From contig JAEUHJ010000153.1 in the NCBI GenBank assembly GCA_016795375.1, positions 1 through 64,000 on the forward strand: a DNA stretch of 64,000 nt, in the 5' to 3' direction. This stretch comes from Verrucomicrobiaceae bacterium. GTDB taxonomy: Bacteria > Verrucomicrobiota > Verrucomicrobiia > Verrucomicrobiales > Verrucomicrobiaceae. The notes below the pieces were generated by a model. That model did not search any database, was not told where the DNA came from, and was given only the letters and a program-made list of their open reading frames with translations. Position numbers and translations under genes: made by a program. Position 1 is the stretch's first letter. Each line of letters starts with the position of its first letter. Shown here in pieces: positions 1 through 64,000 of the stretch.

Positions 1-660
1 TGGGAGCCGGGGCTTCGCCCGGTGCTGCGCAACGCGCTCCCCTTTCTGGTCGGCGGCATTGTTTTTGGCAGCGCGGCGGTCGTGGACCAGACGATGGCCG
101 CGTGGCTCTCCGCCGGCTCGGTGGCCGTGCTGGGCTACTCTGACAAGCTCTGCGCCATCGTCCTCGCCGTCACCGCCGGGCCGGCCGCGGACGTGCTGTT
201 CCCGCACTTCGCGGAGCTGGCCGCCCGTCGCGATTGGGACGGCCTGCGGCGGCGCCTCGTTGCCAGCGCCGGCATCATCATCAGCGCCGCGCTGCCCATG
301 ACGCTGCTCCTCAGCCTGTTCGCGCCGTGGATCGTCGGCCTGCTGTTCGAGCGCGGCGCCTTCGGCCCCCAGGACACGCAACGCGTCGCCGGGGTGGTGC
401 GCTTCGCGGCCTTCCAGATTCCATTCTACATCCTCGGTTCCGTCGCGACGCGTGTCGCCGTGTCGTTGCAGGCATCGCCCCTCATGCTGGTCATCTCCAT
501 CGGCGCGCTCGTGCTCAATGCCTCGCTGAACTGGCTGCTCATGCATCATCTCGGCGTCGCCGGCATCGCGCTGTCCACCGTCATCGTCCATCTCATCTGC
601 GCCTTCGCCACCGGCGCCATGTGCCTCGCGCTCATTCGTCAAAAGGAGGCCGCGTCATGA
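1..660 (+). CDS. MurJ/MviN-type lipid flippase, C-terminal part (5' end outside window)
   Basis: The reading frame is open from the first base, so the gene starts upstream; about 219 C-terminal residues are visible. They form several hydrophobic segments with short loops. The loop FERGAFGPQDTQRVA is typical of the MurJ/MviN branch of MOP flippases, which move lipid-linked intermediates (lipid II or polysaccharide units) across the inner membrane. The stop overlaps the start of the downstream glycosyltransferase (ATGA), followed by asnB-like and polymerase genes. By inference it may be an exopolysaccharide-unit flippase (Wzx role) rather than the essential MurJ. The family call is firm; the substrate is not known. 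Confidence 0.85.
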   Translation, partial: WEPGLRPVLRNALPFLVGGIVFGSAAVVDQTMAAWLSAGSVAVLGYSDKLCAIVLAVTAGPAADVLFPHFAELAARRDWDGLRRRLVASAGIIISAALPMTLLLSLFAPWIVGLLFERGAFGPQDTQRVAGVVRFAAFQIPFYILGSVATRVAVSLQASPLMLVISIGALVLNASLNWLLMHHLGVAGIALSTVIVHLICAFATGAMCLALIRQKEAAS

Positions 661-2774
661 ACACCGCCTTCATCATCCGTGATCTCGGCCATGGCGGCGC
701 GCAGCGCCAGCTCTCCATCCTCGCCGCCGGACTCGTGCGTGAGGGCCATGCAGTCTCCGTGCTGCATTTTTATGGCGGCACCTTCGAGCAAAACCTCCGC
801 GAGGGCGGGGTGAAGACGATCTGCATCGGCAAAAAAGGCCGCTGGGACCTCCTCGGCTTCTTTTTCCGCCTCATCAAAGCCGCGCGCAGCGTCCAGCCGG
901 AGGTCGTTCACGGCTACCTGGCCGAATCGAATCTCATGGCGCTCCTCCTGAGGCCCTTCTGCGGCTTCCCCCGCATCGTCTGGGGCGTGCGTGACTCGCA
1001 GACGGACGCGCACCTGTGGGGCACGCTCGGCAAGCTCAGCTTCCGCCTGAACTGCCTCCTCGCCCGCTTTGCCGATGTCATCCTCTGCAACTCGAAGGCC
1101 GGCCGCGACTACTACCTCGCGAAGGGCTATCCCGCGCACAAGATGCACGTCGTTCCGAACGGGATCGACACCGAACGATTCAAGCCCTCGCGTCACGATC
1201 ATCCGCTCACGTTTGGCCTTGTCGGCCGCATGAGCCCGATGAAGGACGTGGCGACTTTCATCAAAGCGGCCGCTCTGGTGTCCGGCGCACGCTTTGTCGT
1301 CGTCGGTAGTGGTGATGAAGGCTATGCAAAGCAGATGCGGGAGCTGGCCGAGTCGCTCGGGGTCAAGGTGGAATGGCTTCCGGCGCAGGGTGACATGCCG
1401 GCGGTGTATGCCACCTTTGACTGCCTGGTGAACGCCAGCGCCTTTGGCGAAGGTTTCTCCAATGTCATCGGCGAGGCGATGGCCTGCGGCGTCCCGTGCA
1501 TCGCCAGCGATGTGGGCGACAGCGCGTGGATCATCGGCCAGCCGGAGCAAATTTTCCCCGCAGGCGACCACGCAGCCCTCGCGAAATGCATGCGTGAGTT
1601 CAAGCCATCCGAAACGCGCCCCCGCATCATCACCGAATTCAGCGTCGAGCGCCTCATCGAGCGCACCAGCCGCCTTTTGAGCAAAAAAGTACTGTGGATC
1701 ACCACCGGCCTCGGCAGCGGCGGCGCGGAGATGATGCTCGCACAGCTCGTCAACGGCCTGCCAAAGCTCCAGCATGTCGTCGTGAGCCTCACTGCCGGTG
1801 GCAAGCACGCCACCAGCCTGCCGAATGTCCACAGCCTCGACATGCCCGCAGGCAGGCCCACGCTTTCCGCTCTGTGGAAGCTCTTCCGCCTCCTCCGCCG
1901 CGAAAAGCCCGACGTGCTCATGGGCTGGATGTACCACGGCTGCCTCGTCGCCAGCCTCGCCAAACTCATGCGCTTCAAACAAGCGCCGCTCATCTGGAAC
2001 ATCCGCCAGAGCCTCTACGACCTGAAACTCGAAAAACGCGGCTCAGCACTCGTCATCCGCGCCCTCGCCTGGCTCTCTCGGCTGCCAAAACGCATCACCT
2101 ACAACTCCCGGCTCAGCTCGAAACAACACGAGGCCATCGGCTACGCCAAATCGAAGACACGGCTCATCGCCAACGGCTTTGATGCCGCCAGGTGGCGGCC
2201 GCGCACGCCTGTCCGCGGCTTGATCGGCCGCTTCGGACGCAACGCGCCGATGAAGGACTACGCGACTTTCATCGAGGCCGCGAAGCTCATCCACGCAAGG
2301 CATCCCGACACACGTTTCATCATCGTCGGCGCTGAAACGCACACGCTCGATGTGCCGCCCTTCATTGAAGTGCTCGGCGAACGCCATGACCTTCCCTCAT
2401 TGACCTCCTCGCTGAACATCGCCGTGTCCTCCTCCGCCTTTGGCGAAGGCTTCCCCAATGTCGTCGGCGAGGCGATGGCCTGCGCCGTGCCCGTCGTGGC
2501 CACGGACATCGGTGACACGCGCTGGGTCATGGGCAAAGCCGGCCGCCTCGTGCCGCCGCGGGATCCACAGGCCCTCGCGGACGCCTGCATCGGCATTCTC
2601 GAAAGCGGCGTCACCCAAGACCCCGCCGCCCGCGAGCGCATCGAGCAGCACTTCTCCCTCACGAGCGCACTCCACCAGTTCGAGAGCCTCATCATCTCCA
2701 AAGCATCCCATGGGAGGCAGGAAACGGAATCGACACCGATCACGCCTCGAATCTCACCCCTTACCTCACACTGA
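657..2774 (+). CDS. Tandem fusion of two GT4-family glycosyltransferases
   Basis: A 705-residue protein made of two complete GT4 (GT-B fold) glycosyltransferases joined head to tail. Domain 1 covers about residues 1-342 and domain 2 about 343-690. Each starts with a Gly-rich N-terminal motif (LGHGGAQRQ; LGSGGAEMM) and each carries the family E-x7-E donor-binding motif in a nearly identical setting (FGEGFSNVIGEAMACG; FGEGFPNVVGEAMACA). A strong AAAGGAGG ribosome site lies 8 bases before the ATG, which overlaps the flippase stop. Expected role: two successive sugar additions to a lipid-linked repeat unit in the cytoplasm. At the junction (about 1678-1690) domain 2 could start at a TTG codon, so a former gene boundary or a single-base error is possible. 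The two domains resemble each other, suggesting duplication. Confidence 0.88.
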   Translation: MNTAFIIRDLGHGGAQRQLSILAAGLVREGHAVSVLHFYGGTFEQNLREGGVKTICIGKKGRWDLLGFFFRLIKAARSVQPEVVHGYLAESNLMALLLRPFCGFPRIVWGVRDSQTDAHLWGTLGKLSFRLNCLLARFADVILCNSKAGRDYYLAKGYPAHKMHVVPNGIDTERFKPSRHDHPLTFGLVGRMSPMKDVATFIKAAALVSGARFVVVGSGDEGYAKQMRELAESLGVKVEWLPAQGDMPAVYATFDCLVNASAFGEGFSNVIGEAMACGVPCIASDVGDSAWIIGQPEQIFPAGDHAALAKCMREFKPSETRPRIITEFSVERLIERTSRLLSKKVLWITTGLGSGGAEMMLAQLVNGLPKLQHVVVSLTAGGKHATSLPNVHSLDMPAGRPTLSALWKLFRLLRREKPDVLMGWMYHGCLVASLAKLMRFKQAPLIWNIRQSLYDLKLEKRGSALVIRALAWLSRLPKRITYNSRLSSKQHEAIGYAKSKTRLIANGFDAARWRPRTPVRGLIGRFGRNAPMKDYATFIEAAKLIHARHPDTRFIIVGAETHTLDVPPFIEVLGERHDLPSLTSSLNIAVSSSAFGEGFPNVVGEAMACAVPVVATDIGDTRWVMGKAGRLVPPRDPQALADACIGILESGVTQDPAARERIEQHFSLTSALHQFESLIISKASHGRQETESTPITPRISPLTSH

Positions 2775-2776
2775 TC

Positions 2777-4720
2777 ATGTGCGGCATCTCCGGCTTCTTC
2801 TCTCCCGCCAAGTCTCGTGCCGCGCATGAGATGCACAGCATCGTCAGCGCCATGACGGATGCCATCGTGCTGCGCGGCCCGGATGATGCGGGCGCGTGGG
2901 TGGATGCTGAACGCGGCATCGCGCTGGGGCACCGGCGCCTTTCGATTCTCGATCTCTCCCCGCTCGGCCACCAGCCGATGACGAGCGCGGATGGACGCTT
3001 CGTCATCGTCTTCAATGGGGAGGTTTACAACTTCCAGGAACTCCGTGCCGATCTCGAAACGCACGGGCACACCTGGCGCGGCCACTCCGACACGGAGATC
3101 ATGCTGGCCGCGTTTTGCCAATGGGGCGTCGTGGAGGCCGCGAAACGCTTCAACGGCATGTTCGCCTTCGCGGTCTGGGACAAGCAGGAGCGCGTGCTGC
3201 ACCTCGGACGCGATCGTCTCGGTGAAAAACCGCTCTACTACGGCTGGGTGGGCGAAACATTCGTCTTCGCCTCCGAATTGAAGGCGCTGAAACCGTTTCC
3301 AGGCTTCTCCGCGCCGGTGGATCGCGAGGCGCTGACCGCGCTGCTGCGCTTCAACTACATCCCGGATCCACTGTGCATCTACCAGGGCTTCAAGAAGCTG
3401 CCGCCGGCCACTCTGCTGACACTTCGCGCGCCGTCAGATCGTCCGCAGCCCGGCTATTATTGGAGTCTGCCCGACGTGGTCGAACGTGGGCTCGACAATC
3501 CGTTTCGTGGCAGCGATTCGGACGCCATCGCTGAATTTGAGGCGCTGCTCAAAAAAGCCGTGGGCATGCGCATGATCGCCGATGTGCCTCTGGGCGCGTT
3601 CTTGAGCGGCGGCGTCGATTCATCGCTCATCGTGGCGATGATGCAGACGCAGAGCACGCGCCCCGTGCGCACGTTCACGATCGGTTTCCACGAAAAGGAG
3701 CACAACGAGGCCGAGTTCGCCAATGGCGTGGCAAAACACCTCGGAACTGACCACACGGAGATGTATGTGAGCGGCGAGGACGCGCTGAACGTCATCCCGA
3801 AACTGCCATCGCTCTATGACGAGCCGTTTTCCGACTACTCGCAGATTCCGACGTACCTCGTGTGCAAAATGGCCCGCGAGCACGTCACCGTCGCGCTGAG
3901 CGGCGATGCGGGAGATGAGCTCTTCGGCGGCTATGAGCGCTACGCCATCGGCCGCAAGCTGTGGAGCAAATTCGCCTGGATGCCGCCGGTGATGAAGAAA
4001 ATGACCGCCGGCATGCTCACCGCGCTGCCGCCGCGCGTGTTGAACGCGCTCGGCTCCAAGCTCCTGCCGAAACGCCTCCACCACATCCCGGTGGGCGATA
4101 AATTGCACAAGCTGGCCGAGGTGATCGCCGCGCCGGGCATGGAGACGCTCTATTTGAACCTCATGTCCCACTGGAAACGTCCGCAGGACATCGCCATCGA
4201 CGGCCAGGATCCCGTCACCGCGATCACCGACACGGCCTCATGGCCTCGCGTGAGCGATTTCACACATCGCATGATGCATCTCGACATGGAGACCTACCTC
4301 CCAGGTGATATTTTGACGAAGGTGGACCGCGCGGCGATGGGCGCGAGCCTGGAGGGCCGCATCCCGCTGCTCGACACGGGCATCGTCGAGTTCGCATGGC
4401 GCATCCCGTTACACATGAAGGTGCGTGGCGGACGCGGCAAATGGCTCATGCGCGAGACGCTTTACAAGCATGTGCCGAAACAACTCATCGACCGCCCGAA
4501 GCGCGGTTTCGGCATCCCGCTCGATGTCTGGCTGCGCGGTCCGCTGCGCGAGTGGGCGGAGGATTTGCTCAGCGAATCGCGGCTGAAGCGCGAAGGCTTC
4601 TTCCACGCCGCGCCGGTCCGCCAAAAATGGACGGAGCATCTCTCCGGCATGCGAAACTGGCATTTTTATCTCTGGGACGTTCTCATGTTCCAGGCCTGGC
4701 TGCAACACAACCGCGCATGA
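2777..4720 (+). CDS. asnB: Glutamine-hydrolysing asparagine synthase family protein (AsnB-type)
   Basis: 647 residues, normal AsnB size. It begins MCGISGF, so Cys2 is the amidotransferase nucleophile once Met is removed. The N-terminal class II glutaminase domain (about 1-210) is followed by the synthetase domain with the ATP PP-loop LSGGVDSS (about 277) and a second conserved SGDAGDELFGGYERY motif. It transfers glutamine-derived ammonia to an adenylated carboxylate, in the type case aspartate. It starts 2 bases after the glycosyltransferase and overlaps the polymerase gene by ATGA. Such paralogues are frequent in exopolysaccharide clusters of this phylum and may amidate a sugar acid or act with exosortase-type systems; that part is inference. 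Confidence 0.9.
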   Translation: MCGISGFFSPAKSRAAHEMHSIVSAMTDAIVLRGPDDAGAWVDAERGIALGHRRLSILDLSPLGHQPMTSADGRFVIVFNGEVYNFQELRADLETHGHTWRGHSDTEIMLAAFCQWGVVEAAKRFNGMFAFAVWDKQERVLHLGRDRLGEKPLYYGWVGETFVFASELKALKPFPGFSAPVDREALTALLRFNYIPDPLCIYQGFKKLPPATLLTLRAPSDRPQPGYYWSLPDVVERGLDNPFRGSDSDAIAEFEALLKKAVGMRMIADVPLGAFLSGGVDSSLIVAMMQTQSTRPVRTFTIGFHEKEHNEAEFANGVAKHLGTDHTEMYVSGEDALNVIPKLPSLYDEPFSDYSQIPTYLVCKMAREHVTVALSGDAGDELFGGYERYAIGRKLWSKFAWMPPVMKKMTAGMLTALPPRVLNALGSKLLPKRLHHIPVGDKLHKLAEVIAAPGMETLYLNLMSHWKRPQDIAIDGQDPVTAITDTASWPRVSDFTHRMMHLDMETYLPGDILTKVDRAAMGASLEGRIPLLDTGIVEFAWRIPLHMKVRGGRGKWLMRETLYKHVPKQLIDRPKRGFGIPLDVWLRGPLREWAEDLLSESRLKREGFFHAAPVRQKWTEHLSGMRNWHFYLWDVLMFQAWLQHNRA

Positions 4721-5988
4721 ACCCTCCGCACCCCATGCTCCGTCCCACTGGCTGGACCCGCTTTCGCGAGTGGTTGCTGGTGTGGATTTGTGGCTCGATG
4801 CTGGGTGCGCTGGCGGCGGACGCGGTGATCGGCAGCTACGACGCGGGATTGCAGCCGATCAAACCAATCCTGTTCACAGTCGGGGCCGTGTTCACCTGCA
4901 TCATGGTCTCGCTGGTGAACAAACCGCGGCTCTGCCTGGCCACACTGGGCATCGCGCTCCTGCCGGCGGCGCGCCTGTTTGACGCGGCGGTGCTGCGACG
5001 CTTTGATTCATCCTTTCAGGACCAGATCACGATGGACCTCGCGCGCATGATGCTGGTGCTGGTCGCGATCATCGCCGTGCTTTCGACGGAGAAATGGGAG
5101 AAGACCGCCCTGTGGGCCGCCATTTGCGCCATGCTGATGACCACGGGTTCGGAAATCTACGAGATGCTCGGCTTCGCGAAGTTCAGCAGCATTCCCGGGC
5201 GCTACGCGGGTTTCAACGGTCACCCGAACTTCCCACCCGTGCTGCTGTGCGAGATGCTGGGCATCATCTTCGCGCTCTCGAAAAATTTCCGCTTCAACTG
5301 CCTCATGATCGCCGTGGCATTGCCTGGCGTGGCGCTGACCTACGGCCGCAGCGGCATGGTCGTGCTGGCGCTGCTGTGCGGGGCCTATGTGCTGCTGAAC
5401 GCGCGCCGGAATTTCGGATTTCTCATGATTCTTAGCGCCGTCACGCTGCCGTTACTGAGCATCGGCACAGCGGTGCTGCAAAGCGGCACGCATCAAGGGG
5501 TGATGAAGGACAAGAACACCGCCGACCGCCTGGAGGCCATCTACAACCTCGACTTTGAGAAGCTGAAGTCCCCCGAGCGTGTGAAAGACTTCAACGACGC
5601 CTGGGAGGCCGTGCTGGAAAAGCCGCTGCTCGGCCACGGCACCGGCATCTCAGGCACCTACTACGCGCCGCACAATGAATATGCGTCCCTCTGGCTGGAG
5701 GTGGGCATCCCCGGGCTGACGCTCTTCATTGGCACCTGGCTGTGGCTCATCACCCGCAGTTTTCTGACGGGTGGCAGGGCCGGTTACCTCATCTTCGCGC
5801 TCATCGCCTACACGCCTTTCGGCCAGGGCCGCATCGAGATGCCCCACTTCAGCCTCGCCATGGTCTCAGCAGCCTGTGTCCTGTGGCCGAGGCGGTACCA
5901 GCTCACGCTGCGCTCACTGAAAAACGCGCCACAAGCCGCACCCTCCATCACTCCTCCTCATCCGCAGCCGCTTTCCCGCCAGGGATGA
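4717..5988 (+). CDS. O-antigen ligase/polymerase family membrane protein (Wzy-like)
   Basis: 423 residues with about ten hydrophobic segments. The large periplasmic loop carries the PF04932-type pattern: GHGTGISG, then PHNEYASLWLEVGIPG, comparable to the H-N-x6-E/G signature of Wzy/WaaL proteins. An arginine-containing TYGRSG motif sits between membrane segments. The start was chosen at the ATG overlapping the asnB stop. Function: polymerisation or ligation of lipid-linked glycan units on the periplasmic face. The 3' end overlaps the convergent lpxA gene by 41 bases, so the last residues (proline-rich, PPHPQPLS) are probably dispensable. Confidence 0.85.
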   Translation: MNPPHPMLRPTGWTRFREWLLVWICGSMLGALAADAVIGSYDAGLQPIKPILFTVGAVFTCIMVSLVNKPRLCLATLGIALLPAARLFDAAVLRRFDSSFQDQITMDLARMMLVLVAIIAVLSTEKWEKTALWAAICAMLMTTGSEIYEMLGFAKFSSIPGRYAGFNGHPNFPPVLLCEMLGIIFALSKNFRFNCLMIAVALPGVALTYGRSGMVVLALLCGAYVLLNARRNFGFLMILSAVTLPLLSIGTAVLQSGTHQGVMKDKNTADRLEAIYNLDFEKLKSPERVKDFNDAWEAVLEKPLLGHGTGISGTYYAPHNEYASLWLEVGIPGLTLFIGTWLWLITRSFLTGGRAGYLIFALIAYTPFGQGRIEMPHFSLAMVSAACVLWPRRYQLTLRSLKNAPQAAPSITPPHPQPLSRQG

Positions 5989-6742
5989 TGCCGCGCTTGG
6001 TGCAGGCGACGAAATCAACGAATGCGGCGGCTTCGGGCGAGAGTCCGCCTGCGCGAAGCTCCTCGATGGCCTGGGCGTTGTTCAAACCGCTGCGATAGAC
6101 TTTGCGGAAGGCGTCGCGCAGCGCGCGGATTTGCTCGCGTGTGAAACCGGCGCGCCGCAGGCCGACGATGTTCAGGCCGCGCGCGCGGGCGGGATTTCCG
6201 TCGGCGGTGCAGAAGGGCGGGATGTCCTGCGTGACCTTGGAGCAGCCGCCGGTGATGGAGCGCGCGCCGATGCGGCAGAACTGATGCACGGCGGTGAGGC
6301 CGCCGATGATGACGTGGTCCTCAACGACGACGTGCCCGGCGAGCGTGCCGTTGTTCGAGAAGACGACATGACTGCCGACGACGCAGTCGTGCGCGATGTG
6401 GACGTAGCTCAGGAAGTGGTTGTGGCTGCCGATGACCGTCCTGTCCCCCGGCGAGGTGGCGCGATGCACGGAGCAGAACTCACGGAAGGTGTTGTCGTCG
6501 CCCACTTCGAGCCAGGTCGGCTCGGCCTTGTACTTCAAATCCTGCGTCTGCTGGCCGATGGAGCCGTAGGCGTAGAACTTGTTCCCCTTCCCGATCTTCG
6601 ACGGCCCCATGATGGTGACGTGATGCTGGAGCCAGCAACCATCGCCGAGCTCGACATCCGCGCCGATGATGCAATACGGGCCGATGTGGACGTCCGCGCC
6701 GACTCTGGCGGACGGGTCGATGATGGCGGTGGGGTGGATCAT
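5948..6742 (-). CDS. lpxA: UDP-N-acetylglucosamine O-acyltransferase
   Basis: 264 residues from the ATG at 6742 (MIHPTAIIDPSARVG), matching LpxA length. Residues 1-190 are a left-handed beta-helix of hexapeptide repeats. The catalytic histidine is in YVHIAHDC (His118), and the conserved stretch GGLTAVHQFCRIG follows at about 147-159. The C-terminal helical domain contains NIVGLRRAGF. It catalyses the first step of lipid A synthesis, transfer of a 3-hydroxyacyl group from ACP to UDP-GlcNAc. It lies 25 bases downstream of lpxC-fabZ on the same strand and is very likely co-transcribed with it. The C-terminus is acidic (ADEEE). Confidence 0.96.
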   Translation of the reverse strand: MIHPTAIIDPSARVGADVHIGPYCIIGADVELGDGCWLQHHVTIMGPSKIGKGNKFYAYGSIGQQTQDLKYKAEPTWLEVGDDNTFREFCSVHRATSPGDRTVIGSHNHFLSYVHIAHDCVVGSHVVFSNNGTLAGHVVVEDHVIIGGLTAVHQFCRIGARSITGGCSKVTQDIPPFCTADGNPARARGLNIVGLRRAGFTREQIRALRDAFRKVYRSGLNNAQAIEELRAGGLSPEAAAFVDFVACTKRGIIPGGKAAADEEE

Positions 6743-6767
6743 GCTCAGAGTTCGCTGTTCACAGCCA

Positions 6768-8087
6768 TCAACGATCCACAACGCTGAACATCAGATCCGC
6801 CTCGGAGGCGACCTGCCCGTTGACGATGCAGCGTCCGACCCCGCTGGCGATGCTGCGCTTGGTCTTGAGGATCTCGGTCTCGATGATGAGAGTGTCTCCG
6901 GGGAGCACGGGACGGCGCCACTTCACGTTGTCGGCGCTCATGAAGTAGCCGATCTTGCCCTGGTTGCCGGGCATGCGCAGCAGCACGATGCTGGCGACCT
7001 GCGCCATGGCCTCAAGCTGAAGGACGCCGGGCATGATGGGATGACCGGGGAAGTGCCCCTGGAAGAACGGCTCGTTGATGGTGACGTTTTTGATGCCAGT
7101 GCATTTCGTCTCGCCCTCAAAGCCGATGATGCGGTCCACCAGCAGGAAGGGGTAGCGGTGCGGGAGGATTTTCATCACCTCGTTGATGTCGAGCACGGAC
7201 TCGCCGCCCGGGATGTGTACCGGCGCGGGCACCATGCTGCGCATCGCCTCGTATTGCTTCACGATGGCGCGTGCCAGCTCGGTGTTCGGCCCGTGGCCGG
7301 GGCGCACGGCGATGACATGGCCCTGGATGCGCTTTCCGGAGAGCATGAGGTCGCCGACGATGTCGAGGATCTTGTGGCGAACGAACTCGTCGGCAAAACG
7401 CAGCGGCTGCTTCGAGAGCAGCGAGTCGCCACGGATGACGATGGCGGCCTCCAGCGTGCCGCCTTTGATGAGGCCCTTCTCCATCAGCGGGGCGATGTCC
7501 TCGTAATACACAAAGGTGCGCGCCGCGGCGATCTCCTTCTCGTAGGTCTCGGGATTGATCTCCGTGCTGAAATACTGCGTGAAGCGGCCCTCCGGCCCCA
7601 CGTTCGTGCAAGAGATGCGGAACTTCTTGTCGGGAACGATGGTGAGAATGGTGCCGTCGCGCGTCTCCTGATAAATCGGCTCGCGAATCTCGAAGACCTT
7701 GCGCGCCTCTTTTTGCTCGGCCAGTCCGGCGGATTTGATGAGTTCGACATACGGCATCGCGCTGCCGTCGGCGATGGGCGGCTCGTTCGCGTCCATCTCG
7801 ATGATGGCATTGTCCACGCCCATGCCAGTGAGGGCGGAGAGGACATGCTCCACCGTGTGAACATTCACACCACCCTCGGCGATGGTGGTTGCGCGCTCGA
7901 CTTTCTGCACCTTCTCCGCCAGGGCGGTGATGAAGGGCTTGTCCTCCAGGTCCACTCGGCGGAATTTGAAACCGAAATTTTCAGGCGCTGGCTGCAAGGT
8001 GAGCGTGACCTGCTCCCCCGTGTGCAGCGAGGTGCCCGTCATGGAGACGGCTTTGGCGAGGGTGTGCTGACGGTCGGATTGGGCCAT
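6768..8087 (-). CDS. lpxC/fabZ: Bifunctional LpxC deacetylase / FabZ 3-hydroxyacyl-ACP dehydratase
   Basis: 439 residues, a fusion of two enzymes. Residues 1-290 are LpxC: the zinc motif HTVEH (77-81) plus His238 and Asp242 in RHKILDIVGD, and the catalytic-loop histidine in PGHGPNTE (about 265). Residues 300-439 are a hot-dog fold FabZ: LPHRYPFLLVDR, catalytic His345 in GHFPGHP and Glu359 in QLEAMAQ. LpxC commits UDP-acyl-GlcNAc to lipid A; FabZ dehydrates 3-hydroxyacyl-ACP, so the fusion joins enzymes competing for the same acyl-ACP pool. This fusion is known from Bacteroidetes and PVC bacteria. lpxA follows directly. Confidence 0.97.
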   Translation of the reverse strand: MAQSDRQHTLAKAVSMTGTSLHTGEQVTLTLQPAPENFGFKFRRVDLEDKPFITALAEKVQKVERATTIAEGGVNVHTVEHVLSALTGMGVDNAIIEMDANEPPIADGSAMPYVELIKSAGLAEQKEARKVFEIREPIYQETRDGTILTIVPDKKFRISCTNVGPEGRFTQYFSTEINPETYEKEIAAARTFVYYEDIAPLMEKGLIKGGTLEAAIVIRGDSLLSKQPLRFADEFVRHKILDIVGDLMLSGKRIQGHVIAVRPGHGPNTELARAIVKQYEAMRSMVPAPVHIPGGESVLDINEVMKILPHRYPFLLVDRIIGFEGETKCTGIKNVTINEPFFQGHFPGHPIMPGVLQLEAMAQVASIVLLRMPGNQGKIGYFMSADNVKWRRPVLPGDTLIIETEILKTKRSIASGVGRCIVNGQVASEADLMFSVVDR

Positions 8088-8342
8088 GGCGCGCAGGGAA
8101 TGGAAGCGCGTTTGTTAGCGTCCCGGCCCGGCGTGGGCAAGGGGAAATCCGGGGGCGGGGTAGAGCCTTGGATCGTTCTCGTCCTCCTGCTCGTCCTCCG
8201 TCAAGCCACTCCGCAGCAGCCAGCGCATGGAAGCACTGCGAACTGTGAATGGAAAAGCACCGGTGAGCACATTTTGAATTTCGGCGCTTCTGGCCATCGC
8301 GGATCGCCAGGAACGAGGACGAACTGCGCGCCAGGAGCGCCG
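8088..8342. other. Intergenic region with imperfect acidic-codon-like repeat
   Basis: 255 bases between lpxC-fabZ (start at 8087) and the propeller gene (stop at 8343), both on the - strand. No convincing gene. It holds a GA/CT-biased stretch around 8173-8200 (tcgttctcgtcctcctgctc) and a related inverted fragment near 8307-8325 (ccaggaacgaggacgaac). Read as protein on the - strand the first gives DEQEDEND. It looks like a degenerate dispersed repeat or a decayed gene end. The lpxC promoter should be here but no clear -35/-10 is visible. Confidence 0.35.
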
Positions 8343-9596
8343 CTATTTCTTCCCGATGCACCACAGGTTCTGATAGCCGCGGATGAAGAGCAGCCCGTCA
8401 CTCACGGCGATGGAGCCGATGATTTTCTCACCGAGAGAGTTGGTGGCGATCAGCTTGAATGTCGGCTCCGCTTTGAACACGAAGCAATCACCGCCTTGAT
8501 TCGCCGCGTAGCATGTGCCGTCGGCGCTGAGGACGAGCGAGGACCAGTTCTGACCGGTGGGGCCCGGGCCTTTGAGGCGTTCGTTGTAGATCATCCCGCC
8601 CGTCTTGATGTCGCGGCACTCGACGATGCCGCCATCGGTCAGGATGTAATGGTGGCCGTCACGGATCACGCCGCTGCCGATGCGCTGCTGCACACGCGGA
8701 AGATGCCACACACGATTTTTCCCCGTCACGTCGCCGCTGCCTCCGGTTTTCACGGCCATCGCCGCGCCGCCGTAGCCGCACATGGCGATCATCATGCCGT
8801 CCGCATACAGCGGCGAGTTATAGACGAGCTTTGTCAGCCCGTCGCAGGTCCACAGCTCCTTGCCGGCGACCGGATCGAAGGCGCAGGCACGTCCGGGATA
8901 GGTCATGAGCAGCTCATAACGCGCGCCCGTCTTCCGCAGCAGCGGATCGCTCCAGGAGCCGAGCCATTGTTTTTTGTCGCCTTCACCCGAGGCACCGCCG
9001 GGCTCCTTGTGCTGCCAGAGCGTCCTGCCAGTCTTCTTGTCGAAGGCGTGGAGCACGGTGTTCTCGCCTGGGCCGAAGTTCAGGAACACGCGGTCGCCCG
9101 CGATCACGGGGGAGGTGCCGTTGCCCCAGATGTGGTGCTGTTTGCCCAGATCGGTGCGCTTCCAGATCTCCTTGCCGTTCATGTCGTAACAAAACACGCC
9201 CGCCGAGGCGAAGAACACGACCACACGCTCGCCATCCGTCGCGGGCGAGGCCGAGCAGTAGGGGTTCGTGCCATGCGTCAGTTCCGTCTCCCTGTAAATC
9301 GTGCCCGCATCCCAGAGCTGCCTGCCCGTTTTCTTGTCAAAGCACAGCAGCAGGCGCTTGCCTTCCTTCTCGATGGCCTGCGTCAGAAACAGCTTGTCGC
9401 CCCACACCACCGGCGTCGAATTGCCCCGGTCCGGCAGCTTCACCTTCCACAGCACATTTTCCGTCTGACTCCACTTCTCTGGCAGGCCCGACTCCGAACA
9501 AGTGCCGTCCCCGTTCGCCCCGCGCCACATGGGCCAGTTGTCAGCAAAGGCGGAGAGCGGAGCACTAAGGGCGAGAAGCAAGAGCGTGCGTTTCAT
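8343..9596 (-). CDS. Secreted PQQ-like beta-propeller repeat protein
   Basis: 417 residues with a Sec signal peptide (MKRTLLLLALSAPLSAFA, cleavage near 18). The mature part contains repeated propeller blades with W-rich strand ends and G-x-E/R-L-W turns: GRQLWDAG, GKEIWKR, GRTLWQHK and GKELWTCDG, plus several D-G-x-H/G loops. This matches the PQQ-binding-like (PF13360) family also used by BamB. Such secreted propellers are abundant in Planctomycetes and Verrucomicrobia, where most lack a proven cofactor. No dehydrogenase catalytic residues are evident, so a binding or scaffold role in the periplasm is more likely. It is not linked in an operon with bam genes here. Confidence 0.85.
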   Translation of the reverse strand: MKRTLLLLALSAPLSAFADNWPMWRGANGDGTCSESGLPEKWSQTENVLWKVKLPDRGNSTPVVWGDKLFLTQAIEKEGKRLLLCFDKKTGRQLWDAGTIYRETELTHGTNPYCSASPATDGERVVVFFASAGVFCYDMNGKEIWKRTDLGKQHHIWGNGTSPVIAGDRVFLNFGPGENTVLHAFDKKTGRTLWQHKEPGGASGEGDKKQWLGSWSDPLLRKTGARYELLMTYPGRACAFDPVAGKELWTCDGLTKLVYNSPLYADGMMIAMCGYGGAAMAVKTGGSGDVTGKNRVWHLPRVQQRIGSGVIRDGHHYILTDGGIVECRDIKTGGMIYNERLKGPGPTGQNWSSLVLSADGTCYAANQGGDCFVFKAEPTFKLIATNSLGEKIIGSIAVSDGLLFIRGYQNLWCIGKK

Positions 9597-9700
9597 GACG
9601 TGGTCGGGTCGGCTGCCTATGAAACGTCGGCTACAAGCCCGTCCTTTAGGGAAGCGCTGAATAAGTCGGTGGTTTGAAAAATGGCCGTTGGTCAGGCCAG

Positions 9701-12700
9701 CTACAACAGCAACGCCTCCAGCCGTTTCACGCTCACCGGCTGCGCGGTTCCCAATTCCTGGGCGAAAACCTGGACACGGTATTCTTCAAGGAGCCAGCGG
9801 AAGGTTTCGTGACTGGCTTTGGGAACGTGGGACTGCCAGCCGTCGAAATCAGAGATGAGGAGAGCCTTGCCGGCGTCTTTGGCGGGATTGTTCTGCCAGC
9901 GTTCGTTGCGGATTTGAATGGCCTTCAAATAGCGAGGGAGGTGCTGGAGTTGATCGTGCGGCGTCTGGGCGAGGAGATCGTCGGGGATGAGGCGTTTGAG
10001 ATCGGTTTCGAGGCCGGGATAGCGTTTTGGAAGCGATAGGAGCTTGGAGCGCAGGTCGTGAATCTGAGTGAAGAGCGTTTTGACGCGATGGGTGACGGCA
10101 GGAAGATCGCGACGGAAGGTTTCGCAGAGGGCTGCGAAACGTTTTTCGGTAAGCGGAAAGAGCGGCTGCAAACGCAACAGATGCGCGAGGATGTGTTCGT
10201 GAGCGTGTTGCTGGAGCTGATCGGCGCTGCCTTTGGGCGCGGCGGTGGTGAGTTGCGTGAGCGCGGCTTGAAATGAGGCGGGCGCTTGCGGTTTGGCGCT
10301 CGTGGAGCCGATCGAGCGGAGTTCTTTCCAGAGCCAGGCGATGTCCTTGCCCAACGCGTTCTCGGCGAGTTTACGCACGGCGGCGGGGGTGTCGCGCACA
10401 GCTTCGTGAGGCGTGCGGAGCAGGCGCACATCGACTTCGCCATCGCGCACAGCGAGGCCGAGATGACCGAGGACGGGCGCGTTGCCGATGTGTTCGACGA
10501 CGATGGTTTCGGGAAGATCGCCGAAGCTCCACGATTTGAGGGCGTAGCGTTCGACACGCGGCAGCATCTTCTCCCACGCGTTGGAGTTGAGGTGCTGCTG
10601 TTTTTCGACGGCGCTGCGGATGACGTCGAGATCACGGCCGGCGGTGACGACGGTGTTCTTTTTCGGATCGAGCACTTCGACACGCGGTTGAAGATGCGCG
10701 GGAAGGCTTTGCGGCGGCCAGTCCTCGGCTTTGACGTGGATGCGATAACGACGCGTGATGAAGGCGGCGAGCGCGGTGAAAAAGTCCTCGTGACCGGGAT
10801 CGAACTCGGCGGCGATTTCGCGTCCTTTCGGGTCGATGGGCATCAAATCGCGGCGGATGACCTTCGGCAGCGCGCGCAGCAAGGCGTTGGCGATTTCTTC
10901 GCGCATGCCGGGCACCATCCACTGCACTTGGCCACTGGTGAGATGCGAGGCGAGCTGAAGCGGCACTTTCACCGTGACGCCGTCGTGCTCTTCGCCGGGT
11001 TTGTAGTTGTAGGCGACGGGCAGGACCGCGTTCGCAATCGCGACTTGATCCGGGAACTGCTGCAGATCGGCCTCGAAGTCCTCGCCGCCGGTCAAATCGT
11101 GCTCGGTGGCGCGGAGGAATTTCGGATCGGCCTCGCTGCGCTCTTTGACGAGGCGGTTGAGGTCGTGGATGGACGAGACGTTTTTCAAACGCTCGTCGTA
11201 AAAGCGGAACAGTCGTTCCTCGACGGCGTAAACGCGGTTGCTGCGCACGCGGGTGAGCATGGTCTCGATCTTCTGGCGCAGGGCGTTGTTGTGCGCGTAG
11301 AAGCGCAGCGTGATGGGCGTGTCCTGATGGTCGATGAGAGCGCCGCGAATGAACAACTGCGTGGCGGCGACGGGATCGACCTTGAGGAAGTCGATCTGCC
11401 GCCGTTTCACCTCCAGACCGTGAAGCAGCACGCGTTCGATGCAGACGACGCGCTGGGCTTTCTCGCTCCAGTGCGGTTCGCTGTGCTTGAAGTGGCACAG
11501 ATGCGCGCCGAGCTCGGCTATCCAGTCGGGCAGCACCTTGGCGACGGTGCGCGCGAAGAGCTGGGAGGTCTGCACGATCTCACCGGCGACGATCCACTGC
11601 GGTTGTTTCGATTTGTCCTGGCCGGGCTTCGGTTTGGCGTTCTTTTCGCGGCGTTCGTAGAGATTGGAGCCGGGGAAGATGGTGACGAGGCGGTTGCCGC
11701 CAGCCTTGTAGGAGTTGCGTTCCTCTTTGAGCGCGATGTGGCCAAGCTGCGCGACGAGGATCGAGCGATGGATGGCATCGTCGGTCGCGGGTGGTGGCGG
11801 CTGACGCAGATCGTTGCTGAAGGAGTCGCAGAGCTGCTTCCAGATGTCGCGCCACTCCTGCATGCGGGTGAAGGAGAGGAAGTTCGATTTGCAGAACTTG
11901 CGCAGCGCGTTGCGCGAGTTGCCGGTGGGTTCGGGCGCGGCGTTCCAGATTTTGAGCAGCGAGATGAAGTCGGAATCAGGCGCGGCGAATGCCTTGTGCG
12001 CGGCGTTGGCGAGCTCGCGTTTTTCCTCGGGGCGTTCGCGCGGATCGGGCACGCTGAGTCCTGCGGCGATGATGAGCAGTTCCGGCAGCGCCTTTTCAAC
12101 ACGCGCCTGAAGCAGCATGCGGCCCAGCGTGGGATCGAGCGGCAGTTTGGCGAGCTCGCGGCCGAGAGGTGTGAGTTCATGCACATCGGAGAGCGAGCCG
12201 AGTTCGTGCAGCAGGTCGTAACCGGCGCGTATGGCGGCGCTGACCGGCGGATTGATGAAGGGAAAGGTTTCGATCTCGCCAAGCTTGAAGGCCTTCATGC
12301 GCAGGATGACCTCGGCGAGATTCGCACGCTGGATTTCCGGCATGGTGAACTTGTCGCGCTTGTCGAAATCCTCCTGCGAGTAAAGGCGGATGCAGAGGCC
12401 GTCGCGCACACGACCGGCGCGGCCCGCGCGTTGATTGGCGCTGCTTTGCGACACGGCCTCGACCGGCAGTCGTTTCGTGCGCGTGCGTGGATTGTAGCGG
12501 CTGATGCGGGCGAGGCCGGTGTCGATGACGACGGCGATGCGCGGGATGGTGATGGAGGTTTCGGCGACGTTGGTGGCGATGACGACGCGGCGTTTTTTGC
12601 CGGGTGAGAAGATGCGCTGCTGCTCGGCGGCAGCCATGCGGCCGTAGAGCGCGAGAACTTCGAATCCGCCCCCGAGACGTCCGTCGAGCAGGTCGCGTGT

Positions 12701-13411
12701 GTCGCGGATGTCGCGTTCGGTGGGCATGAAGACGAGCACGTCGCCGTCATTGGTTTCGATGAGCGCATTTTCGACGGCGGCGACGGCACCATCGATGAAG
12801 CCGAGGTCGTCTTCATCGGTGACGAGCGGCGCGTAGCGGATTTCGACGGGATAAAGGCGTCCCGAGACTTCGATGATGGGCGCATTGCCAAACGCGGCGG
12901 AAAAGGCCTGTGTGTCGATCGTGGCGGAGGTGACGATGAGTTTGAGATCGGGCCGTTTTTCCAGCAGACCGACGAGATAACCGAGGAGGAAGTCGATGTT
13001 GAGCGAGCGCTCGTGCGCCTCGTCCAGAATGAGCACGGAATAGGACCGCAACAGCGGATCGCTCTGGATTTCGGCCAGCAGGATGCCGTCGGTCATGAAC
13101 TTGACGCGCGTGTCGCGGCTGGTGTCGTCGCTGAAACGCATCTTGCAGCCGACTTCGCGGCCCCAGGGTACGTTCAGCTCCTCCGCGACACGCTTTGACA
13201 CGCTCATGGCCGCCACGCGGCGTGGCTGCGTGCAGCCGATCATGCCACGCGCGTCGGGAAACGCCTCCAGGCACATCTTGGGAAGCTGAGTGGTCTTTCC
13301 AGAGCCGGTTTCACCCGCGAGGATCACGACCTGGCTGTTGCGCAGGGTCGAGACGATCTCGTCACGGCGTGCCGTGATGGGCAGATCGGCGGGGTAGCGG
13401 ATGACGGACAT
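9701..13411 (-). CDS. hrpA: DEAH-box ATP-dependent RNA helicase HrpA
   Basis: 1236 residues from the ATG at 13411, close to the size of E. coli HrpA (1300). The helicase core occupies about residues 1-560: Walker A GETGSGKTTQ, DEAH box (ILDEAHERSLN), motif III SAT, and motif VI QRAGRAGR. Helicase-associated, OB and DUF3418-like regions follow, including YNYKPGEEHDGVTV (about 780). It unwinds RNA; in E. coli HrpA rescues stalled ribosome collisions and processes mRNAs. The start codon overlaps the cupin stop as TGATG, so translation is probably coupled to the cupin gene. Confidence 0.95.
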   Translation of the reverse strand: MSVIRYPADLPITARRDEIVSTLRNSQVVILAGETGSGKTTQLPKMCLEAFPDARGMIGCTQPRRVAAMSVSKRVAEELNVPWGREVGCKMRFSDDTSRDTRVKFMTDGILLAEIQSDPLLRSYSVLILDEAHERSLNIDFLLGYLVGLLEKRPDLKLIVTSATIDTQAFSAAFGNAPIIEVSGRLYPVEIRYAPLVTDEDDLGFIDGAVAAVENALIETNDGDVLVFMPTERDIRDTRDLLDGRLGGGFEVLALYGRMAAAEQQRIFSPGKKRRVVIATNVAETSITIPRIAVVIDTGLARISRYNPRTRTKRLPVEAVSQSSANQRAGRAGRVRDGLCIRLYSQEDFDKRDKFTMPEIQRANLAEVILRMKAFKLGEIETFPFINPPVSAAIRAGYDLLHELGSLSDVHELTPLGRELAKLPLDPTLGRMLLQARVEKALPELLIIAAGLSVPDPRERPEEKRELANAAHKAFAAPDSDFISLLKIWNAAPEPTGNSRNALRKFCKSNFLSFTRMQEWRDIWKQLCDSFSNDLRQPPPPATDDAIHRSILVAQLGHIALKEERNSYKAGGNRLVTIFPGSNLYERREKNAKPKPGQDKSKQPQWIVAGEIVQTSQLFARTVAKVLPDWIAELGAHLCHFKHSEPHWSEKAQRVVCIERVLLHGLEVKRRQIDFLKVDPVAATQLFIRGALIDHQDTPITLRFYAHNNALRQKIETMLTRVRSNRVYAVEERLFRFYDERLKNVSSIHDLNRLVKERSEADPKFLRATEHDLTGGEDFEADLQQFPDQVAIANAVLPVAYNYKPGEEHDGVTVKVPLQLASHLTSGQVQWMVPGMREEIANALLRALPKVIRRDLMPIDPKGREIAAEFDPGHEDFFTALAAFITRRYRIHVKAEDWPPQSLPAHLQPRVEVLDPKKNTVVTAGRDLDVIRSAVEKQQHLNSNAWEKMLPRVERYALKSWSFGDLPETIVVEHIGNAPVLGHLGLAVRDGEVDVRLLRTPHEAVRDTPAAVRKLAENALGKDIAWLWKELRSIGSTSAKPQAPASFQAALTQLTTAAPKGSADQLQQHAHEHILAHLLRLQPLFPLTEKRFAALCETFRRDLPAVTHRVKTLFTQIHDLRSKLLSLPKRYPGLETDLKRLIPDDLLAQTPHDQLQHLPRYLKAIQIRNERWQNNPAKDAGKALLISDFDGWQSHVPKASHETFRWLLEEYRVQVFAQELGTAQPVSVKRLEALLL

Positions 13412-13887
13412 CACTCCTCGCCCTTGAAGTAATCCACATCCTGCATCTCGAAGACTTTGCGCTGCGGCTTGAGCATCCATTTGCCGGAGTCCGGGTAGTG
13501 AATGATGTCGGCCTGCGGCTGGTCGGCGACGACGAGGAAGGTCAGGTCTTCAGTGCTTGTGTTGATGAGCTGGTGTGCCTCTCCAGGCGGAAAGACGAGG
13601 TAGTCGCCCGCCTTAATGGCCTCCTTGGTCTTTTCGGCGACCACCTGGCCGGTGCCGGAGAGAATGTAATAGGCCTCCCACTGGGCGGAATGAGCGTGGA
13701 GCGGGAAATCCGCCTTTCCCGGCGGGAGACGGTGGATTTCCAGGTCAAAGGGATGTCCGCCGCCCCAGGTGCCGGTGTCCTTCAGCCCGCCTGTGGCCAG
13801 CGTGAGTGAACGTCGGCAGAGGCTGAACTTGCCCTTCGGGGAATTTTGCGAGGTCCAGGGTAGATCGTCGACTTGGGTGCGGGTCAT
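13411..13887 (-). CDS. Cupin-domain protein
   Basis: 158 residues from the ATG at 13887; a GTG 18 bases upstream would add six residues. A single cupin barrel is visible: PLHAHSAQWEAYYILSGTGQV (metal-binding H-x-H and E of motif 1) and PPGEAHQLINTS (motif 2 with P-G-x-x-H). The metal set is typical of small cupins (His, His, Glu, His). The last step cannot be assigned; it may bind a sugar or small molecule, or act as an isomerase. It is the first gene before hrpA and is divergent from the Fur-like regulator, sharing the 121-base intergenic region that holds a PerR/Fur-type operator. Confidence 0.8.
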   Translation of the reverse strand: MTRTQVDDLPWTSQNSPKGKFSLCRRSLTLATGGLKDTGTWGGGHPFDLEIHRLPPGKADFPLHAHSAQWEAYYILSGTGQVVAEKTKEAIKAGDYLVFPPGEAHQLINTSTEDLTFLVVADQPQADIIHYPDSGKWMLKPQRKVFEMQDVDYFKGEE

Positions 13888-13981
13888 GAAGGGAGGGGAT
13901 AGCACCGGTTCGGAGCGCCCAAACCGACTTTTTCAGGGAAAAGAAGCATCCAGCCTTGCCAAACCAGCGTTTCCCATGGAG

Positions 13982-13996
13982 TTAGAATCATTCTAA
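13982..13996 (+). promoter_or_regulatory. PerR/Fur-type operator (7-1-7 perfect palindrome)
   Basis: TTAGAAT-C-ATTCTAA is a perfect 7-1-7 inverted repeat, followed at once by a second half-site (TTCTAAT, 13997-14003). Its form matches the Per/Fur box consensus (TTATAATNATTATAA). It lies 12 bases before the ATG of the Fur-family gene and 95 bases before the divergent cupin, so autoregulation is the simplest reading. TAGAAT inside it could also serve as a -10 element. Binding has not been shown. Confidence 0.75.
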
Positions 13997-14008
13997 TTCT
14001 AATCCGCC

Positions 14009-14461
14009 ATGCCGCCTCCCGCCCCACGTCCTTCCTCCAAACCCACCGGTTTGGACTGCCGTCTGGCCGTTCTAGGAGCCGATGTGCGCCTGACGCCGCA
14101 CCGCCGGGAGGTCTTCGACGTGCTGGCAGGTTCCACGGATCATCCGACCGCCTATGAAATCCTGGATCGGGTGAAAAGCCGTAGCCCCGGTATCTCCCTG
14201 GCAACAGTTTACAACTGCCTGGACCACCTGACCACCGCTGGGCTCATCAAGCAGGTGCAGCTCGAGCGTGGCCAATCCCGCTACTGCGCGAATCTCCACG
14301 AGCACGTCCACTTCCACTGCGATGTGTGCGGCAAGCTGATCGACGCCCATCCTGCGGCGGACTTTGAGGTCACCAAATTCTGGAGTCTCCCCAGAGGCAC
14401 GAACATCACGCGCATGGACCTCGTCATCCGCGGCACATGCGAAGCCTGCGCTGCGAAATAG
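14009..14461 (+). CDS. Fur-family metalloregulator, PerR-like
   Basis: 150 residues. The winged-helix domain spans about 25-95 ([38 protein letters not shown]). The dimerisation domain has two CxxC pairs for structural zinc (CDVC near 108 and CEAC near 145), as in PerR. By-eye alignment to B. subtilis PerR finds the sensing His of HPTA, two His in HEHVHFHC and an Asp in LIDAHP, but the Asp85 position appears to be Cys (RYCANL). It should repress in a metal- and possibly peroxide-dependent way. A perfect operator precedes it, and sufC begins 32 bases downstream in the same direction, so it probably controls the SUF cluster. Confidence 0.88.
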
Positions 14462-14493
14462 TCCCGCCATTCCATTTTCCATCACCCATTTCC

Positions 14494-15249
14494 ATGTCCC
14501 TCGAAATCAAATCCCTCCACGCCCAGATCCCCGGCCGCGAAATCCTCAAAGGCCTGAACCTCACCATCAAGCCCGGTGAAGTCCACGCCATCATGGGTCC
14601 TAACGGCAGTGGCAAAAGCACGCTGAGCAAGGTCCTCTGCGGCCACGAGGACTACGAAGTCACCAGCGGCGAGGTGTTACTCGACGGCCAGAACATTCTC
14701 GAAATGGAAGTCGATGCGCGCAGCCGCGCCGGCCTCTTCCTTGCCTTCCAATACCCGCACGAGATCCCAGGCGTCAGCAACGCCAACTTCCTCCGCGCCG
14801 CGCTGAAGGCACGCCTGCCGCAGGGTGAAGACATCGACGCCGTGAAGTTCTACAAGCAGCTCTACGCCCGCATGGACCAGCTCGAGATGGACCGCAGCTT
14901 CACCAGCCGCAGCGTCAATGAAGGCTTCTCCGGCGGAGAGAAGAAGCGCAACGAGATCCTCCAGCTCATGATGCTGGAGCCGAAATACGCCATCCTCGAC
15001 GAAACCGACTCCGGCCTCGACATCGACGCCCTCAAGATCGTCTCCCGCGGCGTGAACGCCATGCGCAGCGAGAACCGCGGCTTCCTCGTCATCACCCACT
15101 ACCAGCGCCTCCTCAATTACATCCAGCCCGACATCGTCCACGTCCTGAAAGACGGCCGCATCGTCAAAACCGGCGGCAAGGAACTCGCCCTCGAGCTCGA
15201 GGCCAAAGGTTACGACTGGGTCCATGAGGAGATGGCCGCTGCGGCATAA
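14494..15249 (+). CDS. sufC: Fe-S cluster assembly ATPase SufC
   Basis: 251 residues from the ATG at 14494 ([11 protein letters not shown]), the usual SufC length. ABC ATPase features: Walker [10 protein letters not shown] (about 36-44), a Q-loop in [10 protein letters not shown], signature SGGEKKR (about 148) and Walker B with [14 protein letters not shown]. SufC powers the SufBCD scaffold complex in the cytoplasm. It follows the Fur/PerR-like gene by 32 bases. SufB and SufD lie downstream on the same strand but separated by inserted genes. SufS, SufE or SufU are not in the window. Confidence 0.97.
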
Positions 15250-15257
15250 CTCAAACG

Positions 15258-15773
15258 ATGAGCGCAGAGATTACAGCGACTGTGACGTTCGATCTGCCGA
15301 CCATGCTGGTAGGTCGCCGCTGGTTTAATCGATTTAATCCAATTCGTCGGATGATGAGGTTTGCTTTGATCACTGCGCTCGTTGCGACAGGTCTTGTTTT
15401 TGTCATCAACGTCACACCAGAGATGCGGGGATATGTTTTTTACATCTCGGGTGCATTGACTGTTGGCTTTGCACTTGGAACACTCCTTGAACGATTTGTT
15501 TTTGCTTCAACCATCAAAAGCAATCCGCTTTTCGGTCAACAGATCGTGTGCAAGGCCAATCAATCAGGGCTTGAGATCGAGACACCGGTGTCCGCCAGCA
15601 CACTTTCTTGGAATGCGTTTTACAAGACGGCAGGTACTTCCGATGGCGTGTTAATGTTGCAACAGAAGCTCCTTTTTTACTGGCTCCCCAAAGCTGCCTT
15701 CACCTCCGAGTCTGACTACAGATTCTTCCTCGATCTCCTCGCCGCCAAAACCAAGCACACCAAGCTCGGATAA
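15258..15773 (+). CDS. YcxB-like membrane protein
   Basis: 171 residues, 8 bases after sufC. Two hydrophobic segments are visible (about 33-52 and 57-78), followed by a soluble C-terminal part with the pattern SWNAFYKTAGTSDGVLML, YWLPKAAFTSESDYRFFLDLL. This resembles the YcxB-like C-terminal domain (a small PH-like fold behind a two-helix membrane anchor). Its function is unknown. Base composition is clearly more AT-rich than its neighbours (for example 15370-15500), which suggests it arrived by transfer. It interrupts the SUF gene order. Confidence 0.6.
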   Translation: MSAEITATVTFDLPTMLVGRRWFNRFNPIRRMMRFALITALVATGLVFVINVTPEMRGYVFYISGALTVGFALGTLLERFVFASTIKSNPLFGQQIVCKANQSGLEIETPVSASTLSWNAFYKTAGTSDGVLMLQQKLLFYWLPKAAFTSESDYRFFLDLLAAKTKHTKLG

Positions 15774-15785
15774 GCGCTTCTGCCG

Positions 15786-16261
15786 ATGAAACCCCGCCTC
15801 TATATGGAAACCACGATTCCAAGCCTGCTCACGGCCCGTCCGAGCAGGCTGATCAAGGCTCGTGCCCAGCAGGAGGACACCCGGCTTTGGTGGGATAAGA
15901 TGGCGGATCGTTATCAAATTTACGTCTCCGATGTCGTTCACCAGGAGGCCGCTGTGGGAGAGAAGCAAAAAGCCTTTGAGAGGCTGGCCATCGTCGAGGC
16001 TTTCCCGTTTCTCCAAGTCACCAACGAGGTCACGCAGCTCGCGGAGGCCATTGAGCTGCTCGGCGTGATCCCCGAGCCCTGCGCAAATGATGCCGCGCAT
16101 CTCGCGTTGAGCGTGGTTCACAAGATGGACTATCTGCTCACCTGGAACATGAAGCACATCTGCTCGCCTATCTCTTCCAGCGTTTTCGCGCTGTCTGCCA
16201 GCTCGCAGGCCATCCAATGCCCATGATCGTCACCCCGTCTCAACTCCTCGAAATGCCATGA
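15786..16261 (+). pseudogene. VapC-like PIN-domain toxin with frameshift
   Basis: The first part (15786 to about 16162) encodes a PIN-domain protein of the VapC-like type: MKPRLYMETTIPSLL at the start, WWDKMADRYQIYVSDVV, and NDAAHLALSVVHKMDYLLTWNMKH near the end, with acidic residues at the expected places. The frame in use then runs into a poorly conserved tail ending at 16226. From 16163 the neighbouring frame gives LAYLFQRFRAVCQLAG, then [12 protein letters not shown] and a stop at 16261, which is exactly the normal C-terminus of this family. A one-base deletion (or two-base insertion) near 16158-16163 explains this. The restored stop overlaps the next gene by ATGA. It is either a broken toxin or a sequencing error. 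Confidence 0.75.
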
Positions 16262-16590
16262 ACCACGACCATCCCGCCATCCAGGAGCTTTACGCCGTCA
16301 AAGCCAGCCAGTCCGCCGCGCATCACCATCGAGTCGTTCCCTTCCTGACCATGATCCGCGAACACGAGGTTGCCTCTCGCACCAAAGGCATTCGTTTCGT
16401 CGATCTCTCCAAAAAAGCCCCCAGCGCCTACGCCCAACGCGTGACCAATGGCCCTCTCCCCAAAAACTACTGGAAGCGCAGCCCCATCCGCGAGTCCTGG
16501 GATCCCATCGCCGACGAAATCAAATCCGCCGCCGCTCGGAAGCCCGCCAAACGCACTTCCAAGACCCGCCGTGTTTCCGCTCATGCCTGA
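16258..16590 (+). CDS. Small partner protein of the VapC-like gene (possible antitoxin)
   Basis: 110 residues. The start overlaps the restored stop of the PIN-domain gene (ATGA), suggesting coupled translation. The N-terminus ([15 protein letters not shown]) resembles small proteins often found beside this VapC family, which read roughly ELWAVKDATAARF. The C-terminus is basic ([13 protein letters not shown]). A role as antitoxin or toxin partner is inferred from position and this resemblance; no DNA-binding fold can be named with certainty. sufB starts 19 bases downstream. Confidence 0.55.
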
Positions 16591-16609
16591 TCCCAAATCA
16601 TCAATCACC

Positions 16610-18046
<1,437 letters not shown>

Positions 18047-18175
18047 TCATTCGCAACAATGCCCGTTTACTGCACAGTTCCTTTTCGAACCATTCAGATT
18101 GGCGGCGATCAACATTCAGGTTGGTTGCCTGCTAACGCTTTAACGCCGTTGGCAACTCCATCCAGGGAAGTTCAA

Positions 18176-18340
18176 ATGCGATTCGAGATCACCGATGGCG
18201 GAGGAAGCAACTTTTTGCTCATTTCTGAGTCAGCTGACAAAACCTTATCAAGTGACACCTGGCACTCGACCTTGGAGCAAGCCAAGAACGTAGCATCCGA
18301 AGAGTTTGGAATCCCACTCGATGCATGGGGGGAGTCATGA
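18176..18340 (+). CDS. Small hypothetical protein
   Basis: 54 residues if started at ATG 18176 (MRFEITDGGGSNFLL), with AGGGAAG 8 bases before it. The sequence is compact and gene-like: DTWHSTLEQAKNVASEEFG, ending in LDAWGES. A longer open frame begins at 18059 but its first 39 residues look non-coding. Lower GC than sufB. No family recognised with confidence. It sits between sufB and the opposite-strand toxin-antitoxin pair. Confidence 0.5.
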   Translation: MRFEITDGGGSNFLLISESADKTLSSDTWHSTLEQAKNVASEEFGIPLDAWGES

Positions 18341-18372
18341 CAACCTTCTTAGTTCCAATCTGTGCGGCGACT

Positions 18373-18795
18373 TCAAACTTTCCAAGGATTGACCAGCGCC
18401 AAGGTCTTCGGGAAGTCCTTCTCGTTGCGCGTCACCATCGTCAGCCCGTGCATTTCGGCCGTCGCAGCGAGGAGCGTGTCCACGAAGGGCGGCTTGCGCC
18501 TCGTCAGCCGTTCTTCGCGGCTGTAAACCGGTCCCCAGAAGCTCATCAGCGCCCGATCTACCGGCAGGATGCGACCGGCGTTCTCCATGCCATCCGTGAT
18601 GGTGTTGAACCATGCCATCAATCGATGCTTTCGGTTGCTGTCTTTCATCTTGGTGATGCCTCGTTCCACCTCGCCGAGCGTCAAAACGGACACCGCGCAC
18701 TCATGGCGGTGAAGCGAGAACCAGTGAATGACGTTCGCGTCCTGTTTCCGCTTTGTCGGCTCACTCAGAACCATCGTGTCGATCAGGTATTTCAT
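18373..18795 (-). CDS. vapC: VapC-family PIN-domain toxin
   Basis: 140 residues, typical VapC/FitB length. Starts MKYLIDTMVLSE with the first catalytic Asp, followed by TLGEVERGI (Glu), and FVDTLLAATAEMHGLTMVTRNEKDF with the C-terminal acidic residues of the PIN active site. PIN toxins of this class cleave RNA, often tRNA. Its start overlaps the stop of the Phd-type antitoxin by 4 bases, the usual antitoxin-first order. It lies on the strand opposite to the SUF genes and interrupts the sufB-sufD interval. Confidence 0.9.
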   Translation of the reverse strand: MKYLIDTMVLSEPTKRKQDANVIHWFSLHRHECAVSVLTLGEVERGITKMKDSNRKHRLMAWFNTITDGMENAGRILPVDRALMSFWGPVYSREERLTRRKPPFVDTLLAATAEMHGLTMVTRNEKDFPKTLALVNPWKV

Positions 18796-19067
18796 GAGAA
18801 ATCGACGTCACGCGGCACGCCAGGCGTGCGGAAGATGCGCTTGTGCAAGGTCTTGTCAGGACAAGCCAGCAAGTGGGCCAGCAGATCAAATTTTCCCTCC
18901 TTCGCCGGAGCCAGTTTCCGAAACTCCTCCTGTGACATCACCACCACCACCGGCTTGCCGTGGCGCGTGATTGTCTGTGCGCCGTCGGTGATCGCACGGT
19001 TCACCACCTCACTGAAACGGTTCTTGGCCGTCTGGAGCTGCCACTCGGACTTTTTTGCTGCTTTCAT
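18792..19067 (-). CDS. Phd/YefM-family antitoxin
   Basis: 91 residues. WQLQTAKNRFSEVVNRAI, then TRHGKPVVVVMSQEEFRKL is the Phd/YefM DNA-binding and dimerisation domain. The C-terminal part (about 60-91) would wrap the toxin. It overlaps vapC by ATGA. As with other Phd proteins it should repress its own promoter alone and with toxin; the promoter would lie in the 58 bases between it and sufD, which is transcribed divergently, so the antitoxin could touch sufD expression. Confidence 0.9.
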   Translation of the reverse strand: MKAAKKSEWQLQTAKNRFSEVVNRAITDGAQTITRHGKPVVVVMSQEEFRKLAPAKEGKFDLLAHLLACPDKTLHKRIFRTPGVPRDVDFS

Positions 19068-19125
19068 GCCGCCAAGACTAACCGCCCCGTTCTGGCCAGT
19101 CTAGCCAGATTTTCTTATTCCCAAC

Positions 19126-20412
19126 ATGCCCTCCGCTCTCCTCACGCTCTCTCCCACCCGCGATTCCTCCACGCCCGGCTGGTTCCGCGCTCGCTCAGAT
19201 GCCGCCTGGACCGATTTCCAGTCCCTGCCACTTCCGGGCCTCAAAGACGAAAACTGGCGCTACTCAAACGCGAAGAAGATCGAGCTCGAAACGCATGCTC
19301 CGGCCAAACAGCCGACCGCGGAGCAGTCGAAAGCCGCTCTCGCAGCCACGGAAGGGCTCAAGGAGCGTGCAGCGCGATTCGTCTTCGTGAATGACACGCT
19401 CGTCGAATCTGATACGAGCGGCCTTCCGGCAGGCGTCGTGTGCGTGAGCCTCGCGGAGGCCCTCAAATCACACGAAGCGGACCTGCAGCAGCACTTCATG
19501 AAGGGCGATCTGCCGCTCGGCTCGGCGAAATTCGCCGCGCTGCACCTCGCGCATGTCAAAGCGGGCACCGTCATCCTCGTGCCGAAAAACGTCGTCATCG
19601 AAAAGCCCGTCGAAATCTTCCACTGGGTCGTCGGTGATCACGCGGCCATCTTTCCGCATACACTCGTCGTCACCGGCGATCACGCGCAGGTCAGCGTCGT
19701 CGATCATTACCGCAGTCTCGAAGGCGAAGGCGGCCTCAGCATCGCCATCGCTGATCTCGTCGGCGGCAGCGGCAGCAAGATCACCTACGCCGCCTGCCAG
19801 GAGCTCGCCGATGACGCCCAGGCGCTGCATCTTTCCAGCATCACCGCCGGACGCGATGCCAGCGTGAAAAGCTTCCAGGTGCAGCTCGGCGCCGCCTTCA
19901 GCCGCAGCGAAAGCGTCAGCGATCTTGTCGGCGAAGGCGCCCGCAGCGACATGCTCAGCGTCTCCATGCCCATCGGCGATCAAATCGTCGATCAGCGCAC
20001 GCTTCAGCGTCACAAGGCACCTCACGCCACGAGCGATCTGCTCTACAAAAACGCGCTCTACGGCAAATCGCGCTCCGTGTTCAGCGGCCTCATCATCGTC
20101 GATGAAGGCGCGCACTACACCGACGCCTATCAAACGTGCCGCAACCTGCTCAACAGCAACGAAGCCGAAGCCAACAGCCTCCCCGGCCTCGAAATCAACG
20201 CCGACCAGGTCAAATGCAGCCACGGCAGCACCAGCGGCCCCATCGCCGATGAAGAGCTCTTCTACCTCAAAGCCCGCGGCATCCCCGACACCGAAAGCCG
20301 CCGCCTCATCGTCGAAGGCTTCCTTGCCGACGTCATCGAACGTTTCGGCAACAGCGAGGTGCTCGACACCCTCGTTGCCCGCATCGACGAGAAACTCGAG
20401 CGCGCAGCGTGA
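19126..20412 (+). CDS. sufD: Fe-S cluster assembly protein SufD
   Basis: 428 residues. The N-terminal part has PLPGLKDENWRYSN (a SufD hallmark near 37-52); the C-terminal beta-helix contains HKAPHATSDLLYKNALY, FSGLIIVDEGAHYTDAYQ and the conserved CSHGSTSGPI. It pairs with SufB on SufC. It reads in the same direction as sufC and sufB but has its own divergent upstream region shared with the Phd antitoxin. A paired-hairpin repeat starts 6 bases after its stop. Confidence 0.95.
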   Translation: MPSALLTLSPTRDSSTPGWFRARSDAAWTDFQSLPLPGLKDENWRYSNAKKIELETHAPAKQPTAEQSKAALAATEGLKERAARFVFVNDTLVESDTSGLPAGVVCVSLAEALKSHEADLQQHFMKGDLPLGSAKFAALHLAHVKAGTVILVPKNVVIEKPVEIFHWVVGDHAAIFPHTLVVTGDHAQVSVVDHYRSLEGEGGLSIAIADLVGGSGSKITYAACQELADDAQALHLSSITAGRDASVKSFQVQLGAAFSRSESVSDLVGEGARSDMLSVSMPIGDQIVDQRTLQRHKAPHATSDLLYKNALYGKSRSVFSGLIIVDEGAHYTDAYQTCRNLLNSNEAEANSLPGLEINADQVKCSHGSTSGPIADEELFYLKARGIPDTESRRLIVEGFLADVIERFGNSEVLDTLVARIDEKLERAA

Positions 20413-20417
20413 ACACA

Positions 20418-20536
20418 GTGGTCCGCACAGTCCTGTGTGCGGTGCCCCGATGACACTTCGCGCTCAGTAGTAAGGCAAAGGTAATTCGGAGCTTCTGCTG
20501 ATTGCGGAGCGTCGCACAGAGGACTGTGCGGGCCAC
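20418..20536. repeat. Intergenic inverted repeat, paired hairpins (type A)
   Basis: Arms 20418-20442 and 20512-20536 are inverted copies matching at 22 of 25 positions, around a 69-base spacer. Each arm also folds by itself: CGCACAG-AGGA-CTGTGCG in the right arm (20513-20530) and a slightly imperfect form in the left. It fills the convergent gap between sufD and alr, starting 6 bases after one stop and ending 1 base before the other. It may act as a two-way terminator or be a REP/BIME-like mobile repeat. Confidence 0.8.
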
Positions 20537-20537
20537 T

Positions 20538-21641
20538 CTACACATACACCCGCGGCACTCGCGCGTGGATGTTCGTGAGCACCTCATACGGGATCGTGCC
20601 GGCCCAGTCGGCCACGTCTTGCGCCGAAATGCCGTCGCCAATGAGCGTGACAGTGTCGCCGTTGCAGGCGGTGCCCCATTCGAGGTTCACCATGAACTGA
20701 TCCATGCACACGCGGCCAGCGATCGGATGCCGCTGGCCGCGAATGACGACCTGGCCGCGGTTCGACAGCGCACGAAAATAGCCGTCGCCATAACCGACTG
20801 GCACGGTGACGACGCGCACCGGATGATCCGCCTTCCATGTGCTGCCGTAGCTCACGGCATGGCCAGGCTGCACGACCTTGAAGTACACGACTTCGGATTT
20901 CCAGCTCAGCGCCGGTTTCACCGTCACGCTTTGCCTCGTCTCACGCGAGGGATACACGCCGTAAAGCATGATGCCGGGCCGCACGAGGTCGAGGTGGCTC
21001 TCTGGGAGTTGCAAAATTCCGCCGGAGTTCGCGATGTGACGCTGCGGCGGCTTGAGACCGCGTTTCGGATAAAACTCGAGCACTTCCAAGAATCGCGCCA
21101 ACTGCTCCTTCGCGCTCGTGAGGTCTTCCGCGTCCGAATTGGCGAAGTGAGAGTATATCCCGGAGATCTCGATGTTTTGAAACGTCAGGCTGGCCTCCAG
21201 CAATTTCTCCGCGCTATACCAATGCACGCCGATGCGCTCCATGCCGGTGTCGATTTTCAAATGCACGCGCGCCTTCTTTTTCGCCGCAGCGGCCGCGTCG
21301 TCGATCTGGCGCATTTTGTCGATGGAGGAGGCCGCCATCATCAAATCATGCTCGATGAACCGCGGAATCTGCCGCGCCACCACACCGCCAAACACGAGAA
21401 CCGGCTGCGTGATGCCTGCACGACGCAAAACGACAGCTTCTTCAAGCAGCGCGACGCCCAAACACGCCGCGCCATGCGTCGCAAGATGCCGCGCCACCTC
21501 GACGAGGCCGTGGCCATACGCGTTCGCCTTCACCACCGGCATCAGCTCCGCAGCGCCCACATGCGCACGGATCGTGTCAAAATTCTGCGCGATCGTGCCG
21601 AGGCTGACTTCGACGTGGGTGGGGCGGATGGCGTCTTCCAT
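20538..21641 (-). CDS. alr: Alanine racemase
   Basis: 367 residues, standard length. The PLP lysine is in PVVKANAYGHG (about 38). The TIM-barrel domain includes KIDTGMERIGV and HFANSDAED; the C-terminal beta domain has the catalytic Tyr in VSYGSTW and the VCMDQFMVNL motif. It makes D-alanine for peptidoglycan. It lies 58 bases downstream of the DUF1802 gene on the same strand; the gap between them is filled by an inverted repeat. Confidence 0.96.
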   Translation of the reverse strand: MEDAIRPTHVEVSLGTIAQNFDTIRAHVGAAELMPVVKANAYGHGLVEVARHLATHGAACLGVALLEEAVVLRRAGITQPVLVFGGVVARQIPRFIEHDLMMAASSIDKMRQIDDAAAAAKKKARVHLKIDTGMERIGVHWYSAEKLLEASLTFQNIEISGIYSHFANSDAEDLTSAKEQLARFLEVLEFYPKRGLKPPQRHIANSGGILQLPESHLDLVRPGIMLYGVYPSRETRQSVTVKPALSWKSEVVYFKVVQPGHAVSYGSTWKADHPVRVVTVPVGYGDGYFRALSNRGQVVIRGQRHPIAGRVCMDQFMVNLEWGTACNGDTVTLIGDGISAQDVADWAGTIPYEVLTNIHARVPRVYV

Positions 21642-21696
21642 GGAGTGGCGACGATTCGTCGCCCCGCACTTTATGCCGACGAATCGTCGGCGCTCC
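21642..21696. repeat. Intergenic inverted repeat, paired hairpins (type B)
   Basis: Arms 21642-21663 and 21675-21696 are inverted copies (19 of 22 matches) with an 11-base spacer. Each arm is itself a 7-3-7 palindrome (GGCGACG-ATT-CGTCGCC and GCCGACG-AAT-CGTCGGC); the differences between arms are compensatory, so the stems are kept. It fills the whole gap between the DUF1802 stop and the alr start codon. Confidence 0.8.
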
Positions 21697-21699
21697 AGA

Positions 21700-22275
21700 T
21701 CAATCCAGCACCGTCTTCAATTTTGCGGCGATCTTCGCAAAAGCTTCATCGCTTAGCGCGGGCGTCGCGCTGGCGGCCATCGGGAGGCCCTCCTCGGGCA
21801 GCGTGATCCACGAGCGGCAGCCGCCGTAGCTCTTTGAATACGGGAAATGCCAGCGCTGCGGGAGCTTGTAGGCACGCACGAGGGCGACGTGCAGGCAGCT
21901 TTCGTCGTCATAAACGAAGCGCTCTTTGACGACATCCTCGTTCCAGATGTGCAACGGGGCCAAAGCGGCGACTTTGTCCCAATCCGTGACCTTCCACACC
22001 TGCTCGAGGGTGGCGCAGCCGTCGATATCGACGGTCTGGCGCTCCTCTTCCGGCGGAAAAGCGCGTTGTGTGTTCTCGGGCGTCCAACTCAGATCGGCGG
22101 CCTGATTGTGAAACCAGGTCGGGAACAGGAAGAACTCGCGATGCTTCCACTGAAAGCCGCTGCGGCCCTCGTGGATGCCGCCTTTGCGCAAAATGATGCT
22201 CAAACGGCCCTGCGTGAGCGCATCGCAGACGAAGGACCATTCTTTGAAACCGGTGGGGGCGGGAAATTGGAGCAT
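21700..22275 (-). CDS. DUF1802-family protein
   Basis: 191 residues from the ATG at 22275 (MLQFPAPTGFKEW); the frame is open further upstream but that part looks non-coding. The N-terminal pattern GFKEWSFVCDALTQGRLSII, LRKGGIHEGR and REFFLFPTWFHNQ is characteristic of DUF1802. The function of this family is unknown. It is rich in Trp and aromatic residues. It lies upstream of alr on the same strand and is divergent from a methyltransferase gene. Confidence 0.8.
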   Translation of the reverse strand: MLQFPAPTGFKEWSFVCDALTQGRLSIILRKGGIHEGRSGFQWKHREFFLFPTWFHNQAADLSWTPENTQRAFPPEEERQTVDIDGCATLEQVWKVTDWDKVAALAPLHIWNEDVVKERFVYDDESCLHVALVRAYKLPQRWHFPYSKSYGGCRSWITLPEEGLPMAASATPALSDEAFAKIAAKLKTVLD

Positions 22276-22386
22276 CGCCGCAAATACAATGCCGTCACAG
22301 GCCGTGCAAGTGCTGGCAGGGTGGCAAAAGCACGCCATCGTGCGCCTTGCCACGCGACGGACAACCCACCCGCGGACGATTTTGAA

Positions 22387-22983
22387 ATGAACATCACGAA
22401 CTGGGATCAGGCCTATCAGGAAAATTTCACGCCATGGGACAAGGGGCGGCCTTCACCGCCGCTGGTGGCGTGGTTTTCACGAAACAAGATCGCAGGTCGT
22501 GTGCTGGTGCCTGGATGCGGGGCAGGGCATGATGTGGCGCACCTGCGATCACTCGGCATCGACGCCACAGGGCTCGACATCGCCCCCACCGCAATCGAAC
22601 GTGCGAAGACGTGTCATCCACAGCATGCAGATCACTTTGTTCTTGGCGACCTGTTCACGTTCCGCGGCGGATACGATGCCGTGGTCGAGCACACCTGTCT
22701 CTGCGCCCTGCCGCCGGAGCTGCGGCCAAATTACCGAGACGCCGTGGCGTCGCTGCTTGAACCGGGCGGATTGCTGGTGGGCGTGTTTTACATCAATCCT
22801 GACCTTGATCCGGGCGAGACCGGGCCACCGTTCGGCATCTCACCCGACGAGCTGAGTGTGTTGTTTGGCGGACGTTTTGAAACGATCTCGAGCCAGGTGC
22901 CTGATGCAGCCTTTCCTGGTCGTGAAGGCCGGGAGCTGCTGCGCGTGATGAAACTCATGCCAGGCAAGATTGGAACTCCTTGA
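22387..22983 (+). CDS. SAM-dependent methyltransferase, TPMT-like
   Basis: 198 residues from the ATG at 22387. NWDQAYQ and TPWDKGRPSPPL at the N-terminus followed by the SAM-binding motif VLVPGCGAGHDV and GLDIAPTAIERA are diagnostic of the thiopurine S-methyltransferase-like family. Later EHTCLCALPPELRPNY and FGISPDEL also match that family. The substrate is unknown; bacterial members methylate sulfur, selenium or halide compounds. It is convergent with tpiA, with only 19 bases between the genes. Confidence 0.88.
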   Translation: MNITNWDQAYQENFTPWDKGRPSPPLVAWFSRNKIAGRVLVPGCGAGHDVAHLRSLGIDATGLDIAPTAIERAKTCHPQHADHFVLGDLFTFRGGYDAVVEHTCLCALPPELRPNYRDAVASLLEPGGLLVGVFYINPDLDPGETGPPFGISPDELSVLFGGRFETISSQVPDAAFPGREGRELLRVMKLMPGKIGTP

Positions 22984-23002
22984 GCCAACCAGCCTCCTGC
23001 CA

Positions 23003-23803
23003 TCAGGAGTTCTCGTTCGTCCAGTCGATGGCCGCACGGCAGATTTCCCAGAAGGAGCCTGTCTCCAGCGAGGCTCCGCCGACGAGGGCTCCATCGACAT
23101 CCGGCTGGGCGATGAGCTCGGCCATGTTGTTCGGCTTCACGCTGCCGCCGTATTGGATGCGGATTTTCACGGCCACATCGGCCCCGAAGATGTCGCCGAG
23201 GACTTTGCGGCAGAAGGCGTGGGCCTCCTGCGCCTGCTGGGAGGTGGCGGTGCGGCCGGTGCCGATGGCCCACACGGGCTCATAGGCGATGACGATGTCC
23301 GTGACACGGCGCGGGCCGACCTCGGCCAGTGATTCGCGGAGCTGGCTTTCGAGCACCTGCTCGATCTGGCCTCCGTCACGCTCGGCGAGGGTCTCGCCGA
23401 TGCAAAGGATGGGGTGAAGGCGTGCTTCGAGCGCGGCGAGCACTTTCGCATTCACGATGGCATTTGTCTCGCCGTAGAGACTGCGGCGCTCGCTGTGGCC
23501 GAGGATGACATGCTTGCAGCCGCATTCCTTGATCATGCGGGCGTTGATCTCCCCGGTGAAAGCACCGGCGGGCTGGGCGCTCATGTTTTGCGCGGCCAGC
23601 TCGACACTCTGCTCACGGGCGTTTTGCAGGGCGTTCATGGAGCGCTCCAGGCTCACGAAAGGCGGGGCGATGACGATCTGGATCGGACACTTGTCCGGGG
23701 CCAGGCGGGCGAAGGCGCGAAGAAAGTCGTCGGACTCCTGCGGAGTCATGTGCATTTTCCAATTGGCGGCGACGATGGGTTTGCGGAAGTGAGCGATGGG
23801 CAT
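23003..23803 (-). CDS. tpiA: Triosephosphate isomerase
   Basis: 266 residues from the ATG at 23803. Catalytic residues: Lys in AANWKMH, His in LGHSERR and Glu in AYEPVWAIGTG; phosphate-binding loop YGGSVKPNN near the C-terminus. It interconverts dihydroxyacetone phosphate and glyceraldehyde 3-phosphate. It lies 31 bases downstream of pgk on the same strand, a common glycolytic operon order. Confidence 0.97.
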   Translation of the reverse strand: MPIAHFRKPIVAANWKMHMTPQESDDFLRAFARLAPDKCPIQIVIAPPFVSLERSMNALQNAREQSVELAAQNMSAQPAGAFTGEINARMIKECGCKHVILGHSERRSLYGETNAIVNAKVLAALEARLHPILCIGETLAERDGGQIEQVLESQLRESLAEVGPRRVTDIVIAYEPVWAIGTGRTATSQQAQEAHAFCRKVLGDIFGADVAVKIRIQYGGSVKPNNMAELIAQPDVDGALVGGASLETGSFWEICRAAIDWTNENS

Positions 23804-23834
23804 GGCTGCGGAAATGGGAAGTTGGAATGACGAA

Positions 23835-25049
23835 TTACTTGTCTTTGAGGCAGGCGACTCCGGGGAGGATTTTGCCTTCGAGGAGTTCGAGGGAGGCACC
23901 GCCGCCGGTGGAGATGAAAGTCATCTTGTCGCCAAGCTTTGCCTTTTTGACGGCCTTCACGCTGTCGCCGCCACCAATGATATTTTTCGCGCCAGCATTG
24001 GCCGCCATGGCCTCGGCGACATCAAAGGTGCCTTTCGATGCCTCTTTGATTTCGAACACGCCCATCGGCCCGTTCCAGATGACGGTCTTCGCTTTGGAAA
24101 TTTCCTCATTGAAGAGTTTTACCGATTCAGGGCCGATATCGACGCCCTCCCAACCATCCGGGATGCTTTCGTTCACGCCGGTGTATTTCGTCGCGCCGAG
24201 CTTCTTCGCGTCGAAATCGAACACGTCGGTGATCATGGCATCGACGGGGATGAGCAGCTTCACGCCACGCTCCTTGGCCTTGTCGAGAGCGGCCTGCGCG
24301 ATCGGTTCCCACTCGGGTTTGTAGAGGCTTTTGCCGATGCTGATGCCCTGCACGATCTTGCGGAAGGTGTAGGCCATGCCGCCGCCGATGATGATGGTGT
24401 CCGCCTTTTCGAGCAGGCGGTTGATGACGCCGATTTTGTCGCTGACCTTCGCGCCACCGAGGATGACGACGAAGGGGCGGTCCGGCGTTTCGAGCTCGTC
24501 ATTGAGCCAGGTGAGCTCTTTTTCCATCAGCAGGCCGGAAACGGCCGGGAGATAGTCCGCGATGCCTGCGGTGGAGCTGTGCGCACGATGCGCGGAGCCG
24601 AAGGCGTCGTTGACGAAGACTTCGGCGAGATCCGCCATGCCTTTGGCGAGTGTGGCGTCGTTTTTCTCCTCTCCGGCGTGGAAGCGGGTGTTTTCGAGCA
24701 AAAGCACGTCGCCATTGCCCAGTGCGAGTGCTTTGGCCTTCGCTTCGTCACCGATACAGTCACTGGCAAAGGCCACCGGCTTGCCGATGAGGGCGCTGAG
24801 GATCGGCGCGACGGGGGCGAGGGACTGTTTCGGATCGCGCCGGCCTTTCGGGCGGCCGAGATGACTGGCTAAAATGATGCGGGCACCTTTTTCGATGAGG
24901 GCTTTGATCGTCGGCAGCGTCTCCTGGATGCGCGTGGCGTCCGTGATGACCATCTGGCCGTCTTTTTCCTCCAGCGGCACATTGAAATCGACACGCACAA
25001 AGACGCGTTTTCCGGTGAGATCGAGGTCACGAAGGGTCTGTTTGGGCAT
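23835..25049 (-). CDS. pgk: Phosphoglycerate kinase
   Basis: 404 residues from the ATG at 25049 ([11 protein letters not shown]). Substrate-binding residues: [27 protein letters not shown]; nucleotide-binding [11 protein letters not shown] and [10 protein letters not shown]; the C-terminal [13 protein letters not shown]. It makes ATP from 1,3-bisphosphoglycerate in glycolysis. The operon with tpiA is clear. gap is not adjacent: upstream lies the Wzz cluster end, 140 bases away, on the same strand. Confidence 0.97.
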
Positions 25050-25189
25050 GGGCTTTTTTGGGGATGGGGGCGCTATCCATCGCAAGTTTCACGCCCTGCG
25101 CAAGGGCACATTCAGATGCAAGGGGGACGGCGTCGCCGGCATGATGGCCGTGAAAAGTTCATTCACGACAATGTGTCACGCTGTGGACT

Positions 25190-26497
25190 TCAATGAGATG
25201 CGGTGGAGCGTGTGGAATGCCCGGGCTTCACCTCAAGGACGTCTTTGCGACAGGAACACAACCAGAGAAGCAGCAACGCGCCAACCTGGGATGCGGCGAT
25301 GCATGCTGGCAGTGTCGGACGCACGGCCACTCCCAATGGAGAAGGGGGCTCGATCACAAAAAAACGCGGCGGGTTGGTGAGCGCGGCGGATGCGAGCATC
25401 TGCCGCTGGTTGAAAGCCTTGCGCAGGGCGCTTTCCAGGCCGCTGACGGTCTGCTTCAACCGCACATACTCAGGATTGAAGCGCGCGGCGCCGATGGCGT
25501 TGATTTGCTCCTTGTTGGCGGCGGTTTCCTTGGCGAGCCAGATTCCGGCGGCTTTCACGGATTCAACCGCCACCTGGAGAGCTTCTCTTTGGGCCGTCAG
25601 CTCATCCAGGAGGCGTTGCCTGCTGGATGCGAGTGTTTTTTTAGCCGCGAGCACCTCCTCATGTTGCTCACCGTAGGCTGCTTCCAGCGCCGCGAGTCCT
25701 GCGGTGTTGCCCAGGACTTCCGACCATGCCTCGGAGACACCGGAGCTGCGTTTTGAGACGAGATTCATCATGTTGCCACCTCCGCCGCCGCCGGTCTGCA
25801 ACTCGTAGGCGTCGGCCATCTCGAAGCCGGATGACGGCGGCACGTTTTTTCCGGCGTGGATGCCGGCGAGCGCTGTTTCCAGCAGCGCGAGCATGCTTTG
25901 ATAGCGATTGGCGCGGACCGTGAGATCCGAGTGGAGGTTTTCAAGCTGGGAGGCGCGGCGCTGTTTTTCACGCAACCGGTACTCACGTTCGAGCGGGTCG
26001 CCTGTCTGTTCCCCGATGGTTTGAAGGGCTGCACGGTGCTGCCGCAACTGCTGCTCGAGCGACTTGATGCCGGCCTCCACCTGCCGCAGACCGGCGGCCT
26101 GTTCCTCCTGCCAGAGGCGGTTGTCCAGGGCGCGTCGCTCCTCCAGCAAGGCGGCGGCCAGCGAAACAGCGAGCTGCGGCGAGGGAGCCGCCACATCGAG
26201 GTGGATCGTGCGGCTGAAGGAATTGATGCCGACTGTGACGGCCTGGCGGACAGCCGCGGCTGATTGAACCTGTTTTCCGGCCACGGCATCCAGCAGGCGG
26301 CGGTCGTGAAAACCGCGACCGATGGTGCCGGTGATCTGCGTGTCGTCTGCGGGCGCGTAGTCACCCAGGCTGCGCTCCGAGGGCGCGTTCACGACGGCGG
26401 TCAATTCGACGCCGCAGACGTGCTGTTTGGGGCCGACCTTCCAGTACGCGCCAAGCAAGGCCAGGGCGAGCACTTCGATGATGAGAAAGCACTTCAT
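25190..26497 (-). CDS. Wzz/GumC-like chain-length protein, third of three
   Basis: 435 residues. One hydrophobic segment at the N-terminus (about 4-18) and one near the C-terminus (about 400-420), with a long coiled-coil-prone middle rich in Glu, Gln, Ala and Leu (about 130-370). The stretch FNPEYVRLKQTVSGLESAL, then PPRFFVIEPPSPLG, resembles the Pro-rich segment before the second membrane helix in polysaccharide co-polymerases. No tyrosine-kinase domain follows. A poly-Gly insert (TGGGGGGN) lies near 235. The start overlaps the preceding Wzz-like gene by 4 bases. Confidence 0.72.
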   Translation of the reverse strand: MKCFLIIEVLALALLGAYWKVGPKQHVCGVELTAVVNAPSERSLGDYAPADDTQITGTIGRGFHDRRLLDAVAGKQVQSAAAVRQAVTVGINSFSRTIHLDVAAPSPQLAVSLAAALLEERRALDNRLWQEEQAAGLRQVEAGIKSLEQQLRQHRAALQTIGEQTGDPLEREYRLREKQRRASQLENLHSDLTVRANRYQSMLALLETALAGIHAGKNVPPSSGFEMADAYELQTGGGGGGNMMNLVSKRSSGVSEAWSEVLGNTAGLAALEAAYGEQHEEVLAAKKTLASSRQRLLDELTAQREALQVAVESVKAAGIWLAKETAANKEQINAIGAARFNPEYVRLKQTVSGLESALRKAFNQRQMLASAALTNPPRFFVIEPPSPLGVAVRPTLPACIAASQVGALLLLWLCSCRKDVLEVKPGHSTRSTASH

Positions 26498-27729
26498 GCG
26501 TCATTTTTTTTCGATCCCGAACCAAGCAGGCCGATGAGCAGACCGATGACCGGACACGAAAGCAGGGCGACTGAAGGCACGGGGCGTTCCGCCGTGGAGG
26601 GCAGCGAAGGCGGATCCTGGACGACAAAAAGAGCGGCCAGTGAGGTCTTCTGAAGGTCGATCAACTGTCGTGCCTTGACGGTCTCGGTCAGCGATGCCTC
26701 CAGACCCGCCTTGATGGCGCGTTTGGGGCCTTCGACCAGCTCGCGCCGCCGGTCCTCCTGCATGGCGGTGTCGTAGAATTTTTTCTTTTCAGCCAGTTCC
26801 CTCATGCTGCGGTCCAGCGCCGCCAGGGAGGTTTTTTCTTTTTCGATCTGGGTGGAGAGAAAGGATTTCAACTCCAGCTCCAGCGCGGCGACGCGCGCCC
26901 GTGCCACGGCGGCCTTGGAGCTGTTCTCTCCCGATCCGGCGAGCGTTTCAGCGAGTTCTGAGCGACTGGCGGCCAAATTGCGCCGCAGTTCGACAACCCC
27001 CCACTTGCGCAAGGTTTCGGCCTCCTGGAAATACGCGCCCGCGCCGGGCTCCTCTTTGATGGCCCCCAACAGGCCGGCCTTCGACATGGCCTCCAGGGAG
27101 GCGATGGTGCTCTGCAGCCGTGCGCGTTCGACGATGATGCCCGCGAGTGATTTTTCGATGACGGTGATGTTGGCGGAGTAATCGACGGACTGGCGGGAGG
27201 AGCCCAGCTCGCCGGTGATCTGCTGGAGTTGCTTCTCGATACCGGCGGCGATGATGTCGTTCTGCGCCTTCTGAGCAGCGAGGTTTTTTTCAACCATCTG
27301 CTGATGCATTTCCGCACGAGCGTCCAGGAACGCGGCGGCGATGCGACGCGCCATCTCCCGGTCTTTATGACGCGCGGTGATCATCACAAAGGTGGAACCG
27401 ACGACGGGGGAGGCGCGCAGGCAGTCTCGGAGGTCCGCGCCCTGCTCCGCCGGGATGCCGAGTCTGGCGCAGGCGCGTTCGATCACGGCATTGGAGGTGA
27501 AGCTGCTGGCGAAGTCCTCTACCATTTTGAAGATGATCGATGAGGTGTCCTTTTCCGTGGCGCTCTCCACCACTCCTTCGGGATGCGCGTCGAAACCGGC
27601 CAGCCTCACGACAGCTTCGGAGGCATGGCGCGGTACCGACCACAGGAGCATGGCCCCGTTGATGGCGAGCAGCACCGCCGTGGCCAGCAGGCCGCGCCAG
27701 AACCCATGTTGGAGGATGCGAAGGATCAC
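26494..27729 (-). CDS. Wzz/GumC-like chain-length protein, second of three
   Basis: 411 residues. N-terminal membrane helix (about 12-30, GLLATAVLLAINGAMLLW), a long periplasmic part with heptad-like helices (about 130-350), and VVQDPPSLPSTAERPVPS leading to a second helix (about 388-402). This is the layout of Wzz/PCP proteins that set polysaccharide chain length. No kinase domain; the short C-terminus is SGSKKNDA. It overlaps both neighbours by 4 bases (ATGA), implying coupled translation and perhaps a fixed ratio of the three products. Confidence 0.75.
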   Translation of the reverse strand: MILRILQHGFWRGLLATAVLLAINGAMLLWSVPRHASEAVVRLAGFDAHPEGVVESATEKDTSSIIFKMVEDFASSFTSNAVIERACARLGIPAEQGADLRDCLRASPVVGSTFVMITARHKDREMARRIAAAFLDARAEMHQQMVEKNLAAQKAQNDIIAAGIEKQLQQITGELGSSRQSVDYSANITVIEKSLAGIIVERARLQSTIASLEAMSKAGLLGAIKEEPGAGAYFQEAETLRKWGVVELRRNLAASRSELAETLAGSGENSSKAAVARARVAALELELKSFLSTQIEKEKTSLAALDRSMRELAEKKKFYDTAMQEDRRRELVEGPKRAIKAGLEASLTETVKARQLIDLQKTSLAALFVVQDPPSLPSTAERPVPSVALLSCPVIGLLIGLLGSGSKKNDA

Positions 27730-29015
27730 GGCGGGGGAAGAAAACAGGACAGCAGGCCTGCGCGCAGCGCGCCAAACGCCAGCCCGAGCATTCCGCCGAC
27801 GCCCAACGCGCCCGCGAGGGCGATCAGTTTCGTGGTTTGATACGGGCCCTGGGGAAGATCAGGCGGGTCAAGCAGCCGCAATGACTGCGGCTGCATCTGC
27901 AAGGTGACGGCTAGCTGGTTGCGCCGGCTGAGAAGCTGCTGATAAACGGCCTGGAGGGAGGTGTTGGCAAACACGAGGGCGTTGTTGACCGGATCACGGT
28001 CCAAGGTGGTGAAAGTCTGTGTTTTGAGCGCCTGGAGGTTTTTTTCGAGCAGTTCGCGAGACGCCTGCAAGCCGGAGAAGTTGGTCTCGGCCTGATGGGC
28101 CAGCTCACGCAGGCCCTGGACGAGCTGGCGCTTGGTCTCGGTCACCGCAGCCTGGGCCTCCACCACCTTCGGGTGAGTGACGCCGTAGCGGCTGCTCAAG
28201 GATGCCAGATCCTCCATTCTGGCCGCCAGTTGCCGCTTCAAATCCGCGAAAGTCTGGCTGCCCTCGCCGAAATCCTGGAACTTCTCCGCGGAAGTTCTGC
28301 CGCTTTCGATTTCGGAGACGGCGCTGTTGAGTTTTGCCAGGCGTATGCGCGCCGCCTCCGTGGCCGCGACGAGTTGTGCGATGTTGCCCTCGATGGTCAC
28401 CTGGCCGCTGCCGGAGATGCTGCGGTCCTGCGTGTCGGACTTGCCCACGGCGTTGGCGGCTATCTGCTGGTAGGTGTCCTTGATGCTTTTCTGGATCTGG
28501 CCGAGCTGCCGGTCGATGCCCTCGACCAGCGGCTTCATCACCAGGTGGAAATTCTCCTTTTCCTGCTCCAGGCGTTTGTCCACCACGGACTGGAGGAGAC
28601 GGCGCGCCGTCTCCGGTTTGTCAGCGTCTGCGGAGACATATATGAGCGCCACGTCGGCAGATTTGGCCGAGATGCTTTTGCGCACTCCCTCGGCGGTGAA
28701 GGGCGCGCCAAGCTGCTCCGCCACGCGGGCCGCGAGCAGGCTGCTCTTGAAACTGGCCACTGTGGCGACCGAGCGGTATGGCAGCGCACCCGCGTTTTCC
28801 TGCATCTCCGCCACGCCTTCCGTGCGGAATTCACGCGAGGTGACCTCGAAGGTGGCGTTGGAGCGGTACTTCACCGGCAGCATGACCCAGGTGCCCGCGC
28901 CCGCGCCGCCTCCGAGCATGGTGAAGATCAAAATCGGGAGCATCATTTTCCCCCAAGCGATGGCAGGACGCTGGCCGGACGTGGCCGGAGTGGTTGATTC
29001 AGGAGTATTTTTCAC
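27726..29015 (-). CDS. Wzz/GumC-like chain-length protein, first of three
   Basis: 429 residues. Membrane helix at about 24-45, then PVKYRSNATFEVTS, the beginning of a Wzz-type periplasmic domain. Coiled-coil regions lie at about 150-345 (RYGVTHPKVVEAQAAV is a GumC-like motif). LRLLDPPDLPQGPYQTTK precedes the second helix (about 395-420), as in GumC/Wzc. It lacks a cytoplasmic Tyr kinase. It overlaps the upstream polymerase gene by 17 bases and the next Wzz-like gene by 4. Confidence 0.82.
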   Translation of the reverse strand: MKNTPESTTPATSGQRPAIAWGKMMLPILIFTMLGGGAGAGTWVMLPVKYRSNATFEVTSREFRTEGVAEMQENAGALPYRSVATVASFKSSLLAARVAEQLGAPFTAEGVRKSISAKSADVALIYVSADADKPETARRLLQSVVDKRLEQEKENFHLVMKPLVEGIDRQLGQIQKSIKDTYQQIAANAVGKSDTQDRSISGSGQVTIEGNIAQLVAATEAARIRLAKLNSAVSEIESGRTSAEKFQDFGEGSQTFADLKRQLAARMEDLASLSSRYGVTHPKVVEAQAAVTETKRQLVQGLRELAHQAETNFSGLQASRELLEKNLQALKTQTFTTLDRDPVNNALVFANTSLQAVYQQLLSRRNQLAVTLQMQPQSLRLLDPPDLPQGPYQTTKLIALAGALGVGGMLGLAFGALRAGLLSCFLPPP

Positions 29016-30321
29016 AGGCGTGATTCCGGTTTGTCAGGAGATTGCCGCACCAGATCAACTGGATGAGCCAGAGACGCTCGACCGGATTGATGAGGAGCGA
29101 CTCGTTGCAGGCGGAAAGGAGGATGAAAAACACGGTGAGGAGCGGCCAGCACGCGGCCCAGGTGGCGGCATGAGACACCTGCTGCAAAGCACGTTTGACG
29201 GCGGTGAGGAGCATGCCCGCGAACAATATCATGCCGGTGATGCCCAGGCCGAGCATCAACTCGATGTAGCCGTTGTGCGCATGCGGCGTGCGCCAGTTCG
29301 TGGACTGCCACACCCAGCCCACCGGTCCGGGATAAACCCAGAACGCATGGTGGCCGTAGCCCAGCATCGGCTGCTGCGAGATGGCGTCGAAGCAGATTCG
29401 CCAGATGAAATCACGGCCGGTGATGGAGAGGTTTTTGCCGATTGAATGCGCGGCCGCCTCCGCCATGTCAGTGATGGCGAACAACAGGCTCCCAAAAGCC
29501 GCCTCGCAACCGATGCCGACGCCCGCCAGCAGCAGCAGCACGGCCGCGATCCCCCGGAAAACACGCGGCTGCCTTTGCAGCAGCCAAAGCACCGGCAGGA
29601 CAGTGAGCAGCAGGAGGACGAGCACCAGCGCGGTTTTGGATTGTGACTTCATCACCAGCAGCACACTGAGCGCCACCAGCGCCGCTCCTGCGAGGGGATT
29701 GCGCCCGTGCAACACGCTCACAATCCCGCAGACGGCCGCAAAGGACATGGTGCGGCCCAGGACGTTCTTGTGAATGAACAGGCCGCGCCACGCACCCGGG
29801 AACTCCACCGACATCACACCGATTCCCGGCAACACCACGCACACCAGCAGGCTGCCGGCCGCCACGACGAGCAGCGCGTAAGTGAATGCCTTCAACTGCC
29901 GCTCCACATCCAGATGAACGACGGCCGCAAAGGCGCAGGCGCAGGTGACGGCCAGATTCACGGCTTCCATCAGCGAGGTCTCAGGGGAGACGCTCCAGAG
30001 GCAGGACAGCAGTGACAGCAGGCAGAAGGCGACCATCACCTTGTTCTGTCCCAGCACACGGCGGAATCCCGGCAGATCGCGGCACACCAGCAGCAGTACC
30101 AGCGGCAGCATGCAAATCAACGGAGCCTTGTTTTTCAGCACCCAGACAGCCGAGTAGCTGATCGGATTCACATTCTGCAGGATTCCGGAGAAGAACACAT
30201 AGCCAAGGGTGAAGAGTGCCAGCAGCCACGCGGGCGCCTGGCGCGACACGCGTGACGCCGACGACGTGTCAGCACACGAAACGCACGGCGGAGATTCTGC
30301 CAGACTCACGCTTGCCATCAT
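28999..30321 (-). CDS. O-antigen ligase/polymerase family membrane protein (Wzy-like)
   Basis: 440 residues from the ATG at 30321 (MMASVSLAESPP); an upstream in-frame ATG at 30378 is possible but adds unlikely sequence. About ten hydrophobic segments. The Wzy/WaaL-type loop contains PGAWRGLFIHKNVLGR and GYGHHAFW, then PHAHNGYIELMLGLGITG, the H-N-G-x-x-E motif. It would polymerise or ligate glycan units in the periplasm. It is the first gene of an overlapping operon with three Wzz-like genes, which fits polymerase plus chain-length control. Divergent from a GT2 glycosyltransferase. Confidence 0.85.
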   Translation of the reverse strand: MMASVSLAESPPCVSCADTSSASRVSRQAPAWLLALFTLGYVFFSGILQNVNPISYSAVWVLKNKAPLICMLPLVLLLVCRDLPGFRRVLGQNKVMVAFCLLSLLSCLWSVSPETSLMEAVNLAVTCACAFAAVVHLDVERQLKAFTYALLVVAAGSLLVCVVLPGIGVMSVEFPGAWRGLFIHKNVLGRTMSFAAVCGIVSVLHGRNPLAGAALVALSVLLVMKSQSKTALVLVLLLLTVLPVLWLLQRQPRVFRGIAAVLLLLAGVGIGCEAAFGSLLFAITDMAEAAAHSIGKNLSITGRDFIWRICFDAISQQPMLGYGHHAFWVYPGPVGWVWQSTNWRTPHAHNGYIELMLGLGITGMILFAGMLLTAVKRALQQVSHAATWAACWPLLTVFFILLSACNESLLINPVERLWLIQLIWCGNLLTNRNHACEKYS

Positions 30322-30479
30322 CGGCGTGGATCGTAGGAGGCCGCCGTCTTTTAGGCAATGAAAATCGCAGGGTGGCATCCGCGACGGGCGGTCAGGAGCC
30401 TCCTGTGTTGACGAAAAGCCTGCTTTTGCGCATGCTTGCCCTGAATATCGCAGGCTCGCGTTTCAACCGCCATCTCATC

Positions 30480-31406
30480 ATGGACAACACGCCCGTCACC
30501 GTCATCATCCCCTGCTACAACATGGAGCGCTATCTGGCGCGGACGCTGGACTCGGTCATCGGGCAGACTTGCAATAACCTTGAGATTCTCGTCGTGGACG
30601 ACGGCTCGAAAGACGGCACGGCGGGCATCGCTCGCGAGTATGAGAAGCGTGATCCGCGGGTGCGGCTGCTCACCCAGACGAACAAGGGAGCCTCCGCGGC
30701 GCGCAACCTCGGTCTCGACAATGCCTGCGGCAAATACATCGCCTTCACCGACGGCGATGACTGGTGGGCCCCGACAAAAATCGAGAAACACGTCGCCCAC
30801 CTGGAACGTGATCCGACCGTCGGCTGCAGCTACTCCGCCACGCAGTTCGTCACGCTCGACGGCAAGCTGCTGCACTGCCGCTTTCCGAAGACGAAAAACC
30901 TCAGCGACTACTACCTCTACTGCCGCAATCCCATCACCAACGGCTCCACACCCGTTTTCCGGCGCGAGGTCTTCGACGAGCACCGATTTGACGAGAACAA
31001 GCCGCGCAACAACGACGTGGACTGCTGGCTGCGCATCTGCTTCACCCCGCCGCGGAGGTGGAAGCTGGAGGGCATCAACGAGGCGTTGACGTTTTACCGT
31101 GTCACACCTGGCAGCCTCTCCGACAAGCTGGACAAGCATTACGACGCCTGCCTGCACACCTGGCAGAAGTCGCATCAATACGCGCCCGACATCGCGAAGA
31201 AATTCGCGAAGCTGGCGGAGGCATTCCAGCTTCGCAACTACGCCCGCCGCGCATGGTCCATGCGCCAGGGTGCCGGGTGCCGTCGCTTCATGTGGCAGGC
31301 CATGAAGGCGGACATGCGCATGTTCTGGTACGAGCCGGTGATGAGCGGCGTCACACTTGCCGCCGTGGTACTGTCACCGCTGGTCCCTGGAATGAAAAAC
31401 TCATGA
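30480..31406 (+). CDS. Family 2 glycosyltransferase
   Basis: 308 residues from the ATG at 30480 (MDNTPVTVIIPCYN); an upstream ATG at 30432 would add 16. GT-A fold motifs: PCYNMERYLARTLDSV, VVDDGSKDGT, NKGASAARNLGL and the metal-binding TDGDDWW (D-x-D region, about 95). EVD/W in the acceptor part reads NNDVDCWLRI. It transfers a nucleotide sugar, target unknown. It overlaps the WecG-type gene by ATGA and is divergent from the polymerase operon. Confidence 0.9.
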   Translation: MDNTPVTVIIPCYNMERYLARTLDSVIGQTCNNLEILVVDDGSKDGTAGIAREYEKRDPRVRLLTQTNKGASAARNLGLDNACGKYIAFTDGDDWWAPTKIEKHVAHLERDPTVGCSYSATQFVTLDGKLLHCRFPKTKNLSDYYLYCRNPITNGSTPVFRREVFDEHRFDENKPRNNDVDCWLRICFTPPRRWKLEGINEALTFYRVTPGSLSDKLDKHYDACLHTWQKSHQYAPDIAKKFAKLAEAFQLRNYARRAWSMRQGAGCRRFMWQAMKADMRMFWYEPVMSGVTLAAVVLSPLVPGMKNS

Positions 31407-32161
31407 GACACCGCCTCCCCGTCATCCCCATCCTCGACATCCCGGTGGTCCGCGCCTCCGAGGCTGAGGCGATGGCGGAAATCGCCCGGCTGGCGGAAGA
31501 TGCGCCTTCCGCGCTGCTTGTGTATGTGAATGCCCACACGCTGGAGCTTTCCGCACGGGATGCGGAACTGCGACGGCTGCTGCAAGAGGACGCGGCGATG
31601 GTGATGAATGACGGCATCGGCGTCTCCATCGCGGCGAAAATCACCGGTGGAGGTGTCTTCCCCGCCAACCTGAACGGCACGGACCTGACGCCGAAGATTC
31701 TCGAGCTGGCCGCCGCGAAGGGCTGGCGCGTGTTTCTCTTGGGCGCGGCTCCAGGCGTGGCGGAGAAGGCGGCGGCGAAGTTTGCCGCGACAGTAGCCGG
31801 ACTGGTGATGGCGGGCACGCACGACGGATTCTTCACCGCGGAGCAGGAACCCGGCATCATCCGGCAGATTCGCGACGCGGGGACGGACGTGCTCCTCGTC
31901 GGCATGGGCAATCCGAGGCAGGAGAAGTGGCTGGCGCGGCATCTCGCCGCCACGGGCGCGAAAATCGGCGTCGGTGTCGGGGCATTCCTGGACTTCTCCG
32001 CCGATGTGTTTCCACGAGCACCGGTTTGGATGCAGATGATCAAGCTCGAATGGCTCTACCGCATGTCCCGCGAGCCACGGCGTCTGTGGAAGCGTTATCT
32101 GCTCGGTGGTCCGGTGTTTCTGGCCCGCGTGGCTTTGTCCGCTCTTGGAAAAAAGAAGTGA
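31403..32161 (+). CDS. WecG/TagA/CpsF family glycosyltransferase (GT26)
   Basis: 252 residues. Family motifs: VYVNAHTLELSARD, MNDGIGVSIAAKI, LNGTDLTP, VFLLGAAPGVAEKAA, GTHDGFF, VGMGNPRQEKW and GVGAFLDFSADVFPRAP, plus the C-terminal basic EWLYRMSREPRRLWKRY that binds the membrane. These enzymes add a ManNAc-type sugar (or related) to an undecaprenyl-linked acceptor at the cytoplasmic membrane. Paired with the upstream GT2 by a 4-base overlap. Confidence 0.93.
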   Translation: MRHRLPVIPILDIPVVRASEAEAMAEIARLAEDAPSALLVYVNAHTLELSARDAELRRLLQEDAAMVMNDGIGVSIAAKITGGGVFPANLNGTDLTPKILELAAAKGWRVFLLGAAPGVAEKAAAKFAATVAGLVMAGTHDGFFTAEQEPGIIRQIRDAGTDVLLVGMGNPRQEKWLARHLAATGAKIGVGVGAFLDFSADVFPRAPVWMQMIKLEWLYRMSREPRRLWKRYLLGGPVFLARVALSALGKKK

Positions 32162-32168
32162 GCTCGGA

Positions 32169-32192
32169 CGCGCCCCCCCCTGGGCGGGCGCG
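32169..32192. terminator. GC-rich stem-loop between convergent genes
   Basis: CGCGCCCCCCCC pairs with TGGGCGGGCGCG with one mismatch, 8 bases after the WecG-type stop and 31 before the yqgE stop. No T-run follows, so intrinsic termination is uncertain. Confidence 0.35.
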
Positions 32193-32222
32193 ACATCTCC
32201 GTTCGCCCGGCGATCCGTCGCT

Positions 32223-32786
32223 TCAATTCAATCCCACGTCCTCGGGCATCTTCGCCATCACCTTGTACACCGGCCCCATGTCCTCCAGGAGCGCGCCCCA
32301 CATCTGCGCGGGTTTTTCCACGGTGAGCACGAGCGGATGCGCGCTGGCGGGGATCCATGAGCGCGTCACCAGCTCATTCTCGAGCTGACCGCCGCTCCAG
32401 CCGGAGTAGCCGACGAAGCCGCGCACGTCATGCCCCAGGCTCAGCGCGTGCAGCGCGTCGGCCACGGAGAGGTGTGTCTGGCAGCGCAGGGTGCGGCGCT
32501 TCTTGTTCCAGTTCAACGCGGCGAAGGCCAGCTTGTCCGTGGCCACCGGGCCGCCGATGAAAACCGGCACGTCGCCGAGCGAGCCGAGATCCTGGTCAGG
32601 CAGCAGATCGGACACGCGCTGTTCCAGCGGGCGGTTCAGAATGTAGCCGAACGCGCCGTCCTTCGCGTTGTGCGCGGCCATGAAGATCACCGACCGCGAA
32701 AAATTCGGGTCGCGCATCGCCGGGGAGGCCAGCAGAAGGCTCCCGCTGAGGGAGGATGAGGAATCGGGATTCTTGTCTGACGGCAT
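32223..32786 (-). CDS. yqgE: YqgE/AlgH family protein
   Basis: 187 residues. GSLLLASPAMRDPNFSRSVIF, GAFGYILNRPL, VFIGGPV and GYSGWSGGQLENEL are the family signature (DUF179). The family is conserved but has no proven enzymatic role; AlgH was named for an effect on alginate expression. It is monocistronic here, separated from the upstream oxidoreductase by an intrinsic terminator-like structure. Confidence 0.95.
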   Translation of the reverse strand: MPSDKNPDSSSSLSGSLLLASPAMRDPNFSRSVIFMAAHNAKDGAFGYILNRPLEQRVSDLLPDQDLGSLGDVPVFIGGPVATDKLAFAALNWNKKRRTLRCQTHLSVADALHALSLGHDVRGFVGYSGWSGGQLENELVTRSWIPASAHPLVLTVEKPAQMWGALLEDMGPVYKVMAKMPEDVGLN

Positions 32787-32833
32787 GACAGTGATCTGAC
32801 GCCAAAACTACGCCAGCCGATCAATCACGCATC

Positions 32834-32878
32834 GAAAAAATACGCGCCGGTTTTTCCAGCCTGGCGCGCAGATTTTTT
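32834..32878. terminator. Bidirectional intrinsic terminator-like hairpin
   Basis: Stem CGCGCC (32843-32848) with GGCGCG (32863-32868), flanked by an A-run (32835-32840) on the left and a T-run (32873-32878) on the right. On the - strand the stem is followed by TATTTTTT, right after the Gfo/Idh oxidoreductase stop (32901). It probably ends that transcript before yqgE. Confidence 0.65.
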
Positions 32879-32900
32879 GAAAAAGCGGATGACGGTCGTC

Positions 32901-34262
32901 TTACGCCGCCGCCACCTCGAAGCCTTTGCGATACGTCTTGGTCAGCAGCTTGTCCGCTTCGGGCGCGTTCGTGAAGCGCAGGTTCGCCGCGTCCCACTCC
33001 AGCACCTTGTCCGCCTCCTCCATGCGTCCGGTGACCGGGTCGATCTTCGGAATGGCGAGGCGCGTGGCCACGTTGCCGAGCTGCACCGTCTCTGCCAACG
33101 GCCCGGCATAGTGGAAGCCGTCGCTGGTCTTTTTCCCGGAGAAACAGGCATCCACCCAGGTGTGCCAGTGGTTGCGGCCTTCCTCCTTCGGATATTTGAA
33201 GCCGGTGAACTTGTCCAGCGGGTACAAGCGCGGCCCGGCCACATGCGCGAGCACCATCGTGCCGCCCTCGCCGATGAAAATGGAGCCGCTGCCCGGCAGG
33301 TCGATGTCGCCGGGCATCTGCGCGAGCTTGTGGCTCGGCTTCAGGCCGCCGTCCATCCACGTCAGCTTCATCGTCTTGCCAGCGGTGTATTGCGTGCCGG
33401 GGAAAACGTAGTGGATGGTCTCGTGTGTCGGCCAGATTTGATTGTTGATGCCGCTGTTCTTCGCCACCACGCTGACCGGCGCTGTCAGGTCCAGCGCGGT
33501 GAAGACCGGATCCATGATGTGGCAGCCGAAATCGCCCAGCCCGCCGCCGCCGAAGTCCTGCCAGTCACGCCAGATGAACGGATGATAGGCGTGCGCGTAC
33601 TCGCGCATCGGCGCCGCGCCGATCCAGAGATCCCAGTTCAAATTCGCCGGCACGGGGGCGGGCGGCGGTGGATTGAACAGGCGCGTGCGCTCATTGCCCG
33701 TCACACCGACCCACGAATAGACCTCCTTGATCTTGCCGATCGCGCCTTCTTTGATCAGGCGCGTGCCCATGCGGTACTCGATGGCGGAGTGGATCTGGTT
33801 CCCCATCTGGGTGACGACGCCCTTTTTCTCCGCCCAGAGGCGCATCTGCCGCGCCTCCCACACCGTGTGTGCCAGCGGCTTCTGGCAATAGACGTGCTTG
33901 CCACGCTGCATCGCGGCGACGGCCACCGGCGCGTGCATGTGGTCGGGGATGCCCACGGTCACCGCGTCGAGTCCGTCTCCCAGCGTGTTGAACATCTCGC
34001 GGTAGTCGGCGAAATGCCGCACGCCTGGGAATTCCTTGTCCGCCTTGTCGAAACGGTTCGCGTCCACATCACAGAAGCCGACGAATTTCACCGCCGCATG
34101 TGATCCCACATTGTGCAGGTCGCTGTATCCCATGCCGTTCACGCCCACGCAGGCCACCTGCAGCTTGCTGTTGAGGTTCTGGCCGCGCACCAGCGCCGGA
34201 AAGGCGGCGGCGGCGGAGACGAGCGTGGAGTTCTTCAGGAAGGAGCGGCGTGAGGCAGTCAT
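32901..34262 (-). CDS. Tat-exported Gfo/Idh/MocA family oxidoreductase
   Basis: 453 residues from the ATG at 34262. Twin-arginine signal (ASRRSFLKNSTLVSAAAAFPAL). The Rossmann domain starts QVACVGVNGMGYSD; the dinucleotide-region motif GKHVYCQKPLAHTVWEAR contains the family EKP-like triad as QKP. The C-terminal domain has GCHIMDPVFTALDL, typical for the family (substrate His). Planctomycetes and Verrucomicrobia carry many such secreted dehydrogenase-like proteins, thought to act on sugars or inositols; the substrate is unknown here. NAD(P) would be carried out with the folded protein by Tat. Confidence 0.92.
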   Translation of the reverse strand: MTASRRSFLKNSTLVSAAAAFPALVRGQNLNSKLQVACVGVNGMGYSDLHNVGSHAAVKFVGFCDVDANRFDKADKEFPGVRHFADYREMFNTLGDGLDAVTVGIPDHMHAPVAVAAMQRGKHVYCQKPLAHTVWEARQMRLWAEKKGVVTQMGNQIHSAIEYRMGTRLIKEGAIGKIKEVYSWVGVTGNERTRLFNPPPPAPVPANLNWDLWIGAAPMREYAHAYHPFIWRDWQDFGGGGLGDFGCHIMDPVFTALDLTAPVSVVAKNSGINNQIWPTHETIHYVFPGTQYTAGKTMKLTWMDGGLKPSHKLAQMPGDIDLPGSGSIFIGEGGTMVLAHVAGPRLYPLDKFTGFKYPKEEGRNHWHTWVDACFSGKKTSDGFHYAGPLAETVQLGNVATRLAIPKIDPVTGRMEEADKVLEWDAANLRFTNAPEADKLLTKTYRKGFEVAAA

Positions 34263-34314
34263 GATATGGTGGTTTGAGGGAGTCAAATCCTACGCTCCTC
34301 CGGGCGTCATTTGA

Positions 34315-36474
34315 TCACAGCATCCCGCCCAAACCTGTGAATCGCTTCCGGCTCTCCTGCTTGCTCACGGCCAGCGAAAGCGCCCGTTCATCGCCCACCA
34401 GCACGCACAGCTTCTTCGCACGCGTGATCGCGGTGTAGATCAGGCTGCGCTCCAGCAGCATGTAATGCTGCGTGCTCACGGGGATGATGACGCAGGGGAA
34501 CTCGCTGCCCTGGCTTTTGTGAATGGTGAGGGCGTAGGCCGGCTGCAGCTCATCCAGCTCGCCGGGCTCGTATTCAACAAGCCGATCCGCATCGTAGCGC
34601 ACATGGATTTTGACCGGATCGGCGTCGATGGCGACGATGTGGCCGATGTCGCCGTTGAAGACCTCCTTGTCATAGTTGTTGTGCGTCTGGATGACCTTGT
34701 CACCTACGCGGAAGGTCGTGTTGAAACGTTCAATCTCGAATTTCACCTCGTTCGGCGGATTCAGCGCGAGCTGGAGCGAGTGATTGAGCGACGCCGTGCC
34801 CAGCAGGTTGCGATTCATCGGCGTGAGCACCTGGATGTCGGTGATGGGGTCGAAGCCATACTTCGCCGGCAGCCGCGTGTGCGCGAGCTGCACGATCAAA
34901 TCGCGAATCTCATCCGGCTCGCTCGCTTCGAGGAAAAAGAAGTCGCTGCGGCTGAATGGCTTCAAATCCGGCACTTGACCGCGATTGATCGCGTGCGCGC
35001 TGGTGATGATGCGGCTGCTGGCGGCCTGACGGAAGATTTCCGTGAGCTTCACGCACGGGACGGAACCGCCCACGATCAAATCATGCAGCACCATGCCGGG
35101 GCCGACGGATGGCAACTGATCGGCATCGCCCACGATCAGCAGATGCGCGCCTTCGGGCAATGCGGAGAGGAATTGCGCCATCAGCGGCGCGTCGATCATC
35201 GAAGCCTCGTCGATGACGAACAAATCGCCGACGAGCGGCTTGCCGCGATGCCGTCCCCACTGGCCTTCGCCCTGGTATTCGAGCAGGCGGTGCAGCGTTT
35301 TGGCCTCCAGCCCGGTGCTTTCGCTCAAACGCTTCGCCGCGCGGCCCGTGGGCGCCGCGAGCACGAGCTTGACCTGCTTACTTTGCAAAATGAGCAGGAT
35401 GCCGCGCAGAATCGTCGTCTTGCCGACACCGGGGCCGCCCGTGATGATGAGCATGCGATGCCGCAGCGCCTCGCGCACGGCCCGCTGCTGGCTTTCGGCC
35501 AGTTCCTTGCCCGTTTTCTTCATCACCCACGCCAGGGCGGCGGCCTCATCAATGGCCGGATACGCGGAAGGCAATGAGGCCGTTGATTTCACATTCGCGG
35601 CGATGCTCCGCTCCGCGGCGCGCAAACGAGGAAGATACAAAAACTCCCCGACGCGCTCGATCTGCTCCGTCGTGATGAGTTCTTCGACCTGTGGAGCGAT
35701 CAATGTCTCCACGCCGAGCAGTTCGACCGCTTTCCCGATCACTTCGGCCTCTGGAAAACAGCAGTGGCCGCTCTGCGCGGCAGTTTCCAGCACATGCAAA
35801 ATGCCAGCACGAATGCGCTCCGGCGCGTCGTTGGGCACGCCAAGTTGATAAGCGATGTCATCCGCCGTTTTGAAGCCGATGCCACGGATGTCCTGTGCCA
35901 GACGATACGGATTCTCCTTCAACACCGTCTGCGCTTCCTCGCCATACGTCTTGTAGATGCGCAAAGCCCGCGAAGAGCTGATGCCGTGCTGATGCAGGAA
36001 CAGCATGATGCCGTGGATCGACTTCTGCTTCATCCACGACTCGCGGATCTCGATGCGGCGTTTTTTGCCCACGCCCTCGACGTCCTCCAGCTTCTTCGAT
36101 TCGTTCTCGATGATGTCGAACACCTTCGGCCCGAACTTTTCCACGATGCGCTTCGCGTACTTCGGACCGATGCCCTCGATCAATCCGCTGCCGAGGTAAC
36201 GTTCGATGCCGTTGAGCGAATCCGGCCTGCGCAGCTTCAACTCATCCGCCTTGAACTGCGGTCCGAAGTCGCGGTTCGGCTCCCACATGCCGCGCGCCTC
36301 GAATTCCTCCCCTGCCACCACACGCGGCGCCTTGCCGACCAGGCCCGCCGTCCCGTTTTTGCCTTCCGGCAGGACTTTGAGGATGCAGTAGCCGTTGTCC
36401 TCGTTGTGAAACACCACGCGCTCCACAAGTCCGCGCAGGACTTCAGTTCGGGCGTTTTTCCGGGGCGGTGGCAT
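34315..36474 (-). CDS. recD2: RecD2-type ATP-dependent DNA helicase (SF1B)
   Basis: 719 residues, the RecD2 length class (no RecB/RecC needed). The N-terminal extension has an OB-like domain (VVFHNEDNGYCILKV) and helix-hairpin-helix repeats (GSGLIEGIGPKYAKRIV; DVEGVGKKRR; IRGIGFKTADDIA). Core helicase: Walker A TGGPGVGKTT (about 345), Walker B FVIDEASMID, motif III VGDADQLPSVGPG, motif VI YTAITRAKKL. It unwinds DNA 5'-3'. It is 52 bases upstream of the Gfo/Idh gene on the same strand and divergent from the esterase gene. Confidence 0.95.
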   Translation of the reverse strand: MPPPRKNARTEVLRGLVERVVFHNEDNGYCILKVLPEGKNGTAGLVGKAPRVVAGEEFEARGMWEPNRDFGPQFKADELKLRRPDSLNGIERYLGSGLIEGIGPKYAKRIVEKFGPKVFDIIENESKKLEDVEGVGKKRRIEIRESWMKQKSIHGIMLFLHQHGISSSRALRIYKTYGEEAQTVLKENPYRLAQDIRGIGFKTADDIAYQLGVPNDAPERIRAGILHVLETAAQSGHCCFPEAEVIGKAVELLGVETLIAPQVEELITTEQIERVGEFLYLPRLRAAERSIAANVKSTASLPSAYPAIDEAAALAWVMKKTGKELAESQQRAVREALRHRMLIITGGPGVGKTTILRGILLILQSKQVKLVLAAPTGRAAKRLSESTGLEAKTLHRLLEYQGEGQWGRHRGKPLVGDLFVIDEASMIDAPLMAQFLSALPEGAHLLIVGDADQLPSVGPGMVLHDLIVGGSVPCVKLTEIFRQAASSRIITSAHAINRGQVPDLKPFSRSDFFFLEASEPDEIRDLIVQLAHTRLPAKYGFDPITDIQVLTPMNRNLLGTASLNHSLQLALNPPNEVKFEIERFNTTFRVGDKVIQTHNNYDKEVFNGDIGHIVAIDADPVKIHVRYDADRLVEYEPGELDELQPAYALTIHKSQGSEFPCVIIPVSTQHYMLLERSLIYTAITRAKKLCVLVGDERALSLAVSKQESRKRFTGLGGML

Positions 36475-36553
36475 GGAGCCAGGCTAGCCGAGTGTCCGGC
36501 GCTTTGAAAGGCGTGGTTGCGGAGCTGCGATTGACCGGCTTCTCTTGCAAGTC

Positions 36554-37747
36554 ATGAAGACGGCCATCCTCCTTTCCTCCCTGATCCTTGTCACTCTCTC
36601 GCATGCCGCGCCCGCCAAGGTGCGCCTTTGGCCGGAAGGCGCTCCAGGAGCGAAGGGGAATGAGGACAAGGACCAGCCGTTCGTCTATGTCTGGCCTGCG
36701 GCGAAGGAAAAGGCGAATGGAGCGGCGTTCGTAGTATGTCCGGGCGGCGGTTACGGCGGTCTGGCAGCAGATCACGAGGGCGTGCAGGTGGCGAAGTGGT
36801 TCAACGGCATCGGCGTGTCTGCGTTCGTGCTGCACTATCGTCTTGGCAGCCAGGGTTATCATTTTCCGACGCAGCTCATCGACGTGCAGCGGGCTATCCG
36901 CCATGTGCGCGCGAATGCGAAGCAATACGGCATCGATCCGAACCGTGTCGGCATCATCGGCTTCTCCGCCGGCGGCCATCTCACCTCGATGGCGGCGACG
37001 ATGTTCGATGAAAAACCGGCGGGCATGACGAACGACGCCGTGGATCAGGTCAGCGCACGACCGGATGTGGCCGCGCCGACGTATCCGGTGATCTCGATGA
37101 TCCAGGATTTCGGCCACAAGGGTTCGCGCAAGAATCTGCTCGGTCCGAATGACAATGATGAGATGGCGAGGCACGTCAGCACGGAGACGCGTGTGACCGC
37201 GCACACGCCGCCGATCTTCATCTTCCAGACGGACGAGGACATCGTGGTGCCTGCCGAGAACGCCGTGAGTTTTTACCTCGCATGCCGCAAGCACAAGGTG
37301 CCGGCCGAACTGCACATCTACCGGCCCGGACCTCATGGCGTCGGCCTGTTCCTTGGTGATCCGGTGCTCGGCACCTGGAGCGGCCATCTGCGCGACTGGC
37401 TGCGCAACCAGGGCTTCTTCAAGCCGGTGAAGCGCACCGCCATCAGCGGCAAGGTGTCCGTCAACGGCACGCCGGTGAGCTGGGGCAGCGTGATCTTCAC
37501 CCCGGAGGATCCCTCCGCACCGGTGATTTGCGCCCGCGTGATGCACGGCAGCTTCAAAGTCGGTGAAAATGACGGCCCCGTGGTCGGCAAGGTCAAACTG
37601 ACCGTCAGCTACAGCGCTGCCGACGTTCCTGGCCTTGAAACGGCCGATGGAACCGTGACCACGAAAGAACAAAAGCCCGGCGCGGGTGACTGGACCTTTG
37701 ATGTCGTCGAGGGCGCGAAGGACTTGGTGTTGGAAGTCTCGCGGTGA
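36554..37747 (+). CDS. Secreted alpha/beta hydrolase (BD-FAE/acetylxylan esterase-like) with C-terminal Ig/TTR-like domain
   Basis: 397 residues from the ATG at 36554. Sec signal (TAILLSSLILVTLSHAA). Esterase domain about 25-290: oxyanion motif CPGGGYGGLA, nucleophile GFSAGGH, acid near FIFQTDEDIVVPAEN and His in GPHGVGL. Residues about 300-397 (ISGKVSVNGTPVSWGSVIF, then GKVKLTVSYS) resemble a carboxypeptidase-regulatory/transthyretin-like fold, as seen in many planctomycete surface proteins. Probable role: removing acetyl or feruloyl esters from polysaccharides outside the cytoplasm. It is divergent from recD2, with 79 bases between. Confidence 0.88.
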   Translation: MKTAILLSSLILVTLSHAAPAKVRLWPEGAPGAKGNEDKDQPFVYVWPAAKEKANGAAFVVCPGGGYGGLAADHEGVQVAKWFNGIGVSAFVLHYRLGSQGYHFPTQLIDVQRAIRHVRANAKQYGIDPNRVGIIGFSAGGHLTSMAATMFDEKPAGMTNDAVDQVSARPDVAAPTYPVISMIQDFGHKGSRKNLLGPNDNDEMARHVSTETRVTAHTPPIFIFQTDEDIVVPAENAVSFYLACRKHKVPAELHIYRPGPHGVGLFLGDPVLGTWSGHLRDWLRNQGFFKPVKRTAISGKVSVNGTPVSWGSVIFTPEDPSAPVICARVMHGSFKVGENDGPVVGKVKLTVSYSAADVPGLETADGTVTTKEQKPGAGDWTFDVVEGAKDLVLEVSR

Positions 37748-37756
37748 GCTCGGCTG

Positions 37757-38257
37757 TCATTTGCGCGACCGAGACATCTGCCAGCCTGAATAAGTGAGCA
37801 CGGCTCCCGCTCCAATGGGGCCATAAACGAGCATGAAATGATGGTATCCTGCCATGTAGGATGCAACCGAGGACACAATCCCAAACACCATCACGATGAT
37901 GCCGAACTTCATGCGACCTTTGCCTGCCAGCGCCGCGGTGCGGGCCATTTCAGAAGCCTGACGTCGGGCGGGATCAGGCACCGTCATCTCATGTCCGCAG
38001 GCACAGCGGATCGGATTGCCCATGTCGATCTTGCGCGAGAGGGTCATCTTTTTGCATTGAGGGCAGGCAAACCGCATTCCCGGCGTCGGTTCTTTGCCAA
38101 CAAGCTCAAGCGGGCTGTACCAGAAATCCTGATACTCGGAACGCACCAGTGACTTCGCGTCAATCCAGCCCTTTTCGACGCCATCTTGAATGCCCGTCAA
38201 AACGATGGGCGATTCAGGTTTGCCGAATTCTTTGATGAAGTAGCGGGGAGGAATCAT
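37757..38257 (-). CDS. Zinc-ribbon membrane protein of unknown function
   Basis: 166 residues. N-terminal part (1-57) has an SPIVLTGIQDGVEKGWIDAKSLV stretch resembling GYF-like or DUF4339-type domains, with a C-terminal WYSPLELV. Then a zinc ribbon (FACPQCKK, RCACGHEMTV) at about 63-92 and two membrane helices (about 117-135, 140-160). No known function; the combination suggests a membrane-anchored sensor or adaptor. It is convergent with the esterase gene (9-base gap). Confidence 0.6.
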   Translation of the reverse strand: MIPPRYFIKEFGKPESPIVLTGIQDGVEKGWIDAKSLVRSEYQDFWYSPLELVGKEPTPGMRFACPQCKKMTLSRKIDMGNPIRCACGHEMTVPDPARRQASEMARTAALAGKGRMKFGIIVMVFGIVSSVASYMAGYHHFMLVYGPIGAGAVLTYSGWQMSRSRK

Positions 38258-38298
38258 GAAACGATTGAAGTCGTGTCCTAACTCCCAGGAACTCGGCC

Positions 38299-39543
38299 TC
38301 AGAACTTCTTGATGAGCAGCGCGGCGTTGTGACCGCCGAAGCCGAAGGAGTTGCTCAGCGCGGCGTTCACCTTGGCCTCGCGGGCGGTGTTCGGGACGAT
38401 ATCCACGTCCACTTCAGGGTCGAGGTTTTCGACGTTGATCGTGGGCGGGATGACTTGGTCCTTGATGGCGTAGATGGAGGCGACGAGCTCGATGCCGCCG
38501 GCCGCGCCAAGCAGATGGCCGGTCATCGATTTGGTGCCGGAGACGAGCAACCCCTTCGTGGCGTAGTCGCCGAAGGTGCGCTTGATGGCGCGCAGCTCGC
38601 AAAGGTCGCCGACGGGTGTCGAGGTGGCATGCGCGTTGATGTATTGAATGTCGGTGGTGTTGAGCTTGGCGTGCCGCAGGGCCATTTCCATGCACTTGCC
38701 GGCGCCGAGACCTTCCGGATGCGGGGAGGTGAGGTGGTAGGCGTCTGCCGTGGCGCCGTAACCGGCGAGTTCAGCGTAAATCGTCGCACCGCGCTTCTTG
38801 GCGTGTTCGAGCTCTTCGATCACGACTACACCCGCGCCTTCGCCCATGACGAAACCGTCGCGGTCCTTGTCCCAGGGGCGTGATGCCTTTTCCGGGGCGT
38901 CATTGCGCAGGCTGAGCGCCTTCATGTTGGCGAAACCGGACAGGCCGCAGGGACGGATGGAGGCTTCAGCACCACCGGCGATCATCACGTCAGCGTCGCC
39001 GAATTTGATCATGCGCCAGGCTTCACCAATGTTGTTGTTCGAGGTCGCGCAGGCGGTGACAATGACCATGTTCGGACCCATGAAGCCGTATTCGGCGGCG
39101 ATCATGCCGCTGGCGATGTTCGTGATCATCATCGGGATCAGGAACGGCGACACGCGGTTCGGCCCCTTGTTCAGAAGAATCTCATACTGCGTTTCGATAG
39201 TGCTCAGACCGCCGATGCCGCTGCCGACCATGACGCCGACGCGGTGGGGATCGAGGCTGTCCGGGTTCAAGCCGGAGTCCTTCGCGGCCATCTTGGACGC
39301 GGCCATGGCGAGCTGGAAATAGCGGTCGGCGCGGCGGGCGTCCTTGTGGTTGTTGAAATAGCCGGTGGGGTCAAAGTCCACCACCTCGCCCGCGATCTTG
39401 CAGTCGTACTTCTCCGTGTCCATCGACTGGATGCGGCGGATGCCGCTCTTGCCGGCCACCAGGTTCTTCCAGAAATCGTCCTTGTTATTGCCGTTCGGAG
39501 AGATGACTCCCATGCCGGTGATGACGACGCGACGTTCGCTCAT
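38299..39543 (-). CDS. fabF: Beta-ketoacyl-ACP synthase II
   Basis: 414 residues, normal KAS II length. Catalytic Cys in VTACATSNN (about 167), His in NAHATSTPVGD (about 307) and His in SMTGHLLGAAGG (about 344); the C-terminal NSFGFGGHNAALL is also present. It extends fatty acyl-ACP. acpP is not directly upstream; instead a LolA-like gene is divergent. Confidence 0.97.
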   Translation of the reverse strand: MSERRVVITGMGVISPNGNNKDDFWKNLVAGKSGIRRIQSMDTEKYDCKIAGEVVDFDPTGYFNNHKDARRADRYFQLAMAASKMAAKDSGLNPDSLDPHRVGVMVGSGIGGLSTIETQYEILLNKGPNRVSPFLIPMMITNIASGMIAAEYGFMGPNMVIVTACATSNNNIGEAWRMIKFGDADVMIAGGAEASIRPCGLSGFANMKALSLRNDAPEKASRPWDKDRDGFVMGEGAGVVVIEELEHAKKRGATIYAELAGYGATADAYHLTSPHPEGLGAGKCMEMALRHAKLNTTDIQYINAHATSTPVGDLCELRAIKRTFGDYATKGLLVSGTKSMTGHLLGAAGGIELVASIYAIKDQVIPPTINVENLDPEVDVDIVPNTAREAKVNAALSNSFGFGGHNAALLIKKF

Positions 39544-39672
39544 GTGTGTGTGAATTCAGGGGTTGGATTGGGGCTGGAGAGAACACGGTTTGCAGGGTGG
39601 GGCAAGGGGAATTCCTGCCGCCACGGCGTTGCGTGCTTGAGCGCGGGACGATTCTGGTGTCTGGCTGGAGCC

Positions 39673-40308
39673 GTGTTCCGCCTGCCTGTTTTCCTGCTCA
39701 TGATCCTGCCGGCACTGCCAGCTCGCGCGGCTCCGGAGACCCCCGCCATTCCACCGGTGTTTCGTGACTGGATCGCGGCACAAAAAGGCGGCGGCAGCAT
39801 CGAGGTGTCATTCACACAGACACGCTCCACGCCTGCTTTGAAGGAGCCTGTGCAATCCAGCGGTCGCTTCTGGCGCATGGCGGACGGGCGTTTCCGCTGG
39901 GAGCTGGGTTCGCCCGCGACGATGATCCTCGTCTTCGACAAGGAGGCCGTGCGGCTCAAGGAGCATGTGGCGGCGCCGTGGCAGACGTTGAAGCCTGACG
40001 ACAGCCGCGTGCGCATGTGGATGAAGTTTCTCAGCGGCCGAGAGATGAACATCGAATCGCTCACGAAAAACTTCACGCTCAAGGTCACGCAGGAGGAGAA
40101 GACCTTCGTCACTGTCGCGATGATCCCGCGTCCGCTGCTGATCAAAAAGTATCTCCGGCAGCTCGACATGCAGATCGAGCCCGGTGGCAAACGCCTGCTC
40201 GGCTTCCGCATCGTGCAGGGCGACGGATCGACGCTGCTGATGAACTTCGGCCCGCCGGAGAAGCCGGAAGGCGACTTGGAGAAGCTGTTCCAAACCGAAG
40301 GTCAATAA
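39673..40308 (+). CDS. LolA-like outer-membrane lipoprotein carrier family protein
   Basis: 211 residues if started at GTG 39673, chosen because it gives a full signal peptide (FRLPVFLLMILPALPARA) and has GGAG 5 bases upstream. The mature part reads IEVSFTQTRSTPALKEPVQSSG, SGRFWRMADGRFRWEL and AVRLKEHV, the LolA/LolB-like half-barrel pattern (F-x-Q-x-R, G-x-F, FRW). It may carry lipoproteins or other lipid substrates across the periplasm. Its stop overlaps the convergent prenyl synthase by 7 bases. Confidence 0.7.
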   Translation: MFRLPVFLLMILPALPARAAPETPAIPPVFRDWIAAQKGGGSIEVSFTQTRSTPALKEPVQSSGRFWRMADGRFRWELGSPATMILVFDKEAVRLKEHVAAPWQTLKPDDSRVRMWMKFLSGREMNIESLTKNFTLKVTQEEKTFVTVAMIPRPLLIKKYLRQLDMQIEPGGKRLLGFRIVQGDGSTLLMNFGPPEKPEGDLEKLFQTEGQ

Positions 40309-41231
40309 TCCCGGTTCAGCAGGTAGTCCGCGAGCTGGCGCAAGCGCGCCGCAGAATCCCCGAACACATCCAGCGCGCGATTTGCCGCTTCCGTGAGCTT
40401 GTGCGCCTCCGCACGCGAGGCTTCCAGGCCCATCAGCGCCGGATACGTGCTCTTTTCCGCAGCGACGTCCTTTCCGGCGCTCTTGCCGAGTTTCTCGCTC
40501 GTCTGTGTGACATCGAGGATGTCGTCGATGATCTGGAAGGCGAGACCCGTGGCCATGCCGAAATCGTGCAGTGCCCTCAATTGCTCCGTGCCCCCGTTCG
40601 CGCTCATGCCGCCGAGTTTCACGCTCGTGGTGAGCAGGGCGGCGGTTTTGCCCTCATGGATGAAGCGCAGGTCGTCGAGGGGCAGTTTTTTGCCCTCGCC
40701 TTCGAGATCCGCCACCTGACCGCCGACGAGATGCAGGCTGCCGGCCGTGCGCGCGAGTTCCAGCACCATCACCGCGCCCGGATGATTCGCCGCCACCGGC
40801 GTTTTCGTCACCAGTTCAAACGCCAGCGCCTGCAACGCATCGCCCGCGAGCAGCGCCATCGCCTCGCCATAGACCTTGTGGCAGGTCGGAACGCCGCGAC
40901 GCATGTCATCGTCGTCCATGCAGGGCAGGTCATCGTGAATGAGCGAGTAGGTGTGCAGGCATTCAACCGCGCAGGCATTGTAGATCGCGTCCTCCACCCT
41001 TCCGCCGCAGGCCTCCGCCGCCGCGAGGCACAGGATGGGCCGCAACCGCTTGCCGCCAGCGAACATGCTGTGCCGCATGGCCTTGTGCAGCGTCTCCGGC
41101 CGCGTTCCGCCGCCGGGAATGAGGCGTTCGAGCGCCGCGTCCACGAGCTGGCAGCGTTCAGCGAGGTATTCCCTGAGGTCGGCATTCCCGGAGGCCGGGG
41201 ATGATGGTGTGGGCGTGGAGGTGGCCGTCAT
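40302..41231 (-). CDS. ispA: Polyprenyl synthetase (farnesyl/geranylgeranyl diphosphate synthase)
   Basis: 309 residues from the ATG at 41231 (MTATSTPTPSS); an open frame extends 90 bases upstream. Trans-prenyltransferase motifs: GGKRLRPIL, first Asp-rich DDLPCMDDDDMRRG (about 97), second FQIIDDILDVT (about 236). It condenses IPP with allylic diphosphates; the small size suits C15-C20 products, as for IspA. It is divergent from fmdB. Confidence 0.93.
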   Translation of the reverse strand: MTATSTPTPSSPASGNADLREYLAERCQLVDAALERLIPGGGTRPETLHKAMRHSMFAGGKRLRPILCLAAAEACGGRVEDAIYNACAVECLHTYSLIHDDLPCMDDDDMRRGVPTCHKVYGEAMALLAGDALQALAFELVTKTPVAANHPGAVMVLELARTAGSLHLVGGQVADLEGEGKKLPLDDLRFIHEGKTAALLTTSVKLGGMSANGGTEQLRALHDFGMATGLAFQIIDDILDVTQTSEKLGKSAGKDVAAEKSTYPALMGLEASRAEAHKLTEAANRALDVFGDSAARLRQLADYLLNRDY

Positions 41232-41419
41232 GAATGGGGTTGCTGCGGTTGATGGGATCCTGCGGGCGGGCTTGTTATCACAGGGGGACAGGTGAGGCAA
41301 GACCGCCGGGTGCAAAGGCAACGCCGGGAAAATCCTTTTGCAGCACGGTCAGGCTCACGGCATACTCCGCGCCCTGTTGCGCGCTCCCAGACCCCCGCGC
41401 GACTTTGACCAGCAGCATC

Positions 41420-41752
41420 ATGCCCACCTACGATTACGAATGCCAGACGTGCGGCCACCAGTTTGAGGCCCGGCAGTCCATGAAGGATCCGCATCTCACC
41501 GAATGCCCGCAGGAAAGCTGCGCCGGTCCGGTGAAGCGCAAAATCGGCGTCGGAGCCGGGTTCATCTTCAAAGGCAACGGCTTTTACATCACCGACTACC
41601 GCAGCGACTCCTACAAGGCGGCGGCGAAGAAGGACTCCGAGAGCGCCTCGGCCTCCTCCGCGTCTTCTGGCGGCGGCTCCACTACCGCTGCCAGCAGCAG
41701 TTCGCCCGCAGCTCCCGCATCCGCCCCCGCAAAGTCGGGTGCGGCGGCATGA
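41420..41752 (+). CDS. FmdB-family zinc-ribbon protein
   Basis: 110 residues. MPTYDYECQTCGHQFE, then CPQESCAG, is the FmdB/CxxC_CXXC_SSSS zinc ribbon. Residues 55-110 are a low-complexity Ser/Ala/Pro tail (for example [16 protein letters not shown]), which is common in this family. Proposed roles are in regulation of amide-degrading enzymes, but it is not settled. It starts a + strand set with the two secreted unknowns downstream. Confidence 0.9.
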   Translation: MPTYDYECQTCGHQFEARQSMKDPHLTECPQESCAGPVKRKIGVGAGFIFKGNGFYITDYRSDSYKAAAKKDSESASASSASSGGGSTTAASSSSPAAPASAPAKSGAAA

Positions 41753-41779
41753 GACGCTGACGCATCCTCCCCCCTCACT

Positions 41780-42352
41780 GTGAAACGCCACCTGCTCCAG
41801 TCCCTGCGCCTGCTCGTCATCAGCGGGCTGGCGGGCGCGGCATGGGTGGCGCACCGCCCTGCGGACCTGCCGGACACGCCCCAGGCTGAAGCTGGCAGGA
41901 ACGACGACCTCATCGACATGCTGCGGCAGACGGCGATCAAACGCGCCGCAGTGGTGGAGGTCAGCGAGGCGGAGATCAACCGCCATCTCGGCGGCGTGCT
42001 CGCCGGGCGGCTGGCAGACGTGTTCGGCGGATGGGTGAGCTTTGAGGGGGCGCGGATCGACCTGGAGCCCGGTACTGCGCGGGTCTTCCTCATCTGGAAG
42101 CTCCGGGGGCATCTGCGCACCGCCAGTGTCGATCTCGCCATCGACCGCGACGACAGCAACTTCCATGTCGATCTGCTGCGTGGAGCCTACGGGCATCTGC
42201 AGATGCCGCGCGGCATGATGCGGCCGCTTTATCCCGCCCTCCGCTCCGTGGCGGACGCGCTCGCCCCTGAAATCCGCGCCTTGTTCCAGATGACGAAGAT
42301 CACCATCGCCAAGGACAAACTCGTGCTCGATCCCCGCTTCCCACCCGCATGA
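41780..42352 (+). CDS. Hypothetical exported protein
   Basis: 190 residues from a GTG start. N-terminal hydrophobic helix (about 5-25) followed by an extracytoplasmic part. VVEVSEAEINRHLGGVL, FEGARIDLEPGTARVFLIW and a helix-beta pattern (TASVDLAIDRDDSNFHVDLLRGAYG) suggest a small beta-sheet fold of the type seen in membrane-lipid-binding periplasmic proteins (TULIP/LEA-like), but this is only a guess. The stop overlaps the next gene by ATGA, so the two products likely work together. Confidence 0.55.
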   Translation: MKRHLLQSLRLLVISGLAGAAWVAHRPADLPDTPQAEAGRNDDLIDMLRQTAIKRAAVVEVSEAEINRHLGGVLAGRLADVFGGWVSFEGARIDLEPGTARVFLIWKLRGHLRTASVDLAIDRDDSNFHVDLLRGAYGHLQMPRGMMRPLYPALRSVADALAPEIRALFQMTKITIAKDKLVLDPRFPPA

Positions 42353-44766
42353 TCCGTCATTCCCTCATTGTTCAGGCGGTCATGGGCATCTTGTTTTACG
42401 CCGCCCTGCCAGCCACGGCCCAGACACCGGTGCCTCCGGCTCCGCAGCTCACGAAGGAGCAGAAGGAGGCCGCAGCCGCCGTCGAGGCTCCGAAAGCTCC
42501 CGTGCCTCCACCGGTCCCCGGCCAGTTGCAAGGCGGGCCGCCCAAGACAGCCGCGCCTGCTCCCGCCCCGCAGGCACCCGCCGCCAGTTCCGCCAGCAAA
42601 ATGCAGGCGCTGGAGGCTGTGACCCGGCAGCCAGCGGCGCAGGGGGCGCCCCGTGTGGGCTCTCCCGCAGACAAGATGCCCGTCACCAGCTCCACCAGCG
42701 CCAGCAGGCAGTTCATCGTGCATGGGAAGGTGTTCGAGACGCGCAGCGCCATGTCCTCGCGTTGCGACGAGATTTCCCAGGAGCTGCGCAAGGTGCTCAA
42801 CGACAAGGAGCCTTTCGTGCTCCCCATCGTCGTCGTGCTGAACACCGGCATTGACGCGGAGAAGTCCGCCGGCCCTCCGATCTCAACGGCGATCTCCGAA
42901 CTCACACACGGCGGTTTTCATCTTCAGGTGACGGTCAATGAGCGGCCCGGCCTCAACGCGGAGGACTTGCGCAAGGAGGTCGTGCGCGCCCTGCTCGCCG
43001 AGCGCATCCTGCGCAACCATCAGAAAATCACCGCTCCGCAGCACCGCCTGCTGCTGCCGGACTGGGTCATGACCGGCGTCCTGCAGGCCATGAACCACAA
43101 GTCCGGCACACGCTCCAGCGTGACATTTTCCACCATTTTCCGCAGCGGCAAAATCTACGGCATCGAGGAGATCATCACCGCCTCCCCGGTGGAGATGGAC
43201 GGCCTCTCACGCAGCATCTACGAGACCTCATGCGGCGCGCTCGTGCTCGCGCTGGCCGACCAGCCGGACGGCCCGTCTCATTTCAACAAGTTCCTCAATG
43301 CGCTTGCCAGTGACCCGCGTTCCGAACGTGATCTGCTCAACGCCGCCTTCCCGAATTTCGCCGCCACGGCCTCCAGCTTGAACAAGTGGTGGTCACTCCA
43401 GCTCGCCACGCTTTCCAAACCCGGCATCGACGAGCCGCTCACGCCCGCCAAGAGCCTCGAAGCCCTCGAAGACGCCATCACCATCCGGTATGAGGTTCCG
43501 CCGGCCGACGTGCCGAAGAATGTGAAGCCGCGCCCCTTCGTGCTGCCCGCGCCGCTGCCAGTCGTTCCCGCGCATGAAACCGCGCCGGAGCGGACCGCGG
43601 CAGCCGGGGAAATACCGAAACCCAAAACCAAGGCCATCACAGATGCGGACGCGGAAACGGGCGGGCTTGATGGAAAACCCAGGCGCAGCCTCTGGCGCCG
43701 CCTGCTTTTCCTGGGCGATCCCGCCGGGGAGAAACCTGAAAACGCTGAAAACAGCCCCGAGGAGGACAAGCCCGGCTTCTTCGACCGCATCTTCGGCCTC
43801 GACGCTGACGAGAAAAAAGAAGCGGATGCAGCCAGGGCGGATACAGCGGAAAAAAACAAAAAAGAAGACAAGGACAAGCCGCAGGCCGGTGACGAGGAGA
43901 AGAAACCCTCCATGCTCAATCCGCTGAACTGGTTCCGTGGCGGCAAGGAGGAGAAAAGCCCTGATGAGGAAAATGCGGCCAAAGAAGGCGCGCGCACCTC
44001 CGCGCTTTCGCCCGGCTCGTTCGACATCACCCGCATGATCTCACCCATGCTCGCGGACGCCTGGCAGATGATCGCTCCCGCAGCCCCGCGCCTCACCGCG
44101 CAGCCGTTGTTTGATTTCCGCAAACGCAAATCCCCGCCGGAGGAGGAAAAAAAGAAGGCGGAGCAGCAGGACAAGGCTGCCGCGAAAAAAACGGACAAAC
44201 CGCGCACCACCAATCCCAACGCCAGACCCGCCTCCAAAACCGCCATGACCCAGCCCGGCAAGCCCAAGGTGACCAATCCCCACGCGCGCCCCGTGCCTGC
44301 CGGGATGGCCCCCCCGGTCGCCGGAGCCGCCGCCACGGCGAAACCCGGCCTCGTGCCTGTGGCGCTGCCGTTGGAGGAATACCAGCACATCCTCAAGCAC
44401 CCGGACCGCGTCAAAATCCTCGCACGGAACATCACCGCCCTGCGCGCGCTGGAGCTGCGTGTCAGCGTGCTCTTTCGTCCCGTCATCTCGGCGTATCTCG
44501 CCGTCGTGACCGACCTCCAGGAGGGCAGGACGAAGGACATGCCCAGGCGCCTCGCCACGCTGCGCGAATTCGCCCTCGTCGCGCATCAAAAATCCGTCGC
44601 CGTGCGTGATTACCTCGACTGGTTCGAGGCTAGCGAAAGCGGCCGCCTCTCCGGCAAGTTCGACGACTATCTCAACCTGCCGGAGATCATCGAAAAAGAA
44701 CTCCCCCCGCGCACCGACCCGATCTCGAAATACCTCGATGCCATCGACCAGGAGTTCTCGAAGTAG
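42349..44766 (+). CDS. Large exported protein of unknown function with low-complexity linkers
   Basis: 805 residues, signal peptide about 1-25 (QAVMGILFYAALPATA). Residues about 25-110 are Pro/Ala-rich, about 120-380 form a folded domain, about 380-660 are charged and low-complexity (many Lys/Glu/Pro runs) and the last 150 look helical. The folded domain has RKEVVRALLAERILRN, then LLLPDWVMTGVLQAM, in positions where gluzincin peptidases (peptidase_MA-like) have HExxH and W-x-x-E-G; the catalytic His/Glu are absent. It is coupled by a 4-base overlap to the 190-residue exported protein. Confidence 0.6.
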   Translation: MIRHSLIVQAVMGILFYAALPATAQTPVPPAPQLTKEQKEAAAAVEAPKAPVPPPVPGQLQGGPPKTAAPAPAPQAPAASSASKMQALEAVTRQPAAQGAPRVGSPADKMPVTSSTSASRQFIVHGKVFETRSAMSSRCDEISQELRKVLNDKEPFVLPIVVVLNTGIDAEKSAGPPISTAISELTHGGFHLQVTVNERPGLNAEDLRKEVVRALLAERILRNHQKITAPQHRLLLPDWVMTGVLQAMNHKSGTRSSVTFSTIFRSGKIYGIEEIITASPVEMDGLSRSIYETSCGALVLALADQPDGPSHFNKFLNALASDPRSERDLLNAAFPNFAATASSLNKWWSLQLATLSKPGIDEPLTPAKSLEALEDAITIRYEVPPADVPKNVKPRPFVLPAPLPVVPAHETAPERTAAAGEIPKPKTKAITDADAETGGLDGKPRRSLWRRLLFLGDPAGEKPENAENSPEEDKPGFFDRIFGLDADEKKEADAARADTAEKNKKEDKDKPQAGDEEKKPSMLNPLNWFRGGKEEKSPDEENAAKEGARTSALSPGSFDITRMISPMLADAWQMIAPAAPRLTAQPLFDFRKRKSPPEEEKKKAEQQDKAAAKKTDKPRTTNPNARPASKTAMTQPGKPKVTNPHARPVPAGMAPPVAGAAATAKPGLVPVALPLEEYQHILKHPDRVKILARNITALRALELRVSVLFRPVISAYLAVVTDLQEGRTKDMPRRLATLREFALVAHQKSVAVRDYLDWFEASESGRLSGKFDDYLNLPEIIEKELPPRTDPISKYLDAIDQEFSK

Positions 44767-44803
44767 TCCCGGACTGATGTCTTGAGGTTTCGAAGGTGGC
44801 TGA

Positions 44804-45538
44804 TTGGCGCTTTTTTGGGGGGGCATTGCGCCAAGCGCCGCCCGTCCTCGCCGTCACAAATGTCTCTCTATGTTTTCATGGGCAGTTCCGCCAATGAACA
44901 GTTTTGACAGCTTCAGGCAAAACAGCGCGGAAAATCAAAATTCGTGCCATGTGCTCTCCGCCCTCTGTCCTCTGTTTTATGAAGCCTGGCGAACGTGTGC
45001 CGCGGCCGCTGCTTTCCCGGTTCCGCAGCGTTTCGCACGCGGGATGCTGCTGGGAATGTTTCTCTCCCTGCTGTCACCGGCGCGGGTGAAGGAGATGGGC
45101 TCGTATGCAGAACCACCGCCGGCAAATGAGATTTGGTGGGAAGATGATGACGGCGACTGGCTGCCGAACTTCATGGATTTTTACCCGGCTGATCCGGCGA
45201 ACAACACGGCGTTCTGGAACGGCGCGGATGAGCGGATGGTGTTTGATTCCATGGAGCAGAAAGCGCTGGCGTATGCCGTGGGCACCACGCAGAACTGGAC
45301 GGCAGCCCCGGCTTCGGCGTGGGGTGGCGCATGGCTTTTGCACAGCAAGGATCGAAATCATCCCTGGGCGGTGAAATTGTTCCGCGCCACCAGACCTTAC
45401 GAGCGTGAACGCGGCTGCTGCCTGCGTCTGGCCGAACGCAAGGAGGATTCCGCCCGGCGATTCGCCGTTCCCTCATACTTGCATCACGGCATAGTCGCGT
45501 CACAAACCGCCTTCTCATCACGTTTGATCTGCCGATGA
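44804..45538 (+). pseudogene. Remnant of a secreted protein with DxDGDxLPxF motif
   Basis: An open frame of 244 codons whose only convincing part is about 45044-45400: a hydrophobic start (MLLGMFLSLLSPARVKE) then IWWEDDDGDWLPNFMDFYPADPANN. The DDDGDWLPNFMDFYPxDPxNN pattern is like thrombospondin type 3/calcium-binding repeats in large surface proteins of this phylum. The remaining residues show no family pattern and the C-terminal part probably covers the amidohydrolase promoter. It ends in an ATGA overlap with that gene. Possibly a truncated or decayed gene. Confidence 0.4.
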
Positions 45539-47250
45539 AACTCACCGCCCTCCTCCCCATCCTCGCGGCCGCGTCGTTGCACGCCGCTCCCGCGCTCATC
45601 CTGCATCATGGCAAGATCGTCACCGTCGATGACCGTTTTCGTATCGCCTCGGCCATCGCGATCGAGGCGGATGGAAGAATCACCGCCGTCGGCGAGAACG
45701 ACGACATCCTCGCACTGAAGGCCGATTCCACGCGGCTCCTCGACCTTGGCGGCAAGACGCTGCTGCCCGGACTCATGGACTCGCATGTGCATCCCGGCGC
45801 CGCGATGACGGAGTTCGACCATGAGATTACCACGATGGAGAACATCGCTGGCGTGCTCGCCTACATCGCCGGGCGCGTGAAGGCATCCCGCCCTGGCGAG
45901 TTCATCTCCCTGCGCCAGGTTTTCATCACCCGGCTCGATGAAAAGCGCTACCCAACCTGCGCGGAACTCGACCGTGTCGCGCCGGACAATCCCGTCGTCT
46001 TCTCCACCGGCCCGGATTCGATGCTCAACAGCCTCGCGCTGAAACTAGGCGGCTACTCCCGTGATTTCAAAGCGCCTGAAGGCAGCGTCGGCAAGATGGA
46101 AACCGATCCAGCCACCGGCGAACCCACCGGCTTGCTGCGCAGCCTCAGCCACAACGTCAAAGCGCCCTCATCTTCCACGAAGTCCGCCAGCGCGGGCGAC
46201 ATCTACCGCCGCACCCTCGAGCTGTTTCGCGACTACAACGCCGTCGGCCTCACCACCGTCGCCGATCGCGACTCCAGCCTGAAGAACGTCGAGCTTTACG
46301 CCCAGATGCTCGCGAAAGGCGACCTCACCGTGCGCATGCGTCCTTCGCCCGGCATTCCGTCGATGAGCCTGTGGCCCGCGTGTGAAAAAGCCATCGACGA
46401 AGTCATCGCGCACCCGCTCACGAAGCCTGACCCGATGCTGCAGATCATCGGCACGAAGGTGTATCTCGACGGCGGCATGCTCACCGGCAGCGCGTGGATG
46501 ATCGATCCCTGGGGTGTCAGCGAGGCCTACGGCATCAGCGACCCGCAGTATCGCGGAGTGCAGAAGATACCCGCCGACCGCTTGAAGCAGCTCGTCGAAA
46601 AAGTCACCGCCGCTGGACTGCAATTCACCGCGCACAGTGTCGGTGACGCCGCCGTGCAGCTTCTCATCGACACCTATGCGGACGTGAACCAGCGCCACAG
46701 CATCCGCGCCGCGCGCAGCAGCATCACGCATTGCAACTTCATGCACCCCGAATCCATCGCCAAGGCCGCGAAGCTCGGCGTGTGCATCGACCTGCAGCCC
46801 ATCTGGCTGCACATGGACGGCCGCACGCTCACCCAGCATTTCGGCGACGGGCGCATGGCGCGTTTCCAGCCATTGCGCGCCTGTTTCGACCAAAAAATCA
46901 TTGTTGGCGGCGGCAGCGACCACATGCAGAAAATCGGCTCCTTCCGCAGTGTGAACCCCTACAATCCATGGCTTGGCATGTGGACCGCCATCACCCGCAA
47001 GGCACGCAAGCTCGAAAACCCCGTCCACATCGAGAACGCCATCACACGCGAGGAGGCGCTGCGTCTCTACACCATCAACAACGCCTTCCTCCTCAAAAAT
47101 GAGCAGCACACCGGCAGCCTCGAAAAAGGCAAGCTCGCCGACATGATCCTCGTCGATCGCGATCCCCTCACCTGCCCCATCGACGACCTCGTGCAAACCC
47201 GGGTGCTCAAAACCTGGCTCGGCGGGAAGGTGGTCTTCGAGAAGAAATGA
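45535..47250 (+). CDS. Exported amidohydrolase, YtcJ-like (amidohydrolase family 3)
   Basis: 571 residues with a probable signal peptide (LTALLPILAAASLHA). Metal-dependent hydrolase motifs: GLMDSHVHPG (H-x-H), TKVYLDGGMLTGSA (with the Lys that is carboxylated in this family), FTAHSVGD, ITHCNFMHP and GGSDHM (last Asp). The composite beta domain flanks are AIAIEADGRITAVG and GKLADMILVDRDPL. Hydrolyses amides or cyclic C-N bonds; the substrate is unknown. The end overlaps uvrB by ATGA. Confidence 0.88.
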   Translation: MKLTALLPILAAASLHAAPALILHHGKIVTVDDRFRIASAIAIEADGRITAVGENDDILALKADSTRLLDLGGKTLLPGLMDSHVHPGAAMTEFDHEITTMENIAGVLAYIAGRVKASRPGEFISLRQVFITRLDEKRYPTCAELDRVAPDNPVVFSTGPDSMLNSLALKLGGYSRDFKAPEGSVGKMETDPATGEPTGLLRSLSHNVKAPSSSTKSASAGDIYRRTLELFRDYNAVGLTTVADRDSSLKNVELYAQMLAKGDLTVRMRPSPGIPSMSLWPACEKAIDEVIAHPLTKPDPMLQIIGTKVYLDGGMLTGSAWMIDPWGVSEAYGISDPQYRGVQKIPADRLKQLVEKVTAAGLQFTAHSVGDAAVQLLIDTYADVNQRHSIRAARSSITHCNFMHPESIAKAAKLGVCIDLQPIWLHMDGRTLTQHFGDGRMARFQPLRACFDQKIIVGGGSDHMQKIGSFRSVNPYNPWLGMWTAITRKARKLENPVHIENAITREEALRLYTINNAFLLKNEQHTGSLEKGKLADMILVDRDPLTCPIDDLVQTRVLKTWLGGKVVFEKK

Positions 47251-49448
47251 GCATGTCCGCCTTTAAGCTCAACCCCGGATTCCATCCGCGCGGCGACCAG
47301 GCGCAGGCTATCGCGAAGCTGGTGAAGTCCCTGCGCGCGGGGAACCGGCACCAGACGCTGCTGGGCGTCACCGGCTCGGGCAAGACGTTCACGATGGCGA
47401 ATGTCATCGCCGAGATCGGCAGGCCGGCGCTCGTCTTTTCGCACAACAAGACGCTCGCCGCGCAGCTCTATTCGGAGTTCAAGAACTTCTTCCCGAACAA
47501 CGCGGTCGAGTACTTCGTGAGCTACTTCGACTATTACCAGCCCGAGGCATACATCGCCCGCACGGACACCTACATCGAGAAAGACAGTGCGGTGAACGAC
47601 GAGATCGAGCGTCTGCGCCTCTCCAGCATGGGCGCGCTGCTCACACGGCCGGACACAATCGTCGTCGCAAGCGTGAGCTGCATCTACGGCCTCGGCTCGC
47701 CGGAGGATTACGAGGGCATGATGGTGCCCCTGCACACCGGTCAGCAGATCACGCGCGAGACGCTGCTCACGCGGCTGGTGGACATGCTTTACGAACGCAA
47801 CGACTATCAGCTCCAGCGCGGGAAATTCCGTGCGCGTGGTGATGTGATCGAGGTCGTGCCCGCTTATCTCGAAAACGAGGCCATCCGCATCGAGTTCTTC
47901 GGCGACGAGATCGACCGCATCAGCGCCGTGGACGTGCTCACGGGCAATGTGACGCTGAAACTGCCCAGCTACACGATTTTCCCCGCCAAGCAGTTCGTCA
48001 CGCCCGGCGACAAGCTGCGCAAGGCCATCGTGGCCATCCGTGCGGAGATGGAGGAGCGCGTGGCGTGGTTTGAAAAGGAAGGAAAGCTCCTCGAAGCGCA
48101 ACGCATCAAGATGCGCACGCAGTATGACATCGAGATGATGCAGGAGATGGGATTCTGCCAGGGCATCGAGAACTACAGCCGCCACCTCACCGGCCGCGCG
48201 CCGGGCTCCACGCCAGGCACGTTGCTCGATTTCTTCAAGGAGCCGCCGCTGATGTTCATCGACGAAAGCCACGCCACCATCCCGCAGATCGGCGGCATGT
48301 ATGAGGGCGACAAGTCGCGCAAAACCGTGCTCGTGGAGCACGGCTTCCGCCTTCCCAGCGCGCTGGACAACCGCCCGCTGCGTTTCGAGGAGTTCATGGG
48401 CAAGGTGGGCCAGCTCGTCTATGTCAGCGCCACGCCCGCGCGCTTCGAGATGATGAACAGCGTCGTCGGCAACGAGCAGTTCATCCCCAACAAGAAACCC
48501 GAAGACGGCATTCCTGCCGCGTTGCCCGGAAAAACCGTGCGCGTCAGCGGCAGTGCCGAATCGCTCGAAAAATTCGATGTCACCACCAAGGGGCGGGCGC
48601 TCGTCGTCGAGCAAATCATCCGCCCGACCGGATTGCTCGATCCCACCATCACGATCAAGCCGCTCAAAGGCCAGATCGACGAAACGATCGAGCTTTGCCG
48701 CCAGCGCATCGAAAAAGGCGAGCGCGTGCTCGTCACCACGCTGACAAAGCGCACCGCGGAGGACCTGACTGACTACCTGCGCAATCTCGAGCTCAAGGTG
48801 CGCTACCTGCACAGCGACATCGGTGCCATCGAGCGCGTTGAAATCCTGCGCAGCCTGCGCGCGGGAGATTGCGACGTGCTCGTTGGCATCAACCTGCTGC
48901 GCGAAGGCCTCGATCTGCCCGAAGTCAGCCTCGTCTGCATCCTTGATGCCGACAAGGAAGGCTTCCTGCGCAGCGAGACCTCCCTCATCCAGACCGCAGG
49001 CCGCGCCGCGCGCCATGTCGCCGGTGAAGTCGTGCTGTTCGCCGATCTGCAGACGCAGAGCATCCAGGCGCTCACCCGCATCAGTCAATATCGCCGCCAA
49101 GTGCAGAACGAGCACAACGAGAGGCACGGCATCACCCCGCAGACCGTGCGCCGCGCCGTTCAGGAAAGCCTGCACATTCTCGGCAAAGCCCGCGAGCTTG
49201 AGGAAAGCGTCGTACGCGAGGGCGGCGGCGATTACGCCATCACCGAAACCATCCGCGAACTCGAACAAGAAATGGCCGAGGCCGCCATGAAGCTGGAATA
49301 CGAACGCGCCGCCCTGCTGCGCGACCAGATTCGCGAATTGAAGAAACGCGCCGGTTTGAACACCGACGACAGCGGCGCCGTCCCGCCGCGTCAGGAAGTC
49401 AGCTACGGCAAACCGAAGCGTGGCGGCGGCAAGAAGCGGAGGTTTTGA
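47247..49448 (+). CDS. uvrB: Excinuclease ABC subunit B
   Basis: 733 residues. Walker A GVTGSGKT; the beta-hairpin region SYFDYYQPEAYIARTDTYIEK; helicase motifs FIDESH, SATPA and QTAGRAARH; and a C-terminal UVR domain (KLEYERAALLRDQI). Function: damage verification in nucleotide excision repair with UvrA and UvrC. Compared with E. coli UvrB there is extra sequence of about 45 residues between SATPARFE and VVEQIIRPTG (about residues 398-448). The start overlaps the amidohydrolase stop. Confidence 0.96.
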   Translation: MSMSAFKLNPGFHPRGDQAQAIAKLVKSLRAGNRHQTLLGVTGSGKTFTMANVIAEIGRPALVFSHNKTLAAQLYSEFKNFFPNNAVEYFVSYFDYYQPEAYIARTDTYIEKDSAVNDEIERLRLSSMGALLTRPDTIVVASVSCIYGLGSPEDYEGMMVPLHTGQQITRETLLTRLVDMLYERNDYQLQRGKFRARGDVIEVVPAYLENEAIRIEFFGDEIDRISAVDVLTGNVTLKLPSYTIFPAKQFVTPGDKLRKAIVAIRAEMEERVAWFEKEGKLLEAQRIKMRTQYDIEMMQEMGFCQGIENYSRHLTGRAPGSTPGTLLDFFKEPPLMFIDESHATIPQIGGMYEGDKSRKTVLVEHGFRLPSALDNRPLRFEEFMGKVGQLVYVSATPARFEMMNSVVGNEQFIPNKKPEDGIPAALPGKTVRVSGSAESLEKFDVTTKGRALVVEQIIRPTGLLDPTITIKPLKGQIDETIELCRQRIEKGERVLVTTLTKRTAEDLTDYLRNLELKVRYLHSDIGAIERVEILRSLRAGDCDVLVGINLLREGLDLPEVSLVCILDADKEGFLRSETSLIQTAGRAARHVAGEVVLFADLQTQSIQALTRISQYRRQVQNEHNERHGITPQTVRRAVQESLHILGKARELEESVVREGGGDYAITETIRELEQEMAEAAMKLEYERAALLRDQIRELKKRAGLNTDDSGAVPPRQEVSYGKPKRGGGKKRRF

Positions 49449-49465
49449 GACGCTCACAGAATCTC

Positions 49466-50470
49466 ATGAAACGACGTTCATTCCTCCTCGCCTGCGGTAC
49501 GGCCGCTTTCGCCGCCGACAGTCGTTCCAGGCTGCGCATCGGCCAGATCGGCGTCGAGCATGCGCATGCAGCGGGCAAAATGGCGGCGATGCGTTCGCTC
49601 CCGGACCTGTGGGAGGTCGTCGGCGTGGCTGCGTCAAAGGGTTATGATGGCGTGAAGACGATGACGGTCGAGGAGCTGCTCGCCACGCCCGATTTGAAGG
49701 CGGTGGCGGTTGAGACGCGTGTCGAGGACTCCTGCGCGATCGCATTGCGCTGCATCCAGGCTGGCAAGCATGTGCATCTCGACAAACCGGGTGCTCTCAA
49801 TCACGACGAATTCAAAGCCATGCGCCTGGAGGCCGAGAAACGCGGCCTGACCGTGCAGATGGGCTACATGCTGCGCTACAACCCGGCGTTTGAACTCCTG
49901 TTCCAGGCCGTGCGTGAAGGCTGGCTCGGGGAGATCACCGAGATCGACGCGGCGATGGGAAAACTGGCTGATGGCGGCACACGCGCTGGCATCAGGCAGC
50001 TCGAGGGCGGTGGCATGTTCGAGCTCGCCTGCCACATCATCGACGCGACGCTCACGATCATGGGCAGGCCAGGCTCGGTGACGAGTTTTTCGACCCCGAC
50101 ACAAGATGACAGCACGAAGGACAATCAAATGGCCGTGTTGCAGTATCCGAAGGCCACGGCGGTCATCCGCTGCAATCATGCCGATCCATTCGGCGGAACG
50201 CGCCGTCGTTTCAACGTGACGGGAACCGGGGGAACCTTCGAGATCGTGCCGCTGGAGGGCGGGAAGGTGAATCTGTCGCTCACGAAGGCACGCGGTAACT
50301 ACAAGAAGGGCACGCAGTCGTTCCAGCTCGACGTGCCGAAGGATCGCTATGCAGGGGAATTCATCGACCTCGCCAAGGTGGTGCGCGGAGAGAAGAAATT
50401 CGCATGGGATGCGGCGCACGACATCGCCGTGCATGAGACGGTGCTGCGGGCGTCGGGAATTTGGAAGTGA
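49466..50470 (+). CDS. Tat/Sec-exported Gfo/Idh/MocA family oxidoreductase
   Basis: 334 residues from the ATG at 49466; a TTG at 49445 overlapping the uvrB stop is also possible. The N-terminus MKRRSFLLACGTAAFAA is a twin-arginine-like signal. The Rossmann part has RIGQIGVEHAHAAGK and GKHVHLDKPGAL (DKP in place of EKP). The second domain includes GGMFELACHIIDATL, with the conserved His. Smaller than the first oxidoreductase in the window (453 residues). The substrate is unknown. The stop is followed at once by an inverted repeat. Confidence 0.88.
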   Translation: MKRRSFLLACGTAAFAADSRSRLRIGQIGVEHAHAAGKMAAMRSLPDLWEVVGVAASKGYDGVKTMTVEELLATPDLKAVAVETRVEDSCAIALRCIQAGKHVHLDKPGALNHDEFKAMRLEAEKRGLTVQMGYMLRYNPAFELLFQAVREGWLGEITEIDAAMGKLADGGTRAGIRQLEGGGMFELACHIIDATLTIMGRPGSVTSFSTPTQDDSTKDNQMAVLQYPKATAVIRCNHADPFGGTRRRFNVTGTGGTFEIVPLEGGKVNLSLTKARGNYKKGTQSFQLDVPKDRYAGEFIDLAKVVRGEKKFAWDAAHDIAVHETVLRASGIWK

Positions 50471-50540
50471 AGTAGAACGAGTTTTCCAACTCGTTTGGTT
50501 TGATGCGGCTGGAGCAACGAGTTGGAAAACTCGTTCTACT
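50471..50540. repeat. Intergenic inverted repeat, paired hairpins (type C), overlapping a stop codon
   Basis: Perfect 25-base arms (50471-50495 and 50516-50540) with a 20-base spacer. Each arm holds its own perfect 8-4-8 palindrome (AACGAGTT-TTCC-AACTCGTT). It lies between convergent genes: it starts directly after the oxidoreductase stop, and the right arm supplies the TAG stop (50536-50538) of the ABC permease. Confidence 0.88.
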
Positions 50541-51333
50541 GCGTCGCGAATTTCGTCAGCAGGCCGCGTTTGCGCGTGAGATTGAGCACCCAGGCGAACA
50601 GCCAGCCGGCGAGGGCGAGGTAGATCACGTTCAGACCGCCGGCAAGCCAGAGATGATTCCAGCTCATGACACCAGTGACCATCACTTCACGCATGCCTTC
50701 AAAAATGGGTGTGGCTGGGAAACACCAAGCAATGGGCTGCGCCCACGCCGGCATGTCCTCGACACGATAGAATACGCACACGACCGGCTGGATGAAGAAC
50801 GGCACGGCCCAGGCGAGCGACTCGGCGGCCTGTCCCCAGCGCAGGATGAGCGCGGTGGAGATCATGCCCAGCGCCCAGCCGAAGACCATGAGGTTCAGGA
50901 AGAAGGGCAGCAGCCACCACTGAAGCTGGAAGATGTTGAAGGAGTAACCGATCCACGAGACGAGGCTCATCACCACGACGGTGACGAGAATGCGCAGGAA
51001 GCCGACTGCAAAGGTCGCGCTGAGGTATTCCGCCGTGCGCACCGGGGCGACGAAGACATTGAGCAGGTTCCGCGTCCACACGTCCTCCAGAAACGAGATC
51101 GCCACGCCCTGCTGCGCACGGAACAGGATGTCCCACAGGATCATCGCGCCGAGGAAGAAGAGGATAAAGCCGCCAAACTGTGCGTCGCTGTTCTTTTGGA
51201 TGAAAACGGTGACGTTCCCCCACACGACCAGATCGACGAGCGGCCAGAACACGAGCTCCACGAGGCGCATGGGCGTGCGGGTGTAGAGAAACAGGTAGCG
51301 CAAAACGAGAGCGCTGATGATGCGGAAGCTCAT
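50536..51333 (-). CDS. ABC-2 type transporter permease
   Basis: 265 residues with about six hydrophobic segments. FWPLVDLVVWGNVTVF, then FLGAMILWDILFRAQQGVA and ARNLLNVFVAPVR-like text (TRNLLNVFVAPVRTAEYL) match ABC-2 membrane proteins that export drugs, polysaccharides or lipids. It overlaps the ATPase gene by 4 bases and forms an exporter with it. The last residue codons lie next to an inverted repeat that supplies the stop, so the natural C-terminus may have been altered. Confidence 0.88.
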   Translation of the reverse strand: MSFRIISALVLRYLFLYTRTPMRLVELVFWPLVDLVVWGNVTVFIQKNSDAQFGGFILFFLGAMILWDILFRAQQGVAISFLEDVWTRNLLNVFVAPVRTAEYLSATFAVGFLRILVTVVVMSLVSWIGYSFNIFQLQWWLLPFFLNLMVFGWALGMISTALILRWGQAAESLAWAVPFFIQPVVCVFYRVEDMPAWAQPIAWCFPATPIFEGMREVMVTGVMSWNHLWLAGGLNVIYLALAGWLFAWVLNLTRKRGLLTKFATQ

Positions 51334-52109
51334 GATGCTTTCTCCTTCTCGGGTTCGTCCACGATCTCGCCATCGCGGGCGATTTTGATGAACACGTCCT
51401 CCAGCGAATTGCTGCTGGATCGCGCCATGATCTGCGCGGGCGTGCCTTCACACACGATCTTCCCCTTGTGCAGGAAGATGACGCGGTCGCAGACCTCCTC
51501 GATGTCGCGCATGTTGTGGGAGGTGTAGAGGATGCCGATGCTGCGCTCGCGCTGCACCTTGCGCACGACTTTGCGCACCTTGTCGGCGATGTCGGGGTCT
51601 AGCGAGGCGGTCGGCTCGTCGAGCATGAGCAGCTCGGGATCGTTGAGGAAGGCTTTGACGAGGTTCACCCGCGTCGATTCGCCGGCGGAGAGCTGGCCGG
51701 TGACGCGCTTGTCGAGATGCGGGATCTCGAGGAGGTCGAGCAGCTCGGCGATCTTCTGCTTCGGGTTCGGCACGCCGTAGATGCGCGCGAACACGAGCAG
51801 GTTCTGCCACACGAGCAGATTGCCGGGCAATGCGGTGTAGGCGGAGGAAAAGTTCGCGCGACGCAGAATCTCGATGCGGTGCGCATGCAGCGGCTTGCCG
51901 AAGGCTTCCAGCTCGCCCGAAGTCGGCAGCGTGAGGCCGAGCAGGCAGTTCATCGCTGTCGTTTTGCCCGCGCCGTTCGCACCGAGCAGGCCGAGGACCT
52001 CGCCGCGATGCAGCTTGAAGCTGAAACGGTCGAGCGCCTTCACGCCGTCGAACTCACGCGTGAGTTCGCGGGCTTCGAGGATGACTTCACGGGTGTCGGC
52101 GGCGGCCAT
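51330..52109 (-). CDS. ABC transporter ATP-binding protein
   Basis: 259 residues from the ATG at 52109; the frame is open upstream but that part overlaps the next gene. Walker A GANGAGKTT, signature LSAGEST, Walker B LLMLDEPTASLDPD, and an H-loop in TSHNMRD. It powers the ABC-2 permease encoded directly downstream (4-base overlap). The substrate is not predictable. The next gene upstream (inositol-phosphatase family) is 5 bases away, so one transcript likely covers coaB to the permease. Confidence 0.93.
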   Translation of the reverse strand: MAAADTREVILEARELTREFDGVKALDRFSFKLHRGEVLGLLGANGAGKTTAMNCLLGLTLPTSGELEAFGKPLHAHRIEILRRANFSSAYTALPGNLLVWQNLLVFARIYGVPNPKQKIAELLDLLEIPHLDKRVTGQLSAGESTRVNLVKAFLNDPELLMLDEPTASLDPDIADKVRKVVRKVQRERSIGILYTSHNMRDIEEVCDRVIFLHKGKIVCEGTPAQIMARSSSNSLEDVFIKIARDGEIVDEPEKEKAS

Positions 52110-52114
52110 GCGAT

Positions 52115-52873
52115 TTAGAGGGACGCTTCGATGGGCAGTTTGCCGTTCCACGCACAGATGAACATGGTGCCGGGTTTTGTGGTGCTCGGCTTGAGCATCA
52201 CCTTGCCGCCGCCTTCCTCGACCATGAGCTGGCCGGCGGCGATGTCCCACAGGCTGATCTGCTCCTCGACATACGCGTCGAGGCGGCCGCAGGCGATGTA
52301 GGCCATGGCGAGCGCGGCACTGCCGAGCATGCGCGTCTTGCGCACTTCATACGCGATGCGCTTGTAGCGTGCGAAGCCGAAATCGAGCGCCTCCTTGCTC
52401 TTCGAGAAGCCGACGGTGACGACCGCCTCGGCCATCTCGCCGCGATTGCTCACGCTGATGGTTTTGCCGTTGAGCTTCGGCTTTTCACCACGCACGACGG
52501 TCCACGTTTCGTTCTGGTTGGGGTCGAAAATCACGCCGATGAGCAGCTCCTTAGACTCGCGTTTCCGAGCGGCGATGGACACACAGTAATGCGGGATGCC
52601 GAAGAAGAAATTCACCGTACCGTCGATGGGATCGACGATCCATTCGATGTCTCCATTGCCGCCGGTTTCGCCGCCTTCCTCGCCGAGGATCGCGTGCTCG
52701 GGGAAGCGGGCGAGGATCATATCGGTGATGAGCTTCTGGCTGCGCACGTCGAGCTCCAGCTTGATGTCGTGGCGTTGCATTTCGTTCACCGTGAGCTCGG
52801 AGCCGAAGTTGTCTTTGATCATTTTGCCCGCGGCGTGCGCGGCTTCGGTGGCGGTGGCGAGGAGTTCTTTCAC
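52115..52873 (-). CDS. suhB: Inositol monophosphatase family protein
   Basis: 252 residues. Metal-binding motifs: EEGGE, WIVDPIDGTVNFFFG and a C-terminal WDIAAGQLMVEEGG. This is the Mg-dependent, Li-sensitive phosphatase fold. Possible substrates are inositol phosphate, fructose bisphosphate or others. suhB is the name used for such bacterial homologues but its transcription role cannot be assumed. It overlaps coaB by 4 bases. Confidence 0.9.
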   Translation of the reverse strand: MKELLATATEAAHAAGKMIKDNFGSELTVNEMQRHDIKLELDVRSQKLITDMILARFPEHAILGEEGGETGGNGDIEWIVDPIDGTVNFFFGIPHYCVSIAARKRESKELLIGVIFDPNQNETWTVVRGEKPKLNGKTISVSNRGEMAEAVVTVGFSKSKEALDFGFARYKRIAYEVRKTRMLGSAALAMAYIACGRLDAYVEEQISLWDIAAGQLMVEEGGGKVMLKPSTTKPGTMFICAWNGKLPIEASL

Positions 52874-53520
52874 TTCGGGTCGTTAGGGGCTGAGAGCTGG
52901 GTGATGTGCGCGATCAATTCACGCGCGAGAGCGGCCTTCGATTGTCGGGGGAGTGACATCGTGCGGCCACCGGGGAGGCAGAGGGTGACTTCGTTTTCCG
53001 CGCTGTCAAACCCGATGCCCGCCTGCGACACGTCGTTTGCCACAATCATGTCACAGCCTTTGCGCTCCAGTTTCTCCTTCGCGTGGGCGATCACGTTCTC
53101 CGTCTCGGCCGCGAAACCGACGAGAATGCCTGTGAAGCCGAGTTTCAAGCGCGCGGAGCCGAGAATGTCCTCCGTGCGCTCGAGTTCGAGTGTGAGCTTG
53201 TCTGCGGTCTTCTTCATCTTCTGCGCCACGACATGCACCGGCCGGTAATCCGCCACGGCGGCGCTGAAAATGGCCGCGTCGCAACCGCTAAGGTAGATTT
53301 GCACCGCGTCGAACATCTCGCGCGCGGTTTCCACCTTGATCAAAGTCACGCCTTCCGGCGCCGGGATCGTCACCGGGCCGGAGATGAGCACGACCTCGTG
53401 CCCCGCCTCGCACGCGGCCTCGGCGAGCGCGTAACCCATGCGCCCGGAAGAGCGGTTCGAGAGGAACCGCACCGGGTCAATCGGCTCGCGCGTCGGGCCG
53501 GCGGTGATGAGGAGGCGCAT
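52870..53520 (-). CDS. coaB: Stand-alone phosphopantothenoylcysteine synthetase (CoaB domain)
   Basis: 216 residues covering only the CoaB part of the usual two-domain CoaBC protein: ITAGPTREPIDPVRFLSNRS SGRMG split by nucleotide-binding residues, then SAAVADYRP, KLGFTGILVGFAAET and MIVANDVSQAGIGFDS. It joins 4'-phosphopantothenate with cysteine using CTP or ATP in coenzyme A synthesis. The flavin decarboxylase (CoaC) is not in the window and must be elsewhere. Located upstream of the inositol-phosphatase gene (4-base overlap). Confidence 0.9.
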   Translation of the reverse strand: MRLLITAGPTREPIDPVRFLSNRSSGRMGYALAEAACEAGHEVVLISGPVTIPAPEGVTLIKVETAREMFDAVQIYLSGCDAAIFSAAVADYRPVHVVAQKMKKTADKLTLELERTEDILGSARLKLGFTGILVGFAAETENVIAHAKEKLERKGCDMIVANDVSQAGIGFDSAENEVTLCLPGGRTMSLPRQSKAALARELIAHITQLSAPNDPK

Positions 53521-53561
53521 GGCCGAACGTCCAGAGTCAAAGGACGGCGGTCAAGCGGCAG

Positions 53562-54251
53562 TCAGCCGCCGGGAACGGTCATCTGCCTGCCGTTGTCCTT
53601 CGGACCGAGTTTGATGAAGAATGGCACCGCACGTTTCGCCCAGTCGTCGGCATCCGGGAATCCGCCTGCGCTGCCGCCGAAGGTGCTGCGGAGCATGTCG
53701 GTGTCGATGATGCCGGGATTCATCGGAATGACGGCCACCTTGCCGCCGGTGTCCTGCGCCGTGGCCATGCTCAGACCTTCGATGGCGTATTTCGTAGCAC
53801 AATACGGCGCCACGTCCTCCGCCGTGCAGCGCCCCCAGCCGGAGGAAAAGTTCACGATCACGCCGCCGCCACGTTTTAGCATCGCGGGCAGCAGACAGCG
53901 CATCATGGCGGCGGGGCCTTTGATGTTGATGTCGATGATGCGGCTGAACTCCTCCGCGCTCGTCTCCCACAGCGGCGCGTTCGGATTGATGATGGCCGCA
54001 TTGTTCAACACGAGGTCCGGCGGGCCGGATTGCTTCAAAATGGCCGCGCAAAATACGGCGACATCGTCCTCACGCGACACGTCGCAGGTTTGGAAAAAGT
54101 GCGGCGCGGGCCATTTCCGTCCCAATTCGGCGATTTGAGCCTCATTCCGCCCACAACCGGCGATCTGCCATCCTGCATCGATGAATCGCGGAATCATCGC
54201 GCGGCCAAGTCCGCGTGTGCAGCCGGTGATGACGACGGTTTTGAATTTCAT
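53562..54251 (-). CDS. Short-chain dehydrogenase/reductase
   Basis: 229 residues. Rossmann motif TGCTRGLGRA, NAA (LVLNNAAI), catalytic Ser region NFSSGWGR and YCATK (Tyr-x3-Lys). Classical SDR; the cofactor is probably NADP(H) since Arg follows the glycine motif. The substrate is unknown. It lies 41 bases upstream of coaB on the same strand. Confidence 0.9.
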   Translation of the reverse strand: MKFKTVVITGCTRGLGRAMIPRFIDAGWQIAGCGRNEAQIAELGRKWPAPHFFQTCDVSREDDVAVFCAAILKQSGPPDLVLNNAAIINPNAPLWETSAEEFSRIIDINIKGPAAMMRCLLPAMLKRGGGVIVNFSSGWGRCTAEDVAPYCATKYAIEGLSMATAQDTGGKVAVIPMNPGIIDTDMLRSTFGGSAGGFPDADDWAKRAVPFFIKLGPKDNGRQMTVPGG

Positions 54252-54330
54252 CGGGCGGAGAAAATGGACGGACAGGCCGGTGGCCGGGTATGGGGCACAG
54301 CTCGTTGTTCACCAGTCAAAGCCTGTGAAA

Positions 54331-54422
<92 letters not shown>

Positions 54423-54540
54423 TTGGAATCACGAGCGCGGCGAGACTAGCCCCCTGCGGGCGGAATGCAAGGCGCGGCTTACAATGACCGGGAGGAATTC
54501 CAGTTGAGATCGCGCGTGGCTGGCGATCTTTGCCGCCGTC

Positions 54541-54771
54541 ATGAAAACCATCTGTCAAATCATCTCCGTGCTCATCGGCCTGTTCGCGGCGGTCTGCATG
54601 GTGATCGGCATCATCCCGCTGCTGGGAGCCATCCAATGGCCCGTGCTCGTCTTCTGCGTGTTCGGCATCATCTTCGGCGTGTTTCCCCAGCGGAAAATCG
54701 GCCTCACGATCAATATCGCCGTCGGCGTCGTGGCGCTGGTGCGACTGTTCATCGGCGGCGGCCTGGCTTGA
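54541..54771 (+). CDS. Small membrane protein
   Basis: 76 residues with three hydrophobic segments (about 5-24, 28-48, 55-72) and few charged residues (FPQRKIGL between them). No family recognised. It is the only gene in the 54423-54893 interval; the rest of this interval shows nothing clear. The composition supports coding, but the protein is short. Confidence 0.5.
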   Translation: MKTICQIISVLIGLFAAVCMVIGIIPLLGAIQWPVLVFCVFGIIFGVFPQRKIGLTINIAVGVVALVRLFIGGGLA

Positions 54772-54893
54772 GCGCGGGCACCTTCACACCCTGCCGCGCC
54801 CCACGCTCACATGGGGACTGTGGGTCGCGAGAAACCGCCAGGGAAAGCCCACCGCCCGCCTGATGCCGGCACGGGTGTCCGTGAGTCCATGAC

Positions 54894-55652
54894 TCACAAA
54901 CCGGTCGGGTGATCGACAAATTCCCACGAGATGCCGAATTTTTGCTGGATGTGCGCGGCGAGCGCCTTCACGCCGAAGGTCTCGGTCGCGTAGTGACCGC
55001 CGTAGAGGATGTTGATGCCGAGTTCCTCAGCCAGCGTGTAACTCCAATGCGGGCCTTCACCGGTGATGAAGGTGTCGATGCCCGCCTTCGCCGCTGCGGC
55101 GACTTCCGACCCCGATCCGCCGGAGGAAATGCCGATCTTTTTCGTGATCTTCGGGCCTCCGGCGCAGACATGCACCGCGCTGCCACCGAGCGAGGTTTTG
55201 AACATCGTCACCAGCTCATCCAACGGCATCGCATGATCCACCGTCACGCCGATGGAGCTGCCTTTGTATTCCAAAAAGCCGCCGGTGGGCGTCAAACCGA
55301 GCGCCATGGCGATCTGCGCGTTGTTGCCGAGCGTCGGATGCACGTCGAGTGGCAGATGCACGCTGTAGATCGCGAGCCCGTTGTCGTGACAAAGCCGCAT
55401 CTTCTGAAACACCGGCCCTGTCCAGGGTTGCAGTCCGCTCCAGAACATGCCGTGGTGCACGAGGAGCAGATCCGCACGCATGGCGGCGGCCTTGTGCATC
55501 ACCGGCAGCGTCGCATCGACTGCGGCAACGATTTTAGTGACTTTGCCCTCACGGTTTTCGAGCTGGAGACCGTTCAAGGCGTTGCCGTAGTCCGCGATCT
55601 CCGCGATGCGCAGTTCGGTGTCGAGGTGGGAGACGAGGTCGGCGAGATTCAT
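54894..55652 (-). CDS. NIF3/YbgI-like dinuclear metal-centre protein
   Basis: 252 residues. Metal-binding residues are in LLLVHHGMFW (His-His) and a C-terminal LYGGHYATETFG (His and Glu), plus the conserved GNALNGLQLEN near the N-terminus and SVHLPLDVHPTLGNN. NIF3-family proteins form ring-shaped hexamers; some act as GTP cyclohydrolase-like or in metal handling, and the function is not settled. Divergent from the MCCF-type gene, with 39 bases between. Confidence 0.9.
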   Translation of the reverse strand: MNLADLVSHLDTELRIAEIADYGNALNGLQLENREGKVTKIVAAVDATLPVMHKAAAMRADLLLVHHGMFWSGLQPWTGPVFQKMRLCHDNGLAIYSVHLPLDVHPTLGNNAQIAMALGLTPTGGFLEYKGSSIGVTVDHAMPLDELVTMFKTSLGGSAVHVCAGGPKITKKIGISSGGSGSEVAAAAKAGIDTFITGEGPHWSYTLAEELGINILYGGHYATETFGVKALAAHIQQKFGISWEFVDHPTGL

Positions 55653-55691
55653 GCTGGACAGAAGATGTGGGGATTCGTTAGCATGCGCATC

Positions 55692-56456
55692 ATGTGCTGC
55701 TTCACTGGAAAAGTCGAGGAGGTCAAAAACACGCGCATCTTCGCGCGGCTGGGCGAACGCGGAAACCAGGTGCTGATCTATCAGATGGCGCTGAAAGCCG
55801 CCACGGATCTGGCGATGGTGCTGCCGATTCCGGTCAAAGCGGGCACGAGCGAGGACTCGGTGAAGTTTTTCGACTTCTCAAAGTATGACAGCGTCTTCGA
55901 CGACTTGTGGGAGCTATTTCCAGTCACCAACAGGTCAGCCGACCCCTTTGCTTTTACACATCCCGCTGCCGTTTCTGTGGAACGACGTTTGAAAGTCGTC
56001 TCCGTCGGCGCTTACGACGCGAGTTTTGTGCCGACGATCGCCGACTTCAGCCGGCTGGACGCGCGTTTCCGGCTGCCCGATGACTGCTGGAAGAAACTCC
56101 CAGGCTATGCGGACTTCGGCTTCGCCGTGTTCAAGCTGAAGCCGGGCAACGCGCAGGTGCATCCGATGGCGTTTTCATTTCCATCGGCACTGTCGGATAC
56201 GGTGTTCTTCCCGACGCTGCACATTCATGATGGTGAAGTGCATCCGAAGGAGACCTTTGATCACACGCTGTATCTGCAAGCTCCGGCGTCCAATCTATCG
56301 CGGGGTGGTTGGACTGAATCGCCCGCGCTGGCGGTCACCAAGGTCAAATGTGGCCTCACGCATGGCATGATCCGGCCGGAGTTGCATGTTTATCGTCAAT
56401 CCATGCTCGGTATCTTCGACAACGGCGATGTCGTGGCGAAAGTGCGCGCCGCCTGA
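55692..56456 (+). CDS. Conserved uncharacterised protein (MCCF-type N-terminus)
   Basis: 254 residues from ATG 55692 (MCCFTGKVEEV); an in-frame ATG at 55683 adds three. After the Cys-Cys pair the text TRIFARLGERGNQVLIYQMA, LAMVLPIPVKAGTSEDSV and WELFPV recalls proteins of this type that I know only as uncharacterised. If Met is removed, the N-terminal Cys would be exposed, as in Ntn hydrolases, which is speculative. No signal peptide. Divergent from the NIF3-like gene; gluQ follows by 11 bases. Confidence 0.6.
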   Translation: MCCFTGKVEEVKNTRIFARLGERGNQVLIYQMALKAATDLAMVLPIPVKAGTSEDSVKFFDFSKYDSVFDDLWELFPVTNRSADPFAFTHPAAVSVERRLKVVSVGAYDASFVPTIADFSRLDARFRLPDDCWKKLPGYADFGFAVFKLKPGNAQVHPMAFSFPSALSDTVFFPTLHIHDGEVHPKETFDHTLYLQAPASNLSRGGWTESPALAVTKVKCGLTHGMIRPELHVYRQSMLGIFDNGDVVAKVRAA

Positions 56457-56467
56457 ATCCGACACGC

Positions 56468-57298
56468 ATGCCTGAACTCACCCGTTTCGCCCCGAGTCCC
56501 ACCGGATGGTTGCATCTGGGACATGCGTATGCGGCGTTGTTTGCGCACGAACAAGCCGCAAGGGGGCGCTTCTTGATCCGCCTCGAAGACATCGACGGCA
56601 CTCGCGCACGCACCGAATACGAGGAGGCGATTTTTGAAGATCTCGCGTGGTTGGGATTAAATTGGGAGACGCCGGTGCGGCGGCAAAGCGATCACTTTGA
56701 CGATTACCGCGCCGCTTTGGCGAAGTTGGAGGCGCTCGACGTGCTCTATCCGTGCTTCTGCACGCGACGTGAGATTCAGGACGAAATCGCACGAGCTGGA
56801 AACGCGCCGCAGGGCCCGGACGGGCCGTTGTATCCCGGAATCTGCCGGAATCGCAGTGCGGCCGAGCGCGCGGAGCGCATCGCCGCCGGGGAGACGTATG
56901 CGCTGCGGCTGGACGTGGCGAAGGGGACAAAATTGGTGTGCAGCGAGCTTTTCTGGACGGATCGCGGGCGCGGCCGTTTCAAGGCGCAACCTGCGGTGTT
57001 TGGCGATGTCGTGCTCGCACGAAAGGACACGCCGGCGAGCTACCATCTCGCTGTTGTCGTGGACGACGCGCTGCAAGGCATCACGCTCGTGACACGCGGC
57101 GAGGATTTGCTGGAGGCGACGCATCTGCACCGCCTGCTTCAAGAGCTGCTCGTTCTGCCGGTGCCTGAATGGCATCACCACCGACTGATCACGGATGAAA
57201 CCGGCAAACGCCTGGCGAAACGTGATGACGCGCGCTCGTTGCGCAGCCTGCGCGCCGCAAGATGGACGCCGGAGCGGGTGAGAAAGGCGCTGCTATGA
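56468..57298 (+). CDS. gluQ: Glutamyl-Q tRNA(Asp) synthetase
   Basis: 276 residues from the ATG at 56468. Truncated GluRS-like enzyme: RFAPSPTGWLHLGHAYAAL (HIGH region), a zinc-binding set CFC...YPGIC, and KRLAKRD near the C-terminus in place of KMSKS. The anticodon-binding domain of true GluRS is missing, which defines GluQRS/YadB. It attaches glutamate to queuosine in tRNA(Asp). The end is flush with the convergent next gene (0 base gap). Confidence 0.93.
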   Translation: MPELTRFAPSPTGWLHLGHAYAALFAHEQAARGRFLIRLEDIDGTRARTEYEEAIFEDLAWLGLNWETPVRRQSDHFDDYRAALAKLEALDVLYPCFCTRREIQDEIARAGNAPQGPDGPLYPGICRNRSAAERAERIAAGETYALRLDVAKGTKLVCSELFWTDRGRGRFKAQPAVFGDVVLARKDTPASYHLAVVVDDALQGITLVTRGEDLLEATHLHRLLQELLVLPVPEWHHHRLITDETGKRLAKRDDARSLRSLRAARWTPERVRKALL

Positions 57299-58021
57299 TC
57301 AAAACACAAACGGCGGCGGCACGACCTGCACGCCGCCTCCGCCGAGGGGATTGCCCTTGGTTTCCTCGATCTCGGAGACGACGCCCTCTTTGAAACTGAC
57401 GCTGAGAGTGCCCACTTCGACCTTCACATAGATCACCGTCTGCACGAGCTGGCCAAAGGCGTTCGTCGTGGTCGTCGTCTGCGGCACCCGGTCGTAAATG
57501 CTGAACTCCAACCTCTCCTCGTTGCCTTGCGCGTTGACTTTCGCGCTGCTGCGCGAGGGTTTGCCGAGGGATGCCCTCACCTCCTGGCTGGTCATGCCGA
57601 GGGCGACCTGGCGCCTGTCGATCAACTCCGCGACTTTCTGCGCGCGCTCATGAAGTTTTTTGAGGTTCGCGGCGAGATTCGGATCGGCGGAGATCACATC
57701 CGACTGACGGACCCAACCGGCGACATCGCCATGACGCGCCCTGCCACGCACACGGTAGGCAGTATCTGACATCGCAACCAGCGTGACCAGGGTGCCAGGC
57801 GCAAAAGAGCCGAGCGCCCCCTGCAGCTTGCTATTGGGATAAACCGGCGCCTCGAGCCGCACCTTGACCACGACCGGCTTTGGCGTCATGCCCTCCACGG
57901 AGAACGACCCTGGGTCGAGGCTCTGAAGCGACGATTTGTTGCGGGGCGACGGGGTGACCAACTGCGCTTGCGACGCGTGCGTCACAAGCAGGATGAGTAG
58001 TATCGAGCGGATCGCTTTCAT
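57299..58021 (-). CDS. Exported SH3-like protein with SmpA/BamE-like part
   Basis: 240 residues with a signal peptide (AIRSILLILLVTHASQA). About 45-105: an SH3b-like domain (APVYPNSKLQGALGSFAPGT, then YRVRGRARHGDVAGWV). About 135-170: VALGMTSQEVRASLGKPSRS, the G-M-T-x-x-E-V-x-x-x-x-G-x-P motif of SmpA/BamE-like domains. Ends QVVPPPFVF, an aromatic C-terminus that may signal outer-membrane association. Role unknown. Divergent from hemL. Confidence 0.7.
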   Translation of the reverse strand: MKAIRSILLILLVTHASQAQLVTPSPRNKSSLQSLDPGSFSVEGMTPKPVVVKVRLEAPVYPNSKLQGALGSFAPGTLVTLVAMSDTAYRVRGRARHGDVAGWVRQSDVISADPNLAANLKKLHERAQKVAELIDRRQVALGMTSQEVRASLGKPSRSSAKVNAQGNEERLEFSIYDRVPQTTTTTNAFGQLVQTVIYVKVEVGTLSVSFKEGVVSEIEETKGNPLGGGGVQVVPPPFVF

Positions 58022-58123
58022 TGTCAGTGTGCCGGTTGGGATGAGGATACGCGACTCCGACGCCTCCGGGCAACCTTTTGTTCGACGGTCCCGCCCTCCC
58101 GCGTATTCCTTTTCATCTCAACC

Positions 58124-59410
58124 ATGCCCAACGGACCCTTTTCCACCAAGCTCTTCGACCTCGCCAAACAATACATCCCTGGCGGCGTGAATTCGCCCGT
58201 GCGCGCCTTCCGTAATGTCGGCGGCGATCCGTTTTTTGTGAAGCGCGCCAAGGGCTGCCGCATCTACGACGTCGATGACCGCTGCATGATCGACTACATC
58301 GGCACCTGGGGGCCGGCGATCCTCGGCCATGCGCCGATTCCGGTCATCGAGGCCATTCACCGCGCCGCGAAGGAAGGGGTCAGCTTTGGCATCCCGAATT
58401 TGTATGAGGTCGAGATGGCCAAAACGATCTGCGAATGGGTGCCGAGCATCCAGAAGGTCCGCATGGTCAGCAGCGGCACGGAGGCGACGATGAGCGCCAT
58501 CCGCCTGGCGCGTGGTTTCACGAAGCGCGACCGGCTTGTGAAGTTCGACGGCTGCTACCACGGCCACAGCGACAGCCTGCTCGTCGCCGCAGGCAGCGGA
58601 GCGCTCACGCATGGCAATCCGGACAGCGCCGGCGTGCCGAAGAACTTCGCGGAACTCACCAGCGTGCTGCCTTTCAACGACGAGGCCGCGCTGGAGGGGT
58701 TGTTTGAGAAACAAGGCAACGAAATCGCCTGCGTGATCGTCGAGCCGTATCCGGCGAATGCGGGCCTCATCCTGCCAAAGCCAGGCTTCTTGCAAAAACT
58801 ACGCGACATCACGACGAAGTACGGCGCGTTGCTCATTTTCGATGAGGTGATGACCGGATTCCGCCTCGCCAAGGGCGGCGTGCAAGAGCTGGAGAAGATC
58901 ACGCCGGATCTGACCTGCCTCGGCAAGGTCATAGGCGGTGGTTTGCCCGTCGGTGCCTTTGGTGGCCGCGTCGACATCATGGACTACCTCGCGCCGCTCG
59001 GTCCGGTGTATCAGGCGGGCACGCTGAGCGGCAGCCCCGTGGCGCTCGCCGCCGGTCTCGCACAACTGCGCGAACTGGAAAAGCTCAACGGCTATGCGTT
59101 GCTCGAAAATCTCGGCCAGATCATGGAAACCGCCGTGCTCGACGTGCTGAAGAAGAAGGGCCTCAACTACCGCTGGTATCGCAAAGGCAGCATGTTCTGC
59201 CTGTTCTTCACCGAAACGGAGGTTCACAGCCTGCAAGACGCCAAAACGTCCGATCTCACCGCCTTCCGCAAGTTCTTCCACCACTGCCTCGACAACGGCG
59301 TGTACTTCGCGCCCAGCCAGTTCGAGACCGGCTTCATCAGCATGGCCCACAGCAAGGAAGACCTCGAACAAACCGCCGAAGTCGCTGCTGCGGCGCTGGC
59401 GGCTCTTTAA
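58124..59410 (+). CDS. hemL: Glutamate-1-semialdehyde 2,1-aminomutase
   Basis: 428 residues. PLP-enzyme motifs: YIGTWGPAILGH, SSGTEATMSAIRLARG, HGHSDS, FDEVMTGFR and the PLP lysine in LGKVIGGGLPVGAFGG. It makes 5-aminolevulinate in the C5 route to haem, with GluTR (not seen here). The ATG 58124 lies 102 bases from the divergent SH3-like gene. Confidence 0.96.
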   Translation: MPNGPFSTKLFDLAKQYIPGGVNSPVRAFRNVGGDPFFVKRAKGCRIYDVDDRCMIDYIGTWGPAILGHAPIPVIEAIHRAAKEGVSFGIPNLYEVEMAKTICEWVPSIQKVRMVSSGTEATMSAIRLARGFTKRDRLVKFDGCYHGHSDSLLVAAGSGALTHGNPDSAGVPKNFAELTSVLPFNDEAALEGLFEKQGNEIACVIVEPYPANAGLILPKPGFLQKLRDITTKYGALLIFDEVMTGFRLAKGGVQELEKITPDLTCLGKVIGGGLPVGAFGGRVDIMDYLAPLGPVYQAGTLSGSPVALAAGLAQLRELEKLNGYALLENLGQIMETAVLDVLKKKGLNYRWYRKGSMFCLFFTETEVHSLQDAKTSDLTAFRKFFHHCLDNGVYFAPSQFETGFISMAHSKEDLEQTAEVAAAALAAL

Positions 59411-59419
59411 TTCGCCTTT

Positions 59420-59767
59420 ATGTCCTCGCCTCGCTTCGCCGTCGCCCAGCTCGATGAAATCACGCCCACGCCCTGTCCCTGCGGCCAGGCGCGGCGCGCG
59501 TTCAAGGAAGACTGGAACACCCTGGCCACCGTGCATCTCACCGACATCCACGCGGATTCGAAGGCGCATTGGCACGAGAAGATGACGGAGATTTACATCG
59601 TCCTTGAAGGCGAAGGCCATTTGGAGGCCGACGGCCAGATCATTCCGCTCAAGCCGATGACCACCGTCATGATCCGGCCCGGTTGTGTGCATCGCGCGGT
59701 CGGCAAACTGAAGATCATCAACGTGCCCATGCCGCCGTTCGATCCGGCGGATGAGTTCGAGATGTGA
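59420..59767 (+). CDS. Small cupin-domain protein
   Basis: 115 residues, 9 bases after hemL. Cupin motif 1 as HWHEKMTEIYIVLEGEGHLEA (His, His, Glu) and motif 2 as IRPGCVHRAVG (His). An N-terminal CPCGQ pair of Cys is unusual for the fold. Possible sugar-isomerase or regulatory role; nothing specific can be said. A hairpin repeat lies 7 bases after its stop. Confidence 0.85.
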   Translation: MSSPRFAVAQLDEITPTPCPCGQARRAFKEDWNTLATVHLTDIHADSKAHWHEKMTEIYIVLEGEGHLEADGQIIPLKPMTTVMIRPGCVHRAVGKLKIINVPMPPFDPADEFEM

Positions 59768-59774
59768 TGAGGTC

Positions 59775-59801
59775 GTGACACGGGCTGCCAGCCTGTGTCA
59801 C
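59775..59801 (+). repeat. Intergenic hairpin repeat (type D)
   Basis: GTGACACGGGCT (59775-59786) and AGCCTGTGTCAC (59790-59801) pair over 12 bases with one G-T wobble, and a GCC loop. It lies between two + strand genes, 7 bases after the cupin stop. No T-run follows. Confidence 0.65.
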
Positions 59802-59853
59802 ATCGGACGGCTAAATGCTCGCTTTCAGCGACGTTCATGATTTGATCTCCGCC

Positions 59854-61059
59854 ATGAAGACGCTGCCCATCCTGCTCACCGCCCTTTTGCCGGCACTTCT
59901 GCTGGCTGAAACGCCCGCGAAGCCGAAAAAGCCAGCCTCGTCGCAGCCGGAAGGCTTTCACGAGATGAAGATTGGTGACCCGGCGCCGGATTTCGATCTG
60001 ACCGGCATCGACGAGGAGAAACACACACTGAAGGACTACGCGGACGCCGATCTGCTCATGATAGCCTTTCTCAGCAACCACTGCCCGACCTCGCAGGCGG
60101 TGGAAGGGCGCATCAAGAAGCTGGTGAAGGGGTTCAAAGGCAAAGGACTCAAGGTGGTGGCGATCAATCCAAACGATCCGGCGGCTCTGCGGCCCGATGA
60201 GCTCGGTTATTCGAAGTACAACGACAGCTTCCCCGAAATGAAGAGCCACGCGAAGGAGCAGGATTTCAATTTCCCTTATCTCTACGACGGCGACACGCAG
60301 AAAACGGCTCTCGCCTACGGCTGCCTGGCCACGCCCCATGTATTCATCTTCGACAAGGAGCGCAAACTTCGCTATCAGGGTCGTCTCGATGATTCTCGTT
60401 ATGCTGACGAAGCCACGGTGACCGCGCCCGATGCGCGCAACGCGATTCTGGCCCTGTTGGAAGGCAAACCGGTGCCTGTGGCCGAAACGAAGCCGCATGG
60501 CTGCTCGACGAAGTGGATCGACAAGCGCGGAGCGATCGCCGCCGACAACGAAAAATGGGAGAAGGGCGAGGTGGAGGTCGAAGTGATCGACGCGAAGGGC
60601 ATCGCCGCGTTGCGGAAGAACAACACGAAGAAAGTCCGCCTCTTCAACGTCTGGGCCACATGGTGCGGTCCGTGTGTGAAGGAATTCCCCGAACTTGTCG
60701 CCACGCAGCGGAAGTTCGGCCTGCGTGATTTTGAACTGATCACCATCAGCATGGACGATCCGAAGGAAATGGCCGCGGTGAGAGCCTTCCTCGAAAAGCA
60801 CAACGCCATCGTGCCGGACAAACTGAAGCCTTCTTTGAAAGCCGAGGGCCGCAAAGGCAACGCCTACATTTTCAACGAAGCCAGCAGCGAGGCGCTGATG
60901 CAGGCGCTCGACTCCGAATGGCCCGGACCGATCCCGCACACGCTCGTCGTCGCCCCCGACGGCGAGGTCATCTTCCGCCACAACGGTGAAATCGACGGCG
61001 ACGAGTTACGCGCGAAGATTCTGGAGCACATGGGCCGGTTCTATGTGCCGGGGCAGTAG
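59854..61059 (+). CDS. Exported protein with redoxin and TlpA-like thioredoxin domains
   Basis: 401 residues from the ATG at 59854, with a signal peptide (LPILLTALLPALLLAE). Domain 1 (about 40-220): IGDPAPDFDLTGIDEEK, then SNHCPTSQ, the AhpC/TSA-like site with only one Cys (CPTS). Domain 2 (about 230-401): WATWCGPCVKEFP, a CxxC TlpA-like thioredoxin. The two domains together suggest a periplasmic thiol reductant or peroxidase pair in one chain. Partners are not visible in the window. Confidence 0.88.
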   Translation: MKTLPILLTALLPALLLAETPAKPKKPASSQPEGFHEMKIGDPAPDFDLTGIDEEKHTLKDYADADLLMIAFLSNHCPTSQAVEGRIKKLVKGFKGKGLKVVAINPNDPAALRPDELGYSKYNDSFPEMKSHAKEQDFNFPYLYDGDTQKTALAYGCLATPHVFIFDKERKLRYQGRLDDSRYADEATVTAPDARNAILALLEGKPVPVAETKPHGCSTKWIDKRGAIAADNEKWEKGEVEVEVIDAKGIAALRKNNTKKVRLFNVWATWCGPCVKEFPELVATQRKFGLRDFELITISMDDPKEMAAVRAFLEKHNAIVPDKLKPSLKAEGRKGNAYIFNEASSEALMQALDSEWPGPIPHTLVVAPDGEVIFRHNGEIDGDELRAKILEHMGRFYVPGQ

Positions 61060-61063
61060 CCGG

Positions 61064-61104
61064 ACGTGTCGCTTGCAACGCATCCATCAGAGCAAGCGGG
61101 ACGT
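61064..61104. repeat. Intergenic inverted repeat (type E)
   Basis: Arms ACGTGTCGCTTGC (61064-61076) and GCAAGCGGGACGT (61092-61104) are inverted copies with two mismatches and a 15-base spacer. It occupies the convergent gap between the thioredoxin-domain gene and the M23 peptidase, 4 bases after the first stop and 11 before the second. The arms are not palindromic themselves. Confidence 0.6.
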
Positions 61105-61115
61105 TCGTGCCGCGG

Positions 61116-62129
61116 TCAAAACAGGCCGCACGCCAGCTTGATGAACCGCAATCCTTCAGTCGTCAGCTTGCCCGTGCTGCCACTGCCGGTCACGCAACCG
61201 CGGGTGTGCGTGTAATGCGGGATGCCGGCGTCTTTCACCCACGTCACCACGGGCTGTGAGACGGGCGAGTTCGACGCTTTGACAGCCAGCGGCAGCCCCC
61301 AGCGACTGAAGGTGACCTCCCAGGCGGCCGGTTTGCCCGCCGGACGTTCGCCATCGAGCAGCCAGGGGTAATTTTTGAGGATTTCCATCTCCGCGACACC
61401 TGGCACGGCCACGCGATAACCGCTCTCTGTCGCACGCACGATACCGGCGCCGTTGACGGCCGGATTTCTCCGCTGCGCGAGGTAGAACGCCTGCAAATCG
61501 AGGCCGATGAGGTTCAGGCCGTTGAACACGCCGTGAGGATTGGGCGTGGCAAAATTCGCCGCATGCCACACATCGAAGCGGCTGGAGAGAAAAAGATTCA
61601 GCTCCACATGCACATGCGCACGGCGCTGGTCGATGCCGCTGCCGGTGTGGCCAAGGAGGCCAAGCACCGAACCTGCCTTGAGCTGCTGCCCGGACGAGAC
61701 ACGCGACTCCCGCAGGTGCGCGTAGAGGGAGTAAAACGAGCCCTGGCCCCAGTCGTGCCGCACGACGACGTAGCGGCCGTAGTTGCTCAGATTCGGTGCG
61801 GCGGTGGAATATGCCACGACACCATCGGCGATGGCTCGCACCTCGTCGAGCGGACCGCCCTGGGCATCCCGTCTCAGCGGCTTGATGTCCAGCCCCTCGT
61901 GGAACCGCGCATAGGCGATGCTTTTCCCGAAGCGCCGCGGATCGCGCACGAAGCCGAACTGCCCGCCCTCCCAGGGTGTGGTCTTCTCACCCTCGAAGTT
62001 GCGGTCAACGAACTGAAAAAACGCGGACGGCTGGTCAAAGAGCGCCTGGTTGTCCGTCGGCAGCACGAGATTTTGCGCGTGAGCCGCGAAGGAGGCCAGC
62101 AAAAGCGGGGTGAGGAGGAGACGTTTCAT
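61116..62129 (-). CDS. Secreted M23-family metallopeptidase
   Basis: 337 residues with a Sec signal (RLLLTPLLLASFAAHA). Peptidase M23 (LytM) site: YARFHEGLDIKP (zinc His and Asp), SLYAHLRES and RAHVHVELN (H-x-H). It likely cuts peptidoglycan cross-links or acts as an endopeptidase activator in the periplasm. The C-terminal 100 residues (about 230-337) are an extra domain of unknown type. It overlaps the lipoprotein gene by 4 bases. Confidence 0.92.
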   Translation of the reverse strand: MKRLLLTPLLLASFAAHAQNLVLPTDNQALFDQPSAFFQFVDRNFEGEKTTPWEGGQFGFVRDPRRFGKSIAYARFHEGLDIKPLRRDAQGGPLDEVRAIADGVVAYSTAAPNLSNYGRYVVVRHDWGQGSFYSLYAHLRESRVSSGQQLKAGSVLGLLGHTGSGIDQRRAHVHVELNLFLSSRFDVWHAANFATPNPHGVFNGLNLIGLDLQAFYLAQRRNPAVNGAGIVRATESGYRVAVPGVAEMEILKNYPWLLDGERPAGKPAAWEVTFSRWGLPLAVKASNSPVSQPVVTWVKDAGIPHYTHTRGCVTGSGSTGKLTTEGLRFIKLACGLF

Positions 62130-62782
62130 CGGGCGCCGGGCGTTTTGAAGCCTTCCAGCGGGATGTCGCGGGTCCTCGGCACCGGGCGGACAATGCCGCG
62201 CTCCAGGTCGCGCTGCGCGGCCTTCTCCGCAGCCTCGGCTTCCTTCGCGACGCGACGGGCGTTGAGTTTCTCCTTGTCCGTGGAGGGCAGCATGTCCATC
62301 CAGCGGGAGGAGGACTTCAGGCGGTTGAGGCGCGGATAAAACTTGTCCATCTCCTTGATGGTCTCATCCGAGACACCGCGCCAGATGGTGAAGCGTCCGT
62401 CGGTCACGGGCTGGTCCAGTTCCACCATGTCCACCGGCACCGCGTTGATCATCGTCAGGATGATCATTCCCTGATTCAGACGGGAGGCGGCCTCCAGGTA
62501 GTTTTTTCCCTTGGCATCGAGTTGAAGGAGCAGGCCGTTGCCCTGGCCGTCCTCGGCGGGAAAGGGCTGGAAAGCGGCGATGCTGCGCTGGCTGAACTCC
62601 GGCACTTTTTTGAAGGTCATCTCCTGCCCGCCGATGGGCAGGCGCATGATCTCGGCGGGATGTTCGATCGCGTCGGTCTGCACATGGCAAGTGATCAGCA
62701 CCTTGTTCTCCCGGAATATCTCGCAGCCGGTCAGCAGGGCGCAGACCGCGATCATCGGCAGGAGGTGCGAAAGTTTTCTCAT
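62126..62782 (-). CDS. Lipoprotein of unknown function
   Basis: 218 residues from the ATG at 62782. N-terminus MRKLSHLLPMIAVCALLTGCE is a lipoprotein signal with lipobox LLTGC. The mature protein contains PIGGQEMTFKKVPEFSQRS and MIILTMINAVPVDMV. The C-terminus is charged (KEAEAAEKAAQRDLERG). Its 4-base overlap with the M23 gene suggests that the two act together at the envelope, for example as peptidase and partner. Confidence 0.7.
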   Translation of the reverse strand: MRKLSHLLPMIAVCALLTGCEIFRENKVLITCHVQTDAIEHPAEIMRLPIGGQEMTFKKVPEFSQRSIAAFQPFPAEDGQGNGLLLQLDAKGKNYLEAASRLNQGMIILTMINAVPVDMVELDQPVTDGRFTIWRGVSDETIKEMDKFYPRLNRLKSSSRWMDMLPSTDKEKLNARRVAKEAEAAEKAAQRDLERGIVRPVPRTRDIPLEGFKTPGAR

Positions 62783-62860
62783 GCGCGCATCAAACCAAAG
62801 CCGCGCCCGCTTTGCAACCCTGGAGGCGTGAACCGCCGCAAAACCTGCGCGGAGGCAGAT

Positions 62861-62866
62861 TTGACA
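62861..62866 (+). promoter_or_regulatory. Possible -35 element upstream of pyrR
   Basis: TTGACA, perfect -35 consensus, 42 bases before the pyrR start. A good -10 at the right spacing is not clear (around 62884), so only the -35 is suggestive. Confidence 0.3.
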
Positions 62867-62907
62867 AGGCCGCGAATCACCGGACTGTCCGCGCACGATT
62901 TCCCGCC

Positions 62908-63459
62908 ATGCCCGCAGACGAACGCACCCTCCTCACCAAGGCCCGGATGGCCGAAGGGGTCGCCGCTTTGGCAAAAAGCATCTGCTCGGCGAACGCGGGC
63001 GCGGCCAGCATCGCGCTCGTCGGCATCCACACCCGCGGCGTGCCGCTGGCAAAACGGATCGCCGCCGAGATGGGAAAGAATGGCGGCGTGAAGGCCCTCA
63101 TCGGCACCATCGACATCACGCAGTATCGCGATGACCTGGACACTTTCCAGATGGTGCCGAAGCTCGAAGGCTCCGACATCCCCTTCGACATCGACGACCT
63201 CACCGTGGTGCTCTGCGACGAGGTCATCTTTACCGGTCGCAGTGTGCGCGCCGCGCTGGATGAACTGCTGAATTTCGGCCGCCCGAAACGCGTGCAGCTC
63301 GCCGTGCTCGTCGATCGCTGTGGCCGCGAGCTGCCGGTGCAGCCGGATTTTTCAGCCCTCAAGATCACCCTGGCTCCCGGCGAGCGTGTCGCCGTCCGTT
63401 TTGAAGAAGTGGACGGCCAGGACTCCTGCACCGTGCAAACTCAGGCTCCCACCCGATGA
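62908..63459 (+). CDS. pyrR: PyrR: pyrimidine operon regulator / uracil phosphoribosyltransferase family
   Basis: 183 residues. PRPP-binding loop VVLCDEVIFTGRSVRAALD (about 109), LVGIHTRGVPLAKRI and the basic patch near the N-terminus are PyrR features; TIDITQYRDDL matches too. In Bacillus PyrR binds pyr mRNA and also makes UMP. Here pyrB follows with an ATGA overlap, the classic pyrRB order. No clear PyrR-binding RNA stem (anti-antiterminator) is visible in the 125 bases upstream. Confidence 0.92.
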   Translation: MPADERTLLTKARMAEGVAALAKSICSANAGAASIALVGIHTRGVPLAKRIAAEMGKNGGVKALIGTIDITQYRDDLDTFQMVPKLEGSDIPFDIDDLTVVLCDEVIFTGRSVRAALDELLNFGRPKRVQLAVLVDRCGRELPVQPDFSALKITLAPGERVAVRFEEVDGQDSCTVQTQAPTR

Positions 63460-64000
63460 CTCCGCGCAAAGACCTCCTCGACATCGCATCGCTCACGGAT
63501 GAAGAAATCGCGTTCGTGCTCGACAACGCCGTGCCGTTCAAGGAGCTCTTCAAGCGCAGTGTGAAGAAGGTGCCCACGCTCAAGGGCCGGACGATGCTCA
63601 CACTGTTCTACGAGCCTTCCACACGCACGCGCTCCAGCTTTGAAGTCGCCGCCAGCCGTCTCTCCGCCGACGTCACACACTTTGACATCGAATCGAGCAG
63701 CGTCGTGAAAGGCGAGTCCGTCCTGGACACGGTCGAGACTCTGGAGGCCATGCGCGTCGATTACATCGTCGTGCGACACAAACAGGCTGGCACGCCGAAC
63801 CTCATCGCCAAAAACACCCGCGCCAGCGTCATCAACGCCGGTGATGGCTGGCACGCACATCCCACGCAGGCGCTGCTGGACGCCTTCACGCTGCGGGAGA
63901 TCCACAAGGACCTGCGCGGCTGCCGCGCCCTCATCGTCGGCGACATCCAGCACTCACGCGTCGCCCGCAGCACCAGCCTCATCTTCCGTCGCCTCGGCAT
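63456..64000 (+). CDS. pyrB: Aspartate carbamoyltransferase (3' end outside window)
   Basis: About 181 N-terminal residues are visible; the gene runs past the window end. Carbamoyl-phosphate site FYEPSTRTRSSFE, KGESVLDTVETLEAM, and HPTQALLDAFTL match PyrB. It makes carbamoyl aspartate in UMP synthesis. The start overlaps the pyrR stop by ATGA. The polypeptide regulation by PyrI is not expected in a PyrR-type operon. Confidence 0.95.
   Translation, partial: MTPRKDLLDIASLTDEEIAFVLDNAVPFKELFKRSVKKVPTLKGRTMLTLFYEPSTRTRSSFEVAASRLSADVTHFDIESSSVVKGESVLDTVETLEAMRVDYIVVRHKQAGTPNLIAKNTRASVINAGDGWHAHPTQALLDAFTLREIHKDLRGCRALIVGDIQHSRVARSTSLIFRRLG

Follow-up and report, generated by a model that had tools for sequence, protein, structure and literature searches.

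A polymerase gene and three consecutive kinase-less PCP genes in a Verrucomicrobiaceae genome

How might three different polysaccharide co-polymerases (PCPs) serve a single polysaccharide polymerase, and would they need a kinase to do so? This question is raised by a block of four overlapping genes within the window, a 64,000-nucleotide stretch of contig JAEUHJ010000153.1 from a Verrucomicrobiaceae bacterium (GCA_016795375.1). The original prediction held that one Wzy-like polymerase and three distinct PCPs made in coupled translation point to a hetero-oligomeric chain-length machine. We find that two of the three PCPs represent a pair conserved in related genomes and that the third is an addition, and we weigh what this means for how the proteins might work together.

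The gene block and its products

The first gene of the block encodes a Wzy-type polysaccharide polymerase (28999..30321, minus strand; an alternative upstream start would extend it to 28999-30378), which matches PF04932 in family searches with an E-value of 1.7e-16. PF04932 spans both Wzy polymerases and WaaL ligases, and the operon shared with PCP genes favours assignment of this protein as a polymerase. The genes that follow on the minus strand encode PCP-A (27726..29015, GTG start, 429 aa), PCP-B (26494..27729, GTG start, 411 aa) and PCP-C (25190..26497, 435 aa). The open reading frame list bears out the predicted overlaps of 17, 4 and 4 bases. Long open reading frames also occur on the opposite strand; the minus-strand frames are backed by homology. 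All three PCP genes are complete, which rules out a single gene that was split or frameshifted, and each product has one hydrophobic segment near its N terminus and one near its C terminus, so no PCP is a split half of another.

Transcribed divergently from this block on the plus strand are genes for a GT2 glycosyltransferase (30480..31406), 76-88% identical in eight relatives, and a WecG/TagA/CpsF glycosyltransferase (31403..32161), which overlap by 4 bases. The gap between the two transcription directions (30379..30479) is a presumed promoter region, though we found no significant consensus match there and a promoter scan returned matches no more numerous than in shuffled sequences. Because the GT2/WecG pair and the polymerase and PCP genes of relatives (by 4 and about 17 bases in the loci read) overlap in a similar way, short overlaps are ordinary here, and the unusual feature of the locus is its three consecutive PCP genes rather than the overlaps. 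The GC and GC3 content of the block resembles that of its neighbours and gives no compositional sign of a recent import of foreign DNA.

Elsewhere in the window, an Rfam scan matched only a tRNA. A VapC-like PIN-domain protein (18373-18795, minus strand) lies between suf genes and could belong to a toxin-antitoxin pair, and two plus-strand open reading frames of 1003 and 805 aa (6666-9677 and 42349-44766) have no Pfam match at 1e-5.

Are all three proteins members of the PCP family? Sequence families place PCP-A there, with matches to TIGR03007 (E 1.9e-10) and EpsF (E 2.4e-8) and a GNVR score of 27.1 bits, just under the cut-off of 27.7 bits. Family searches gave no convincing match for PCP-B or PCP-C, and the Pfam Wzz family PF02706 had zero matches across the genome. 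The BLASTP alignment of PCP-A with PCP-B covers most of both proteins at 24% (E 2e-8), and PCP-C matches either of them only weakly, confirming that the three differ strongly from one another. For PCP-B and PCP-C, we compared profiles built solely from the sequences of relatives, whose corresponding locus encodes two PCPs (PCP1 and PCP2). With hhalign, PCP-B matched the PCP2 profile at 1e-14 and the PCP1 profile at 2e-4, PCP-C matched PCP1 at 4.7e-10 and PCP2 at 0.06, and the PCP1 and PCP2 profiles matched each other at 3.5e-11.

Predicted folds also place PCP-B and PCP-C in the family. In AlphaFold2 models (mean pLDDT 71.6 for PCP-B and 78.5 for PCP-C), two membrane helices flank a periplasmic alpha/beta base and long coiled-coil helices. 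The best PDB matches in Foldseek were Wzc, KpsE, WzzB and WzzE for PCP-C and Wzc for PCP-B, with FepE further down, at E-values of 3e-6 and 3.5e-5 and with low TM-scores of about 0.2-0.5. Such TM-scores would be expected from long coiled coils that differ in their bend, and we therefore base the fold evidence on the Foldseek E-values. The predicted folds match the membrane-periplasmic part of Escherichia coli Wzc, a PCP-2a protein, whereas the Wzc kinase domain and tyrosine tail are absent from the window PCPs. PCP-C also has a loop, rich in glycine and modelled with low confidence, that connects two long helices at residues 230-243 (about window 25769-25810); the other aligned PCPs lack it.

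A conserved pair and an added PCP

The genus sample comprised 48 Prosthecobacter genomes, namely the host (a 4.7 Mb draft, 87% complete) and 47 congeners. A full-length PCP1 homologue (25-27%) is present in 8 of the 47 congeners, where the gene order is Wzy, PCP1, PCP2 and then GT2, followed in most by WecG; the stretch read of this run contains no kinase. The same 9 of 48 genomes carry GT2, a full-length PCP1-type match and, where read, tandem PCPs. Searches with GT2 and with PCP-C returned an identical set of nine genomes, and this agreement identifies the conserved unit as a two-PCP cassette together with two glycosyltransferases. PCP-C itself was seen in the window only and did not turn up in any relative examined.

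The window and the relatives thus share a kinase-less PCP pair that follows a PF04932-type polymerase, overlapping genes, and a conserved GT2 and WecG. They differ in that the relatives have two PCPs rather than three and transcribe the cassette in one direction, whereas the polymerase-PCP block of the window is inverted relative to GT2-WecG; flippase and export genes adjoin the cassette in a relative's cluster (L033) but lie on another contig in the window genome. We detected no relation between the window polymerase and the Wzy that relatives encode here, either by BLAST, which gave no match, or by hhalign (E 0.04). Named records that contain GT2 relatives are for the most part metagenome assemblies of Prosthecobacter or Verrucomicrobiaceae, with one labelled Akkermansia and one Verrucomicrobiales. 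A gammaproteobacterial metagenome contig encodes a GT2 (L066:870-1748) 55% identical to that of the window; we recognised no PCP in the 10 kb of this contig, and either transfer from one phylum to another or misbinning might explain the match.

In a tree of 36 PCP sequences, the kinase-less proteins stood apart from the Wzc type (support 97/94). Within it PCP-B grouped with PCP2 (95/94) and PCP-A and PCP-C with PCP1 (93/83); when PCP-C was left out, the branches holding PCP-A with PCP1 and PCP-B with PCP2 were supported at 98/96 and 97/94. We accordingly treat PCP-A as the orthologue of PCP1 and PCP-B as that of PCP2. A recent triplication of one gene was marginally rejected, with the three window PCPs as a single clade at p 0.0498. 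Topologies that unite PCP-C with PCP-A (p 0.14) or with PCP-B (p 0.23) were both unrejected, and finer placements are unsure because the window branches are very long, the longest being that of PCP-C (3.16). The tree results thus describe PCP1 and PCP2 as an old pair and PCP-C as an addition of uncertain origin, probably of PCP1 type.

The arrangement is rare, as predicted. Apart from the window, we found only pairs in the genus, and 145 genomes from across the phylum showed no other adjacent PCP pair, in a search whose profile was built from all these PCPs, the window proteins included, and is therefore biased to them such that divergent tandems could be missed. The matches in those genomes were mostly single long open reading frames of about 690-1230 residues that resemble Wzc. 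When we looked for the same cassette elsewhere by way of the window polymerase, 286 genomes of the class yielded a single relative, at 29%, and BLASTP detected no PCP-like open reading frame in the 19.5 kb that was read there.

Kinases and the rest of the pathway

Family searches found a kinase domain in none of the three PCP chains, in line with the prediction. The chains (411-435 aa) end shortly past the second membrane helix and have neither the kinase domain nor the tyrosine-rich tail of PCP-2a proteins. We recognised no gene for a stand-alone BY-kinase or pseudokinase in the operon, in the two glycosyltransferase neighbours or in the scanned genes of relatives' clusters. A stand-alone kinase, for which a genome search was proposed at the outset, was thus not seen beside the operon and might be encoded elsewhere. 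Two canonical Wzc kinases with tyrosine-rich tails are encoded on contigs C23 and C126. A third Wzc-like protein of about 816 aa, on contig C195 (L039:3330-5780, minus strand), has a Walker A motif and an altered Walker A' stretch but lacks a tyrosine tail. A near-identical N-terminal copy of it sits at the end of contig C67 (L117), and several genomes of the family encode comparable long, tail-less Wzc proteins, which may represent a conserved pseudokinase-type PCP.

Kinase-less PCPs have been described before. EpsV with EcpK in Myxococcus and HfsA with HfsB in Caulobacter are known cases of a kinase-less PCP that works with a stand-alone pseudokinase (PMC12004946). Like the window block, these systems place a PCP that lacks a kinase domain in a Wzx/Wzy pathway, and EpsV also pairs with a short OPX protein. 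They differ in that each pathway has a single PCP with a stand-alone pseudokinase partner, and no such partner was found beside the window operon.

Where is the rest of the pathway? The contiguous L033 cluster of a relative comprises genes for a histidine kinase that bears a cyclic-nucleotide domain, an OPX protein of the short kind (Poly_export and SLBB), a protein of 482 aa that has a signal-like N terminus but matches no family, Wzx, the priming sugar transferase, a hexapeptide protein, another sensor kinase and a receiver protein, followed by WecG, GT2, PCP2, PCP1 and Wzy. Contig C16 of the window genome carries orthologues of the sensor kinase (82%), the OPX protein (84%), the 482-aa protein (78%) and Wzx (85%), as well as a sensor pair 78% and about 90% identical to those of relatives. 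We saw the priming transferase itself in relatives, and C16 has a homologous stretch at its expected place. One genome thus encodes a polymerase and PCPs in the window and Wzx and OPX orthologues on C16, where the run ends before WecG and GT2, so the pathway is probably split in this genome.

Synteny in relatives suggests that the window block and the C16 genes serve one pathway. Alternatively, the block may belong to the synthesis of a different polymer; four GT2-carrying genomes lack a close copy of the C16-type Wzx, which indicates that cluster content varies. From its position in the gene order and its size, the 482-aa protein might conceivably be an outer-membrane barrel that works with the short OPX protein, a type of export for which there is precedent (PMC9601211).

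How three PCPs might serve one polymerase

We consider it reasonably likely that the locus encodes the polymerisation module (Wzy and three kinase-less PCPs), along with two adjacent glycosyltransferases, of a Wzx/Wzy-type exopolysaccharide pathway, in which the PCP-A/PCP-B pair acts as a unit that PCP-C modifies. Glycosyltransferases would make the repeat unit on a lipid carrier, Wzx would flip it and Wzy would then polymerise it. PCPs beside Wzy would set chain length and hand the polymer to the short OPX protein. As the old conserved pair, PCP-A and PCP-B would most likely form one unit, either a mixed ring or two cooperating rings, to which PCP-C would add a probably PCP1-type subunit. We infer co-assembly, chain-length control and the export route; a hetero-oligomer of these PCPs is plausible by analogy with PssP and PssP2 of Rhizobium leguminosarum, which form a heterocomplex (PMC4182512). 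The PssT-PssP-PssP2 system is similar in combining one polymerase with two different PCPs in a heterocomplex; it differs in that it has two PCPs and makes a proteobacterial EPS, and its PCP genes are not known to overlap in a run with the polymerase gene. A stricter version would have the three PCPs, none identical to another, combine obligately in one ring around Wzy whose subunit composition sets length with no need for tyrosine phosphorylation; this strikes us as unlikely.

Each PCP might instead assemble into a homo-oligomer of its own and impose a distinct modal chain length on the one polymerase, as the Salmonella paralogues WzzB and FepE do. Several length regulators in one organism have precedent, and FepE has been described as a regulator of very long O-antigen (PMC13161533). 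The strong divergence of the window PCPs (24% between PCP-A and PCP-B, weaker still for PCP-C) makes shared interfaces non-obvious. Adjacency of PCP1 and PCP2 in 8/8 relatives nevertheless speaks more for joint action than for optional length modes, and we regard separate rings as somewhat improbable. That PCP-A and PCP-B alone function, with PCP-C a redundant or decaying paralogue, would accord with its not being found in any relative, its branch length, the longest in the tree, and its lack of a convincing family match. Yet PCP-C retains a full-length frame with the two membrane segments, its PCP fold is predicted fairly confidently, its GC3 is near that of its neighbours and it overlaps the preceding gene by 4 bases; we regard a redundant or decaying PCP-C as unlikely. 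Reliance on a kinase or pseudokinase in trans, such as the C195 protein or one of the two canonical Wzc proteins, has candidates encoded in the genome, and pseudokinases are known to scaffold kinase-less PCPs (PMC12004946). These candidates, however, are fused to PCP domains of their own, and similar proteins occur in many genomes without tandem PCPs, which leaves this the least likely explanation, and a very improbable one.

The contrast originally drawn between the one or two PCP partners of known systems and the three here stands in part: three in a row were seen nowhere else, but two of them are the conserved pair and only the third is extra. We found no description of a three-PCP operon in the open-licence papers searched. 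Kinase-less PCPs and a two-PCP heterocomplex were already known, and the three-PCP cassette is an enlarged form of these.

Our comparisons suggest that some Verrucomicrobiota run a Wzx/Wzy pathway without a cluster-encoded kinase, in a phylum where most of the PCPs found are long Wzc-like chains. The locus bears on how PCPs set polymer length and on whether different PCPs mix in one complex. A natural cassette of one polymerase and three PCPs, alongside relatives with two, offers a simple system for varying the number and identity of the subunits.
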